Part shown: one piece after another, positions 1 through 48,274 of the stretch
Layout: every line of letters begins with the position of its first letter
Numbering within the stretch: the stretch's first letter is position 1
Source: Candidatus Gastranaerophilales bacterium
GTDB taxonomy: Bacteria > Cyanobacteriota > Vampirovibrionia > Gastranaerophilales > Gastranaerophilaceae
Assembly (NCBI GenBank): GCA_944323625.1
Contig: CALUTD010000018.1
Coordinates: 1 to 48,274, forward strand
Direction: 5' to 3'
DNA: 48,274 nt
Program-made: the position numbers and the translations under genes
The notes under the pieces: model-generated
What the model saw: only the letters and a program-made list of their open reading frames with translations
Told to the model about the DNA's origin: nothing
Database searches by the model: none

Positions 1-60
1 TATTGCGATATTTTAACAAAAAATAAAACAAAAATATAGTTTAAAAAAGGAGTACTTATT

Positions 61-291
61 ATGACAACAAAGAAACCTATTTTTATTATTAAATTTGACA
101 ATTCTAACCCAACAGAGGAAGAAAGAGCAAAAGCCATTTGTGATTTAATTTTATGTTTAATGAAATTATCAGCAAAGCAAGAGGCTAAAAAGTTTAAAAC
201 GAAAAAAGAGCAAAAAGAATATGAACAAAATTTTTCTAATTTTGTTTCAAAAGCCTTATGTGACACTAGTTTTGACGATAAAAAACAATAA
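61..291 (+). CDS. Small hypothetical protein (76 aa)
   Basis: I do not recognise this protein. It is short and lysine-rich, with no signal peptide or membrane segment, and looks mostly helical. A strong ribosome binding site (AAAGGAG, 46-52) sits 8 bases before the ATG, which is the main reason to believe the gene is real. It is the first gene of the window, so any upstream partner is not visible. After its stop lies about 145 bp without a gene before the tRNA-Lys on the opposite strand. Confidence 0.6.
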   Translation: MTTKKPIFIIKFDNSNPTEEERAKAICDLILCLMKLSAKQEAKKFKTKKEQKEYEQNFSNFVSKALCDTSFDDKKQ

Positions 292-403
292 AATTATGCT
301 CGAACTTCTAAGACTCATATTATTATTGAGTTTTGACGATTGATTATTTTTGGTGTCTACCTTGTTTGAACAGGTGTAGAGCCGAAAAGCCGCATTTTGA
401 CAA

Positions 404-434
404 TAAAAAAAGAAGTCTTAATGACTTCTTTTTA
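404..434 (-). terminator. Intrinsic terminator of tRNA-Lys(CTT)
   Basis: A 7-bp stem (411-417 with 423-429, AGAAGTC/GACTTCT) is extended by A/T pairs and followed, in the minus direction, by a run of T. It lies just beyond the CCA end of the tRNA. Confidence 0.75.
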
Positions 435-436
435 AA

Positions 437-512
<76 letters not shown>

Positions 513-568
513 ATTTTATAAAAATATTATAATATAAAAACAAATTTTTTCTACAAAAATAAATATTA

Positions 569-597
569 TTGCAATAAAATTTATATTATTATATAAT
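569..597 (+). promoter_or_regulatory. Predicted sigma-70 promoter of the SLH-protein gene
   Basis: TTGCAA (569-574), a 17-bp spacer and TATAAT (592-597) lie about 38 bp before the preferred start codon of the SLH-protein gene. This is a pattern match only. Confidence 0.55.
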
Positions 598-634
598 TCA
601 AAAAAAGTGTAATTTTTACAAAATGGAGAAAAAA

Positions 635-1891
635 ATGAAAAAGATTTTAGCTATCTTTGCCGTATTTTTCATGATGAACTCATTTAATGCCGCTAATGCA
701 GCTGTTTACAGCGATGTTCCGGCTGATTATTGGGCAAACAAAGAAATTACGGCTGTTGTTAACGACGGAATATTATTCCTCAATGGTAAATCATTTTTAC
801 CTGAAAAAGAAGTTACAAGATCGGATTTCAACTCTGCATTGTTAAGAACACTAGGTCACAGAACAGCTTCTATTACTGAAAGCAATCCGTTCTCTGATGT
901 TGTTTCTTCAAGAGATGATTACAGCGATATCTTGTTATCTTCAAAATTAGGCTTAATTTACGGATATTCAGACGGTACTTTTAAACCTGATAGAATTATG
1001 ACAAAAACAGAAGCAGCTTCTGTTATTAGCCACATTACAAAAGATTATAAAGGTGATCTTAATTCTTTAAAACCGTTTAAAGATAAAGCCGATGTTCCGG
1101 CATGGGGTGCTCATCAGTTTGCTAAAACTATTGATTTGGGTATCTATGTTAATTATCCTGATTTAGAAGAGCTACTTCCTAACAAAAATTTAAACAGAGC
1201 TGAAGCTGCAGTTTTATTGTATAAGTTAAAACAATCAATTAGCCAAGTTAAAGAACAATATGTAAGTAAGGAAACTTTGTTAGCTACGGAACATTTAAAT
1301 GAAACTAAAAAAGCTGAAGTTAATGAAGTTCAAATTACAAATACAAGAAAGATTGTTCTTGCTAAGAACATAATTAAAGGTTATTTCTATACATACTTTA
1401 CTTCTAAAGATGTTCAAGTAGGTGATACAGTTACATTTACAGCTAAAAATGACATTTATACAGAAGAAGGAACATTAGTAATTCCTGCTGCTACAACAAT
1501 GAAAGCTAAAGTAACATGTGTTGAACCTAAAAAATGGTGGAACAAAAATGATAAAGTTACTGTAGAATTTGAATCAATGACATTACCTTCAGGCGTTTGC
1601 GTTCCGTTTAGTGCAGAAGTTATTAACAATAACGGCGTATTGACAGAAAACAGATGGGCAAAACCGGTTGCTTATACAGTAGGCGGTGCTGTAGTTGGTG
1701 CCGGTGCCGGTGTTGGTATTGCAGGCTTTACAGGACATCATCACTATGGTAACGGTGTTGCTATAGGTACTCCGGTTGGTGCTGCTCTTGGTTTGATTAC
1801 AGGTTTAACAACAAAAGGTAGGACATACAAAGCTGATGATGGCGATTATGTTTGGTTAGAATTAACTCAAGATTTGTGTATTCCTAACTAG
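635..1891 (+). CDS. Secreted SLH-domain envelope protein
   Basis: This is an exported protein of 418 aa that probably anchors to, or acts in, the cell envelope. It starts with a Sec signal peptide (MKKILAIFAVFF, cleavage near NAANA-AVYSD). Two to three S-layer homology-type segments follow (residues about 25-200; F/Y-S-D-V, G-Y-S-D-G-T-F-K-P-D, R-A-E-A-A). A beta-rich segment (about 240-345) and a glycine-zipper stretch (GAGAGVG) close the protein. An in-frame ATG exists at 623, but GGAG at 626-629 lies between the two ATGs and fits the start at 635, which also gives a normal signal peptide. The gene stands alone, with its own promoter and terminator. SLH proteins in Cyanobacteria are often porins; no porin barrel is evident here. 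Confidence 0.85.
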   Translation: MKKILAIFAVFFMMNSFNAANAAVYSDVPADYWANKEITAVVNDGILFLNGKSFLPEKEVTRSDFNSALLRTLGHRTASITESNPFSDVVSSRDDYSDILLSSKLGLIYGYSDGTFKPDRIMTKTEAASVISHITKDYKGDLNSLKPFKDKADVPAWGAHQFAKTIDLGIYVNYPDLEELLPNKNLNRAEAAVLLYKLKQSISQVKEQYVSKETLLATEHLNETKKAEVNEVQITNTRKIVLAKNIIKGYFYTYFTSKDVQVGDTVTFTAKNDIYTEEGTLVIPAATTMKAKVTCVEPKKWWNKNDKVTVEFESMTLPSGVCVPFSAEVINNNGVLTENRWAKPVAYTVGGAVVGAGAGVGIAGFTGHHHYGNGVAIGTPVGAALGLITGLTTKGRTYKADDGDYVWLELTQDLCIPN

Positions 1892-1907
1892 GTTTCTAAA
1901 ATCTAAA

Positions 1908-1948
1908 TAAAAAAGGGGTATCTTATTTATAAGATGCCCTTTTTATAC
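1908..1948 (+). terminator. Intrinsic terminator after the SLH gene
   Basis: A hairpin AAAAGGGGTATCTT / AAGATGCCCTTTT has a short AT loop and a T-rich 3' arm. It contains one wobble pair. It lies 20 bp after the stop codon. Confidence 0.75.
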
Positions 1949-1951
1949 TAC

Positions 1952-1980
1952 TTGAAATATTATTTTGTTCTTGTTAGTAT
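1952..1980 (+). promoter_or_regulatory. Predicted promoter of rpsU
   Basis: TTGAAA (1952-1957), a 17-bp spacer and TAGTAT (1975-1980) lie between the SLH terminator and rpsU. This is a pattern match only. Confidence 0.4.
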
Positions 1981-2021
1981 TAGGGTAAATATAATGTAAT
2001 ATTGAAGGTGGTGAAAAATAA

Positions 2022-2195
2022 ATGCCGGAAGTAAGAGTTGGCGAAAACGAAAGTATTGAAAGCGCTCTTAAAAGATTTAAGAAAAAAATTCAAAAAGCAG
2101 GTATACTTTCAGAAATTAAACGTCGTGAACGTTACGAAAAGCCAAGTATAAAGAAAAAACGCAAATCAGAGGCGGCTCGTAAAAGACGAGTTTAA
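2022..2195 (+). CDS. rpsU: 30S ribosomal protein S21
   Basis: This gene encodes the small-subunit protein S21 (57 aa). The protein binds near the 3' end of 16S rRNA and helps initiation. Family hallmarks are present: start [13 protein letters not shown], then A-L-K-R-F-K-K-K, the R-R-E-R-Y-E-K-P segment and the very basic tail [13 protein letters not shown]. Length is normal for the shorter form of the family. A strong purine-rich ribosome binding site (GAAGGTGGTGA) precedes the ATG. The gene is monocistronic, lying between its own promoter and a perfect terminator. Confidence 0.97.
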
Positions 2196-2207
2196 AAATT
2201 TTATATA

Positions 2208-2240
2208 TAAGAGAACTTTTTAAGTTCTCTTATTTGTTTT
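2208..2240 (+). terminator. Intrinsic terminator of rpsU
   Basis: A perfect 11-bp stem (TAAGAGAACTT, 2208-2218, with 2222-2232) closes a TTT loop and is followed by TTTGTTTT. Confidence 0.9.
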
Positions 2241-2254
2241 GAGGAGTTAGAAAA

Positions 2255-3781
2255 GTGGATAAAAAATTAATTTTTGCAATTGCAGTAACAATTGTATATG
2301 CAATATTTACTTTTATTGGTGTTCTTCATCATGAGGTTTGGGCGGATGAAGCTCAAGTATGGCAATTGTGTAAATATATGTCTGTTCCTGAATTATTTCA
2401 TCATTTACATAATGAAGGACATCCGGCATTTTTTTATCTGCTTGTAATGCCGTTTGCAAAAATATTTAATAATATAATTTGTATGCAGGTTATATGTTGG
2501 TTTGCAATGTGTTTAGCAGTATTTTTTCTAATGTATAAATCTCCGTTTAAATGGTATTTAAATTTTGCTATAATTTTAAGTGCAGGATTCATTTACTTTT
2601 TCCCTGTCATTGCAAGAAGTTATTCAATATTGCCGTTCTTAATTTTTGCAGCTGCATATTTATATACACGACAAAAGGAACATCCGGTTTTATATTCTCT
2701 TACTCTAAGTGCCATTGCCTGTACGCATGCAATTATGTTTTGCTTTGCTTTTGTATTATTCTGTATGTTTTTCTATGATAATATACTGAAAAAAAATGAA
2801 AGTGAACGCAATTTAAAACCATTTATTATAAGTTCGATAATAATGCTTTGTTCCTTTATTTATGTAGTTTGGCAGCTTCATGATACAACGTCAAGTAATT
2901 TTTATATTAAAATTGCAACAGGAGATTTTGTTCTTAGAGTTTGCAAAGTCTTTTTGTACTTTTTTATTAATGCATACGACAATTTAATTACGATAGATTT
3001 CAGACTTTTACATCCATTATTGGATATTACACTTATTTTAACTCTTTTTGTAATTTATATATTGCTATTTGTTAATTTATTTAAAAATAATAAAAAACTA
3101 TTTTTTGTTGCATTTCTTAGTATTGCTTTTCAATTTGCAATATATATAGCGGCTTATGCTGCCCATACTTATGTTACAAGAATATTTTCAGCTCATATTA
3201 TATTATTGTTTTGTTTTTGGATTTTGCTTGAGGAAAAAACATTTAATTCTAAATCAAAAATATGTTCTGAAAAAGTCACGAATGTACTGCTTGCAATATT
3301 TTTTATAATAACATCTTATAACGGCTTTAATTATTATTTTATGGATTTAAATCGTCCTTATGCTCCTGCCATAGAAACTTTTAATTACCTTAAAGATACA
3401 TTAAAAGAAAATGATTTAATTTTCATAGATAACGAATCGTTTAATGTTTCTCTTATTTATTATTTGGATAAAAATAAAATGGCAGAAAATGTATATTCCG
3501 TATTGCGTGGTAAAAATGTTAAATATGTTGTTTGGGATAAAACATCATATTTTATGTATGCAAATGAAGCCTGGAAGAATTATATTGAGTATATATTACA
3601 ACAAAACGAAATAAAAAATAATATATATATAATAAAAGCCTATGACAAACTTCCTAAAGATTATAAAAGACTTGATGAATTGTATCCCGATATGTTTGAA
3701 CTGGTATATAATTCTAATCCCGCAATGGTTATAAATGAAAAACATTTGGTTTATAAATATATAAAAGATAAACAGTATTAG
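2255..3781 (+). CDS. Polytopic GT-C-type glycosyltransferase-like membrane protein
   Basis: A 508-aa integral membrane protein with about ten hydrophobic helices over residues 1-350 and a soluble C-terminal part. The first loop carries H-E-V-W-A-D-E-A-Q-V-W followed by H-N-E-G-H-P. This resembles the acidic loop motif and ligand region of GT-C enzymes (ArnT/PMT/GT39 type) that use polyprenyl-phosphate sugars. The start codon is GTG, supported by GAGGAG at 2241-2246. Its stop overlaps the stop of rex, which converges on it. A second 508-aa protein of similar design lies at 41699. The donor and acceptor cannot be told from sequence, and a purely structural membrane role remains possible. Confidence 0.7.
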   Translation: MDKKLIFAIAVTIVYAIFTFIGVLHHEVWADEAQVWQLCKYMSVPELFHHLHNEGHPAFFYLLVMPFAKIFNNIICMQVICWFAMCLAVFFLMYKSPFKWYLNFAIILSAGFIYFFPVIARSYSILPFLIFAAAYLYTRQKEHPVLYSLTLSAIACTHAIMFCFAFVLFCMFFYDNILKKNESERNLKPFIISSIIMLCSFIYVVWQLHDTTSSNFYIKIATGDFVLRVCKVFLYFFINAYDNLITIDFRLLHPLLDITLILTLFVIYILLFVNLFKNNKKLFFVAFLSIAFQFAIYIAAYAAHTYVTRIFSAHIILLFCFWILLEEKTFNSKSKICSEKVTNVLLAIFFIITSYNGFNYYFMDLNRPYAPAIETFNYLKDTLKENDLIFIDNESFNVSLIYYLDKNKMAENVYSVLRGKNVKYVVWDKTSYFMYANEAWKNYIEYILQQNEIKNNIYIIKAYDKLPKDYKRLDELYPDMFELVYNSNPAMVINEKHLVYKYIKDKQY

Positions 3782-4401
3782 TTATCACTATGATTAACCG
3801 TAAACTGCAGGAAATTACCGATTAAGTTTTCATTCCAAACCTGAACATCATCAGGAACATTTAATACACAGGGAGTAAAATTCCAAATATATTTTATGCC
3901 CGATTTTACTAAAAAATCTGTTACTTCCTGAGCAGAGGTCCTGGGGACAGTCAGAACTGCTATTTTTGCATCAAATTTAGTGGCTAATTCGGGAAGTTTT
4001 TTTAAATCAAAAACTTTTTTATTATTAATCTGAGTTCCGATTTTTTCTTGACTATTGTCAAAAAGAGCTGAAATATTAAACCCATAAGCTTCAAAGTTAT
4101 CATATTTAGCAAGCGCCATTCCTAAATTGCCTGCCCCAACTATGAATGAAGTTTTAACTGTTTTAAATTTCAGAGTATCCTCTATTAAAACTTTTAGTTC
4201 TGCAGCTTTATACCCAACCTTACATTTACCTTTATATTTTAAAAGTGCAATGTCTTTTCTCACTTGAGTATTATCTATATGAAGCAAATCTGCAATTTGA
4301 GGACTCGAAATATATTCGATATCCTTATCAATATAATCTGATAAAATACTGTGATATAAAGTTAACCTGTTAATTACTTTATCTGTCAGAACATTTTTCA
4401 T
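3778..4401 (-). CDS. rex: Redox-sensing transcriptional repressor Rex
   Basis: Rex (207 aa) senses the NADH/NAD+ ratio and represses fermentation and respiration genes when NADH is low. The N-terminal winged helix (about 1-75) shows I-S-S-P-Q-I-A-D-L-L and the family's V-R-K-D-I. A Rossmann domain follows, with G-A-G-N-L-G-M-A-L (about 86-95), and the C-terminal helix used for domain swapping closes the protein. The reading frame extends upstream to 4485, but homology starts at MKNVLTDK, with an AGGA about 8 bases before the ATG. The neighbour adhE is a classic Rex target. A terminator separates the two genes, so rex may be read by leak-through or from its own promoter. Confidence 0.93.
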   Translation of the reverse strand: MKNVLTDKVINRLTLYHSILSDYIDKDIEYISSPQIADLLHIDNTQVRKDIALLKYKGKCKVGYKAAELKVLIEDTLKFKTVKTSFIVGAGNLGMALAKYDNFEAYGFNISALFDNSQEKIGTQINNKKVFDLKKLPELATKFDAKIAVLTVPRTSAQEVTDFLVKSGIKYIWNFTPCVLNVPDDVQVWNENLIGNFLQFTVNHSDN

Positions 4402-4411
4402 AAAACTAATC

Positions 4412-4448
4412 CTAAAAATAAGAGGAACGCAAGAAATACGTTCCTCTT
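4412..4448 (-). terminator. Intrinsic terminator between adhE and rex
   Basis: A 10-bp stem (AAGAGGAACG/CGTTCCTCTT, 4420-4429 with 4439-4448) is followed in the minus direction by ATTTTTA. It lies 15 bp after the adhE stop. Confidence 0.8.
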
Positions 4449-4462
4449 TAAGATATCTATGT

Positions 4463-7114
4463 TTATACAACACCGTTGAATGCATCGATGTAGATTTTTT
4501 TGATGTCTGACATCAACGGATATACAGGGTTAGCACCTGTACATTGGTCATCAAATGCCAATTCAACAAGTTCATCCAAGTTATCCATAAATGTCTTTTC
4601 ATCAACACCAAAATCTTTGATAGAGTTCGGAAGATTAATTTTCTTCATCAGGTCATCAACAGCTTTGATTAACAATTCAACTTTTTCGTCGTCATTCTTA
4701 CCGCCTAAGCCGAGTTCATCTGCAACTTGACCGTATTTTGCTTTAGCACAAGGGAATTTGTACTGCGGGAAGATTGCTTGTTTCTTAGGTGCATCAGAAG
4801 CATTATATTTAATAATTTGTCTTATTAATAATGCGTTAGCAACACCGTGAGGAACATGGTACATTGCACCTAGTTTATGCGCCATAGAGTGACACAAGCC
4901 TAAGAAAGAGTTAGCAAATGCCATACCTGCAATAGTTGCGGCATAGTGCATTTTTTCTCTAGCCATCGGGTCATTTGCACCTTCATTGTATGAGCGTTCA
5001 AGATATCTGAATACCAATTTAGTTGCTTCTAAAGCATTCGAATTAGTGAAGTTAGTTGCCATACAAGAAACATAAGCTTCAAGTGCGTGAACTAAAGCGT
5101 CAATACCTGATGCAGATGTTAAACCTTTAGGCATACCATCAACAAAGTTAGGATCAACAATTGCCATATTAGGTGTTAAGGCATAATCAGCAATTGCGTA
5201 TTTAACATGAGTTTCATCATCAGTAATAATTGCAAACGGAGTTACTTCACTACCTGTACCTGATGTTGTAGGAATAGCAACCATCATAGCTTTTTTACCC
5301 AATTCAGGAATACAGCAGATTCTTTTTCTAATATCCATAAATCTCATAGAAATATCTTCAAAGTTAATATCAGGTTGTTCATACATTAACCACATAATTT
5401 TTGCAGCATCCATAGGAGAACCGCCGCCCAAAGAAATAATTACATCAGGTTCAAAAGGTCTTAATGTAACCATAGCTTGATTAATTGTTGATAATGTAGG
5501 ATCCGGTTTTACATCAAAGAATACTTCGTGTTCAATACCGATTTCATCTAAAACTTTAGTAATATTATCAACGGCACCTGAATTAAACAAGAATCTGTCA
5601 GTAACAATAAATGCACGTTTTTTGCCTTGAAGTTCTCTGAGTGCTAGGTCTAAAGCTCCTCTTTTGAAGTATACTTTAGGCGGAACTTTGAACCACAACA
5701 TATTTTCTCTCCTTTCAGCAACAGTTTTGTAGTTTAATAAGTTTTCAACACCAATATTACCGGAAATGGCATTTTTACCCCAAGAACCACAACCTAAAGA
5801 AAGTGAAGGTTCAAGTTTAAAGTTGTATAAATCACCAATACCGCCTTGAGAAGAAGGAGAGTTGATTAAAATTCTGCAAGCAGGCATTTTTTCAGCATAT
5901 TTGTCAATTCTTTCTTTTGATCTTTCGTCGGTATAAAGAACTGCAGTATGACCTGCACCGCCTTTAGAAACAAGTTCATAAGCCATTTCAGCAGCCTGAT
6001 TAAAGTCTTCAGCTCTATACATAGTTAAAATCGGAGATAATTTTTCTCTTGAGAAAGGATCCGACCAATCAACAGATGGTCTTTCGCAAAGTAAAATTTT
6101 TGCGTTTTCAGGAGTTTTAAATCCTGCAAGTTCTGCTATTTTATGAGCGGACTGACCTACTATTGAAGGATGTGCAGTACCTCTTTGTGGATCAATAAAC
6201 GGTAAATCAATCATTTTCTTTTCATCTGATTTACTAACAATATATGCGCCTCTATATTCAAATTCTTTTTTAACTTTTTCATAAACGCTGTCAACAACAA
6301 CTACTGATTGTTCAGAAGCACAAATCATACCGTTATCGAAAGTTTTTGACATAAGGATAGAAGAAACTGCCATTTGAATATCAGCTGTTTCGTCTATAAC
6401 AGCGGAAGTATTACCGGGGCCTACACCTAATGCCGGGTTACCTGATGAATATGCCGCTTTAACCATGCCGGGGCCGCCTGTTGCCAAAATACAATCAATT
6501 GAAGGATGGTTCATTAATGCTGCAGAGAGTTCAACAGAAGGAACATCAATCCAGCCGATAATATCTTCAGGGGCACCTGCTTTAACAGCTGCATTTAAAA
6601 CTAATTTTGCAGCTTCAATTGTACATTTTTTTGCTCTAGGGTGGGGAGAGAAGATTATTGCATTTCTTGTTTTCAATGCTATTAATGATTTAAATATAGC
6701 TGTAGAAGTCGGGTTTGTGGTAGGAACAATACCTGCCAAAACACCTAAAGGTTCAGCTACTATTTTAATACCGTTAGCTTTATCTTCTCTGATTATTCCG
6801 CATGTTTTTGCGTTTTTATGTTTATTATAAATGTATTCTGATGCAAAATGGTTTTTAATAATTTTATCTTCCAAAACGCCCATGCCTGTTTCTTCAACAG
6901 CCATTCTTGCAAGAGGAATACGTGCTTTATCTGCAGCTGCTGCAGCTGCTTGAAAGATTGCATCTACTTGTTCTTGAGAATAAGTAGCAAAAATCTTTTG
7001 TGCTTTTTTAACTTTAGAAATCAACACTTCCAGTTGATCCAAAGTTTCAACAACATTAGATTGCTTAAGCGCTTTTTCTAATGCTTCAACATTTTTGTTG
7101 CTTTTTGTTGCCAT
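4463..7114 (-). CDS. adhE: Bifunctional acetaldehyde-CoA/alcohol dehydrogenase AdhE
   Basis: AdhE reduces acetyl-CoA to acetaldehyde and then ethanol, using two NADH, and so regenerates NAD+ in fermentation. The 883-aa length is normal for the fusion. The N-terminal aldehyde dehydrogenase half has the catalytic cysteine in N-G-M-I-C-A-S-E-Q (about residue 265). The C-terminal iron-dependent alcohol dehydrogenase half has G-G-G-S-P-M-D-A-A-K and the iron ligands in G-L-C-H-S-M-A-H-K and H-V-P-H-G. The frame runs on upstream to 7312, but the family start is MATKSNK, with AAAGGA 11 bases before the ATG. AdhE normally forms long helical filaments (spirosomes). Control by the adjacent Rex is likely, though no clean Rex operator was found. 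Confidence 0.97.
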   Translation of the reverse strand: MATKSNKNVEALEKALKQSNVVETLDQLEVLISKVKKAQKIFATYSQEQVDAIFQAAAAAADKARIPLARMAVEETGMGVLEDKIIKNHFASEYIYNKHKNAKTCGIIREDKANGIKIVAEPLGVLAGIVPTTNPTSTAIFKSLIALKTRNAIIFSPHPRAKKCTIEAAKLVLNAAVKAGAPEDIIGWIDVPSVELSAALMNHPSIDCILATGGPGMVKAAYSSGNPALGVGPGNTSAVIDETADIQMAVSSILMSKTFDNGMICASEQSVVVVDSVYEKVKKEFEYRGAYIVSKSDEKKMIDLPFIDPQRGTAHPSIVGQSAHKIAELAGFKTPENAKILLCERPSVDWSDPFSREKLSPILTMYRAEDFNQAAEMAYELVSKGGAGHTAVLYTDERSKERIDKYAEKMPACRILINSPSSQGGIGDLYNFKLEPSLSLGCGSWGKNAISGNIGVENLLNYKTVAERRENMLWFKVPPKVYFKRGALDLALRELQGKKRAFIVTDRFLFNSGAVDNITKVLDEIGIEHEVFFDVKPDPTLSTINQAMVTLRPFEPDVIISLGGGSPMDAAKIMWLMYEQPDINFEDISMRFMDIRKRICCIPELGKKAMMVAIPTTSGTGSEVTPFAIITDDETHVKYAIADYALTPNMAIVDPNFVDGMPKGLTSASGIDALVHALEAYVSCMATNFTNSNALEATKLVFRYLERSYNEGANDPMAREKMHYAATIAGMAFANSFLGLCHSMAHKLGAMYHVPHGVANALLIRQIIKYNASDAPKKQAIFPQYKFPCAKAKYGQVADELGLGGKNDDEKVELLIKAVDDLMKKINLPNSIKDFGVDEKTFMDNLDELVELAFDDQCTGANPVYPLMSDIKKIYIDAFNGVV

Positions 7115-7148
7115 AATGTTTCGAGTCCTTTCGTGATTAAAATCTCTA

Positions 7149-7176
7149 TTTATAGAAAACCATAAACAAATATCAA
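7149..7176 (-). promoter_or_regulatory. Predicted promoter of adhE
   Basis: On the minus strand TTGATA (7171-7176), a 16-bp spacer and TATAAA (7149-7154) lie 35-62 bp before the adhE start. This is a pattern match in AT-rich DNA, so confidence is limited. Confidence 0.4.
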
Positions 7177-7286
7177 AGTCAATAAAATCACATGTTAAAA
7201 AGATATAAAGACAAATTGAAATATTTACAATTTTAATGCAAAAATTATTAAATTTATGATAATATAAATATAAAGGAGATACAGAT

Positions 7287-8008
7287 ATGACAAAATTATA
7301 CAAATATACCACGGGGGGGGGGTATTTTCAAGTTCAAAATCCCTTACTCTATCTGAGGTTTTGATAACTATTGTTGTTATTGGAATAGTTGTTTCAATGA
7401 CAATACCTGTCGTCATTACAAATTATAGAAAAACACAAGTTGAAGCTAAATTGAAAAAATTTTATTCTTCTATGACTAACGCAATTCGTCTTTCCGAAAC
7501 AGAAAACGGAAACAGCTCTGATTGGCCTACGAATATGAACTGGAACAGTAAAGATGAATTATATGTTTGGTTTGATAAATATATTATGAAAAATGTAAAT
7601 TTATTAACGGATTGCCGCCAGGCAAAAGATAAAAGATGTGAAATACTGCTTAACAGTGAATATACAAATGATAATATTGCGGCAATTTATATATTTTCCG
7701 ATGGCAGCTACGTAAATATTATTCCCGGCGGAGGAAAAACAGAGGGTTTAGAAAGACAATTTCATCTTAGGTATGACATTAACGGGAATAAATCACCAAA
7801 TAAGCAGGGTAAAGATATTTTTTCTTTCAGGTTTGTAAACGGACAAATTAATTGCGACGGCCATAATACAGTTACAAGTACAAGTGTTTCCCAAAAAACA
7901 GACAGAAAAAAACTCATAGAATCTTGTAAACAGAGTCCGAAAACATGTACTTGCTTAATTATGAAAGATGCCTGGCTAATCAAAAAAGATTATCCTATTG
8001 CCCTGTAA
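7287..8008 (+). CDS. Type II/IV pseudopilin-like protein, out of frame at a G10 tract (phase-variable candidate)
   Basis: The gene has a ribosome binding site (AAAGGAGA, 7272-7279) and an ATG at 7287. The leader M-T-K-L-Y-K-Y-T-T-G-G-G runs into ten G (7313-7322) and then reads to a stop at 7362. The pilin body is in the -1 frame: G-V-F-S-S-S-K-S-L-T-L-S-E-V-L-I-T-I, a prepilin N-terminus with the +5 glutamate, then a helix of about 20 residues. The globular part has D-I-N-G-N-K-S-P-N and the C-terminus W-L-I-K-K-D-Y-P. These match the intact paralogue at 34949. Eight or eleven G would join leader and body, giving a protein of about 241 aa. The body frame has no good start of its own; TTG at 7361 would cut away the prepilin signal. 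It is OFF in this sequence, unless -1 slippage or a sequencing error explains the frame. The product would be a cell-surface or pseudopilus subunit. Confidence 0.75.
7313..7322 (+). repeat. Homopolymer tract G10 within the pseudopilin leader
   Basis: Ten consecutive G lie in DNA that is otherwise very poor in GC. The flanks are AC before and TATTTT after, as at the second tract at 34805. Tracts of this length slip readily in replication and act as on/off switches in known phase-variable genes. Confidence 0.95.
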
Positions 8009-8157
8009 TTAAAATGTAAATTGGAAGAAAGCAGAATAATAGGAGTATATGTTTCATCCTAAAAACCTTAACAAAACTTAAAAGTATTTTATATTAATTA
8101 AAGAAAATTATTTTAATATCCGATTATAGTTATGTCGAGTAAAGAAGGATATTAGGA

Positions 8158-11100
8158 ATGGATATTACACCGTCCGGAAATAATTTATGGAGCAATAAGG
8201 TTAATACCAAAGAGAATAAAGGCAGAAAGTATGATAATCTTTCGCCGCTAAAAAAAGATACCGTAAGTTTTTCAGGTAATGGAGAAACTCTTAAATCTGC
8301 TGCGGATAAAACTGCCGATACTTCAAATAAATTCTTTGATTTTGACTCATCAAAAATTAAAGAAATTACATCGGATTCCATTATTACTCTTCAAGACGGA
8401 ACTCAAATCCCTTTAACCGAGTATATTAACCAAATACTCTCTTCTCCGGCAAGTTTTAATACGGACGAGGAGTATAAACAATATATTTTGAATACAATGT
8501 CATCAAATCTTGAAATGATGAAAACCGCATTTAAAGAACAGGACAATAACGACGGTATTGTTTCTAAAGCATACGATAAACTTAAAGACTTAACGGGTTT
8601 TGGTATTTCATCCGGTGATGTTGAAAATATGATTGCTGAGCAAGAGCAAATTATTGAAGGTTTATCCTCTGCATTAAATTCTGAATCTTCAATATCATTT
8701 GAAGAAGCATTTGAACAATATACCGGAGTTCCATATTCAAAAGAAAAACTGGATGATTATCTTGAAATTTCTAATAAATATTCGGCCATTATGACTGGTT
8801 GTCAGAATGATAAGGATTTTGCAAAAAAAGTAAAAAAAGCCACGGGTAAATCCGTTAAAAAACTATCTAAGGAATTTGCACTGGCGCAGACGGAAACTTT
8901 CGGCAAAACCGCCTCTTTAAAATTTGATACTGAAAAATATGCGCAGGATAAAGACACCTTTAAAGATAAACTGTCCGGTATAATATCCGCTGCCGGTATG
9001 GGAAGTATAGTTTTAGGTTCCGCTTTATGTTTTTTCTTTCCGCCGGCTGCACCGGCAGGAGTTGCATTAATGGCTGCCGGTAAGTCCGTATCATTAGGCG
9101 GTATGTTTATTGATAATGCCATGGATTTAGTCGATAATGTAACGGATTCAGACGGCTTAACAAAACAGGAAATTTCCAATTTGGCGCTTGAAACAGGTTT
9201 TGAAGCAGTTTCATACGGAACAGGACGTATGATTGGTAAATTTACAAACGGTTTAAACTGTATTGTTTCAAATAAAGCCGCAAATGCAGGGTTTGGTTAT
9301 GTAGGCTCTCATATCTCCGGGCAGGCTGCCGAAACAGGAGTTGATGCCGCTTTATCTTTGACGGCTGATTTTGTTCTTGCTCAAGGTCAGTCATATATTA
9401 CTACCGGACAATTTATGGATGCAAAAGATTACTGGTCAATGGAAAGATTTTTAAACGAAGGCAGAAACCAATTAATGGGTATATTAACCGGTATGGCTTC
9501 TTCCAAAATCAATGCTTTTCAACAAAATGTAATTACCACCGCTCAAAGTAAAATATTATCGGGTGATACCGATGGCGCAAAAGCTCATTTGAAAAAATCA
9601 GGCATGAAAATGAATGATTCTCAATTTGAACAATTTGTATTGTCTGTAAAAGAAGCTGAAAATAGCAAGAATCAAGGTTTATCGGAAATTTTAACAAAAC
9701 CTGAAAATATTACAGCAGAACCTGTTGAATCTGAGCAAACGGAATTAAATACAGAACCTTTAATCTCTGAAGAACATGATGAAACAATAGAAACAGACAT
9801 AAAAGCTTCAACGCCGGGCGAAACTAACCAGGAAAAAATGCAGCAATCTTATGATGAAATTATAACAGAGCCTAAAAATAGTGCCGATTCTCCTGTTCAA
9901 CCAAAAGAATCAGTTCAGTCTAAAACGAATGAAAATATCAATAACAAAAATGAAGAATCACAAACTGAACCACCAAAAACTTTAACAGAATCTGAAAATA
10001 TTATAGTAGACCCTGTTAAACCGGTCGAACCTGAGCAAACGTCATTAAATACCGAGCCTCCAAGTTATAGTAAAATGCTCAGATATGAGAAAAATCTTTT
10101 AACTCAAATCACTTCAGATTCAACACTGAATGACTATGCGGAACAAATGATAGATTATGTAAACACTCCCGAACAATATAAATTGGCAGAGAAAATATTA
10201 TCCGATGAAAAGTTATATGATAACCATGATTTTATGCAAATAGCAGGGGAGATTATCTATGCTTCAAAAACACAAGAACAAGCAGAAATAACAATAAATC
10301 TTATTGATAAAATTTTATCCGATGAAAAGTTATATGATAACCATGATTTTATGAAAAAAGCAGGGGAGATTATCTATTTTTCAAACTCACAAGAACAAGC
10401 AGAAGCAGAAATAAATCTTATTGATAAAATCTTATCTGATGAAAAGTTATATAACAACTCTGATTTTATGGAAAAAGCAGGGGAGATTATCTATGCTTCA
10501 AAAACACAAGAACAAGCAGAAGTAAAAATAAATCTTATTGATAAGATTTTATCCGATGAAAAGTTATATAACAACCCTAATTTTATGAAAGCAGCATGGG
10601 ATATTATCAGAAGTACAAAAACACAAGAACAAGCACAACTGGTAGATAAAATATTATCCGGTGAAAAGTTATATAACAACTCTAGTTTTATGAAAAATGC
10701 AGTCAAGCTTATCCAATATACAAACACAAAAGAAAGAGTACAACTTGTAGATAAAATATTATCTAATGAAAAATTATATAACAATCCTGATTTTATGTAC
10801 AAAGCAGGAGAAATTATCATTAGTGCAAACACACAAGAAAAATTACAAATAAAAATAAATTTGATTGATAAAATCTTATCTGATGAAAAATTATATGATA
10901 ACCCCGATTTTTTGCAAAAAGCAGTGGATATTATCAGATATACAGACACACAAGAACAAGTACAACTTGCTGATAAAATCTTATCCGAAGAAAAGTTATA
11001 TAACAACCCTAATTGTATGCAAAAAGCAGGAGGGATTATCATTAGTGCAAACACAAAAGAAAGAGCACAACTTGCAGATAAAATCTTATCCGATGAAAAG

Positions 11101-14100
11101 TTATATAACAACCCTAATATCATGAAAAATGCAGGGGATTTTATATTATATACAGATACACAAGAAGAAGTAGAAATAAAAATAAATCTTATTGATAAAA
11201 TCTTGTCTAATGAAAAGTTATATAACAACCCTAATATCATGAAAAATGCAAGCAAGATTATACAATATACAAACACAAAAGAAAGAGTACAACTGGCAGA
11301 TAAGATTTTATTTAATGAAAAGTTATATGATAACTCTGATTTTATGAAAAATATAGGTTGGATTATCGTCTATACAAACACGCAAGAAACAGCAAAAATA
11401 AAAATAAATCTTATTGATAAGATCTTATCCAATGAAAAGTTATATAACAATCCTGATTTTATGAAAACTGCAGGAGAGATTATCAAAAATACAGACACAC
11501 AAGAACAAGCAGAAATAAAAATAAATCTTATTGATAAAATCTTGTCTAATGAAAAGTTATATGATAACTCTGATTTTATGCAAACAGCAGGGGAGATTAT
11601 CATTAGTGCAAATACACAAGAAAAAGCAGAAATAAAAATAAATCTTATTGATAAAATTTTATCTAATGAAAAGTTATATAAAAACCCTAATATCATGAAA
11701 AATGCAGGCAAGATTATACAATATACAAACGAAAAAGAACAAACACAACTGGCAGATAAAATCTTATCTAATGAAAAATTATATAACAATCCTGATTTTA
11801 TGAAAAAAGCAGGGGAAATTATCAAAAATACAGACACACAAGAACAAGCAGAAATAAAAATAAATCTTATTGATAAAATCTTATCCGATGAAAAGTTATA
11901 TAACAACCCTGATATCATGAAAAATACAGGGGAAATTATCTATTATTCAGACACACAAGAAAAAGCAGAAATAAAAATAAATCTTATTGATAAAATTTTA
12001 TCTAATGAAAAATTATATAATAACACTGATATTATGGAAAAAGCAGGGGAGATTATTAAAACTGCAAACTCACAAGAAAATCTGCAGAAAATTTTAAACC
12101 TTCTTGATAACTATGAAAACATGGAAATAACTCCTTCTCAAATCCCGCTCTTAGTAAACAAACAAGAAGATGAAATAACACTAACTCAATTAAAAAGATT
12201 AAATAAAGTTATCGGACGAAAACAAGCAAATAAATTATCTCCTTCCGATACAATTATTGCAGCAAACTTTACCGAAATAGCAGGCAAAAAAAATATAAAC
12301 GAAATTCCGCTCTATAAAAAGCGTGATTTCCTAAGAAAACTTGTTGCTTCTAATGCAGATTTATTTAACCAAAGTGAAGAACTGCAAAAATTGTTCCCTC
12401 TTCTGCCTAAAAATCAGGAAGAATATTGCTCGCTCCTCCCCGCTATCGTTAAATCCTTAGGTATTGAAACAAATTCTTTAAGCTCTGAACAGGTAAAAAT
12501 CTTTGATTCCTCTATGTCTGATTTATCCTCAGCTCTTAAAAATATCTCCGATTCCTCTTTTAAAAACCTTTCTATTTCCCAAAAATACACTAAAGATGCT
12601 TTCATTAAAGATATTTTGAGCAAGGTTAAGAATTTGGTGCCCTCTGAACGCCAAAAAGTCTATGACTATTTTGGTTTTGAACTCCATAAAAACTACAGAA
12701 CTAATACCGGTTTCTACATTACAGGCTACCCGGTTAATCTTAATAACGGTAAAAAATTAGCCCAAATTACCGACCCGAAAACTAAAGAGGTTGTTGAAGA
12801 TGTCAGAAAAAATGTTATTAAATTCAGTGAAAATAACCCAATTATATCATCAGACAAAAATATTGAACGAGCTTTGAATTCTATAGTTAAATATATGCCT
12901 GAATTGAGAACTATGGTTAATAAAGTTCAGGCAGGTAATGCAGGGCTTGAAACTAAAGGTCTTCACAGTTATGATATTTTGAAACATTCTCTTAAAGTTA
13001 TGCAAAAAATATCTCAGGATGAAAATTTTAATAAACTTAATGACTCCGATAAAAAAATTATGTTAATTGCTTCATTAATGCATGATATTACTAAAAAAGA
13101 AGGTTATACCGATAAAACTCACTGCAATGAAGGTGCTTTTGACATGTTCTTTATCTCCCAAAAACTTAATCTTTCTCGAGATGAACAAATTAAATTGTAT
13201 AATCTGATAAAACATCACGAATGGCTTTCTTTTGTCAATACGGCAAAATCAGAACCTGAACTAAAAGAAAGACTTCAATCAACTGCTTATGATTTAAGAC
13301 ATGATAATTTGCTTGATTTATCCTTAATGTTCTCTCATGCCGATTTAAAAGCTATAAGAGAAGATGACTCTTTTCATGATACAAAAGATGGTGATTCAAG
13401 AGTAGATTTCAACGGTGAAATCAGGAGTTTTGGAGAATCCTGCGACCTGTACGGGCAAAAACTTAAAGAATATATTTTGGAACTTCAAAAATCGCAGCCT
13501 ATTCTCCCTGTCACTAAATTCCCTTCGGCTGACAGAATAAAACAAAGTTTAACAATTAACCCTGACGGCTCCACAAATGTTAAAGGCGTATACGTCGATA
13601 AAGACGGGCTTGTTGTAATTAAATACAATGAAGTTGATGATTGGGAAAAAATAGGATTCCCCGAAGGCTCTGTTTCAAAAGGTTTTTCTCAAACTATGTT
13701 TGACGGACAAAATTTTAATACCGGAAATATTAAATTCTTTGCCCACGGTCTTGATTACCCGAATCAGTTAACCAAGTTTGATGCCTTCTCTTTGGTGGAT
13801 TCAGATGCATTATTATCAGTAAGTTACGCGGAAAGACCCGAATCTAAATACAGATTCTTTAGACCGCAGGGAGTTTTATTGGATGTTGATACAAAAGATA
13901 TCCACGGCGGCGGTAATACTGATTCAGGCTCCGGCTACGGCAAAAATATAGATATCTTTAAACAAGAATATATCTTTGGCGCTAATAGAGAAAGTGACAG
14001 ATTGTATATCTCCAATCTCGTTAAAAAAGCTCTTAATTTTACGGACGAAGAGTATATTAATTTTGTAAAAGAAAATGCTAATAAACCTTTTAGCGAAATA

Positions 14101-14412
14101 CAACCTGAAGAAGCAAGAGAAGCTTTAATTAAAGCTTTTGCCTCCATTAACTCAAATGCAAGAAAAGGAAACAGAGAATACAATGAAATGTATATATCAA
14201 ACCCCAAACCACCTATGGCTGTTTTTGCCTATGATATTAACTATAACGCAAAAATAGATAACCCGCTTTCCTTCTTAAACAGAGAAGAAATAGGAAAATA
14301 CGACACAAGTTTCGGTTTTAACAGTGATAATATTTCCGTTAAAGACAGAACATCTTTCCTTCGTCAATACGCACTTGAAAGAAATATCCCCTTCTTTATT
14401 TTCGGAGATTAA
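8158..14412 (+). CDS. Giant 2084-aa repeat protein with HD-type domain and N-terminal S-F-S-G motif
   Basis: I do not recognise the whole protein. Order of parts: an N-terminal tag D-T-V-S-F-S-G (about residues 36-42) without a Sec signal; a helical region with a hydrophobic Ala/Gly-rich stretch (about 275-325); an acidic, T/E/P-rich linker (about 505-640); and 17 tandem repeats (about 676-1310). The repeats come in two lengths, 35 and 39 residues, and share the core D-K-I-L-S-(D/N)-E-K-L-Y-(N/D)-N. Next is an HD-phosphohydrolase-like region (about 1600-1740) with L-M-H-D-I and later H-H-E-W, then an unknown C-terminal domain. The HD metal set looks plausible but is unproven. AAGGA lies 8 bases before the ATG. 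A secreted or host-directed effector is possible; nothing in the sequence proves it. Confidence 0.85.
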   Translation: MDITPSGNNLWSNKVNTKENKGRKYDNLSPLKKDTVSFSGNGETLKSAADKTADTSNKFFDFDSSKIKEITSDSIITLQDGTQIPLTEYINQILSSPASFNTDEEYKQYILNTMSSNLEMMKTAFKEQDNNDGIVSKAYDKLKDLTGFGISSGDVENMIAEQEQIIEGLSSALNSESSISFEEAFEQYTGVPYSKEKLDDYLEISNKYSAIMTGCQNDKDFAKKVKKATGKSVKKLSKEFALAQTETFGKTASLKFDTEKYAQDKDTFKDKLSGIISAAGMGSIVLGSALCFFFPPAAPAGVALMAAGKSVSLGGMFIDNAMDLVDNVTDSDGLTKQEISNLALETGFEAVSYGTGRMIGKFTNGLNCIVSNKAANAGFGYVGSHISGQAAETGVDAALSLTADFVLAQGQSYITTGQFMDAKDYWSMERFLNEGRNQLMGILTGMASSKINAFQQNVITTAQSKILSGDTDGAKAHLKKSGMKMNDSQFEQFVLSVKEAENSKNQGLSEILTKPENITAEPVESEQTELNTEPLISEEHDETIETDIKASTPGETNQEKMQQSYDEIITEPKNSADSPVQPKESVQSKTNENINNKNEESQTEPPKTLTESENIIVDPVKPVEPEQTSLNTEPPSYSKMLRYEKNLLTQITSDSTLNDYAEQMIDYVNTPEQYKLAEKILSDEKLYDNHDFMQIAGEIIYASKTQEQAEITINLIDKILSDEKLYDNHDFMKKAGEIIYFSNSQEQAEAEINLIDKILSDEKLYNNSDFMEKAGEIIYASKTQEQAEVKINLIDKILSDEKLYNNPNFMKAAWDIIRSTKTQEQAQLVDKILSGEKLYNNSSFMKNAVKLIQYTNTKERVQLVDKILSNEKLYNNPDFMYKAGEIIISANTQEKLQIKINLIDKILSDEKLYDNPDFLQKAVDIIRYTDTQEQVQLADKILSEEKLYNNPNCMQKAGGIIISANTKERAQLADKILSDEKLYNNPNIMKNAGDFILYTDTQEEVEIKINLIDKILSNEKLYNNPNIMKNASKIIQYTNTKERVQLADKILFNEKLYDNSDFMKNIGWIIVYTNTQETAKIKINLIDKILSNEKLYNNPDFMKTAGEIIKNTDTQEQAEIKINLIDKILSNEKLYDNSDFMQTAGEIIISANTQEKAEIKINLIDKILSNEKLYKNPNIMKNAGKIIQYTNEKEQTQLADKILSNEKLYNNPDFMKKAGEIIKNTDTQEQAEIKINLIDKILSDEKLYNNPDIMKNTGEIIYYSDTQEKAEIKINLIDKILSNEKLYNNTDIMEKAGEIIKTANSQENLQKILNLLDNYENMEITPSQIPLLVNKQEDEITLTQLKRLNKVIGRKQANKLSPSDTIIAANFTEIAGKKNINEIPLYKKRDFLRKLVASNADLFNQSEELQKLFPLLPKNQEEYCSLLPAIVKSLGIETNSLSSEQVKIFDSSMSDLSSALKNISDSSFKNLSISQKYTKDAFIKDILSKVKNLVPSERQKVYDYFGFELHKNYRTNTGFYITGYPVNLNNGKKLAQITDPKTKEVVEDVRKNVIKFSENNPIISSDKNIERALNSIVKYMPELRTMVNKVQAGNAGLETKGLHSYDILKHSLKVMQKISQDENFNKLNDSDKKIMLIASLMHDITKKEGYTDKTHCNEGAFDMFFISQKLNLSRDEQIKLYNLIKHHEWLSFVNTAKSEPELKERLQSTAYDLRHDNLLDLSLMFSHADLKAIREDDSFHDTKDGDSRVDFNGEIRSFGESCDLYGQKLKEYILELQKSQPILPVTKFPSADRIKQSLTINPDGSTNVKGVYVDKDGLVVIKYNEVDDWEKIGFPEGSVSKGFSQTMFDGQNFNTGNIKFFAHGLDYPNQLTKFDAFSLVDSDALLSVSYAERPESKYRFFRPQGVLLDVDTKDIHGGGNTDSGSGYGKNIDIFKQEYIFGANRESDRLYISNLVKKALNFTDEEYINFVKENANKPFSEIQPEEAREALIKAFASINSNARKGNREYNEMYISNPKPPMAVFAYDINYNAKIDNPLSFLNREEIGKYDTSFGFNSDNISVKDRTSFLRQYALERNIPFFIFGD
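10186..12090 (+). repeat. 17 tandem coding repeats of 105 or 117 bp
   Basis: The unit encodes D-K-I-L-S-x-E-K-L-Y-x-N-x-x-x-M, a helical pair and a T-Q-E-type turn. Long units add four residues before the next D-K-I-L (I-N-L-I type). The near-identical DNA of many units points to recent expansion by recombination or slippage. Long frames on the opposite strand are a by-product of this repeat. Confidence 0.9.
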
Positions 14413-14443
14413 ACAATTTTGATTATAAGTAAATTAATCCTTT

Positions 14444-15553
14444 TTAGACACCAATAAAAGTCCTTGTATTTTGGATTTTCAGCTTTGTCAAAAATTGTTT
14501 GATTAAAAATAAAACCAAAAAACTTAAACAAAATACAAATAAATATCTCAATGAGGCTGTTGCCATTGCTTTAAAGAACCCCATAATCCCAAAGAACGGA
14601 ATAACCTTAGGAACGTTAAATAATTCATTAAATGCAAATACAAAATACCAGTGTACAAAGAATAGCCCAAAACTGTATTTTGCCGATATATCAAAAAATT
14701 TATTAATTTTTTCATGACTCTTTATTTGTTCATCATAATGTTTTAAATACCCCAAAACCAAAACAGTCAAAAAGATTTTTGAAATAGTTCCGTTTACTAA
14801 TCCTGTATAATGGTTTAATAAAATATCAACAACAGCGGTTAAGAGCATAAGTACTATAAAAATCCATCTTTTATCATAGAAAATATCAATTTTTTCTTTA
14901 TGTTTAGACAAATACATGCCGAATACATACATTGAAGTAAAATGAACAAAACCGCTCAATACATATTTTATATATTCAAAATACTTATGAAGATAATCCA
15001 TATTAGCAACATATTCGGGCTCTATATCCATTCTCGGAATAAATATTGTTACTAAAAATAAAACGGGAAGGAGTTTATAAAGTATGTTTTTTCTTTCAAG
15101 AAACAAAAGTACATAACTTAAAAGAAAAAATATTATAATCATAGGAATAAACCAAGTAGGAACATTATGGACTCTGCCTGTTGTAATAAAAACTCCTATT
15201 TGGGCAAAAAGATTTAAGCCGTCAAACGGATTCCCATAGGCCAAAGGCATCATAAAACAGAGTATTATGCCGGGTATTGCAGTCAACAAATAAGGGATTA
15301 TAACATTTTTCCATTTCTTCTTCATATAGTCTTTATATTCAAATTTATATGATAAATGCTGAAATAAAAAGCCGGATATAAATATAAACAGTGCAGTACC
15401 ACCTGACCAAACTTCAAATGATATATTGTTTGCAAAGCTGCCTGTTATTCCTATTTGCATAGCATGCCCCGCAATAATTAATAATATAGCAAGTCCTCTA
15501 AAAACATTAATATAATTTAGAATTTCTTTTTTAGGTTTAACAATATTTTCCAT
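14444..15553 (-). CDS. Acyltransferase 3 (OafA/WecH-type) membrane protein
   Basis: A 369-aa membrane enzyme of the acyltransferase-3 family, which transfers acetyl or other acyl groups to surface sugars or similar acceptors. Shown by Y-I-N-V-F-R-G-L-A-I-L-L-I-I-A-G-H near the N-terminus (the family's conserved Arg and catalytic His) and about ten hydrophobic helices. The length is normal for a lone AT3 domain without an SGNH extension. The frame continues 11 codons upstream, but MENIVKPKK is preferred because a purine-rich stretch (GAAAGGCGGGA) lies directly before it. No operon partner is close. The substrate is unknown; O-antigen or exopolysaccharide is the usual target. Confidence 0.85.
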   Translation of the reverse strand: MENIVKPKKEILNYINVFRGLAILLIIAGHAMQIGITGSFANNISFEVWSGGTALFIFISGFLFQHLSYKFEYKDYMKKKWKNVIIPYLLTAIPGIILCFMMPLAYGNPFDGLNLFAQIGVFITTGRVHNVPTWFIPMIIIFFLLSYVLLFLERKNILYKLLPVLFLVTIFIPRMDIEPEYVANMDYLHKYFEYIKYVLSGFVHFTSMYVFGMYLSKHKEKIDIFYDKRWIFIVLMLLTAVVDILLNHYTGLVNGTISKIFLTVLVLGYLKHYDEQIKSHEKINKFFDISAKYSFGLFFVHWYFVFAFNELFNVPKVIPFFGIMGFFKAMATASLRYLFVFCLSFLVLFLIKQFLTKLKIQNTRTFIGV

Positions 15554-15650
15554 AAATTCCCGCCTTTCACCATAACAATATAACAATAAAAAAAAATACG
15601 CAACTTTTTAAATTACATGTTTTAATAAAGGTGTAAAAGGAAGGTAAAAA

Positions 15651-16280
15651 GTGAATATAAATCCTGTTTCATTCGGTCAAAGACTGCCGCTAACAACATG
15701 TTATGTACAAAATCAATATAACGGAACATTAGTTCCGGCAACTTTTTGTGAACTCGATCCAAATGATCCTGAGGATATTAGAGATATTGAAAATTTAAGT
15801 GATTATAAATTTCAATTTAAAGACAATATTGCATATAACATGTCACATCATAATGCCCTAAACAATATTAAAAACAATATACAAAATAATAATGATATTA
15901 ATCTTATGCTGGAAGAAACAGCTCCTGCAAGATATTTTTTGATGGAACATCCAAAAGGGTCAATAATAGGAATAACACAAATATCAAGACAAGGACAAAA
16001 TGTCAATATTGACTACATTTCAAGAAATAAAATGGAACCATATACTTTTATAGGTCAGGATATGATAGCTTCTATATGTTCCGATATTCTAAAATCTTAT
16101 GATGTAAAAAAGCTTATAGTTGAATATCCGGCTGCTTCCGCCAAGAAATTTTACACAAATGTCTGCGGTTTTAAATACGACAGGCGAGGAATTCTTGCAA
16201 TGAACAGAAAACAAATGCAAAAATTTATAAATTCAGTTGAAGAAAAAACACAAAAACCCATAATAAATTTGTCTATTTAA
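15651..16280 (+). CDS. GNAT-like protein with N-terminal N-P-V-S-F-G motif
   Basis: A 209-aa protein with no signal peptide. It begins M-N-I-N-P-V-S-F-G, a version of the N-terminal motif seen in several genes of this window. The C-terminal half (about 95-185) has a GNAT-like strand/helix order: G-S-I-I-G-I-T-Q-I-S, then V-N-I-D-Y-I, and late P-A-A-S-A-K-K-F-Y-x-N-x-G-F-K-Y, which resembles the acetyltransferase motif B (N-x-x-x-Y-x-x-x-G-F). It is therefore probably an N-acetyltransferase of unknown substrate. The start is GTG, preceded by GGAAGG. The gene is followed by the tagged PRPP-synthetase gene on the same strand, 122 bp away. Confidence 0.6.
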   Translation: MNINPVSFGQRLPLTTCYVQNQYNGTLVPATFCELDPNDPEDIRDIENLSDYKFQFKDNIAYNMSHHNALNNIKNNIQNNNDINLMLEETAPARYFLMEHPKGSIIGITQISRQGQNVNIDYISRNKMEPYTFIGQDMIASICSDILKSYDVKKLIVEYPAASAKKFYTNVCGFKYDRRGILAMNRKQMQKFINSVEEKTQKPIINLSI

Positions 16281-16402
16281 AACATAATATTGATTTTCAT
16301 AATTTTTAATTATAAAATCAAAGTAACTTAATATCAAAATAACTGAATTTGTTTGGATTTGTATTGTAAATAAAATAACTAAAGTATGAAAAGAGAATAA
16401 TT

Positions 16403-17437
16403 ATGAATATAGCACCTGTAAGAAGTTTTAATTATCCGAAACAAATTTTTAAAAATGATACAGCAGCGACTATAAAAAGATTACAAAATAATATTTATGT
16501 TTCTTTTAAAGGTAATAATCTTTCAGACAAAATAAGCCTTATACCATCTAATGCACCTGATAATTTGGAAAAAAATATTGAAAATAAACTGGGTATCAAT
16601 TTTGCAGATACAACTACATCAAAATTTAAAGATGGTGAAATTTATACAAATATAAAAGATAAAGTAAGGAATAAAGATGTTTATATTATGCCCGGCGCAA
16701 GTTCCAATGTTAACGATAATATAATGGAAGTATTTTTAAAAACAGATGCGGCAAAAAGAGCCGGAGCAAAAAAAGTTGTTGCTATTATGCCTTATTTCTC
16801 ATACTCCCGGCAGGAAAAGAAAATGGAAGCAGGTGAACCCATAGCGGCAAAATTACACATGGATCTTTTAGAGCGCTCGGGTGTTGATGAGATAATTACT
16901 ACAGACCTTCACTCTCCCGCCATTGAAGGATTTTCATCAAATAACTTAATAGTTAATCATATTAACGCTGCAGATATAATTAAAGACTATATAAAACAAA
17001 TGGAAATTCCCGATTTGGTTATTGTAAGTCCGGATTCGGGCGGAATGAAAAGAGCTGACAGGCTGGCAGTTTCATTAGGAAATGTCGGAACGGCAGGAAT
17101 ATATAAAAACAGAACAGCCCATAATGTAGCCGAAGCTAAGTTTTTAGCAGGAGATGTTAAGGACAAAAATTGTATTATTTATGATGATATTATTGATACG
17201 GCAGGTACAATTGCCGCTGCGGCAAATATGCTAAAAGAAAACGGTGCAAAAGATATTTATGTTTTTGCAACACATGGGCTATTTAATGGGGATGCGTTTA
17301 CTAAATTGGAAAATGCACCTATAAAAGAAGTATACGTTACAAATAGTGTAAGAAGGAAGTCTGATTGTCCTGAAAAGATTAAACAAATTGATATATCACC
17401 TGAAATAACAGGTACTATCTTGGACATATCAGGATAG
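16403..17437 (+). CDS. Ribose-phosphate pyrophosphokinase-like protein with N-terminal extension
   Basis: A member of the PRPP-synthetase family (ribose 5-phosphate + ATP to PRPP + AMP). Visible family motifs: F-x-D-G-E near residue 72, V-N-D-N-I-M-E, P-Y-F-S-Y-S-R-Q-E-K-K, T-D-L-H-S, V-S-P-D-S-G-G-M-K-R-A, and the PRPP loop Y-D-D-I-I-D-T-A-G-T (about 259-268). At 344 aa it is longer than usual. The extra about 40 residues at the N-terminus carry V-S-F-K-G-N. Several positions differ from housekeeping Prs (K-N-R-T replaces the usual K-R-R-P). It is probably a divergent paralogue; whether it is catalytic is unknown. AAAGAGA precedes the ATG. Confidence 0.85.
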   Translation: MNIAPVRSFNYPKQIFKNDTAATIKRLQNNIYVSFKGNNLSDKISLIPSNAPDNLEKNIENKLGINFADTTTSKFKDGEIYTNIKDKVRNKDVYIMPGASSNVNDNIMEVFLKTDAAKRAGAKKVVAIMPYFSYSRQEKKMEAGEPIAAKLHMDLLERSGVDEIITTDLHSPAIEGFSSNNLIVNHINAADIIKDYIKQMEIPDLVIVSPDSGGMKRADRLAVSLGNVGTAGIYKNRTAHNVAEAKFLAGDVKDKNCIIYDDIIDTAGTIAAAANMLKENGAKDIYVFATHGLFNGDAFTKLENAPIKEVYVTNSVRRKSDCPEKIKQIDISPEITGTILDISG

Positions 17438-17469
17438 AAATAAAATCTGCAGTTAATAATGTAACAACA

Positions 17470-18147
17470 TTAATAGGCACCGTTTATTTCTTCAATAATT
17501 TCGTTAGCTTCATCTTCTGTTTTTTGTTCTTCAGTTACAGGCTTCTTCTTATATAAATATTTATATTTTGGTTCTTGCTGCTGTTGTTCTGAATGTTTTT
17601 TGGATTCATATTCGTTTAATTTATTTGATACTTGCTGTGATGATGTATTTACATGATTACAGATTTTATAATATAGCTGCGCATTTTCTAAGTCGCCAAG
17701 TTTCTCATAGCATTTCGCACATTGAAGATTTGTTTCAAAATCAGTTAACAAACCTGATGCTAATGCCAGTTTGTAATATTCTATTGCCGTTGAATATTCT
17801 TGAAAGCTGTAGAAAAAATCACCCATTTCTTTTTGCATTTTAGGATTATCGGGCTCAAGATTGTATGCTTTCAAAATATATAATTTAGCCTCTCTTCTGT
17901 CTTTTGTCATCTGATATGTTTTTGACAAACCAACTAAAGCCCTTACATTTAAAAGATTTTCATCACATTCTTCCTGATATATCTTACGGGCTTTTAAAAT
18001 ATAATCATAACTTTCATCTTCTACTTTTGTAATTTTTGCTTTCTTTAATAAACTGTCAGCTTGTCCTAAATCATTGGCAATACAAACATTTAATGACAAT
18101 AACACACAAACTGGAAATATGAATACATTTTTGACTTTTATTTTCAT
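17470..18147 (-). CDS. Exported TPR-repeat protein
   Basis: A 225-aa protein with a Sec signal peptide (hydrophobic V-F-I-F-P-V-C-V-L-L-S-L, cleavage near C-I-A-N). Three to four tetratricopeptide-like repeats follow (about 45-170: A-R-K-I-Y-Q-E, A-Y-N-L-E-P-D-N-P, Y-Y-K-L-A-L-A-S-G, A-Q-L-Y-Y-K). The tail is rich in Q and charged residues. TPRs bind partner proteins, so an envelope scaffold role is likely, but the partner is unknown. The ribosome binding site is weak. The gene converges on the PRPP-synthetase-like gene. Confidence 0.8.
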   Translation of the reverse strand: MKIKVKNVFIFPVCVLLSLNVCIANDLGQADSLLKKAKITKVEDESYDYILKARKIYQEECDENLLNVRALVGLSKTYQMTKDRREAKLYILKAYNLEPDNPKMQKEMGDFFYSFQEYSTAIEYYKLALASGLLTDFETNLQCAKCYEKLGDLENAQLYYKICNHVNTSSQQVSNKLNEYESKKHSEQQQQEPKYKYLYKKKPVTEEQKTEDEANEIIEEINGAY

Positions 18148-18182
18148 ATTTATAATAATAACTTATATTATAAATATTTCAA

Positions 18183-18228
18183 GCAAAAAGAGACAGTCAA
18201 TATTACTGTCTCTTTTTGCATTTTTTTT
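18183..18228. terminator. Perfect 15-bp hairpin, likely bidirectional terminator
   Basis: The stem 18183-18197 pairs fully with 18205-18219 (GCAAAAAGAGACAGT and its complement) around a 7-base loop. A run of eight T follows on the plus strand, and the T5 in the stem serves the minus strand. It separates the 100-aa gene at 18238 from the TPR gene. Confidence 0.85.
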
Positions 18229-18237
18229 GAAGTTATA

Positions 18238-18540
18238 TTAGTAATCTTTCCAATTATAATTATTAAACTCAATACTATGGTTATAAAAGTCTAAATCATT
18301 ATAAGCTCCGGGGAAAATATTTCGCAAAATTTGTTTTCCGAACCATGCTGGAGTTTTTTCGACTTCATAATTTTCTCTATATGGATCTTTACTAACTATT
18401 TTACCGACTTTTGCTGCTTCTTTTGAATAGCCTATATTTACCAAAAACTGTTCGCTTGAAGTATAGTTGCTGTCTACATAAGCATTAGCCGCTAAAGATG
18501 TAAATAAAAATAAAGATAATATTAATGCTGATTTTTTCAT
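18238..18540 (-). CDS. Small exported protein (100 aa), unknown
   Basis: I do not recognise this family. A clear Sec signal peptide (MKKSALILSLFLFTSLAANA) precedes about 80 residues rich in aromatic residues (Y, F, W), with no cysteines. GAGGG lies about 8 bases before the ATG. It lies 55 bp downstream of ispG on the same strand and could be read with it. A periplasmic or surface location is likely. Confidence 0.7.
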   Translation of the reverse strand: MKKSALILSLFLFTSLAANAYVDSNYTSSEQFLVNIGYSKEAAKVGKIVSKDPYRENYEVEKTPAWFGKQILRNIFPGAYNDLDFYNHSIEFNNYNWKDY

Positions 18541-18595
18541 ATTTGTAAACCCTCTTTATTATCATGATATCTTATTTTTTTTTTGATTGCAACAT

Positions 18596-19651
18596 TTAAA
18601 CATTCTCCATTTGTATGAGATTTACAAATTCATCAACTAATTTTTCTTCAGGCAGTCTTTTAATAATTTCACCTTTTTTAAAAATATAGCCTTCTTTTAT
18701 TCCTCCCGCTATGCCCCAATCCGCATGTTTAGCTTCTCCGGGACCGTTTACTGCACAGCCCATAACTGCGATTGTTAAAGGTTTATCTATATTTTCAAGC
18801 CTTTTTTCTACTTCTTTTGCAAGTTTTATTAAGTCAATTTGGGTTCTTCCGCATGTTGGGCAAGATATAAAATTTATACCTTTTTGCCTTAAACCTAATG
18901 ATTTTAATATCATAAATCCTGCTTTTACTTCTTCTACGGGAGAGTCCGTTAAGGATACTCTTATTGTATCTCCTATTCCTTCAGCTAAAAGGGTTCCGAG
19001 TCCTACGGCAGATTTTATAATTCCACCTGTATATGTTCCTGCCTCCGTAACCCCCAAATGGAGAGGATAATCTATTTTTGAGGCAATAAGCCTATATGCT
19101 TCAATTGTTGTTAATACATTGCTTGATTTTAATGAAACCTTAATTTGGTCAAAATTATTATCTTCCAATATTTTTATATGCCGCATTGCACTTTCAACCA
19201 TTTTTTCGGCAAGCGGCATATCAGATTCTTCCAAATCTTTTTCTAATGACCCTCCATTTATACCGATTCTTATCGGAACATTATTTATTTTTGCAAGTTC
19301 CGCTACTTTCCTTGTGTGTTCCGATTTTCCGATGTTTCCGGGATTAATACGCAGGGCATCTATTCCGTTTTCTATGCATTTTATTGCTAATCGATAGTCA
19401 AAATGTATATCCGCTATTAAAGGAATAGGGGATAATTTTTTTAATTCCCTTATCGCATCTGCCGCATCAGGGTTTAATACAGCAAGTCTTACAAGCTCAC
19501 AGCCGTGTTCGGCCAAATTGTTAATTTGTTTTAAGGTGGATTTTATATCACGTGTATCGGTGTTTGTCATTGACTGGACAGAGATTGGGGCATCTCCTCC
19601 TATTTTGATATTCCCAATTTTTATTTGCTTTGATTTTCTTCTTTGTATCAT
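18596..19651 (-). CDS. ispG: 4-hydroxy-3-methylbut-2-en-1-yl diphosphate synthase IspG (GcpE)
   Basis: IspG is the [4Fe-4S] enzyme of the MEP isoprenoid pathway; it converts MEcPP to HMBPP. The protein is 351 aa. Seen: the start region R-K-S-K-Q-I-K-I-G, S-V-Q-S-M-T-N-T-D-T, R-I-N-P-G-N-I-G in the TIM barrel, and the cluster cysteines in C-P-T-C-G-R-T and G-C-A-V-N-G-P-G-E-A. The frame extends to 19756, but family homology begins at MIQRRKSKQI, with AGGA 11 bases upstream. It is divergent from the phosphodiesterase gene at 19711, with only 59 bp between the starts. The MEP route suits a bacterium related to Cyanobacteria. Confidence 0.96.
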   Translation of the reverse strand: MIQRRKSKQIKIGNIKIGGDAPISVQSMTNTDTRDIKSTLKQINNLAEHGCELVRLAVLNPDAADAIRELKKLSPIPLIADIHFDYRLAIKCIENGIDALRINPGNIGKSEHTRKVAELAKINNVPIRIGINGGSLEKDLEESDMPLAEKMVESAMRHIKILEDNNFDQIKVSLKSSNVLTTIEAYRLIASKIDYPLHLGVTEAGTYTGGIIKSAVGLGTLLAEGIGDTIRVSLTDSPVEEVKAGFMILKSLGLRQKGINFISCPTCGRTQIDLIKLAKEVEKRLENIDKPLTIAVMGCAVNGPGEAKHADWGIAGGIKEGYIFKKGEIIKRLPEEKLVDEFVNLIQMENV

Positions 19652-19710
19652 GCTTTTATTTTTCCTGTTAAAATAATAATGTTTGTTACTAATAATTTTA
19701 GGGCTGAAAA

Positions 19711-20463
19711 ATGAAAATTGCAATAATTTCCGATATACACGGCAATATGGAAGCACTAAATAGTGTTCTTAATGATATCAAATCAGAAAATTGTCAAAAA
19801 ATATTTTGTTTGGGCGATATAGCAATGGCCGGTCCTGAACCCTCCCAAACAATTAATAAAATACATGACCTTTTACAAAATAAAGACTTTTATATAATCC
19901 AGGGAAATACAGACAAAATGTTGTCTGTATTTTCTTTTGAAACAAAAGCAGAAATAGAAAAAGCAAATAAAGTAATGGCTAATGCATATTTAGCAGATAG
20001 TGAAATTATTAATAATGAAGAGAAGAACTTTTTGAAAAATCTTCCACCTCAAAAAGAAATTGAATTATTCGGAATAAAAATATTGCTTGTTCACGGCTCA
20101 CCGCGAAAAAATAATGAAAATATTTATCCGAATATGAAAATTGAAGAAATAGAAGAAATGATAAAAGGAACCGATGCAGATATAATTTTTTGCGGTCATA
20201 CTCATATTCCATGCGGATATCAAACTAATACAAACCAAACTGTTGTTAATGTCGGAAGTGTCGGACGTCCGTTCAGTGAAACAACTGAAGCATGTTATGC
20301 GGTTATTGATATAAATGAAACGGCTTCAACCTTCCAAATAAAACATAAATTTGTTAAATATGATGTTGAAGCAGCCTCAAAAAAACTTGCGGAAAGAGGC
20401 TTTGACGGTGCTGATAAACTTGCGAAAATGCTGCTTAAAGCAACTTCAAGGTATCCCGAATAA
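19711..20463 (+). CDS. YfcE/MJ0936-type metallophosphoesterase
   Basis: A 250-aa calcineurin-like phosphoesterase. Motifs in order: S-D-I-H-G-N (D8, H10), G-D-I-A, G-N-T-D-K (usually GNHD or GNCD), H-G-S-P-R and G-H-T-H-I-P. These give a complete two-metal site apart from T in place of the usual H or C in the third motif. It has no signal peptide, so it acts in the cytoplasm on an unknown phosphodiester. AGGG lies 7 bases before the ATG. The C-terminal about 60 residues go beyond the smallest YfcE proteins and are mostly helical. Confidence 0.88.
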   Translation: MKIAIISDIHGNMEALNSVLNDIKSENCQKIFCLGDIAMAGPEPSQTINKIHDLLQNKDFYIIQGNTDKMLSVFSFETKAEIEKANKVMANAYLADSEIINNEEKNFLKNLPPQKEIELFGIKILLVHGSPRKNNENIYPNMKIEEIEEMIKGTDADIIFCGHTHIPCGYQTNTNQTVVNVGSVGRPFSETTEACYAVIDINETASTFQIKHKFVKYDVEAASKKLAERGFDGADKLAKMLLKATSRYPE

Positions 20464-20569
20464 CAAATTGCTAAATTATTTGTTACATTTCTAAAAATAA
20501 TAACAAAAAAAATAATTATTGATTTTAAAACAAAAGGAAGACCTTTTAAAATATAAATAAGGGATTAAG

Positions 20570-23464
20570 ATGAATAAAATAGGACCTCAGACAGGTTTAT
20601 ATATAAACAAAAATAATACAATAAGACAACAAATTGATCCGTCAAACACCAGGTCATCATTAAGAACACCAAGTTTTAAAGGAACTGTTCCTACTCAGGC
20701 GGTGAACGGTATAAAAACACTTTTTACAGAAGCAGATAAAAAAGTTTTAAATGTGTTCTCTCAACATTACGGCAATGTAGGTGCAAGACTCGGACAAAAA
20801 GTTGCAAAACTTACTACTTCATCTGAATTATTAAATAAAAGCGCAAGATTCACACTTGAAGAAGGTGTAAAATCAATAAAAGATAAAAACATTGCTCAAT
20901 CTGTTTTAGAAAATGTTCTTTTTCCATTTATTAATATACCTCTTTACAGTGCAAGTTGGATTCTAAAAAAAGCGCAATCAATCCCGTCATTAAAAGAAGG
21001 AGCAAGAAAGCTTTACAATAAACCTATTTTCAGAATACCGCGTAAGTTTAATGAACTTGATGCAAAAACAAATATGATAAAAGGTATTTTTGATAAAACA
21101 AAAGATACAATATCAAAATTTGCAAAAGAAAAGGGGGTTTCATACGAATATCTATTAAATCAACTTAATAAAACGGATGATACTCCTGAAGCAAAACAAC
21201 TTGTAAAAGAAGCGAATGAATATATTAAAGAAAGCCTATATAAAGTAAGTAATAAATTCTTTGATAAACATACCGGAAATTATAATACAGCCTATGAAAG
21301 ACCATTAAACAGAATAGTTTCAGGGTTGATTCCCGCTGCTTTTCTTGCAAATGATGCATACAATCTTTCAGTATTATGTGGTGATAAGAAAGAAGTATCA
21401 AAAGAGGAAGCTAAATCAAGACGAAAACAGGAAATTTCAAGAGTATTTACTACAGCATATATTCAATTATTAACATTGGGCGCATTTACCAAACAGGTTA
21501 ATACAATTTCCTGGTTTGCACCTGTCACATCTGCTTTAACGGTACTATTCTCTGAAACTACTTCAAGAAAAAGACTGGGTAAGCCTATTTTCTTTTTAAG
21601 TAAGGATAAAGCAAAAGAATATAATAAAAAAGAAGCGGAAAAATCTGACAAAAATAATGATAACAATAAATTAAAAACAAAAAATAAAAACCAAAAAGAA
21701 AACAAACCTCCAATTAATACAAATTTCACAGCTTTAAATACGGACGAACCAAAAGTATTTAACAGTTTTAAAGCTTCTGTTGAAAAAGATGTAAATCAAA
21801 AGAATGAAAATAAAGAGGAAACGAAACAAAGTAAACCCAAAAAAGCTCTTATTAATGCGGATACATTTAAAAAGGGTGTAACTATATTAATAACAGGCGG
21901 TTTTGTATTAAGTTTCTTAAAAAACAGTTCTTATACAAAGAATACAAAGCTTATAAAGGGTATAAAGAATTTCGGTAAATTATGCAAAGAAAAATTGTAT
22001 AATCCTTTAGCCTTTAAAGATTTTAAAATAAATCAAAAAGATTTTGAAAAACTTTCTCAAAATTTGAAAGAAGTCGGTTGTAAAGAAATAGTAGAGGGGC
22101 ATGAATTTATAAAAAATAAATATGCAAAACAAACGGCAGATGGATTTATTAAAATTTATAAATCTTCTCTATCTGATTCAAAAGCACAGGAGGTTATAAA
22201 ATCAACTATTGATAATCTTAAAAAGTCTAACGGTTCATTAACGGAGGCTCAATTAAAAGAGGCAGCTGCTGCTATAAAAACAGCCATAGGGCTTGAAAAG
22301 ACATCTATAGCCGAAAACAAATTTGGATATGTTGCCAAAAAAGCATCAGAAATCATTCAAAATAAAAAACTTGATTTAAATGAGGCTCAGCTTAAAGAAT
22401 TTTCAGAAAATCTTACGGCTTCGCTTGCTAAAAATGTTAAAGAATCCGCAGTTCAGGTTGATACAAAATTAAAGCCGTTTGTAGATATAGTAACTGAACC
22501 GTTTAAATTTGTATTTGCAGCTGCAAGACTGCCGTTTAAGATTACAAGTGCAATAGTAAAAATTGCAGTATCACCGATTGAGAAAAAAGCTGCAAAAGCG
22601 GCACTTGGAAATGCTCAATTGAGTAAAACCGAGAAAACTATACATAAAGTTGTAACGGAAATATTTGGCGAGAAAGAAGCAAAAGCCGGTAAAATAAGCC
22701 AAACTATATTTTCAAATGCTATGGAACAGCTCCAAAGAAGGACAAAACCATATCAAAAGGCAAAATTAAAGTTTGAAGAAGCAGTTGCAAATAATGCCGG
22801 CAAAGAGCAAATTGCAAAAGCTAAAGAAATTTTGGAAAAGGAAAAATTAAACCTTCTTAAATATGTAAATACTTCGGTAGAAAAATCATTTAACGGAGTT
22901 ACTCAATCAAGTAACAAGAATACAGATTTGGCAATGATGACAAAACTTGCTTCATCCGCCGTTACTTCGGCATTTTTAGTTGCTGATAACTACAATATGG
23001 TTATGATAAAATCAAACGGAGAAGATAAAGAAGGCGCAAAAGAAACGGCAAATGAACGTATAATTCAACGATTAAGCGGATTGTTCTATCAAACATTATT
23101 TATTAACTGGTTTAACTCAACATTCAGATCTACTTATAACAGTTCATTAAAGGGTATGGCTGCTGTTGTTATTCCAAATACGATAACGACTGAAGTTATT
23201 ACAAGAAAATCTATAGGAATGCCAATAGGCAGAAAGTCGTTTAAAGAACTACAGGAAAATGAAGAAAAGAATGAAAATCGTAAAGGATTTTTAGGCAAAT
23301 ACTTTAAATTTATGAGATTATTAACCGGTAAAAAACCGTTAAAAGATAGAATTCCCAAAGATAAAAATTCAAATAATGCTACTAAGCCAACTTCCGATCA
23401 AAATATAATTAACAATAAAGAAAAAGCAAATACTACAAATCTTTTGGAAAAGTATACAAAATAA
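20570..23464 (+). CDS. 964-aa protein with duplicated module and N-terminal S-F-K-G motif
   Basis: I do not recognise this family. The N-terminus has no Sec signal but carries T-P-S-F-K-G-T (about 34-40). A module near 246-363 (A-A-F-L-A-N-D-A-Y-N, then E-A-K, T-E-T, R-K-R-L-G-K-P-I) recurs near 800-925 (S-A-F-L-V-A-D-N-Y-N, then E-T-A, T-E-V, R-K-S-I-G-M-P-I). Each copy ends in a K/E-rich tail. The middle (about 430-800) is helical and lysine-rich with scattered hydrophobic stretches, for example around 437-450 and 655-680. AGGGA stands 6 bases before the ATG. Both modules look amphipathic to membrane-associated. Localisation and role are unknown. Confidence 0.8.
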   Translation: MNKIGPQTGLYINKNNTIRQQIDPSNTRSSLRTPSFKGTVPTQAVNGIKTLFTEADKKVLNVFSQHYGNVGARLGQKVAKLTTSSELLNKSARFTLEEGVKSIKDKNIAQSVLENVLFPFINIPLYSASWILKKAQSIPSLKEGARKLYNKPIFRIPRKFNELDAKTNMIKGIFDKTKDTISKFAKEKGVSYEYLLNQLNKTDDTPEAKQLVKEANEYIKESLYKVSNKFFDKHTGNYNTAYERPLNRIVSGLIPAAFLANDAYNLSVLCGDKKEVSKEEAKSRRKQEISRVFTTAYIQLLTLGAFTKQVNTISWFAPVTSALTVLFSETTSRKRLGKPIFFLSKDKAKEYNKKEAEKSDKNNDNNKLKTKNKNQKENKPPINTNFTALNTDEPKVFNSFKASVEKDVNQKNENKEETKQSKPKKALINADTFKKGVTILITGGFVLSFLKNSSYTKNTKLIKGIKNFGKLCKEKLYNPLAFKDFKINQKDFEKLSQNLKEVGCKEIVEGHEFIKNKYAKQTADGFIKIYKSSLSDSKAQEVIKSTIDNLKKSNGSLTEAQLKEAAAAIKTAIGLEKTSIAENKFGYVAKKASEIIQNKKLDLNEAQLKEFSENLTASLAKNVKESAVQVDTKLKPFVDIVTEPFKFVFAAARLPFKITSAIVKIAVSPIEKKAAKAALGNAQLSKTEKTIHKVVTEIFGEKEAKAGKISQTIFSNAMEQLQRRTKPYQKAKLKFEEAVANNAGKEQIAKAKEILEKEKLNLLKYVNTSVEKSFNGVTQSSNKNTDLAMMTKLASSAVTSAFLVADNYNMVMIKSNGEDKEGAKETANERIIQRLSGLFYQTLFINWFNSTFRSTYNSSLKGMAAVVIPNTITTEVITRKSIGMPIGRKSFKELQENEEKNENRKGFLGKYFKFMRLLTGKKPLKDRIPKDKNSNNATKPTSDQNIINNKEKANTTNLLEKYTK

Positions 23465-23490
23465 TGATGTTTATAGTAGAATAATTGTAA

Positions 23491-23563
23491 GCCGATGTAG
23501 CTCAGTCGGTAGAGCAATTGATTCGTAATCAATAGGTCAAGGGTTCGATTCCCTTCATCGGCT
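23491..23563 (+). tRNA. tRNA-Thr (anticodon CGT)
   Basis: Cloverleaf: acceptor GCCGATG/CATCGGC, anticodon loop TTCGTAA giving CGT (codon ACG), T-arm with GGTTCGATTCC. The CCA end is not encoded (TTG follows the discriminator), unlike three other tRNAs here. Confidence 0.93.
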
Positions 23564-23631
23564 TTGTTCTCTGCCTCTTAAGTTACATCCTATGCCGTTA
23601 AGTTTAGTATGATATGAAGAGAAGAGAGATA

Positions 23632-23847
23632 ATGAAAAAATATATTGTTATAATTTTGTTTTTAGTTTTTGGATTTTTTTCAAATACATCTTGTTTCGCC
23701 GAAATGGTTATGTACAATATAAAAACCAATAAATATCACCATATAGAATGCAAATGGGCAAAAAAATGTACGGTGAATTGTATAAAAATTGATAAAAAAG
23801 AAGCAATAAAACGTGGCGGTATTCCCTGCAAAGTATGTGGAGGCTAA
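23632..23847 (+). CDS. Small exported cysteine-rich protein, Ada/nuclease-type zinc-binding pattern
   Basis: About 71 aa: a Sec signal peptide (MKKYIVIILFLVFGFF, cleavage near S-C-F-A-E), then Y-H-H-I-E-C-K-W-A-K-K-C, and I-K-R-G-G-I-P-C-K-V-C-G-G at the end. The spacing (H-x-x-x-C ... A-x-x-x-G-G-x-P-C-x-x-C) matches the small metal-binding module often found at the end of secreted nucleases and in Ada-like domains. An in-frame ATG at 23614 would add MKRREI. I prefer 23632 because of the purine-rich AGAGAG before it. A lipoprotein is also possible (S-C near the cleavage site). It converges on the next gene with overlapping stops. Confidence 0.6.
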   Translation: MKKYIVIILFLVFGFFSNTSCFAEMVMYNIKTNKYHHIECKWAKKCTVNCIKIDKKEAIKRGGIPCKVCGG

Positions 23848-24398
23848 GTTAAATTTGGTATTTCTGTTTTTATGTGTTTTATTAAATCTTGTTTAACTTG
23901 TTCTATGTTAAGATTGTGAAATACATTATAAACTACAAAAGTTTTAAGTTTTTGCATTGCACAGTATTCATGTATTTTGTGAAAACTAATAAAGATATCG
24001 TCAATATTTCTTATATTAAAAAAACCGTCAGTATTAATATATTCATTTTCACTTGCAGAACAAGTTAAAGAAAGCATATATTTTTTATTAACAAATTTGC
24101 CGCCCTTTCCGTATTTATCGGAAGAGGCATAAAATTCGCCTGCTTTATATACATCATCAATATATTTTTTAAAGCTCCAGGGAACATTATACCAGTTAAC
24201 GGGAGATTGAAAAATAATTATATCTGCCCACTTATACTTATTAATTTCTTCTTTAATATCATAACCTGTTTCGATTATAGTATTTTTTATTTCATGGGTT
24301 TTTGAGCAAATCTCGATTATCAAATCAAAAAGGAATTTGTTTAGTTTTCCGGGTGAATATGAATATAATTTATGTCCGTTTATAACAAGTATTTTCAT
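23844..24398 (-). CDS. MdaB-type NAD(P)H:quinone oxidoreductase (flavodoxin fold)
   Basis: A 184-aa flavoprotein of the MdaB/NQO family, which reduces quinones by two electrons. Matches: M-K-I-L-V-I-N-G-H-K, E-T-G-Y-D-I-K-E-E-I, K-W-A-D-I-I-I-F-Q-S-P-V-N-W-Y-N-V-P-W-S-F-K-K-Y-I-D, Y-G-K-G-G, Y-M-L-S-L-T, and late F-H-K-I-H-E-Y. Q-S-P-V-N-W corresponds to the FMN/quinone pocket. The frame runs 19 codons further up, but the fold begins at M-K-I-L, so 24398 is preferred. The ribosome binding site is weak. The cofactor may be FAD or FMN. Confidence 0.82.
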   Translation of the reverse strand: MKILVINGHKLYSYSPGKLNKFLFDLIIEICSKTHEIKNTIIETGYDIKEEINKYKWADIIIFQSPVNWYNVPWSFKKYIDDVYKAGEFYASSDKYGKGGKFVNKKYMLSLTCSASENEYINTDGFFNIRNIDDIFISFHKIHEYCAMQKLKTFVVYNVFHNLNIEQVKQDLIKHIKTEIPNLT

Positions 24399-24503
24399 AT
24401 CATGAATATCACAGAAATAATAAATTTTTAAATCCCCTAATTTGTATAATTGCATTTATTATTATAATAAGTTAATATTTAGAAAAAAGGAGTTAAAAAT
24501 ATT

Positions 24504-24938
24504 ATGGGAAATAAAATATTGTTAAAACTTGTTTTAGCCGGTTTGTTTTTAGTATATAGTTTCACAAATACGGCATTTGCAGATGAGGATAAAGAAAATG
24601 TAATACAGAGCGGAATAATAAAATGTGTTCCGAATGTAAACAGTGTTGGAACAACTTATTTTGATGGCATATATTATTTTAAATTTGAAAATGATATTTT
24701 ATATGATATTCATGGCCGGTTGTTAAAAAAAGTGAGAAATGATAAGAAAATCAAATTTTCATATACTGCACAATATCCGAATGCTACTGCAATGATAACA
24801 ATGTCGATAAAGAAAAAAGATGGCAGTATGCAATATAGTAAATCTTATAATGGTTTAGCAGGAGCAAGGACTATTTCAAATGCCAAGGGAACTTGTTATA
24901 TGGTTAAAGAAACTGATATAAAACAAATTATGGAATAA
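24504..24938 (+). CDS. Exported protein of unknown function (144 aa)
   Basis: I do not recognise this family. A Sec signal peptide (L-L-K-L-V-L-A-G-L-F-L-V-Y-S-F, cleavage near A-F-A-D) precedes a beta-rich domain of about 115 residues with two cysteines (I-I-K-C and G-T-C-Y) that could form a disulfide. AAGGAG lies 11 bases before the ATG. The tRNA-Asn follows 56 bp downstream. Confidence 0.7.
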   Translation: MGNKILLKLVLAGLFLVYSFTNTAFADEDKENVIQSGIIKCVPNVNSVGTTYFDGIYYFKFENDILYDIHGRLLKKVRNDKKIKFSYTAQYPNATAMITMSIKKKDGSMQYSKSYNGLAGARTISNAKGTCYMVKETDIKQIME

Positions 24939-24994
24939 ATTAAAAAAAGGTATTTACAATCAAAATTTTTTTGATAATATAATAATATAGATAT

Positions 24995-25066
<72 letters not shown>

Positions 25067-25182
25067 TTTTTTCTATATTTAGGGTCTAAATCAGGTACAC
25101 ACCTTGCATTTGTGTTTTTTAATATTGGATTAACTTTTAAAACATAAGGCAATTTTATCTAAAATATATACTTAATATAATT

Positions 25183-25905
25183 ATGAATCCAGTTAAATTA
25201 ACAACAAATGTAGCGGACGCAGCAGCGCAAACTCTTAAAAAAGTTGTGCCCAAAATCACGACTCCAATTACAAAAGCCATTTCGGACGAACAAAAACTTT
25301 TGGGTGAACTTGATAGTCTTGCTTCATGTGCAAAAACATCAATAATCCATTCAAAAAGAAAACAAAACATTCCTGAATTTATTTACCATATTACATCAAA
25401 AGAAAATTATGAAAAAATATTAAAAGATGGAAAAATGAAATTTTCTTCTTTTGAAGCAATGGGTAGCAATTGTAAGGGGGTTTATTTTGTAGACAAAGAT
25501 AATTTTTTAAACAAATGGGTGGGTAGAACAGAAAAAGAACTTTTTGGCGCAGATTCAAATGGAACACCGTTAGACATTGGCGAACTGTTGATGTTATGGA
25601 CGTGCAAAGGTACAAATGGTACTGTTGCTATTAAGATTCCAACTTCTAATTTAGATTTATCTAAATTACGCTTTAGACCGTATATTCAAGCTAGTAAAGA
25701 AGGAGTGGAAGCTTATATATCAGGAAAAACAAGCAAAATGGTTAAAGAAGGTTTGCCATTAAGTGAATTATCTAAATACATTAACACGAACGAACCAATA
25801 GAATATATTTATTTTGGGGATTTGACTCCAAATTTGTTTGAAGGATATTCTCAAACTCCATTTTCAGAAAAAACGATAGATATGATTAACAATTTGTTTA
25901 ATTAA
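25183..25905 (+). CDS. Hypothetical protein with ADP-ribosyltransferase-like N-terminal signature
   Basis: A 240-aa protein with no signal peptide. After a helical lead (1-65), the segment F-I-Y-H-I-T-S-K-E-N-Y-E-K-I-L-K-D-G-K, then G-V-Y-F-V-D, resembles the opening of ART-fold proteins (DarT, RES and tRNA 2'-phosphotransferase relatives: Y-H-I/x-T ... I-L-x-x-G ... G-x-Y-x-x). The later parts (P-Y-I-Q-A-S-K-E-G-V-E-A-Y) are not clearly assignable. The gene lies between two copies of the tRNA-Asn 3' end, beside a recombinase remnant, so it may be mobile cargo. No Shine-Dalgarno sequence is visible. A toxin or effector role is a guess. Confidence 0.6.
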   Translation: MNPVKLTTNVADAAAQTLKKVVPKITTPITKAISDEQKLLGELDSLASCAKTSIIHSKRKQNIPEFIYHITSKENYEKILKDGKMKFSSFEAMGSNCKGVYFVDKDNFLNKWVGRTEKELFGADSNGTPLDIGELLMLWTCKGTNGTVAIKIPTSNLDLSKLRFRPYIQASKEGVEAYISGKTSKMVKEGLPLSELSKYINTNEPIEYIYFGDLTPNLFEGYSQTPFSEKTIDMINNLFN

Positions 25906-26687
25906 ATTGTAAAACAACGTTTATTAACGCAAATATTTCACTTGAAGTTTTTGTAATTTCATAAAACAATTCATCTATAAGGGTTCGATTATTGAACAAC
26001 CTGAGGAGTTTTTTATTACGATTTAATCCTTTGGCGAATATGTCAAAGGGTTTTTTGTACTCGTAGCTTAGGTTTTCGCCATTCATAGAAAAGTTCTGAA
26101 GTACGTAATTTAATAGTTCACGTTTTTCATTATTATCAGCAATTTTATACAGGTCTACAACTTCATTGCAGATTTTAAGGAATTTTACACCCATTTTAAT
26201 AAAGTTTATATTAGCTTTTTCATAGGCTGTGATATTGTTTTGTATTTTTAATAAATCTTGTGTCCATTTATTATGTCTTTCGAGCCAAAATTCTTCAGAT
26301 ATTTTATTATCTAATTTATCAATGTATAATGCGTCAATTCTTTCTCTTAGCTTTTGTTTTTGAGTTTTTAGACTGTTAATTCTTTCTTTTGCTTTTAGCA
26401 ATCATGTGTTTAGGCTTATTATCCTTTCTGAATGCAAGTTGTGTCAGGTCAAATAATTCTTTTGTAATTAATGGCTCATGTTTACCCTCATATATTTTGC
26501 CCATATAAGAAATTACACCATAATAAAATGGATTTTTTAATATATGTTCAATTTGTGTTTTGTGTGCCTTTGCTTGTGTTTGCTTGAAAGTAAAGCCTTC
26601 TTCATATAGCTTTTCTGTTAATGCTCTTAATGATTTCTTAATAGTTTTCGATTTCGAAAGAAAGATAGTCGCCAAATTTAATGCCAT
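25898..26687 (-). pseudogene. Decayed large serine recombinase
   Basis: Two minus-strand frames hold remnants of a serine site-specific recombinase. 26376-26687 carries the recombinase domain (E-H-I-L-K-N-P-F-Y-Y-G-V-I, Y-E-G-K-H-E-P-L-I-T-K-E-L-F-D). 25898-26401 carries the C-terminal coiled coil and end (K-I-A-D-N-N-E-K-R-E-L-L-N-Y-V-L, K-K-P-F-D-I-F-A-K-G-L). The N-terminal catalytic resolvase domain is missing. The zinc-ribbon part expected between the two remnants is also missing, and the join is shifted in frame. The gene is dead, and its element was probably once mobile. The second tRNA-Asn end copy lies inside its 3' part. Confidence 0.85.
25999..26014 (+). repeat. Direct repeat copy 2 of the tRNA-Asn 3' end
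   Basis: A 16-base exact match to 25057-25072. GGTTCGA also stands a little upstream (25982-25988), as in the T-arm of the tRNA, but at a different distance. On the minus strand it is read through by the recombinase remnant (K-K-L-L-R). Confidence 0.65.
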
Positions 26688-26951
26688 AGTTTTTTAATAA
26701 AACTTCCATGTCCTTGGCGGATAATACTATTTACAAACAATCTTTGTAAAATTTTGAATAATAACCCTTAATTGCCATTCCTTTGTTTTTGTACATATGT
26801 TATTCGTAATGCCGGGTTAATGTTGCATTTATTTTGTCAATGGCAATATAACTTTTACTATTTTATTACTTTAGTTTTTAATTTATAAAAAATGGCAAAA
26901 AAATGTTTTACCTGTTTTATAATATATGTTACTAAAGGAGAAATAAACACA

Positions 26952-27479
26952 ATGGAAGTTAATTTAGTAAATTCAAGTCAATCTTTTAAAGGTTTGGTTA
27001 ATTACCACAACAAACAAAATTTGGCAGAACAGATTTCAAGTCTTAAAGGCACAGATGCAGAAGATATGATACAACCTGTAATTCAAGGTATTAACATGCT
27101 TAAAAAGGGCATTGAAGAAAATACACCTGATACTTTTGAATGCACAATTGCCGCAAGCACTAGTAAAAAATATGGGTATTTTATCAAGAAGAGCTCCAGA
27201 CAATGGGAGTCTACACGCAGCTCCAGTTTGGATAATTTTTTAAATCTTGAACTTAAATGCAAAAAACCAGGTAAATTGAAGGGTGAAACATTTAAGCAAT
27301 CTTTTAGATTAAGCAGGATGGAAAAATCAACCAATGCAAAAGAATTCCTTGAACAAATTTCTAAATTTATGAATAATATTTCTAATTATGCAAATTCTAC
27401 GGGTCAACAAGAAAGAGATATTGCATTTTTTAGAAAAAATATGCAAGGAATTGAAATATACAAGCAATTAGGCGAATGA
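26952..27479 (+). CDS. Hypothetical protein with N-terminal S-F-K-G motif, tandem paralogue 1
   Basis: 175 aa, family unknown to me. Starts M-E-V-N-L-V-N-S-S-Q-S-F-K-G. It is a paralogue of the next gene: shared D-x-x-x-I-Q-P-x-I-x-G-I, the T-P-D-x-F-E-C-T segment, L-x-L-K-C-K-K and the terminal Y-x-x-L-G-E. It has no signal peptide and no transmembrane helix. The frame extends upstream to 26892, but AAAGGAG at 26935-26941, 10 bases before the ATG at 26952, decides the start. It lies downstream of the recombinase remnant, with 264 bp of AT-rich DNA between. Confidence 0.78.
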   Translation: MEVNLVNSSQSFKGLVNYHNKQNLAEQISSLKGTDAEDMIQPVIQGINMLKKGIEENTPDTFECTIAASTSKKYGYFIKKSSRQWESTRSSSLDNFLNLELKCKKPGKLKGETFKQSFRLSRMEKSTNAKEFLEQISKFMNNISNYANSTGQQERDIAFFRKNMQGIEIYKQLGE

Positions 27480-27538
27480 TTGTTACTAACCTAATACCTA
27501 ATATACAAATTTAACATGATAAAGAAAGAAGAAATAAA

Positions 27539-28057
27539 ATGAAAGTTAATTCTTTAAATTCAAACCAATCATTTATGGGAACATTTAAATACAAAAATAA
27601 AAAAAATACAGCAAGTCAATTAGCTAAGCTTTCATCTACGGGAGCAGATAAACTAATTCAACCAACAATAGATGGAATAAAGTTAGTTAAAGAAGCTGTT
27701 GAAACCAAGACGCCGGATTCATTTGAATGTACATTAGATGCAAAAATATATGGCAAACTTGGTAGTTGCATTACTTGGTGCAATTATGATGCTACAGATT
27801 TTTCCAAAGAGCATTTTATAGACAGATTTTTAAGACTCAGTTTAAAATGCAAAAAAAGAAGCGACTCTGAGCCAAAAACTCTCGAATATAATATAAGATT
27901 AACCAAAGAAAAATGTCCTGTTCAAAAAAGTGAAATTTTATCTACATTTTCTGATATAGCAAACAGATTTGTCGATTATACAGATGCCGATTATTATACT
28001 GGAATGCTGGGAAAAGATACTAACCTACGCTCAATTTATAACAAACTGGGTGAGTAA
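27539..28057 (+). CDS. Hypothetical protein with N-terminal S-F-M-G motif, tandem paralogue 2
   Basis: 172 aa. Starts M-K-V-N-S-L-N-S-N-Q-S-F-M-G, aligned with the preceding gene over its whole length (I-Q-P-T-I-D-G-I, K-T-P-D-S-F-E-C-T-L, L-S-L-K-C-K-K, I-Y-N-K-L-G-E). The gap is 59 bp, and an AAAGAAGAA stretch precedes the ATG. The pair arose by tandem duplication and has diverged strongly in the middle, where this copy has extra cysteines (G-S-C-I-T-W-C). Function unknown. A weak hairpin follows. Confidence 0.75.
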   Translation: MKVNSLNSNQSFMGTFKYKNKKNTASQLAKLSSTGADKLIQPTIDGIKLVKEAVETKTPDSFECTLDAKIYGKLGSCITWCNYDATDFSKEHFIDRFLRLSLKCKKRSDSEPKTLEYNIRLTKEKCPVQKSEILSTFSDIANRFVDYTDADYYTGMLGKDTNLRSIYNKLGE

Positions 28058-28119
28058 AACATAAAATACAGATTAATAAAATAAAAAAATCATAACATAA
28101 TCTGATTTCCAATCTAAAA

Positions 28120-28152
28120 AATACCAGCTCCAATTTTATATTGGAGCTTTAA
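28120..28152 (+). terminator. Hairpin, probable terminator of the paralogue pair
   Basis: A 9-bp stem AGCTCCAAT/ATTGGAGCT (28126-28134 with 28140-28148) has a 5-base loop and is followed by TT-AAAA. The T tract is short, so termination may be weak. Confidence 0.5.
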
Positions 28153-28568
28153 AATTACTGAAACTTAATTGGTATTATAATTATTTCGCAATACATAATA
28201 TACAGTTAATTATATAATAAGCCTTATAATAGTTTAATTTTAAATTTTATTGTTGGACAAGAACCTCACAAAGCGAAGCATTGTCTTAGGTTCAAGCGAA
28301 ATTTTTGCAGAGGCTAAAACAATATTGTTGTTTGAAGAAGCTTAGACTATTTTCGAAATTACTCAACTTATTTTTAGCGCAGCGGCGGGTTTATAGGTTT
28401 GTTAAACTTTATTTGACAAAAATTAATCTATAATTAAGCGAAGCGAAAAAAAGAAGATACGTTTATACGGAAATGCGTTGCGACTAAACTCCCGCTCCCA
28501 CAGCAGGCAACCAAGCAATGAATGCAACCCTTGCTTAAATATTTTATACAAAATTTTCTAAAAAATTG
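28153..28568. other. Gene-free stretch with GC islands and repeat remnants
   Basis: No coding frame is convincing. The stretch holds AACCT...AGGTT (about 28269-28304) as an inverted pair, several G-C-G-A-A-G-C-like words, and a segment from about 28376 (GCAGCGGCGGG) that is a diverged copy of DNA near 47814. It ends at the tRNA-Lys promoter. It is probably a graveyard of dispersed intergenic elements. Confidence 0.5.
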
Positions 28569-28597
28569 TTGACTCTATAAAATGTTCTTGGTATCTT
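28569..28597 (+). promoter_or_regulatory. Promoter of tRNA-Lys(TTT)
   Basis: TTGACT (28569-28574), a 17-bp spacer and TATCTT (28592-28597) end 20 bp before the tRNA. Confidence 0.65.
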
Positions 28598-28617
28598 AAT
28601 AGAGTAATGAGATTGAT

Positions 28618-28693
28618 GCGTCTGTAGCTCAGCAGGTAGAGCACTCCCCTTTTAAGGGATAGGTCGCGCGTTCGAATCGCGCCAGACGCACCA
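28618..28693 (+). tRNA. tRNA-Lys (anticodon TTT)
   Basis: Cloverleaf: acceptor GCGTCTG/CAGACGC, anticodon loop CTTTTAA giving TTT, T-arm with GTTCGAATC. CCA is encoded (28691-28693). A terminator follows. Confidence 0.94.
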
Positions 28694-28700
28694 TTTTAGA

Positions 28701-28724
28701 AGCCTCGGCAACGAGGTTTTTTAT
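28701..28724 (+). terminator. Intrinsic terminator of tRNA-Lys(TTT)
   Basis: CCTCG-GCAA-CGAGG followed by TTTTTT. The stem is short but GC-rich, with a stable tetraloop-like turn. Confidence 0.75.
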
Positions 28725-28771
28725 TTCCATTTTATTAGAATTTAATCCAATGTCACCTGTATTGCTTTATT

Positions 28772-28802
28772 GCAGACAATAAAAATGCCTTCAATTGTCT
28801 GC
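28772..28802. repeat. Inverted repeat next to the dispersed 32-nt repeat
   Basis: GCAGACAAT (28772-28780) pairs perfectly with 28794-28802 around a 13-base loop, 20 bp before the 32-nt repeat copy at 28823. Confidence 0.6.
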
Positions 28803-28822
28803 TGAAACAGCCACCCATTCTA

Positions 28823-28854
28823 GCTTATCGTAACTTTTTGCTCGGACAAATTAT
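28823..28854 (+). repeat. Dispersed 32-nt repeat, copy 1
   Basis: These 32 bases (GCTTATCGTAAC ... GGACAAATTAT) occur identically at 37542-37573. Both copies are intergenic. Confidence 0.9.
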
Positions 28855-28900
28855 ATCTCAAAATTTAGTCAATTTAAAGTTTTAGTGGCCTTTTTAATTC

Positions 28901-29242
28901 CTATTCTTTGTTTTCAAGTGCTCGTTTAAGCGCTATTTCAAGTGAGGCTATTTTACGCTTTAAAACTTCATTTTCTTCATTTGTCATTTCATTTTCCAGT
29001 GATTTTTGTTCTGCTCTGTTTTTATATTTAGTATTTGTTATTGATTTTGTTTGTATAATTCCAAGCAATAATCCGATAATATAAGAAATAAAAATAATTC
29101 CTAAAATTCCTGCATTTATATTTTTGCCGAAAATATCCATTGTTTCATAGTAAATTGTCCAAGGGAAAAAACTGACTGCACCTAGATATATTATTAAAAC
29201 AACAAAAACCATTTCAAAGATTATAAATAATATATTTTTCAT
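28901..29242 (-). CDS. Small membrane protein, LapA-like (two helices plus coiled coil)
   Basis: 113 aa: a first hydrophobic helix (about 4-25), a short loop with W, a second helix (about 45-65), then a charged coiled coil to the end (E-N-E-V-L-K-R-K-I-A-S-L-E-I-A-L-K-R-A). This layout is that of LapA/DUF1049 proteins, which help LPS assembly in Gram-negatives; the match is architectural only. The start overlaps the rluD stop by four bases (ATGA), so it is translationally coupled as the last gene of the envelope operon. Confidence 0.7.
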   Translation of the reverse strand: MKNILFIIFEMVFVVLIIYLGAVSFFPWTIYYETMDIFGKNINAGILGIIFISYIIGLLLGIIQTKSITNTKYKNRAEQKSLENEMTNEENEVLKRKIASLEIALKRALENKE

Positions 29243-30162
29243 TTTTTATTTCTCCTTAAAAAATTTAAAACCTTTTCAATATCATTATCGGGGTTGATTT
29301 TTAGTTCAATTATATCATCTTTTTTTAAACTCTTACATTGAATATAATATGATTGAAGAACTTGTTCTTGAGTTTTTACTTTAAATGGGATTTTATTGTA
29401 TAAAGAATCATTAATAATAGGGTGATTAATATAGTTCATGTGGACTCTTATTTGATGGGTTCTTCCGGTTTCAAGCTCAAGCTCTAAAAAAGAGAATCCT
29501 CTAAATTGTTCAATAATTCTATAATGAGTAACAGAAGGTTTTCCATTTTCAACAACGGTCATTTTTTCGGGTTTATTAGGACATCTTGATATCGGTTGAT
29601 TTATTGTTCCGTATTCATTGTCAAAATTACCGTGAACTACTGCAAGATATCGTCTTTTAGCTGTTTTTGTTTTTATTTGTTCCGTTAAAAATTCATGTGC
29701 TTCATTTGTTTTAGCTATCATTAACAATCCTGAAGTATTTCTATCTAAACGATGAACTATTCCTGGGCGCATTACTCCATTCAAATCTGATAATCCTTCA
29801 TAGCCATATCGAAATAATAATGCATTTACTAATGTTGAATGTATTTCTTTTGTTGTCGGATGAGTCAGCATATTTTTTGGTTTATTTACAATAATCATGC
29901 TTTCATCTTCGTATTTAATATCCAAATCAATATTTTCAGGTTCAATTATTAAAAAAGACTCGTCTGCAAGAAAAACCGTAATTTCATCTTCGTTTTTTAA
30001 TAAAAAAGAAGATTTTTTTATTTCCCCATTTACAAAAATCTGTTCTTTTTTTATTAAATTTTGGATTTGAGAACGGGAATTAAATATGTTTTCTCCTGTT
30101 AAATAGCTGTCAAGTCTTATAGTATTGTCTAAACCTTGAACATTGAAAATATATTTTTTCAT
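29239..30162 (-). CDS. rluD: RluA/RluD-family 23S rRNA pseudouridine synthase
   Basis: 307 aa. An N-terminal S4 RNA-binding domain (about 15-75; R-L-D-S-Y-L) precedes the catalytic domain with the signature H-R-L-D-R-N-T-S-G (the D is the nucleophile), then V-N-K-P-K-N-M-L, R-R-Y-L-A-V-V-H-G and E-T-G-R-T-H-Q-I-R-V-H. It converts specific uridines to pseudouridine in rRNA. The family has several members that cannot be parted by motif alone, so the RluD label is the likely one. It overlaps lspA by ATGA at its start. The lspA-rluD pairing is common in bacteria. Confidence 0.9.
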   Translation of the reverse strand: MKKYIFNVQGLDNTIRLDSYLTGENIFNSRSQIQNLIKKEQIFVNGEIKKSSFLLKNEDEITVFLADESFLIIEPENIDLDIKYEDESMIIVNKPKNMLTHPTTKEIHSTLVNALLFRYGYEGLSDLNGVMRPGIVHRLDRNTSGLLMIAKTNEAHEFLTEQIKTKTAKRRYLAVVHGNFDNEYGTINQPISRCPNKPEKMTVVENGKPSVTHYRIIEQFRGFSFLELELETGRTHQIRVHMNYINHPIINDSLYNKIPFKVKTQEQVLQSYYIQCKSLKKDDIIELKINPDNDIEKVLNFLRRNKK

Positions 30163-30644
30163 AATCTTCTTTCTTTTTTCTTTAATATTGAAAAAATAAG
30201 AATAGCAGTTCCTACAACTATCATAACATCTGCACTGTTAAAAACAGGCATCTCGGGAATTAATTTCAAATAAAAATAATCTATTACATATCCGTAATTA
30301 ATTCTTTCAAGAAGATTGGAAGTTATTCCTCCCGATAAAAGTCCTGCTGCAAATACTGAAAATATAGACATCCCGGAGGAATTAACTATTATAATTAAAG
30401 TAAGAGCTGTAAGTGCAACAAAAGAAGCTATTATAAGAAAATCCAAAGAATTTGATAATATATTAAATGCTGCACCGGTATTATGTACTTCATAAATTGC
30501 AAATATGTTAAATATATTTAAATCTATAAAATAGTCAATAAATATTCTTGTTGTAAAATTTGCAACCAAAAAAGAGGATAACCAAAATCCTAAAAACGAA
30601 AAAATCATAATAAAATTTACATTATCATGTTTCTGATTTATCAT
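30159..30644 (-). CDS. lspA: Lipoprotein signal peptidase (signal peptidase II)
   Basis: 161-aa inner-membrane aspartyl protease that cleaves prolipoproteins before the lipid-bearing cysteine. Four hydrophobic helices; V-H-N-T-G-A-A-F, then N-L-L-E-R-I-N-Y-G-Y-V-I-D-Y (first catalytic Asp) and F-N-S-A-D-V (second Asp). The usual N-L-I-D-R reads N-L-L-E-R here, a mild change. It overlaps the preceding exported protein by 20 bp and rluD by four, so it is read in one operon. Confidence 0.93.
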   Translation of the reverse strand: MINQKHDNVNFIMIFSFLGFWLSSFLVANFTTRIFIDYFIDLNIFNIFAIYEVHNTGAAFNILSNSLDFLIIASFVALTALTLIIIVNSSGMSIFSVFAAGLLSGGITSNLLERINYGYVIDYFYLKLIPEMPVFNSADVMIVVGTAILIFSILKKKERRL

Positions 30645-31611
30645 TAAAGTTTATCTCTTCAAGTTTTATTTGGTCATTAACCTTTATAACATTAATTCTT
30701 TTCATCACAAATGCCATACCGGTCATATTAATGACAACTGAAGGAGGTTCAAGTTTAGCCCTTGTAACGGCAATTGTAACAGTTGCATATTCATTTTTGT
30801 TATCGGAATTTGAAGTAAGAACTCTTATAAGTTCGTCGGATTTAATTGTTCTAAATACATCTCTTGTTTGCGAAACCGGGAATTCAATAGGCTCATTTAC
30901 TATTGACCCCACAAGAAATGATTCTAAAGGTGCAGAAGTATTAAGAGTTACTTCATAGTCCGTTCCCGAAGCAATGCACTCAGGTGCGGTTATCTCAACA
31001 GGCATGTTTTTTGCTTCGCCGTATTTTAATGAAACAAGTTCCGACCTTACATCTGTTGCTGTTATTTTCCATTTATTTCCATCTCTTTTTAAATAATCGG
31101 TATAATAAATTTCAGAAGTTATAAGTCCTTTATCATTAAGAGATTCTATTTGCGCAGCTGTATATCCTTTAGCAGTTTCATGCGCATCAACAACAGCAAA
31201 GTCCCCACTTACCTTAATATTATCTATAATAGTTGTATATTCTACATCTTCATACGCATCAGCAGATATTTCCATCATTTTAAACAGAGTTTCTTTATTA
31301 AAACCGTCATTGTTTACAAAATTATCATCATACATTTCTCTTAATTTTTCTAAATCATTTTTTTCAGAATAACGGTTGTATTTCTTAAAGAAATCATTAA
31401 TTTGACTTTCGGAAGATTTTCTGAATTTATCTCTGAAACTGACTTTTCTTATAATATCTGCTTCTTCTTGTTCTTCATCATAAGCTTCCACACTAACTTT
31501 TTCTTTTAAACTTTGTTCTTTTACAGGAGTTATTGCACTTGCTTCATTTACTAAAGCAGACATAAAAATTATTAAAGCAAAAAATATAGAATATATTGAT
31601 TTAATTTTCAT
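30625..31611 (-). CDS. Exported protein with NTF2-like domain
   Basis: 328 aa: a signal peptide (I-Y-S-I-F-F-A-L-I-I-F-M-S-A-L-V, cleavage near E-A-S-A), a charged linker, and an NTF2/SnoaL-like alpha+beta domain (about 75-190; F-F-K-K-Y-N-R-Y ... L-R-E-M-Y-D-D-N-F-V ... W-K-I-T-A-T-D). A second, beta-rich domain (about 205-315) contains M-P-V-E-I-T-A-P. Ligand and function are unknown. AAAGGAAA precedes the ATG. It sits between the PQ-loop-like gene and lspA in a run of closely spaced minus-strand genes, which points to envelope work. Confidence 0.75.
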   Translation of the reverse strand: MKIKSIYSIFFALIIFMSALVNEASAITPVKEQSLKEKVSVEAYDEEQEEADIIRKVSFRDKFRKSSESQINDFFKKYNRYSEKNDLEKLREMYDDNFVNNDGFNKETLFKMMEISADAYEDVEYTTIIDNIKVSGDFAVVDAHETAKGYTAAQIESLNDKGLITSEIYYTDYLKRDGNKWKITATDVRSELVSLKYGEAKNMPVEITAPECIASGTDYEVTLNTSAPLESFLVGSIVNEPIEFPVSQTRDVFRTIKSDELIRVLTSNSDNKNEYATVTIAVTRAKLEPPSVVINMTGMAFVMKRINVIKVNDQIKLEEINFNDKSET

Positions 31612-31623
31612 AATTTCCTTTTT

Positions 31624-31920
31624 CTATTCTTCTCTTTTTCTATACATTAAACAAAATACAAAATCGGTACTTACAAGTAATAAATTAATAACATAAAGCC
31701 AAAAAACAATGTCAACAGTATTAATAATTTTGTTTATCATACCAAATATATAACCTGTCATTATTAAAAGCAAAAATAAACGGCTTTTGCCTTTAACGCT
31801 TTTAGTTTTATAAGTTTTCATAACCGCAAAAGGCCAGCTTGCACCAAAGCATATAAGCATACCTGCTTCAAATATACTCATTGATTTTATCTGAAAACTC
31901 TGTACTAAAAAATCCAGCAT
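31624..31920 (-). CDS. Three-helix PQ-loop/SemiSWEET-like membrane protein
   Basis: 98 aa with three hydrophobic helices. The first helix ends in G-A-S-W-P-F-A-V-M-K-T-Y-K-T-K-S-V-K-G-K-S, which follows the PQ-loop pattern (P-x-x-x-K-x-x-K-T-K-S-x-x-G-x-S), although the Q after P is replaced by F. SemiSWEETs have this size and act as dimers that carry sugars. The substrate is unknown. GGAGGAAAAA stands before the ATG. Twelve bases separate it from the next gene. Confidence 0.7.
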   Translation of the reverse strand: MLDFLVQSFQIKSMSIFEAGMLICFGASWPFAVMKTYKTKSVKGKSRLFLLLIMTGYIFGMINKIINTVDIVFWLYVINLLLVSTDFVFCLMYRKREE

Positions 31921-31964
31921 TTTATTTTTCCTCCGATAAGTCTAATATGATTGTATCATAAATG

Positions 31965-32771
31965 TTATTTTAGTATTAAAAATGATTTAAGATTTCTTGC
32001 CTCATTATCTTTTTCAGAAACTATATGGAGTTCTTTTGAATCAAAAGAAGTAGAGCCACCGCCATCAAAAGCCATAGATTTTTCCATTCCCCATTTTCTT
32101 GTTAAGTTTGATACTTCTTCAAGGGTCATAGGGTTTTTGTTTGTTATTATAAAAAGATAAACATTGTTATCTCTTATTCCTATTGCTGTTCTTGCATATT
32201 TATGGAGAGATGAAGCGGATTCACTTATTATCTTTCCATCTTGTTTTAACACGAAAAATTCTTCTTCAAGTCTTAAATCAGGAAAAAGCATAGGCCCTGC
32301 TTGAATAGCATGTTTCAACTTGTAACCGGTCGGAATTACATCATTATGTAATGCAATATCATATAATAATTTTCCTTTTGTATTTTCTAAAATTCTGAAT
32401 TCACTTCTGTTTAGAATTTTATCCATATATGGTTCAAGGACTTTATTATTCATTAAGTTTTCATTATTTTCTGGTGATTCTTTAAGATTTCCATTTATTG
32501 TAATATATGAAACCGTTTTTTGGTTTTTAGGATCAAAAAAACCGGCATTTATAACAAGTTTTGCACCTGTCTTTTTATACACATTTTCATTTGTTTCAAG
32601 TTTTTCCGAAACATATGGCACTAAACTACTTTTTGCAGTATTAACTTCTACAATATAAACCCCTTCAGGATCTTGTACTATTCTATAAGGGGTTGTTTTG
32701 GAATATACACTGTTTTGACAAATAAATAAATTTAATAAAAGCAGTGTTAATATAATCAATATTTTTTTCAT
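31965..32771 (-). CDS. Exported phosphodiester glycosidase (NAGPA)-like protein
   Basis: 268 aa with a signal peptide (I-L-I-I-L-T-L-L-L-L-N-L-F-I-C). The NAGPA/DUF2233 core shows L-V-I-N-A-G-F-F-D, then A-I-Q-A-G-P-M-L, A-R-T-A-I-G-I and A-F-D-G-G-G-S-T-S-F, the family's most conserved elements. Known relatives hydrolyse sugar phosphodiesters, so a role in trimming cell-surface polymers fits. GAGAGG lies 8 bases before the ATG. It sits 29 bp after lptF. Confidence 0.85.
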   Translation of the reverse strand: MKKILIILTLLLLNLFICQNSVYSKTTPYRIVQDPEGVYIVEVNTAKSSLVPYVSEKLETNENVYKKTGAKLVINAGFFDPKNQKTVSYITINGNLKESPENNENLMNNKVLEPYMDKILNRSEFRILENTKGKLLYDIALHNDVIPTGYKLKHAIQAGPMLFPDLRLEEEFFVLKQDGKIISESASSLHKYARTAIGIRDNNVYLFIITNKNPMTLEEVSNLTRKWGMEKSMAFDGGGSTSFDSKELHIVSEKDNEARNLKSFLILK

Positions 32772-32800
32772 AATTCAACCTCTCAATCAAATAATAAAGT

Positions 32801-33904
32801 TTATAAATCTTTAATTTTCTTTAAAATGAAAATAAGGACTGTAGCACAAACAGGTGCAATCATTGATGTTATCCACGGAGATAATATAGCTTTTTCCGCT
32901 AAAAGATCAAAGAAGGGTATAGTAATATAATATAAAAATATTGCACCTACTGCAATTAACATACCGATAAATTTTTGTTCACGCGGCTTAGAAAACCCTA
33001 AAAGACAACCTAAAATTGCAAATAGTATACACATAAAAGAATGTACAAATCGTTGAATATATTTATTTAGCATAAACCTATATTCATCGTCCATTCTTTC
33101 CTGTTTTAACAGTTTTATATATTCTGATATCTGCGGGTTTGTTAGTTCTCTGTCTCTGTTTACGGAATATTTCATTAATTTATATGCATTATTTGCACTT
33201 TGACCTTCTAGAATAACAACATCCTTTGCATCATCAATACTTCTGAAAACTCCTTCCTCAGATATCAAATATTTTTTTGCCGTATTTATAGTCCATTTTG
33301 AATTATTATATTTTATATAATCTGAAATTAAAATGCTTGACAACAAACTTGAACCTTTTTCACTGCTGTCATAAAAATTTAAAACAATTACATCACGAAT
33401 ATTATTATTATCAAAATTCGGAACAATTAATATTTTTTCCATAGCACCATTTTGAGATTTTACGGGGAAAACGAATTGAGAAACTCTGTTTTCACCTTTA
33501 ATTTCTTTTAAGCGACAAGCCGAATACGGCAGAAACTTTGAGCCGACAATAAATGTCAAACCGGTTGCAAAAATACTTAAAACTATAACTGATGCAATAA
33601 TCCTGAAAAAAGGGAACCCGGAGCCGCGCATTACCGTAACTTCAAAATCTTTGCTTAACTTATCAAATGTCAAGATTGTTCCTAATAGCATACCAACAGG
33701 AAGAGCAATATTCAAAACTTTTGGTAATTCAAATAGGATAATAGAAGCAGCCATTTCAACGGAATATTGACCCGCTATTGTTCTTTGAACAGTTTTTAAA
33801 AATATTTCGGGCATTATCCAAACTATCATAAAAATAAATACACACCCGAAAGAAGTTAAAAAAACCTGTTTTAAAATATATCTGTCTAAGAGTTTGATTT
33901 TCAT
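32801..33904 (-). CDS. LPS-export permease of the LptF/LptG (YjgP/YjgQ) family
   Basis: 367 aa: N-terminal L-D-R-Y-I-L-K-Q-V-F and several transmembrane helices, a periplasmic beta-jellyroll segment (about 130-265), then three more helices. LptF/LptG form the inner-membrane channel that, with LptB, extracts LPS. Only one permease gene is here. It could pair with an LptG elsewhere or form a homodimer, and the F/G label cannot be set by eye. The start shares one base with the lptB stop (TAATG), so the two are translated together. Confidence 0.9.
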   Translation of the reverse strand: MKIKLLDRYILKQVFLTSFGCVFIFMIVWIMPEIFLKTVQRTIAGQYSVEMAASIILFELPKVLNIALPVGMLLGTILTFDKLSKDFEVTVMRGSGFPFFRIIASVIVLSIFATGLTFIVGSKFLPYSACRLKEIKGENRVSQFVFPVKSQNGAMEKILIVPNFDNNNIRDVIVLNFYDSSEKGSSLLSSILISDYIKYNNSKWTINTAKKYLISEEGVFRSIDDAKDVVILEGQSANNAYKLMKYSVNRDRELTNPQISEYIKLLKQERMDDEYRFMLNKYIQRFVHSFMCILFAILGCLLGFSKPREQKFIGMLIAVGAIFLYYITIPFFDLLAEKAILSPWITSMIAPVCATVLIFILKKIKDL

Positions 33905-34626
33905 TAAAGTGAAAAATCCTTTCCCAAATAGAACTCTTTTGCGATTTTATCATTTGCTATTTCATCGCGTGTACCTTTTATTTTGATTTTCCCGTCAAAT
34001 ATAACGTACGCTCTGTCTGTAATAGACAATGTAGCTTTAGGGTTATGGTCGGTAATTAATACTCCCAGGCCTCTGTTTGAAAGAATTTTAATATTGTCCT
34101 TAATTTCTCCTATAGCAATCGGGTCTATACCGGCAAAAGGTTCATCAAGCAATATAAATTCAGGACTGGCCGCAAGGGCTCTTGCAATTTCAACACGTCT
34201 TCTTTCGCCGCCGGATAAAGAAACGGCAGACGTATCTCTTAATTTTTTTATACTAAACTCTTCAAGTAATTCTTCAAGTTTATCTTTTTTTTCTTTTTTA
34301 TTAAGCTTGTCATTTAGTTCCAAAACCAATTTTATATTATCTTCAACCGATAATTTTCTGAAAATGGAAGCTTCTTGCGGCAAATAGCCAATTCCGTGTT
34401 TGGCTCTTTTATCCATAGTCATTTCGGTTAAATCAGTATCATCGATAAAAATCCTGCCCGAATTAGGACGAATTAAACCTACAACCATATAAAATGTAGT
34501 GGTTTTTCCTGCACCATTAGGACCTAAAAGACCTACAACTTCTCCTTTGTTAACCTCGATTGAAATATCATTAACAACTGTTCTTTCATTGTAAATTTTT
34601 ACGAGATTTTGAGCTTTTATTTTCAT
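33904..34626 (-). CDS. lptB: LPS-export ABC transporter ATPase LptB
   Basis: 240-aa cytoplasmic ATPase that powers LPS extraction. Walker A G-P-N-G-A-G-K-T-T, Q-loop L-P-Q-E-A-S-I-F-R-K-L-S (an LptB hallmark), signature L-S-G-G-E-R-R-R-V-E-I-A-R-A, Walker B F-I-L-L-D-E-P-F-A-G-I-D-P, switch histidine I-T-D-H-N. The frame goes 14 codons further up, but the ATG at 34626 has GGGAAA before it and gives the normal start M-K-I-K-A-Q-N-L-V-K. First gene of the envelope operon. Confidence 0.95.
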   Translation of the reverse strand: MKIKAQNLVKIYNERTVVNDISIEVNKGEVVGLLGPNGAGKTTTFYMVVGLIRPNSGRIFIDDTDLTEMTMDKRAKHGIGYLPQEASIFRKLSVEDNIKLVLELNDKLNKKEKKDKLEELLEEFSIKKLRDTSAVSLSGGERRRVEIARALAASPEFILLDEPFAGIDPIAIGEIKDNIKILSNRGLGVLITDHNPKATLSITDRAYVIFDGKIKIKGTRDEIANDKIAKEFYLGKDFSL

Positions 34627-34652
34627 ATAATATTTCCCATTTTTATAATAAT

Positions 34653-34681
34653 ACTTTAAATAAAACAAGCTTTGTTGTCAA
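34653..34681 (-). promoter_or_regulatory. Promoter of the lptB operon
   Basis: TTGACA (34676-34681 on the minus strand), a 17-bp spacer and TAAAGT (34653-34658) end 26 bp before the lptB ATG. It is divergent from the promoter of the second G10 locus, 37 bp away. Confidence 0.55.
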
Positions 34682-34718
34682 AATTAAGAAATTTATATAA
34701 TATTAATTTTGTTAAAAC

Positions 34719-34746
34719 TTGTATAATTTTGAATATGTATTATAAT
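34719..34746 (+). promoter_or_regulatory. Promoter of the G10 mini-locus
   Basis: TTGTAT (34719-34724), a 16-bp spacer and a perfect TATAAT (34741-34746) precede the ribosome binding site at 34767. Other TATAAT-like words nearby make the exact position uncertain. Confidence 0.5.
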
Positions 34747-34778
34747 ATATTATAATATAAATTCACAAAGGAGAAAAA

Positions 34779-34879
34779 ATGTTTAATAATCAAGTAATAG
34801 CTACGGGGGGGGGGTATTTTTAAGCAATAAATTAAACAAATATATTTATAAATTACTTGTTCAATCAATGCAGTATTAG
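34779..34879 (+). CDS. Short ORF with G10 tract, pilin-leader-like, no pilin body
   Basis: AAAGGAG (34767-34773) and ATG at 34779 open a leader M-F-N-N-Q-V-I-A-T that runs into ten G. In frame 0 it ends after Y-F (stop 34821-34823). In the -1 frame (equal to 11 G) it reads G-G-G-V-F-L-S-N-K and goes on to a stop at 34877-34879, inside the terminator loop, giving 33 aa. The leader layout copies that of the pseudopilin at 7287: threonine as residue 9, then Gly3 and V-F-x-S-x-K in the -1 frame. It has no prepilin helix. It may be a leader peptide, a small regulatory RNA, or the stub left by deletion of a pilin body. Confidence 0.5.
34805..34814 (+). repeat. Second homopolymer tract G10
   Basis: Ten G flanked by AC and TATTTT, the same flanks and length as the tract at 7313-7322. 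These are the only G runs longer than seven that I noticed in the window. Confidence 0.95.
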
Positions 34880-34892
34880 GCATTGATTTTTT
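34863..34892 (+). terminator. Intrinsic terminator closing the G10 mini-locus
   Basis: A perfect 9-bp stem AATCAATGC/GCATTGATT (34863-34871 with 34880-34888) with an 8-base loop, then TTTT. It makes the locus a separate transcript of about 140 bases and keeps it apart from the downstream pilin gene. Confidence 0.85.
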
Positions 34893-34948
34893 ATTGTAAA
34901 TATTGACTGATATTAATATATAAATATAGCTAAATAAACGGAGGATTT

Positions 34949-35602
34949 ATGCAAAAACAAAAAACATTCACACTTGCAGAAGTACTTATAACACTTGTTG
35001 TTATCGGTATAATTGCAGCAATAACCGTGCCTATGATAATGGCGAACCATAGAAAAACAGAAACAGCATCAAGATTAAAGAAATTCTATTCAACGTTGTC
35101 AAATGCAGTAAAACTGGCAGAAACCGAAATGGGACTTCCTTTATCTGAATGGTTAAGTGGTAATAATAATTTAGTCTTAAAATATTTAAATGTAACCGAA
35201 ATAGACCCTGAAGAGGACTATAATGCCGGACAATACATTTATTATGATGGAGGTATGGGACCAAATTTTGCACCTTCTTCCGCATATATATTGGCAGATG
35301 GAAGTGTTATGGGGTTTGACACTGTTGATACTATATATTTTGATGTAAACGGAGATAAAAAGCCAAATATGCCCGGCCGTGATATATTTTTCTTCTCTTT
35401 TGCGGACGATAAAGTATACCCTGACTTAATATTTGGTTTGTGGACTGATAGTGGATGTGATACGCCCGAAGGATATTCAAATTGTCCTAGAAGTTTTTCA
35501 AGAGAGGTTTATCTCGATTACTGTAAAAATCAAAAATTTTGTACCGGTTTAGTTATGTCTGACGGTTGGGAATTTAAAGATGATTATCCATATAAATTAT
35601 AG
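34949..35602 (+). CDS. Type II/IV pseudopilin-like protein (intact)
   Basis: 217 aa. A short basic leader M-Q-K-Q-K-T precedes F-T-L-A-E-V-L-I-T-L and a 20-residue hydrophobic helix ending A-I-T-V-P, the class-III signal cut by prepilin peptidase. The +5 glutamate is present; the residue before F is T rather than the usual G. The globular domain has D-V-N-G-D-K-K-P-N-M-P-G-R-D and ends L-V-M-S-D-G-W-E-F-K-D-D-Y-P-Y-K-L. The gene at 7287 shares both motifs. GGAGG stands before the ATG. No pilus machinery genes are nearby, so it must work with loci elsewhere. Confidence 0.85.
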   Translation: MQKQKTFTLAEVLITLVVIGIIAAITVPMIMANHRKTETASRLKKFYSTLSNAVKLAETEMGLPLSEWLSGNNNLVLKYLNVTEIDPEEDYNAGQYIYYDGGMGPNFAPSSAYILADGSVMGFDTVDTIYFDVNGDKKPNMPGRDIFFFSFADDKVYPDLIFGLWTDSGCDTPEGYSNCPRSFSREVYLDYCKNQKFCTGLVMSDGWEFKDDYPYKL

Positions 35603-35606
35603 AACT

Positions 35607-35637
35607 AAAAAAACGGTACAATAACGTACCGTTTTTA
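35607..35637. terminator. Bidirectional terminator between pilin gene and ahcY
   Basis: AAAAACGGTAC-loop-GTACCGTTTTT (stem core 35613-35619 with 35626-35632) with A and T tracts on either side serves both convergent genes. Confidence 0.85.
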
Positions 35638-35653
35638 TTAATAATTTTTATTT

Positions 35654-36961
<1,308 letters not shown>

Positions 36962-37005
36962 TTATCACAGACATTACCAAAAAGAGTTATTATAATCAGT
37001 ATATG

Positions 37006-37401
37006 TTACTTTTGTATAAGTTCTATCTCATTTCCGTCAGGATCTTTTATAAATGCAACTTTTTTATATGATTTATTGCTCTGTTCATCTTTAAGCTCAA
37101 GATTAAAAGGTTCATATAAAAATTTGTAACCGCATTTTTTTACTTTTTCTATGACATCATCCATGTTATCGACTTCAAACGCAAAATGCCCGAAACAACT
37201 GCCATTTGAATATCCTTCTTTCGGGGTTTCATAGTTATAAGTCAACTCGATTTGACATGATTTTTCATCCTCTGACAAAAAATACAAATCACAATCTTCA
37301 AGCGAACTTTTGTTTATCAATTTTAATCCTAAAAAATCACTATAAAATTTTAATGAAGCATCTATATCTTTAACTCTTATCATAGAATGAAGAAATTTCA
37401 T
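37006..37401 (-). CDS. Glyoxalase I-like VOC protein
   Basis: 131 aa, a single vicinal-oxygen-chelate domain with two beta-alpha-beta-beta-beta halves. Start M-K-F-L-H-S-M-I-R-V-K-D-I-D (H5, metal ligand), I-E-L-T, G-H-F-A-F-E-V, and the final D-P-D-G-N-E-I-E-L-I. This is the layout of lactoylglutathione lyase (methylglyoxal detoxification), and the four metal positions H/E/H/E look present. GGAGG lies about 7 bases before the ATG. A related fosfomycin- or catechol-type VOC enzyme cannot be excluded. Confidence 0.85.
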   Translation of the reverse strand: MKFLHSMIRVKDIDASLKFYSDFLGLKLINKSSLEDCDLYFLSEDEKSCQIELTYNYETPKEGYSNGSCFGHFAFEVDNMDDVIEKVKKCGYKFLYEPFNLELKDEQSNKSYKKVAFIKDPDGNEIELIQK

Positions 37402-37449
37402 TTCCGACCTCCTGTTTTGACAATATTACTTGAATAAATTTAATCTAGT

Positions 37450-37573
37450 GTCGCCCACATTTTTCGCCGTGTCATCCACGCCGAAAAATTGGGGCTCACC
37501 TTTTGAAGCGCCACTCACAAAAAGTTACTCACACCCTTCGGGCTTATCGTAACTTTTTGCTCGGACAAATTAT
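37450..37573. repeat. Intergenic multi-hairpin element with dispersed repeat copy 2
   Basis: Between the glyoxalase and anti-sigma genes: ATTTTTCG...CGAAAAAT (37459-37466 with 37482-37489) closes CGTG/CACG; a GGGGCT/AGCGCC pair follows; then AAAAAGTTAC (37519-37528) pairs with GTAACTTTTT (37549-37558) around CCC-TTC-GGG. The last 32 bases (37542-37573) are identical to 28823-28854. It is more GC-rich than its surroundings and looks like a REP/MITE-type element or a transcribed structure. Confidence 0.7.
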
Positions 37574-37586
37574 TATAATATATTAT

Positions 37587-38264
37587 TTACTTTGCGGTCA
37601 AAATTGCTTCATTATTTTCATCAAAATAAAATTCAACCATTTCATCATCATTATTTGGTATTTGTATAACATTTATTTCAGAGTTGGTTTGAGCAAAAGA
37701 TTTACTAAAATAACTAAAACCGGCCAAAACTGATATTAACAAAAGAACAGACACCATTACACCGATTAAAACCGCAGCTTTTCTATATATTTTTTCGTAT
37801 GAATCTTTATTTTCATTTTGGAGTTTTTTTATTATTTTTTTTGAAAAATTTATATTAATATTATCTTTAAAAGAAGCAACCGAATGTTTAATATTATTTT
37901 TAAGATTATATGCACCTGCAAGTTCTGCCCTTGCAGACTTGGATTTTAAAAGGTATCTTCTGAATTTTATGCTGTCGTTATAACATAATTCATCATCAAT
38001 ATAGGGAGATATATTTTTGTAAAATGTTTCATATTCTCTTATATTAAACATTTTGTTTGATTCTATTCTTTCAAATTCATCCATCATTTTGGCATATTCA
38101 AGATGAAGATTACTCATTACCTCTTTCATTTCAAGGTATTTTTTATAACAGCTTTCGCATACAAGAAAATGATTCTCGACAAAAAGCTTATCTGCAGAAT
38201 CCAACTTATTTTCAATATACGAAGAAAGAAGCGAAGTTACTTTTTTACAAATAAAGTTATCCAA
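37587..38264 (-). CDS. Anti-sigma factor with zinc-finger-like N-terminus
   Basis: 225 aa. The N-terminus has C-K-K ... E-N-H-F-L-V-C-E-S-C-Y-K-K-Y, the H-x3-C-x2-C pattern of ZAS anti-sigma factors. A single transmembrane helix (about 172-190; V-L-I-G-V-M-V-S-V-L-L-L-I-S-V-L-A) divides a cytoplasmic part from a short external tail. It should hold the sigma factor encoded just upstream at the membrane until a signal arrives. The start is TTG with AGGAG 9 bases before. That AGGAG overlaps the sigma stop codon (TAGGAG), so the two are translationally coupled. Confidence 0.8.
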   Translation of the reverse strand: MDNFICKKVTSLLSSYIENKLDSADKLFVENHFLVCESCYKKYLEMKEVMSNLHLEYAKMMDEFERIESNKMFNIREYETFYKNISPYIDDELCYNDSIKFRRYLLKSKSARAELAGAYNLKNNIKHSVASFKDNININFSKKIIKKLQNENKDSYEKIYRKAAVLIGVMVSVLLLISVLAGFSYFSKSFAQTNSEINVIQIPNNDDEMVEFYFDENNEAILTAK

Positions 38265-38276
38265 AGTTTTTATCTC

Positions 38277-38885
38277 CTAGATTATATATGGTTTTAAACA
38301 TTCCTGCAGTTTATTTCTTGCACGCGAAATTCTTGATTTTACCGTACCTACATTTGTTTGCGTTATTTTAGCAATTTCTTCATAACTTAACCCCTGAAGC
38401 TCACGCAAAATAATTACAAGCCTAAAATGTTCGGGCAGTGCGCAGATTGTGTCTTTAATTATATCCGTAAGCTCTTTACCCAGCGTTCTTTCATCAGGTT
38501 TTAACGTATTATCACATATATTTAATATAGTGTTTTCGTTATTGTCATCATTTGTCCAAAAAGATTCTATTGATACCGAATCAGGAATTCTTTGTTTTTT
38601 TCTTAATTCATCATAGAAAAGATTTGTAACGATTTGACCGAGCCAGGACTTAAACAATTTCGGGTTTTTCAAATTTTTTATATTTTTTGACATTCTGAAT
38701 AATGCTTCCTGAGTTAAGTCCGATATATTTTCTTTATTAGCACCCAGGTAACAAAAAGAGGCATATATATTCTTCTGTTCCTGTTTAATTATTTCTTCAA
38801 GCGCATCATAATCATCGGACTGTGCGCAGCAAATTAAATCATACAGACTCATATCTTTATATTTTTTTTTGGAAAAACCTTTCAA
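38277..38885 (-). CDS. ECF-type RNA polymerase sigma factor
   Basis: 202 aa. Sigma region 2 (about 25-95): D-L-T-Q-E-A-L-F-R-M, W-L-G-Q-I-V-T-N-L-F-Y-D-E-L-R-K-K. Region 4 (about 140-195): L-P-E-H-F-R-L-V-I-I-L-R-E-L-Q-G-L-S-Y-E-E-I-A, then G-T-V-K-S-R-I-S-R-A-R. It has no region 1 or 3, as expected of extracytoplasmic-function sigma factors. TTG at 38885 with AGGGG 9 bases upstream mirrors the anti-sigma start. ATG at 38852 (M-S-L-Y-D-L) is the alternative but lacks a binding site. The regulon is unknown. Confidence 0.9.
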   Translation of the reverse strand: MKGFSKKKYKDMSLYDLICCAQSDDYDALEEIIKQEQKNIYASFCYLGANKENISDLTQEALFRMSKNIKNLKNPKLFKSWLGQIVTNLFYDELRKKQRIPDSVSIESFWTNDDNNENTILNICDNTLKPDERTLGKELTDIIKDTICALPEHFRLVIILRELQGLSYEEIAKITQTNVGTVKSRISRARNKLQECLKPYII

Positions 38886-38993
38886 GAAATATACCCCTGT
38901 TTTTTGTTCATTGTTTTTTATATAATCTAATCAAAATAAAAGATACGGACTATAACCTGACAGTATAGACAATAAGGTATACATAAAGACAAT

Positions 38994-40031
38994 ATGAAAA
39001 GAATTATAGATGTAAATGTTAATAGAGTTTCAGAAGCTTTAAGAGTAATTGAAGAAATATCAAGGTTTTTTCTCGATGACAAAATTTTATCGGAACAGCT
39101 TAAAAATATGAGGCATAAAATTTGCAGCGTTTATGATTCATATTACGATTCTCTTTTAAATTCTCGAGATACCGTTAATGATGTAGGCACAACAATATTA
39201 AACCCGACCGAAAAGATAGATATAACTGATATTTTCAAAGCGAATATAAAAAGAATCCAACAATCATTAAGGGCACTATCTGAATATTCGTCTGTTTTGA
39301 ATGTAAACTGTTCACTTTTTGAACAATTAAGGTATGAAGCTTATACAATTGAAAAGGATATGTGGGAAAAATTATCTATGAAAATAAATAAAATAAGATT
39401 GCAAGATAGAAAATTGTATTTAGTCACAAATTCGGATTCTTTTACCTCCGATGAAGATTTTTTGAATGCTGCCGCTTCCGCTTTAAAAGGAGGAGTACAA
39501 ATACTGCAATTAAGAGAAAAACACTCAGAAGCAAAAAGAATTATTGAACTCGGAAAAAGATTAAGAGAATTATGTTCTATTTATAATGCGCTTTTTATAA
39601 TAAACGACAGAATAGATATTGCGCAAATTGTACACGCAGACGGGGTTCATTTGGGGCAGGATGATATTGATATTAAACTTGCAAGAGAAATAACGGGAGA
39701 AAATACAATAATAGGTATTTCAACGCATGCCCCCGAACAAGCAATAAAAGCTCAAAATGACGGTGCCGACTACATAGGCGTAGGCCCGATTTTTACAACT
39801 CCTACAAAACAGGGAGTTAAAGCCGTCGGTCTTGAATATTTAAACTGGGTAAGCAAAAATATTAATATTCCATATTTTGCCATAGGAGGTATTGATATAA
39901 ATAATTGCAAAGAAGTTATTCAAAACGGTGCCAAAAGAATTGCGGCAGTAAGAGCAATTATGAACTCTGATTCTCCCGAAAATAGTGCAAAAGAATTTAT
40001 AAAAATTTTAAATAAAAGACTTGACTCTTAA
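38994..40031 (+). CDS. thiE: Thiamine-phosphate synthase with N-terminal ThiD2-like domain
   Basis: 345 aa with two parts. Residues 1-130 (R-I-I-D-V-N-V-N-R-V-S-E-A-L-R-V-I-E-E) match the ThiD2-type domain found before ThiE in Cyanobacteria. Residues 140-345 are the TIM-barrel ThiE, which joins HMP-pyrophosphate and thiazole phosphate: Y-L-V-T-N, G-G-V-Q-I-L-Q-L-R-E-K, I-I-N-D-R-I-D-I-A, G-V-H-L-G-Q-D-D, I-G-V-G-P-I-F-T-T-P-T-K and F-A-I-G-G-I. The catalytic residues look intact. ThiD2 can phosphorylate HMP-phosphate. No TPP riboswitch is seen upstream, and the ribosome binding site is weak. It is divergent from the sigma gene. Confidence 0.92.
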   Translation: MKRIIDVNVNRVSEALRVIEEISRFFLDDKILSEQLKNMRHKICSVYDSYYDSLLNSRDTVNDVGTTILNPTEKIDITDIFKANIKRIQQSLRALSEYSSVLNVNCSLFEQLRYEAYTIEKDMWEKLSMKINKIRLQDRKLYLVTNSDSFTSDEDFLNAAASALKGGVQILQLREKHSEAKRIIELGKRLRELCSIYNALFIINDRIDIAQIVHADGVHLGQDDIDIKLAREITGENTIIGISTHAPEQAIKAQNDGADYIGVGPIFTTPTKQGVKAVGLEYLNWVSKNINIPYFAIGGIDINNCKEVIQNGAKRIAAVRAIMNSDSPENSAKEFIKILNKRLDS

Positions 40032-40064
40032 TTATGCTTTAGCTAAACTAATAAGTATTGATAG

Positions 40065-40140
40065 GCTCCCATCGTCTAGAGGCCTAGGACACATCCCTTT
40101 CACGGATGCGACAGGGGTTCAAATCCCCTTGGGAGTACCA
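40065..40140 (+). tRNA. tRNA-Glu (anticodon TTC)
   Basis: Cloverleaf: acceptor GCTCCCA/TGGGAGT (one wobble pair), anticodon loop CTTTCAC giving TTC, T-arm with GGTTCAAATCC. CCA is encoded (40138-40140). Confidence 0.94.
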
Positions 40141-40148
40141 TTATTTAC

Positions 40149-40172
40149 AAGGCGCTAAAAGCGTCTTTTTTT
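40149..40172 (+). terminator. Intrinsic terminator of tRNA-Glu
   Basis: GGCGCT-AAA-AGCGTC (40151-40165, one wobble) followed by seven T. Confidence 0.85.
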
Positions 40173-40457
40173 GTGACTTTACCGATTCAGTATCTAACCA
40201 ATAGAAATATGATTTCATACAATTTAGATATTCAACAATATAAATGTTGAAAATTTTTTACGACTGTTTAAAAATTTCAATAATGCTCTCATAATTTTTG
40301 ATTCCTTTATATATATAAAGTATATATTTATAAAGGAATTGCTTTATTTATTAAGTAATGTTACTTAAATTCAAAAAAAATTTATTTATTATTAAAGATA
40401 TTCCTAAAAATACCGATATTAAACATGTTAAAAGTCTATATGTAAGGAGTATTTTAA
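40173..40457. other. AT-rich gene-free stretch with an 11-bp inverted repeat
   Basis: No coding frame. ATTCCTTTATA (40301-40311) pairs perfectly with 40329-40339 around a 17-base AT loop. It lies about 120 bp before the next gene and could be an operator or a leader hairpin. The end of the stretch holds the GTAAGGAGT binding site (40441-40449) of the following gene. Confidence 0.5.
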
Positions 40458-41030
40458 ATGGCTAAGAAAAAGGCGGTAAAAACATTACAACAAAATATAG
40501 AAGAAAGTTTGAATGAAATAAATATAGTTGAAAATTATATTTCAAATATACTTACTGATGATAATTTTAATAGGCTAAATGTGTTACAAAACACAAATAA
40601 TGTTAATTCCAAGAATCTTTTTAAAGAACCTATTTTTCAAGCTGTAAGTGCAACTAATCAAAATATAGAATTCATTTCTGTTGATATTAACTCATTAGAA
40701 CCATATAAGAATCTGATTAGCGAAAAAGAATTTTACAAAATTGTGGGTTTTAGGAATAACAAACTTTCAAGTCGTTCAGGACAATATCAGGAAAGTTTAT
40801 TCGGGCATTATCTTGATGCAAAAGAAAATCAGGATTTGGGTTATATTTCCGATGTATTAAACAAAGCTATAGTTTTTCAAAATAATTTAAATTATGTAAA
40901 ATCTTTAATGAAAAATAAAGGATTTATGAAAGAATGGCGGAAAGATTTCGGCAGTTTATCTCCTGTTGTTATATTTAAACAAAGCGGAAATTTAAGAAAG
41001 ATTAACATAGTCAAGGAAAGGATAATTTAA
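40458..41030 (+). CDS. Hypothetical protein (190 aa)
   Basis: I do not recognise this family. It is cytoplasmic in appearance (no signal, no transmembrane helix), starting with a basic M-A-K-K-K-A-V-K and a helical stretch rich in N and I. The middle holds S-R-S-G-Q-Y-Q-E-S-L-F-G-H-Y. The last 40 residues are basic. AAGGAG lies 11 bases before the ATG. Its own terminator follows, so it is a single-gene unit. Confidence 0.7.
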   Translation: MAKKKAVKTLQQNIEESLNEINIVENYISNILTDDNFNRLNVLQNTNNVNSKNLFKEPIFQAVSATNQNIEFISVDINSLEPYKNLISEKEFYKIVGFRNNKLSSRSGQYQESLFGHYLDAKENQDLGYISDVLNKAIVFQNNLNYVKSLMKNKGFMKEWRKDFGSLSPVVIFKQSGNLRKINIVKERII

Positions 41031-41040
41031 CAAACAAAAA

Positions 41041-41069
41041 ACAAGCGGCATACATAAGCCGCTTTTTTA
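41041..41069 (+). terminator. Intrinsic terminator after the 190-aa gene
   Basis: AAGCGGC (41043-41049) pairs with GCCGCTT (41058-41064) and is followed by a T tract. Confidence 0.88.
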
Positions 41070-41127
41070 TTCCCTTTTTATTTTATAAATGCTATAATTC
41101 TTTTGTAGTAGTATAATTGGGGATATT

Positions 41128-41712
41128 ATGAAAAAATACGTATTTTTGTTTATCAGTTTATTATTTTTAACATTAAATGCTGCAATTGCAGATATACTTC
41201 CATCAAATGTATATGTAGTAACAGAAAAAGACATAAATCACAGTGAAATAAATAAAAATCAAATTTTAGAGTTTTTAGCACTGGATAATTACGGAGTGGA
41301 TGACGGGATAATAATTAATAAAGGTGATATAGTTAAAGTTAAAATAAAAGATTATGTAAAACCTAAAAGAGGAAAAAGAAACGGATATTACAAAATAGAA
41401 TATATCGGAGATAATGGTACATTATCGGGTACAATGAAGGTTTCAACTCCGAAAGATTTAAAAGATATTGCAAAATCTGCCGGAATATCTATAACAGGAC
41501 ACATACTTAAAGTTCCGGGGTTTTCACAGGCAATTGCCGTATCAAAAGGATTAATCAGTCCTAATCAGGATGAAAGCAGACTTGAATCAGCCGGAAAAAA
41601 TCTTTATGAAAGTACACCTTTAACTTACATTGAAAAAGGCAGCGATTTCTGTGTTGAAAAAGACGGAATTATAGTATTAAAATTAAAGCCTGAAAACAAT
41701 GATAATGAATAG
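41128..41712 (+). CDS. Exported protein of unknown function (194 aa)
   Basis: A Sec signal peptide (M-K-K-Y-V-F-L-F-I-S-L-L-F-L, cleavage near A-A-I-A-D) is followed by a mainly beta domain (D-G-I-I-I-N-K-G-D-I-V-K-V-K-I-K-D-Y). A glycine- and alanine-containing segment (A-K-S-A-G-I-S-I-T-G) comes before the end. The general plan recalls the C-terminal half of the SLH protein at 635, but I cannot show homology. Its end overlaps the next gene by 14 bases, so the two are probably co-translated. Confidence 0.7.
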   Translation: MKKYVFLFISLLFLTLNAAIADILPSNVYVVTEKDINHSEINKNQILEFLALDNYGVDDGIIINKGDIVKVKIKDYVKPKRGKRNGYYKIEYIGDNGTLSGTMKVSTPKDLKDIAKSAGISITGHILKVPGFSQAIAVSKGLISPNQDESRLESAGKNLYESTPLTYIEKGSDFCVEKDGIIVLKLKPENNDNE

Positions 41713-43225
41713 ATTTTACAAAATTATATTTTATGTTTCCATCTGTATTTTTGTTATGGGAATGTGCTGTATTAATTTAACTCCCGATAATGATTTATGG
41801 GCAAGATTAATAGCCGGGGCTCATATTGTTGAAAAATTATCAGTTTTAAAATATGACTTTTTGTCCTATACTCCAACTCATCCATGGTACGACCATGAAT
41901 GGGGGGCAAGTGTTTTTCTATATGGGGCTTTGAAATATTTTGGCGATTCGGGGTTAATATTTTTAAAAGGCATTCTTGCGGCACTTACAATTTTTATTTG
42001 CATAAAAACTGTAGAATTAAGACAGCCAAAATCAACTACACCATATAATATTTTTTATTATGCAATGATGTTTTGGGCAATAGGTCATTCATTAGGAAGC
42101 ATAACAAGATGTTTAATGTTTACCTGTTTATTTTTTGCTCTTTTCTTATATTTATTGGAATACTCCAGGATAAAAAGCCCAAAATCACTAATATTTTTAC
42201 CGTTAATTATGTTGTTTTGGAGCAACATTCACGGCGGATGTATGGCAGGTTTAGGGCTTATCGGGTTATATATTGCAGGAGAATTTTTAAATAAAAAACC
42301 GGTTAAGTATTATATTATATGTCTTGCTGTCTGTACTGCGGTTTTATTTATAAATCCTTACGGTTTTGAGTATGTAAAATTCTTATTTTTTGCGGCATTA
42401 ATGAACAGAGAACTTATAACGGAATGGCAAAGTTCATTTCATCCCGCACTCACATTCAGATATATAAATTATAAAATATTTCTTATTTTGATGTTATTTT
42501 CTCAAATTATGTATTTTATAAAAATAAAATACAAAGAGATTGATAAAACAAAGTTGATTGTGGTTATATTTGTTACTCTGCTTTCAATTCTAAAAGTAAG
42601 ACATCAGGCGTTTTTTGTTATAGCAGCAGGAACACTTTTATATGATGAATTTTATTCGGTATTTAATCAAGCATTCAATTTTATAAGAGAAAAACTAAAA
42701 TTAACCGAAAATGCAAAAAATATTATAATCTATGCAATATTACTTTCTCTAAGTGTACCGCTGCTATTTTTTAAAAGCAAACAAATCAGAATAACAGAAA
42801 CAGAGTATCCTCGTTTTGCAATTGAATTTATAAAAATAAACAATTTAAAGGGAAATCTTTTTGTAAACTTTAATTGGGGCAGTTACGCAGCTTATAAATT
42901 ATATCCGAATAACTTAATTGTTATGGATGGAAGATATGAAGAAGTATATTATCCCGTCTTACTGGAAGAAATGAGAGACTTTTTTATGCTCCGAAATGAG
43001 TGGAATAAAATTATAAAAGATTACAAAGCAGATGTTATGCTTATAGAAAAAAAATATCCCGTTTATAATAAAATAAAAGACGACAAAAACTGGGCACTAG
43101 TCTTTGAAAACAATCTTTCGGGAGTCTTTGTGCCAATAGAAACCGTAAGAGAAGAATACATCTACCCTCAGGTTAAGGATGAATATTATAACAGTACAAA
43201 ATTTGATACTAATATAAAATTCTAA
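41699..43225 (+). CDS. Polytopic GT-C-like membrane protein
   Basis: 508 aa with about ten hydrophobic helices and a soluble C-terminal region. The first loop holds L-T-P-D-N-D-L-W-A-R and then W-Y-D-H-E-W-G-A, acidic residues placed like the catalytic loop of GT-C glycosyltransferases; later N-W-G-S-Y-A-A-Y and D-G-R-Y-E. Many bacteria encode such proteins of unknown substrate. The second in-frame ATG (41705) is a possible start. It overlaps the preceding exported protein and converges on the acidic gene with overlapping stops. It shares overall design and length with the protein at 2255 but not obvious sequence identity. Confidence 0.7.
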   Translation: MIMNRFYKIIFYVSICIFVMGMCCINLTPDNDLWARLIAGAHIVEKLSVLKYDFLSYTPTHPWYDHEWGASVFLYGALKYFGDSGLIFLKGILAALTIFICIKTVELRQPKSTTPYNIFYYAMMFWAIGHSLGSITRCLMFTCLFFALFLYLLEYSRIKSPKSLIFLPLIMLFWSNIHGGCMAGLGLIGLYIAGEFLNKKPVKYYIICLAVCTAVLFINPYGFEYVKFLFFAALMNRELITEWQSSFHPALTFRYINYKIFLILMLFSQIMYFIKIKYKEIDKTKLIVVIFVTLLSILKVRHQAFFVIAAGTLLYDEFYSVFNQAFNFIREKLKLTENAKNIIIYAILLSLSVPLLFFKSKQIRITETEYPRFAIEFIKINNLKGNLFVNFNWGSYAAYKLYPNNLIVMDGRYEEVYYPVLLEEMRDFFMLRNEWNKIIKDYKADVMLIEKKYPVYNKIKDDKNWALVFENNLSGVFVPIETVREEYIYPQVKDEYYNSTKFDTNIKF

Positions 43226-43590
43226 CTGTCTTCAGTGCCGGAATCATCATCATCCGTATAATCATCGATATCATATAATTCTTTAAAATCTCCTATATCA
43301 TCGTTTATATTACCAAAAACACCTAAATCATCCGAAGAAGATGATTCCGGGTATTCCCGGCTTGATGAAAATAAAATATTAAATTCATCCTTAAGTGTTG
43401 TTGAGTCTTTTCCTGTTGCTTTACTGATAATATTAATAAATGCTTCTTCAGGTAAATCATTTTCAGATGAAAAAATTGAAGCTTTAGCTTCTTCTTGATT
43501 TTCATCAGTATTAAAACTATCGGTAATTTTAGACAAATCAGCTTCATTTGTATTTGATAAATACTTGGATATAAATGAATTTATGTCCAT
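43222..43590 (-). CDS. Small acidic hypothetical protein (122 aa)
   Basis: I do not recognise this family. Very acidic, with a serine/aspartate-rich end (Y-T-D-D-D-D-S-G-T-E-D-S) that is probably disordered and a helical first half (F-I-S-K-Y-L, A-F-I-N-I-I-S-K-A-T-G). No signal peptide. AAAGGAGT lies 9 bases before the ATG and supports the gene. Confidence 0.7.
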   Translation of the reverse strand: MDINSFISKYLSNTNEADLSKITDSFNTDENQEEAKASIFSSENDLPEEAFINIISKATGKDSTTLKDEFNILFSSSREYPESSSSDDLGVFGNINDDIGDFKELYDIDDYTDDDDSGTEDS

Positions 43591-43683
43591 AAAAAGACTC
43601 CTTTGAATAATTTTAATATTATTATCGGTAAATTTTTGTAATTCTTTAGAAAAATACTGTAAAATATTACAAAAGATTAAAAA

Positions 43684-44760
43684 TTAGGAGATTTCTTTTC
43701 TGTTTGAAGTCATACTCCAACATTGTTTCGGGCACACAGCCTCACAAATACCACATCCTATACATTTTTCACTATCAGAAGTATAAATTTTTTCTTCTTC
43801 GGATATTGCATTTTCAGGACAATTATTTAAACATATTTTGCAATTAACACAATTTTCTTTATTCCATACAGGTATATGAACTCTTCCCTCACCGCTTGCG
43901 GGCAATTTATAAACAACAAAATCATCATGAATAAAATCACCAAAAATACCGCCTTTTATCCAGTGATTTTTTCTAAATTCCGAAACCGGCATTCTCTTAG
44001 ATTTTTCATCCTGAGAAACCGGTATAATTTTTTTCCATTCTTGCCAGTTTGTAAGTTCTGCTAAGAGTTCTGACTTATCAATTTCTTGTAAAAATTTAGC
44101 CATCCCGTTTTCAAGGAATTCAATATCTTGGCCATCTAAACTTTTAATTTCAACACAGTCAGCAACATCTTGAATAGGCCCTCTTACATATATAATCCCA
44201 CCTACCATACCGACACAAGAACGACTTCCTAAAACAGAAGGTAAAGAATCACAATCCCAACCGCAAACAACTGCAATTCCGCCACCCATAAATTCAAATC
44301 CGAATGAACCGGTGTTTTTCAAAACCCAAAATTCGGGCGAATCAAATTTAGGGTCATGTTTCATTAAAGCACCAGAGCGCGTTCCGACTCTGCCTGCAGC
44401 ATATATTTTACCGCCTGCAGCGCAGTGTGCTGCAGTATCTCCACAATCACCTTTAACAACGATTGTTGCTCCTGAGTTTAACCAGCCGACATCAGCAGGC
44501 GCAGAACCTTCCACTACTATTTTGGTACCTTTTAACGCCATTGCACCGACTCTTTGCCCCGGATTTCTCAAAGTAAAAAATAATTTACTTTCTCTGTCCT
44601 TTGCCCAGGAAGAACCGCCAATATTATGCTGTCCGCAAGCATCTATATCAAAATTTATATAACCTTCATTTATTTTTTCAGTAATAAACTGAAGAAGTTC
44701 CTGTGTAGACATCCTGTTGTTATCGGTTAAAGTTTTTATTTTAAAAGTTTCTTTAGGCAT
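43684..44760 (-). CDS. Glutamate synthase GXGXG-domain subunit fused to a 2x[4Fe-4S] ferredoxin domain
   Basis: 358 aa. Residues about 1-235 form the GXGXG beta-helix found at the end of the large glutamate synthase subunit (K-G-T-K-I-V-V-E-G-S-A, G-D-C-G-D-T-A-A-H-C-A-A-G-G-K-I-Y-A-A-G-R-V-G, G-M-V-G-G-I-I-Y-V). The C-terminus adds two C-x2-C-x2-C-x3-C-P clusters (about 305-350). In archaeal-type systems this domain is a separate protein; the ferredoxin fusion would bring electrons. It is the third gene of the unit, 16 bp behind the FMN subunit. No good binding site is visible, so coupling is likely. Confidence 0.88.
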   Translation of the reverse strand: MPKETFKIKTLTDNNRMSTQELLQFITEKINEGYINFDIDACGQHNIGGSSWAKDRESKLFFTLRNPGQRVGAMALKGTKIVVEGSAPADVGWLNSGATIVVKGDCGDTAAHCAAGGKIYAAGRVGTRSGALMKHDPKFDSPEFWVLKNTGSFGFEFMGGGIAVVCGWDCDSLPSVLGSRSCVGMVGGIIYVRGPIQDVADCVEIKSLDGQDIEFLENGMAKFLQEIDKSELLAELTNWQEWKKIIPVSQDEKSKRMPVSEFRKNHWIKGGIFGDFIHDDFVVYKLPASGEGRVHIPVWNKENCVNCKICLNNCPENAISEEEKIYTSDSEKCIGCGICEAVCPKQCWSMTSNRKEIS

Positions 44761-44776
44761 AATTTAAAACCTTCAA

Positions 44777-46405
44777 TTAACATACATATTGAATATCGAG
44801 TCTGTTTGAAATATGCTTATCGACCGTAATTAAAGCATCAGACCTTCCGATAGGAAGTGTTGAATTGCCGACAGGACCCATTAATTTTTTTAATTCCATA
44901 TCGGTTGCAATAAAATAATTAACAATATTTTGAGCTGCCGTATCTATATCAAGTCTTTTTGTAAGACAAATATCTTGCGTTGCAATACCTGCAGGACACA
45001 ACCCCGTATTACACGCATTACATTTACCTGTATCATTTCCAACGCAACCCGCAATTTCAAGAAGCAGTCTGCCGGTAAATACACCGTTAGCCCCAAGACA
45101 TATAAGTTTAAATGCATCAGCAGCAAAACTTCCCGTTTGACCAAGACCGCCGCCCGCGAACAAAGGAATTTCCCCCTGTCTGCCCTGATGAACAGCAGCG
45201 AGATAACAATCTCTTAATTTTGATGTTATAGGGTGCCCCGTATGGTCTAATGATATCTCATGCGCAGCCCCGGTTCCTCCTGCCAAACCGTCAAGGAAAA
45301 ACCCGCCTACAATATTATAAGGATCTCTTAACAGATTATTATAAACAGATACGCTTGTTACAGATGCAGCAACTTTTATTGCAACTGGAACTCTAAAATT
45401 AAATGCGGCATTCATTGAAAGGAACATTTTTTGAACACTCTCCTCAATGGAATATAACCCCTGATGAGTAGGCGGACTCAATAAATCCGCTCTCGGAACA
45501 CCTCTTATTTCCTGAACATATCTTACAACTTTACTTGCCATTAATAAGCCGCCATCACCCGGTTTTGCACCTTGTCCTATTTTAATTAAAAGCCCTGCGG
45601 GATCTTCAACCATATCAGGCAGCGCTTGAATTATTCTGTTCCATCCAAAATGCCCCGATGCTATTTGGACTATCATATATTTTACATATCTTGATTTTAA
45701 GAGTCTAACGGGCATGCCGCCTTCTCCCGTACACATCCTTACAGGCAGGCCCACTACTTCATTTAAATATGCAGTTGCTATTGCCATAGCTTCCCACATA
45801 CGCCACGATACCGCCCCTATTGACATATCTCCCATTAAAATGGGATATATCCATCTATTTGGCGGCAATTGTTTAGATAATTCCATTTTTCCGTTTGAAG
45901 AATGCAAATCAAGCTTATCTGCAGATAGAATACGTCCGAAAGGAGTTCTCAATTCAAACTGATGTCTTGCTGCATCTAATGACGGGTCTGTCATTTGAGA
46001 GATTCTTCCGATTTTAATTTTATCTAAAGTTCTTCCTTCGGTATTCAAATTAGAGCGGCCGCCTTTTTTTAATGACTCTGCTTTTGCGGCCCTGTATCTG
46101 ACTGAATAACGGTCATTTGGATTTCTTACAGCTTTTATGGCTCCGTTAGGGCAAACTCTTGAACACATTCCGCAGCCTCTACAGTGATGTTGGAACGATA
46201 CTTGCTGCTTTATCGTAATAATTCTGTCAAAAGAAGGCTTTGTAAGCCCTTGAGATGGCTTTCTTCTTTTTTCAACTTCAGGTTTTATGGCGCCAAAAGA
46301 ACAAGCAGCCGTGCATTTACCGCATTGAATACATTTTGATTCATCATATTCTATTATCCACGGTAAGTCATCTAAATGTAATTGATTTATATTTACTGCT
46401 GCCAT
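44777..46405 (-). CDS. Glutamate synthase, FMN-binding synthase subunit (archaeal type) with ferredoxin N-terminus
   Basis: 542 aa. Two [4Fe-4S] motifs at the N-terminus (C-I-Q-C-G-K-C-T-A-A-C and C-R-G-C-G-M-C-S-R-V-C-P) precede the TIM-barrel synthase domain (about 160-540). That domain has I-G-Q-G-A-K-P-G-D-G-G, G-L-A-G-G-T-G-A-A, F-A-G-G-G-L-G, and cysteines for the 3Fe-4S cluster in C-N-A-C-N-T-G-L-C-P-A-G-I-A-T-Q. It forms glutamate from 2-oxoglutarate and ammonia channelled from the amidotransferase. The start overlaps the preceding gene by 13 bases. Confidence 0.93.
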   Translation of the reverse strand: MAAVNINQLHLDDLPWIIEYDESKCIQCGKCTAACSFGAIKPEVEKRRKPSQGLTKPSFDRIITIKQQVSFQHHCRGCGMCSRVCPNGAIKAVRNPNDRYSVRYRAAKAESLKKGGRSNLNTEGRTLDKIKIGRISQMTDPSLDAARHQFELRTPFGRILSADKLDLHSSNGKMELSKQLPPNRWIYPILMGDMSIGAVSWRMWEAMAIATAYLNEVVGLPVRMCTGEGGMPVRLLKSRYVKYMIVQIASGHFGWNRIIQALPDMVEDPAGLLIKIGQGAKPGDGGLLMASKVVRYVQEIRGVPRADLLSPPTHQGLYSIEESVQKMFLSMNAAFNFRVPVAIKVAASVTSVSVYNNLLRDPYNIVGGFFLDGLAGGTGAAHEISLDHTGHPITSKLRDCYLAAVHQGRQGEIPLFAGGGLGQTGSFAADAFKLICLGANGVFTGRLLLEIAGCVGNDTGKCNACNTGLCPAGIATQDICLTKRLDIDTAAQNIVNYFIATDMELKKLMGPVGNSTLPIGRSDALITVDKHISNRLDIQYVC

Positions 46406-47499
46406 CTTTCCACCGTCAAATCATTTTTTACTATTATTGTTTCTTTTTCATTCGGATAAATATCTTTTGTAATATCTCTGTTTGGCAAAACATCATTAAT
46501 TCCGGTAACTTCAGAGGTCATTATAACAGTATCATCATTATGACCTATTACTACAGGTCTTAACTTTTTTGAATCACAAACACAAAGCATTTCTCCATCA
46601 GGCAAAACACCCAAAATAGTATTAGGTCCGTTAATTTCCAAATGAGATAAAGAAGCTTTTATTCTGAGCAAAACATCTCTATCCGGGCGCGCTTCTATTT
46701 CTTCAAACGGCAGCGGAGTTATAGTATGTTTAAAATATTGAATAGGCCAATTTAATATTTTATTTGTGTAGTGAAGAGTATACAAAAAGCATTGAGAATC
46801 CGATTCAAAACCTATATACCCCTTATATAAAGAACGTTGATAATCTCTATTTTTCTCAAAAAATGTATTTTCGCCGTTAGCGAGTATTGTATAGCCGTCT
46901 AAAAAAAACGGATGAGCGGCATACCTTACTATGTCATAATTTGTATTTTGTCTGCACTGTGCTGTAATAACTTTTGCGCATAAATCTTCATTTTCTTCCC
47001 AAAGACCAAAATAAGTTCCGATATCTTTAGGACTGCCTATTTCTTTTAAAGTAAGAACATCTGGCCAAAAAGAGTACATATACCCCGAATTATCTTTCTC
47101 TAGTTCTCTTCTTAGAAGGAGAGCAGTATCAATTAAAAGTTCTTCTTTTTCTTCTTTAGTTGCATACTTATGACTTTTTGGATATTGAAAAGTTTCAAAA
47201 ACATAATTAGGCATAGGCTCAATTTTCAAGCCCTTTATATTGTTTATTTCAGGCGCCCATTGAAGCACCCTTGTAAAACCCAAATCGTGTAAAATATCTT
47301 CGGCTCTTCTTGTACCTTCAACGGTAGCAGCCATAGATAGTGTAGGTAAACTTTTATGTGCAGCAAATATTCCGCCTAAATCTTGCATGACAAACGCGAA
47401 ACCCGAATTATCATGACCTTTTTGCTGTGAACGCATAAGTTTTAAGGCTATCGACGGGTGTAAATACTTCTTTGATTTTATTGCGCCTATTCTACACAT
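46393..47499 (-). CDS. Glutamate synthase, class II glutamine amidotransferase subunit
   Basis: 368 aa. M-C-R-I-G-A-I puts the nucleophile cysteine at position 2. Later R-S-Q-Q-K-G-H-D-N-S-G, C-R-Q-N-T-N-Y-D-I-V-R-Y-A-A-H-P-F, and L-A-N-G-E-N-T complete the Ntn-type glutaminase. It frees ammonia from glutamine for the synthase subunit. It is the first gene of the three-gene unit; the separate amidotransferase, FMN and GXGXG proteins mark the archaeal/thermotogal layout. No NADPH-dependent small subunit lies in the window, so reduced ferredoxin is the probable donor. Confidence 0.92.
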   Translation of the reverse strand: MCRIGAIKSKKYLHPSIALKLMRSQQKGHDNSGFAFVMQDLGGIFAAHKSLPTLSMAATVEGTRRAEDILHDLGFTRVLQWAPEINNIKGLKIEPMPNYVFETFQYPKSHKYATKEEKEELLIDTALLLRRELEKDNSGYMYSFWPDVLTLKEIGSPKDIGTYFGLWEENEDLCAKVITAQCRQNTNYDIVRYAAHPFFLDGYTILANGENTFFEKNRDYQRSLYKGYIGFESDSQCFLYTLHYTNKILNWPIQYFKHTITPLPFEEIEARPDRDVLLRIKASLSHLEINGPNTILGVLPDGEMLCVCDSKKLRPVVIGHNDDTVIMTSEVTGINDVLPNRDITKDIYPNEKETIIVKNDLTVERWQQ

Positions 47500-47519
47500 A
47501 CTACTCTATTGTCGTATCT

Positions 47520-48274
47520 ATTAGCACGAATGTCAAGAAAATATTTAGAATAAGTACTGAACTTAATCTAATTAAATGTAATCCTTGTCTATGTTAAACA
47601 ATTTGATGACGAAATTTGACAGCCTATATTTCCTTTCCCACAGCGACGTGTTTATAGTAATTTAGAATTGTTGTGGTAGAAACCACAACCTACATTTGAA
47701 ACTAATCTAAATAAAAAATAAAAATTTAAAGTCCATTGCGTAGGACAGTTAACCTCTTAGTGAGGAAACAGCAAGGTGAGCACTGTCTGGCGGATTTTCC
47801 GCCCGCAGCGGCGGGATCCTAGTTTAGTTCAACTTTATTCTAACGAAGATTAACTTATTGTTTGAGTTGAGGCGAAAGCCGAAATGAGGACAGCCGAAGG
47901 CGAACGAACGACAGGCTTGAGCACGAAGGATTTTCAAGACAGCCGAACTAGCCCGTAGGCTAGATATAACACATACTTCAATTGTCATCCTGAGGAGCGA
48001 AGCGAGCTCAGGATCTTACCGGCATGGGATAAAAACATAAGTACTATAAAGAATCTTGTAAAATCAATATGAGATTCACTATCGGTAAGATTCTGAACCG
48101 GCAGAGCCGGCGCTCCTAACTGGATTAAATTGTAATTCTCTATTGGTAAGATTCTGAACAAGTCAAAATCTACGCAATAAATTGCTCGATTTTTAGACTT
48201 CTTGGATTTCCCTCTCGGCTCAGGCATTCTGCTTCATTTCGCAAAAATCTTACGATTTTTTCTTCATTCCGCCT
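47520..48274. other. Gene-free, repeat- and hairpin-rich intergenic region
   Basis: No convincing gene. Features: a perfect hairpin GTTGTGGT/ACCACAAC (47670-47677 with 47682-47689); GGCGG/CCGCC and CCCGC/GCGGG hairpins near 47789-47815; a diverged copy of the 28376 segment from about 47814; ATCCTGAG/CTCAGGAT (47987-47994 with 48007-48014) around a GCGAAGCG loop; GGTAAGATTCTGAAC twice (48084, 48145); and CCGGC-AGA-GCCGG (48099). It is richer in GC than the genes around it. The region continues past the window end. Confidence 0.7.

Follow-up and report, generated by a model that had tools for sequence, protein, structure and literature searches.

A pilin-like gene behind a ten-G tract in Candidatus Gastranaerophilales belongs to a genome-wide array of G-tract cassettes with the features of phase-variable loci

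To our knowledge, phase variation through G tracts has been described mostly in a few pathogens and in two pilus loci of Bifidobacterium. In the latter case, which is proven, G-tract slippage at bbr_0113 and bbr_1889 of Bifidobacterium breve switches sortase-dependent pili, with the reference genome in the OFF state and the ON length enriched in mice (PMC9187656). Neisseria genomes contain 15–19 poly-G tracts each, compared with 119 in the genome described here, and phase-variable loci of all gene classes reach a maximum of 54 in the gonococcus and 82 in N. lactamica (PMC5953494). Among Campylobacter poly-G/C tracts a length of 9 accounts for 53% and a length of 10 for 26%, and strains carry between 5 and 81 phase-variable genes (PMC6321876). 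The original prediction for the locus reported here had known of no such system in its lineage, and likewise we came across no relevant account of phase variation for Gastranaerophilales or Melainabacteria in the open-access literature.

The window, a stretch of 48,274 nucleotides, comes from a Candidatus Gastranaerophilales genome of 1.99 Mb in 37 contigs with ~31% G+C, and the parts of its two cassettes with their pilin genes, given below, lie on the + strand. A promoter-like region with an extended -10 (TATGATAAT), fitting the paralogue consensus ATATATGATAATAT, was placed by eye at 7233–7263 and is conserved in the family; it was missed by a generic hexamer scan. It is followed by a ribosome binding site (AAAGGAGA, 7272–7279, with GGAG at 7275–7278) seen in the sequence and conserved in the family, by the start of a leader ORF at ATG 7287, which over 26 nt (7287–7312) reads MTKLYKYT(T), by a G10 tract (7313–7322) and by a 17 nt linker (7323–7339) that leads to the prepilin-type signal SLTLSEVLITIVVIG and a pilin-like body (7340–8008). 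As assembled, the frame from ATG 7287 reads MTKLYKYTTGGGYFQVQNPLLYLRF and then stops, giving a leader of 25 codons, while the body has no stop until 8008 and is one base out of frame with this ATG. By tract and frame counts the locus is therefore OFF as assembled, and G11, or equally G8, at 7313–7322 fuses leader and body into 240 aa (MTKLYKYTTGGGVFSSSKSLTLSEVLITIVVIGIVV...). The RBS and ATG leading into G10, the one-base offset mended by 8 or 11 G, and the well-kept body without internal stop had all been proposed from the sequence, and all were borne out.

No alternative in-frame start with a Shine-Dalgarno sequence was found for the 7340–8008 body, and the frame and start scan showed it to be open yet without a usable start in the assembled state. 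Besides the tract at 7313–7322, the window has just one run of at least seven Gs, again a G10, at 34805–34814. There are six matches to GGGGGGGG in the window against 0.17 expected, a number reached by 0 of 100 shuffles, and chance is excluded as the origin of long G runs in a window of 31% G+C. In the sister species we found the adhE start that flanks the 7287 locus and no syntenic pilin, which precludes a between-species comparison of the tract at this locus, and a search for same-species strain copies in viral_contigs returned none. Directly 3' of the pilin, positions 8158–14412 encode a protein of 2084 aa in which a ~37-residue repeat (..INLIDKILSNEKLYNNPDFMKKAGEIIKNTDTQEQAE..) occurs many times and whose Pfam match was weak and sub-threshold only.

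The 7287 locus is one member of a genome-wide array of about 90 putative pilin switches. The genome holds 121 tracts of at least eight Gs and 119 of at least nine, the latter against ~0.2 expected from base composition, and 119 distinct tracts were taken with their flanks for mapping and alignment. Their lengths were G9 in 63 (53%), G10 in 47 (39%), G11 in seven and G8 in two. Using a profile of the pilin N-terminus (A1) to search the genome, we obtained 118 matches, equivalent to about 115 genes, a few being split, and 89 of the 119 mapped tracts were located within 330 nt upstream of such a match, compared with a mean of 2.4 and a maximum of 9 in 1000 random placements. The G run was on the coding strand at 83 of these 89 and six were poly-C; at the four poly-C loci inspected (L035, L087, L090 and L091) a leader start is likewise followed by the C tract and an out-of-frame pilin.

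Using simple rules for leader calls and for the distance between tract and signal, we split the loci into two types. In type A, with 55 loci including that at 7287, the prepilin signal lies no more than about 110 nt from the tract, and one of the three frames joins it to the leader. These 55 fused loci share one cassette, formed of promoter, GGAG, ATG, ~8 codons, G8–11 and prepilin signal, with the promoter conserved at ~-55 from the tract. Alignment of all leaders gave a consensus of extended -10 (ATATATGATAATAT), AAAAAGGAGATAAAATTATGAATAAATCA..AACCGCYAC, the tract and then TARAA. Information content upstream rises only in the promoter-leader-tract cassette, and conservation drops upstream of the promoter, which identifies the unit as promoter-RBS-start-tract. 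Tract length differs between close copies: of two leaders that share the same 36 nt one has G9 and the other G10, a pair of loci with nearly identical flanks has G9 versus G10, and a tandem trio of cassettes has G8, G9 and G9.

Type B comprises about 24 loci by distance, ~20 with the full layout, in the order tract, short leader ORF, inverted repeat, second promoter-like TTGGTATATAAT, and pilin with its own RBS and ATG. The distance from tract to signal is mostly 157–174 nt, and the inverted repeat is present in the aligned loci. As the type B pilin has its own start, the tract cannot act there by frame fusion. One such near-identical cassette lies in the window itself (34770–34823), with GGAG, ATG 34779, G10 at 34805–34814 and a short ORF ending at TAA 34823. 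Between it and the next pilin gene is a terminator-like stem-loop (34863–34888), matching the inverted repeat of type B loci, and the pilin-like gene that follows, with its own RBS and ATG (34949–35603), gave a Pfam N_methyl match over cut-off and a profile match. Here the original prediction, although its observation at the one locus was correct, was understated, having overlooked both this second cassette and the ~90-locus array. We also considered the type B leader as an attenuator read through the stem-loop, an idea weakened by the inconsistent ends of the ON-frame ORFs, some of which fall before the stem.

Analysis of the 7340–8008 product indicated a class III signal (SLTLSEVLITIVVIG), a long N-terminal helix and a beta-rich head (profile E 4.5e-25; predicted model). 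An N-terminal F/L-T-L-x-E(+5) signal with a hydrophobic helix is present (SLTLSEVLITIVVIGIVV), and the body profile matches PilA, GspG and PpdD in the PDB via the N-terminal segment (E 4e-6 to 3e-3); Pfam, tested on 7361–8008, gave only sub-threshold DUF6613. The predicted structure (pLDDT 86.9) has a helix at residues 4–56 and then beta strands. Fold comparison of this model yielded weak pilin matches, including the Neisseria pilin 1ay2 (Z 3.3), and Foldseek with the same model yielded nothing significant. In 48 of the 55 fused loci, the window locus among them, residue -1 of the predicted cleavage site is Ser and not the usual Gly, and for this reason we name the proteins pilin-like; both true pili and secretion-system pseudopilins are candidates for what they form. 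The genome encodes a prepilin peptidase (PF01478, C6:6183–6650) and four matches over cut-off to PilB/GspE-type ATPase homologues (PF00437). The peptidase gene lies ~440 nt upstream of a Ser-type pilin (C6:5598–5741) on the same strand. Elsewhere, loci L247 and L254 have tandem prepilin-type signals (FTLAEVF...FTLAEVLITLGI), and at L217 two tract-led pilins stand side by side.

We assessed which tract length would bring leader and pilin into frame at each of the 55 type A loci. This was G11 or G8 only at 42 loci, G9 at eight and G10 at five. As assembled, six are in frame and 49 are out of frame but open. The number in frame is below a third of the loci (binomial P about 1e-4, with loci that are related and not independent, being paralogues within one genome), but is not below expectation when the lengths are shuffled among the loci (mean 8.7 ON, P 0.14), and the OFF majority thus arises because the frame is set to rare lengths. 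The chance of a 215-codon frame staying open is about 3e-8, and OFF-OFF pairs have a median dN/dS of 0.19 (7 pairs); by these sequence measures the OFF bodies are intact and under purifying selection.

We also scanned 84,980 genomes for G9 followed by a prepilin signal. The matches listed were mainly from Candidatus Gastranaerophilales (Scatousia, Zag_111, CAG:439 and others), with few from Planctomycetia and Bacilli, and many of the Gastranaerophilales among them show the tract layout ahead of FTLAEVL signals. Proteins encoded close to tracts in the present genome reach 93% identity to these loci from the scan, which puts the genome within or close to the order. Among the matches listed, 76 loci had a clear leader, of which 11 were in frame and 65 out, compared with a mean of 27 in frame after shuffling of lengths. 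OFF is therefore commoner at these loci than their lengths predict, with a P for the shuffle that is optimistic because loci are related within genomes. An alternative in-frame start bearing a Shine-Dalgarno sequence was found at 0 of the 49 own OFF loci and at 0 of the 65 OFF loci elsewhere, and in-frame starts without one at 10 of 49 and 13 of 65, respectively. This rules out that the OFF genes are kept intact via alternative Shine-Dalgarno-bearing starts.

Very likely, in our view, the 7287 locus belongs to a genome-wide array of phase-variable (contingency) pilin loci and switches by replication slippage. The promoter and the leader start codon would always be available, with the frame depending on the G tract that separates the leader from the prepilin signal, and the gain or loss of one G by DNA polymerase slippage would switch the frame of translation. 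With G9 or G10 the leader peptide would, in most loci, stop within a few codons and no prepilin would be produced, and with G11 or G8 leader and pilin would be fused, and the prepilin made, exported and processed. Because tracts most often measure G9 or G10, and the majority of loci come into frame at G8 or G11 only, a cell would be expected to make a small, shifting subset of its pilins. The DNA itself shows the cassette with its frames, the intactness of the bodies, the association of tracts with the whole family and the bias towards OFF; how fast slippage proceeds, how states are mixed within a population, the role in pili or secretion and the selective cause, for which host immunity and phage or receptor choice are candidates, are inferred.

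That the G tract reversibly switches the frame of a surface protein, a view which the original prediction had preferred to an old pseudogene, appears to be the best-supported reading. The same cassette occurs in dozens of paralogues in both ON and OFF phases, the OFF bodies are intact and under purifying selection, and tract lengths differ between paralogues whose flanks almost match; the length distribution is contingency-like (PMC6321876) and pilus switching of this sort is proven in a commensal (PMC9187656). On the contrary side, a majority of OFF loci is compatible with other readings as well, and there are about 24 type B cassettes where frame fusion cannot act.

In one of these other readings, comparable to Neisseria pilS, the OFF copies serve mainly as a silent store from which gene conversion supplies a few expressed pilins, and the tract keeps them silent. 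Every copy, however, retains a promoter, an RBS and a start codon, which silent cassettes are without, and the ON copies are dispersed, and we therefore regard a mainly silent role as unlikely, even with about 115 pilin genes whose N-terminal segment is highly conserved and whose heads are divergent, with leader or downstream blocks common to otherwise different genes (L069/L070 and L096/L126), and with only 5–12 pilin matches in each of the sampled sister species. A reservoir is compatible with switching, and gene conversion among copies may be an additional process.

More doubtful still is an RNA-level shift, in which transcriptional slippage or programmed ribosomal frameshifting would yield a fixed in-frame fraction from every locus while DNA length stays constant. 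Such a shift would account for the conserved OFF bodies with no need for DNA switching, RNA polymerase is able to slip on long homopolymers, and most loci are indeed one base off as assembled, but some loci are already in frame and tract lengths vary among otherwise similar cassettes. Furthermore, the shift required is not the same at all OFF loci, going one way at 34 and the other way at 15 here (40 and 25 elsewhere), so a single programmed shift would not suffice, and a programmed frameshift with one conserved direction is rejected. That the loci are pseudogenes or assembly errors, with a decayed or miscounted homopolymer, is scarcely credible: although G runs are error-prone, one relative has a suspicious G27 at a contig end and two fused loci (L124 and L125) have an extra frameshift within the body, the 49 OFF bodies are open and under purifying selection, errors would need both signs, the pattern is repeated in many independently assembled genomes, and a frame check found the other genes of the window intact.

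Comparison of relatives showed that the number of tracts of at least nine Gs is bimodal within the genus despite a kept mutS, with 0–8 in tract-poor and 16–76 in tract-rich species (119 in this genome), and 0–6 in other sampled genera of the order. The mutS1 gene is present here, over cut-off and without stops, as it is in nearly all relatives, whether tract-rich or tract-poor. Loss of MutS as the cause of the tracts is thus rejected, in a test that covered MutS only, and slippage is not raised by such a loss. Contingency tracts switch in MMR-proficient species too, more slowly. The sister species G008 and G019 also have G-tract leaders before pilins, with leader sequences of their own (MLINAETRT, MNNIKHHT). 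Two G019 loci (L135 and L162, on C55 and C127) have G27 runs, one of them at a contig end, which are likely sequencing or assembly artefacts, and tract counts for G019 are inflated as a result.

Glycan genes are classic targets of phase variation. The tracts examined in two tract-rich sisters (G026 and G034) lie in such genes, namely those for glycosyltransferase family 2, FkbM methyltransferases, WbqC, GDP-mannose dehydratase and PEP mutase. Likewise, non-pilin tracts in the present genome include those of a WxcM/FdtA-like protein and a family 2 glycosyltransferase. Within 4 kb (G000:C4:4849–8737; L058, L059 and L067) tracts are found in a UDP-glucose/GDP-mannose dehydrogenase, a DegT aminotransferase and a hexapeptide transferase, which probably form a phase-variable surface-glycan cluster.

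We also lean towards a broader reading, in which this one 2 Mb gut genome holds a combinatorial pilus repertoire of >50 pilin-like proteins, carried on portable cassettes that are mostly OFF at G9/G10 with ~1/10 ON, as an order-wide strategy of surface variation in Gastranaerophilales. A poorly known, non-photosynthetic cyanobacterial gut lineage would then seem to run its surface on ~90 pilin switches, and the mostly-OFF setting would be a design feature, the choice of frame relative to the usual tract length setting the expressed fraction. The prediction is that pilus types form a mosaic in every gut population, that most such genes are missed or truncated by standard annotation, and that the pressure from host or phage suffices to maintain the system.

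The nearest proven case is the sortase-pilus G-tract switch of B. breve, also a gut commensal, which has the same order of promoter and RBS, short leader ORF, G tract and out-of-frame pilin body, with leader and body fused through replication slippage (PMC9187656). It differs in its Sec signal and LPXTG sortase pili, encoded in two clusters, whereas the present loci have type IV-type signals in tens of genes of an unrelated lineage. The poly-G loci of Neisseria, pilC among them, share a coding-region G/C homopolymer that switches a pilus-related protein, with modal lengths of 9–10 (PMC5953494); PilC, however, is a pilus-associated adhesin/retraction protein, and here it is the pilin-like protein itself that would be switched. 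Campylobacter resembles the present genome in its low G+C, its tracts peaking at 9 and then 10, and its surface-gene targets (PMC6321876), although these are mainly glycan, flagellar and adhesin genes and not one multigene pilin family. As in Neisseria pilE/pilS, many variant type IV pilin sequences occur in one genome, but pilS copies have no promoter or start and act by recombination, whereas here each copy has its own promoter, start and tract. The kind of switch is already known from Neisseria pilC and Bifidobacterium pili; what appears new is its scale, its lineage, its position in the pilin leader and its mostly-OFF setting. The genome, in which 89 of the 119 G tracts belong to a single protein family, stands above the Neisseria and Campylobacter figures, and the array is the largest of such switches on one surface-protein family that we could find.

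Follow-up and report, generated by a model that had tools for sequence, protein, structure and literature searches.

A G-tract leader ahead of a type IV pilin-like gene in a Gastranaerophilales genome and its probable role as a phase-variable transcription attenuator

What role could a promoter, a ribosome site, a start codon, a run of ten Gs and a terminator play when they are packed into a unit that encodes only a short peptide? The question is raised by positions 34719-34892 of the window, by which we mean the whole 48,274-nt stretch of DNA analysed, contig C18 of a 1.99-Mb assembly.

Parts and frames of the leader unit

The preliminary description of this unit had listed a promoter, AAAGGAG, an ATG, nine codons, a G10 tract and a terminator, and all of them are found in the window sequence where it had placed them (Table 1). 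The nine codons before the tract include the ATG. Translation also bears out its account of the reading frames. The G10 frame ends two codons after the tract, about 40 nt ahead of the hairpin, whereas the frame that G11 or G8 would open runs on to ...GGGVFLSNKLNKYIYKLLVQSMQY and stops inside the terminator loop. The stem of the predicted terminator is a perfect 9-bp stem (34863-34888) and is followed by the T-rich tail TTTTATTGT. The promoter, P1, is a local version of a leader promoter that recurs across the genome as TTTGnnAAAAA..AATATATGATAATATAAA in an alignment of 84 leaders, and its weight-matrix score in the window is 9.9 (p=0.005 against shuffles). Two tracts of at least eight Gs give six overlapping matches in the AT-rich window where 0.17 would be expected, and six were reached in none of 100 shuffles; together with the recurrence of the whole architecture at 23 loci this argues that the tracts are not due to chance.

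Table 1. Coordinates of the leader unit, the downstream pilin gene and a comparison pilin in the window
Feature	Position	Strand	Basis
Promoter P1 of the leader transcript, sigma-70-like, TTGAAT-16-TATAAT	34729..34756	+	consensus scan, alignment of 84 leaders, weight matrix
Shine-Dalgarno AAAGGAG of the leader ORF	34767..34773	+	sequence
Leader ORF as assembled (G10, predicted OFF), ATG at 34779, MFNNQVIATGGGYF, stop TAA 34821-34823	34779..34823	+	translation
Leader ORF, predicted ON frame (as if G11 or G8), MFNNQVIATGGGVFLSNKLNKYIYKLLVQSMQY, stop TAG 34877-34879 in terminator loop	34779..34879	+	translation
G10 tract, presumed slippage switch	34805..34814	+	sequence; one of 121 tracts of G>=8 in the genome
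Predicted intrinsic terminator, stem AATCAATGC/GCATTGATT, 8-nt loop, then TTTTATTG	34863..34896	+	window scan, 21 paralogues, family covariation
AT-rich box between terminator and pilin, TTGACT...TATAAA; candidate weak second promoter P2	34898..34930	+	
Shine-Dalgarno GGAGG of the pilin gene	34940..34944	+	sequence
Presumed regulated gene, intact type IV pilin-like protein, 217 aa, prepilin motif FTLAEVLITLVVIGIIAA	34949..35602	+	Pfam PF07963 N_methyl
Fused-class comparison pilin, G10 at 7313-7322 in its leader; member of the 53-member class	7287..8008	+	

The downstream gene encodes a protein that matches N_methyl above the cut-off (E 5.5e-05) and whose closest named relatives come mostly from Candidatus Gastranaerophilales assemblies. 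We call it type IV pilin-like on the basis of its methylation motif together with the one prepilin peptidase of the genome (Peptidase_A24, E 9.9e-11). The genome also has four T2SSE-type ATPases above the cut-off and 116 prepilin-motif matches at E<=0.1. None of the Rfam covariance models scored above its gathering score against the leader; the best match was preQ1-II with 21 bits against a cut-off of 47, and the leader was not assigned to a known Rfam riboswitch or leader. Folding of the whole leader RNA is unremarkable (z -1.3). An inverted repeat, CAAGTAAT/ATTACTTG at 34787-34794 and 34852-34859, brackets the tract in the leader RNA and could compete with the terminator or, in keeping with the fold z-score, could be a chance match.

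Paralogous leaders and their hairpins

To place the window locus among the G tracts of the genome, stretches around about 100 tracts were inspected first and then those around the remaining tracts in a YACG context. A ribosome site and a start codon lie just upstream of 84 of the inspected tracts. In 53 of these leaders one of the three frames runs from the tract into a prepilin, the arrangement of classical on/off frameshifting; the comparison pilin in Table 1 is such a case, its frame being open only with G11 or G8 and hence OFF as assembled. Another 23, the window locus included, have a leader ORF that is short whichever frame is read, and after it comes a separate pilin gene with a start codon (ATG) of its own. 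The few leaders left over are truncated or broken, or do not belong to a pilin. Classical translational phase variation was considered for the window locus and rejected, as no frame there reaches the pilin, whereas one does at the 7313 locus and at 52 others.

The AAAGGAG-ATG-G10 design of the window leader is the same in 22 further loci, one of them with the ATG lost, and a pilin gene lies downstream at every separate-leader locus. Its ATG is 103-206 nt past the tract, mostly 134-152 nt, and the intact pilin gene of the window begins 134 nt from the G10 tract, a point that the preliminary description underrated when it called the unit a stand-alone mini-locus. A unit that always precedes a pilin gene at near-constant spacing is instead a 5' leader. 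In several pilins (L016, L060, L064/L193 and the second tract of L065) the tract in the leader is reversed, so that the coding strand of the leader carries about ten Cs (a PPP stretch), with the flanking letters reversed too. Roughly one G tract in three lies outside pilin leaders, in other coding or in intergenic sequence, for example the G000 tracts in L048, L050 and L076; slippage may therefore affect further genes.

A hairpin with a T-rich tail starts 47-55 nt past the tract at 21 of the 23 separate-leader loci. At all 21 both OFF frames (G9 and G10) stop 25-51 nt before the hairpin, a double stop, TAAATTAA, right after the tract shutting these two frames. The G8/G11 frame stops at positions from 12 nt before to 76 nt after the hairpin start, and in 19 of the 21 this stop is no more than 3 nt from the hairpin start or lies beyond it. 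In L010 and L018 it lies 10-12 nt ahead of the hairpin, which is borderline for ribosome cover. Under a Markov null an open G11 frame is expected in 0.26 per sequence, and an open G11 frame with both other frames closed in 0.13, against 21/21 observed; because the copies are related (they form 12 groups at 80% identity and 5 at 70%) they amount to between about five and twelve independent trials. Natural broken copies also occur, one with ATC in place of the leader ATG (L097:914-1069) and one with the terminator lost (L007:1501-1610). Another locus, L037 (minus strand, tract at oriented position 4893), has no hairpin, and 9 nt separate the end of its ON frame from the pilin ATG; it looks like translational coupling in place of attenuation.

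The hairpin covaries. In an alignment of 19 loci, 5 of the 13 stem pairs have changed on both sides, and none of 500 shuffles was as good; when the pairing partner is slid by 1-3 columns pairing falls from 88% to at most 53%, all slid controls being worse. The tract with its double stop is the most conserved segment (91%) and the leader body the least conserved (70%). In the pilin bodies codon identity at identical residues is 0.53-0.55, which equals the random expectation, so that silent sites are saturated, and between the copies with such saturated sites the DNA from the tract to the pilin ATG is about 71% identical. The simplest reading of this conserved DNA is purifying selection, although gene conversion in the 5' part could leave the same pattern and the copies are paralogues that are not independent. 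A covariance model from whose alignment the window had been left out picks up the window locus in exact register, at the first base after the tract. The match is weak (E 0.083), which suggests that the window copy is a diverged member of the family.

Attenuation and its alternatives

We consider it likely, with a probability of roughly 0.7, that the unit, as 5' leader of the 34949 pilin gene, acts as a transcription attenuator that is phase-variable and coupled to translation. RNA polymerase would start at P1 and a ribosome would start on the short leader ORF. With G9 or G10 (mod 3) the ribosome would meet a stop a few codons past the tract and leave, the terminator hairpin would form about 40 nt further on, and the transcript would end near 34895. 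With G8 or G11 the frame would be open up to or into the hairpin, in the window as far as the TAG in the loop; the ribosome would then cover the 5' arm, the terminator could not form and the polymerase would continue into the pilin gene. Slippage of the G tract within the population would switch single cells at random, with an effect on the level of pilin, and the assembled G10 tract is predicted to be OFF. The suggestion in the preliminary description that tract length couples translation to termination thus becomes the best-supported reading, 21 paralogous loci having the same geometry and a covarying hairpin.

An alternative that we regard as unlikely is that the unit is an insulated stub, the leader and terminator that remained after the body of an old G-tract pilin had been lost, the next pilin being expressed independently from its own P2 and the leader being without effect. 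Consistent with this, the leader is similar to the N-terminal end of the 53 fused pilins, pilins that lack a G tract have their own upstream regions, and a conserved TATAAT box lies just ahead of the pilin ribosome site, similar words forming a good promoter at L173. Such a history does not, however, predict that the same frame should be open to the hairpin in 21/21 loci while the other two close within 29 nt, nor does it predict constraint on the tract, the double stop and the leader ribosome site. The resemblance to the fused pilins means that the stub of a deleted pilin, which had been put forward in the preliminary description, may describe the origin of the unit; it fails as a description of what the unit is now, since the promoter, the ribosome site, the ATG, the tract, the double stop and the hairpin have been kept across silent-site-saturated copies. 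The conserved TATAAT box past the terminator is nevertheless the main weakness of the attenuator reading. In most paralogues the box that separates terminator and pilin is conserved (89% column identity), and its TATAAT hardly varies. With one mismatch allowed the words of the box occur at 16 places in the genome, and the lone exception outside the family is L173:1480-1515 (G000 C8:62594), where ATTGGTATATAATAAT is part of a perfect TTGACA-17-TATAAT promoter that has neither a pilin nor a tract in its vicinity; this supports the view that the similar box of the attenuator loci is a promoter. The box has no good -35 in those loci, in 20 of 23 copies, the window included, the leader-promoter matrix of the genome scores the P2 region no higher than shuffles, and the consensus scan of the window reported no promoter at the box. 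The box may be a source of basal-level expression or a true second promoter, P2, for the pilin, and its nature decides between the attenuator, which we think likely, and the insulated stub, which we doubt.

It is improbable that the switch acts on translation and not on termination, with ON-frame ribosomes finishing near the pilin ribosome site and re-initiating there. L037, with its close ON stop and absent hairpin, would suit such coupling, and so would the two L110 copies, whose ON frames stop 13 and 23 nt short of the pilin ATG. In the window, however, the ON stop and the pilin ATG are 69 nt apart, and in most other copies 42-101 nt, which exceeds the reach of ordinary coupling, and there is a covarying terminator in between. 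Very improbable, in our view, is the proposal that the leader peptide is itself the product, a switchable small peptide. Several copies do have a recognisable ON-frame peptide that is K-rich and hydrophobic; against this, its length varies from 23 to 53 aa, its sequence is poorly conserved, the leader body being the segment that varies most, the frame in which the hairpin is read differs from copy to copy, and the unit always stands ahead of a pilin gene.

The assembly gives some indication of the state of the switches. The tract has an ON length in 2 of the 23 separate leaders and in 6 of the 53 fused pilins, that is, in 8/76 where one third would be expected by chance (p 4e-6); given that the copies are related and that homopolymers may be biased in an assembly consensus, this does no more than suggest a population that is mostly OFF. 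Tract lengths differ between close copies in one assembly (10 and 9 in L110; 8, 9 and 9 in L104).

Known systems, relatives and the pilin repertoire

Poly-G and poly-C tracts are known from the translational phase variation of surface proteins in Neisseria and Campylobacter. The loci described here share with them a homopolymer tract and a presumed frameshift by slippage, and the 53 fused pilins appear to work in this way; at the window locus, in contrast, the tract is in a separate upstream leader ORF, outside the pilin coding sequence. At the E. coli pyrBI attenuator an intrinsic terminator forms or fails to form according to where the ribosome stands on a leader ORF, and this system responds to metabolites, whereas the unit here would respond to heritable tract length. 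The E. coli trp attenuator (discussed in PMC3894217) is based on the same principle and differs from the unit here in the same respect.

The closest parallel is found in Streptococcus gallolyticus, in which GCAGA repeats in a leader ORF control the pilus genes of pil1 and pil3, as established by genetics (Danne et al. 2014, PMC3894217). At pil1 the OFF stop is 39-49 bp before the terminator, the ON stops are 4 bp before or within the terminator, and chloramphenicol abolishes the ON effect (PMC3894217). As at these loci, a simple sequence repeat lies here in a short leader ORF, an intrinsic terminator is predicted between leader and pilus gene, a short leader would leave the terminator free while a longer out-of-frame leader ends at or in the hairpin, and the predicted majority state is OFF. 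The features of the pil1 type that we find are a repeat in a translatable leader ORF with a ribosome site, a predicted terminator before a pilus gene and a repeat-dependent stop position. The repeat, however, is a G homopolymer and not a GCAGA pentamer, the genes are single type IV pilin-like genes and not a multi-gene pilus operon with sortase, and there are about 23 loci, in Gastranaerophilales, against the two reported in that strain. No sequence relationship with pil1 or pil3 is expected. A literature search, limited to one library, found no repeat-switched leader attenuator besides that of S. gallolyticus. The G-tract attenuator would be the known S. gallolyticus logic in a convergent and multiplied form.

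G-tract leaders with the same spacing are found in 21 of 191 family genomes and very unevenly, with 65 in the source genome, 54 in G041 and 40 in G022, and none was found in eight other species of the same genus. We take them to represent a rapid lineage-specific expansion. In G041, G022, G102, G141, G168 and G104 (L112-L160) there are 7-54 G-tract leaders each, with a leader peptide sequence of its own in each genome; most relatives have none. The attenuator covariance model matches the source genome only, among 41 genus and 288 family genomes, so the attenuator class appears to be local to the source lineage and convergent with that of Streptococcus. Those tract loci of other genomes that have enough downstream sequence are all fused to long frames, nearly all of them pilins, and no leader-terminator-pilin unit was seen among them; the other loci are cut by contig ends or ambiguous (L137, L208). 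The preliminary description had also proposed a comparison of the locus in relatives. Using the SAH hydrolase flank in five other species of the genus, no orthologous locus was found: in the four readable species the gene has other neighbours, with no pilin or long G tract, and in the fifth the contig ends beside the gene.

Taken as a whole, we give about even odds to a picture in which G tracts provide about 76 independently switching pilin genes in one small gut genome, 53 by leader frameshift and 23 by a separate leader, nearly all of the latter with a ribosome-controlled terminator, and in which nearly all are OFF in the assembly, so that a random small subset would be displayed per cell, the attenuator class having arisen in the source lineage alone and in convergence with pil1 of Streptococcus. 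If this is true, the OFF state would be a short terminated RNA and the ON state a read-through RNA, and the state of each switch could be read directly from metatranscriptomes. Repeat-switched attenuation would then be no curiosity of Streptococcus, as it would have arisen again in a distant phylum and been copied more than 20 times in one genome, and a gut commensal would gain a pilin repertoire governed by dozens of random switches.
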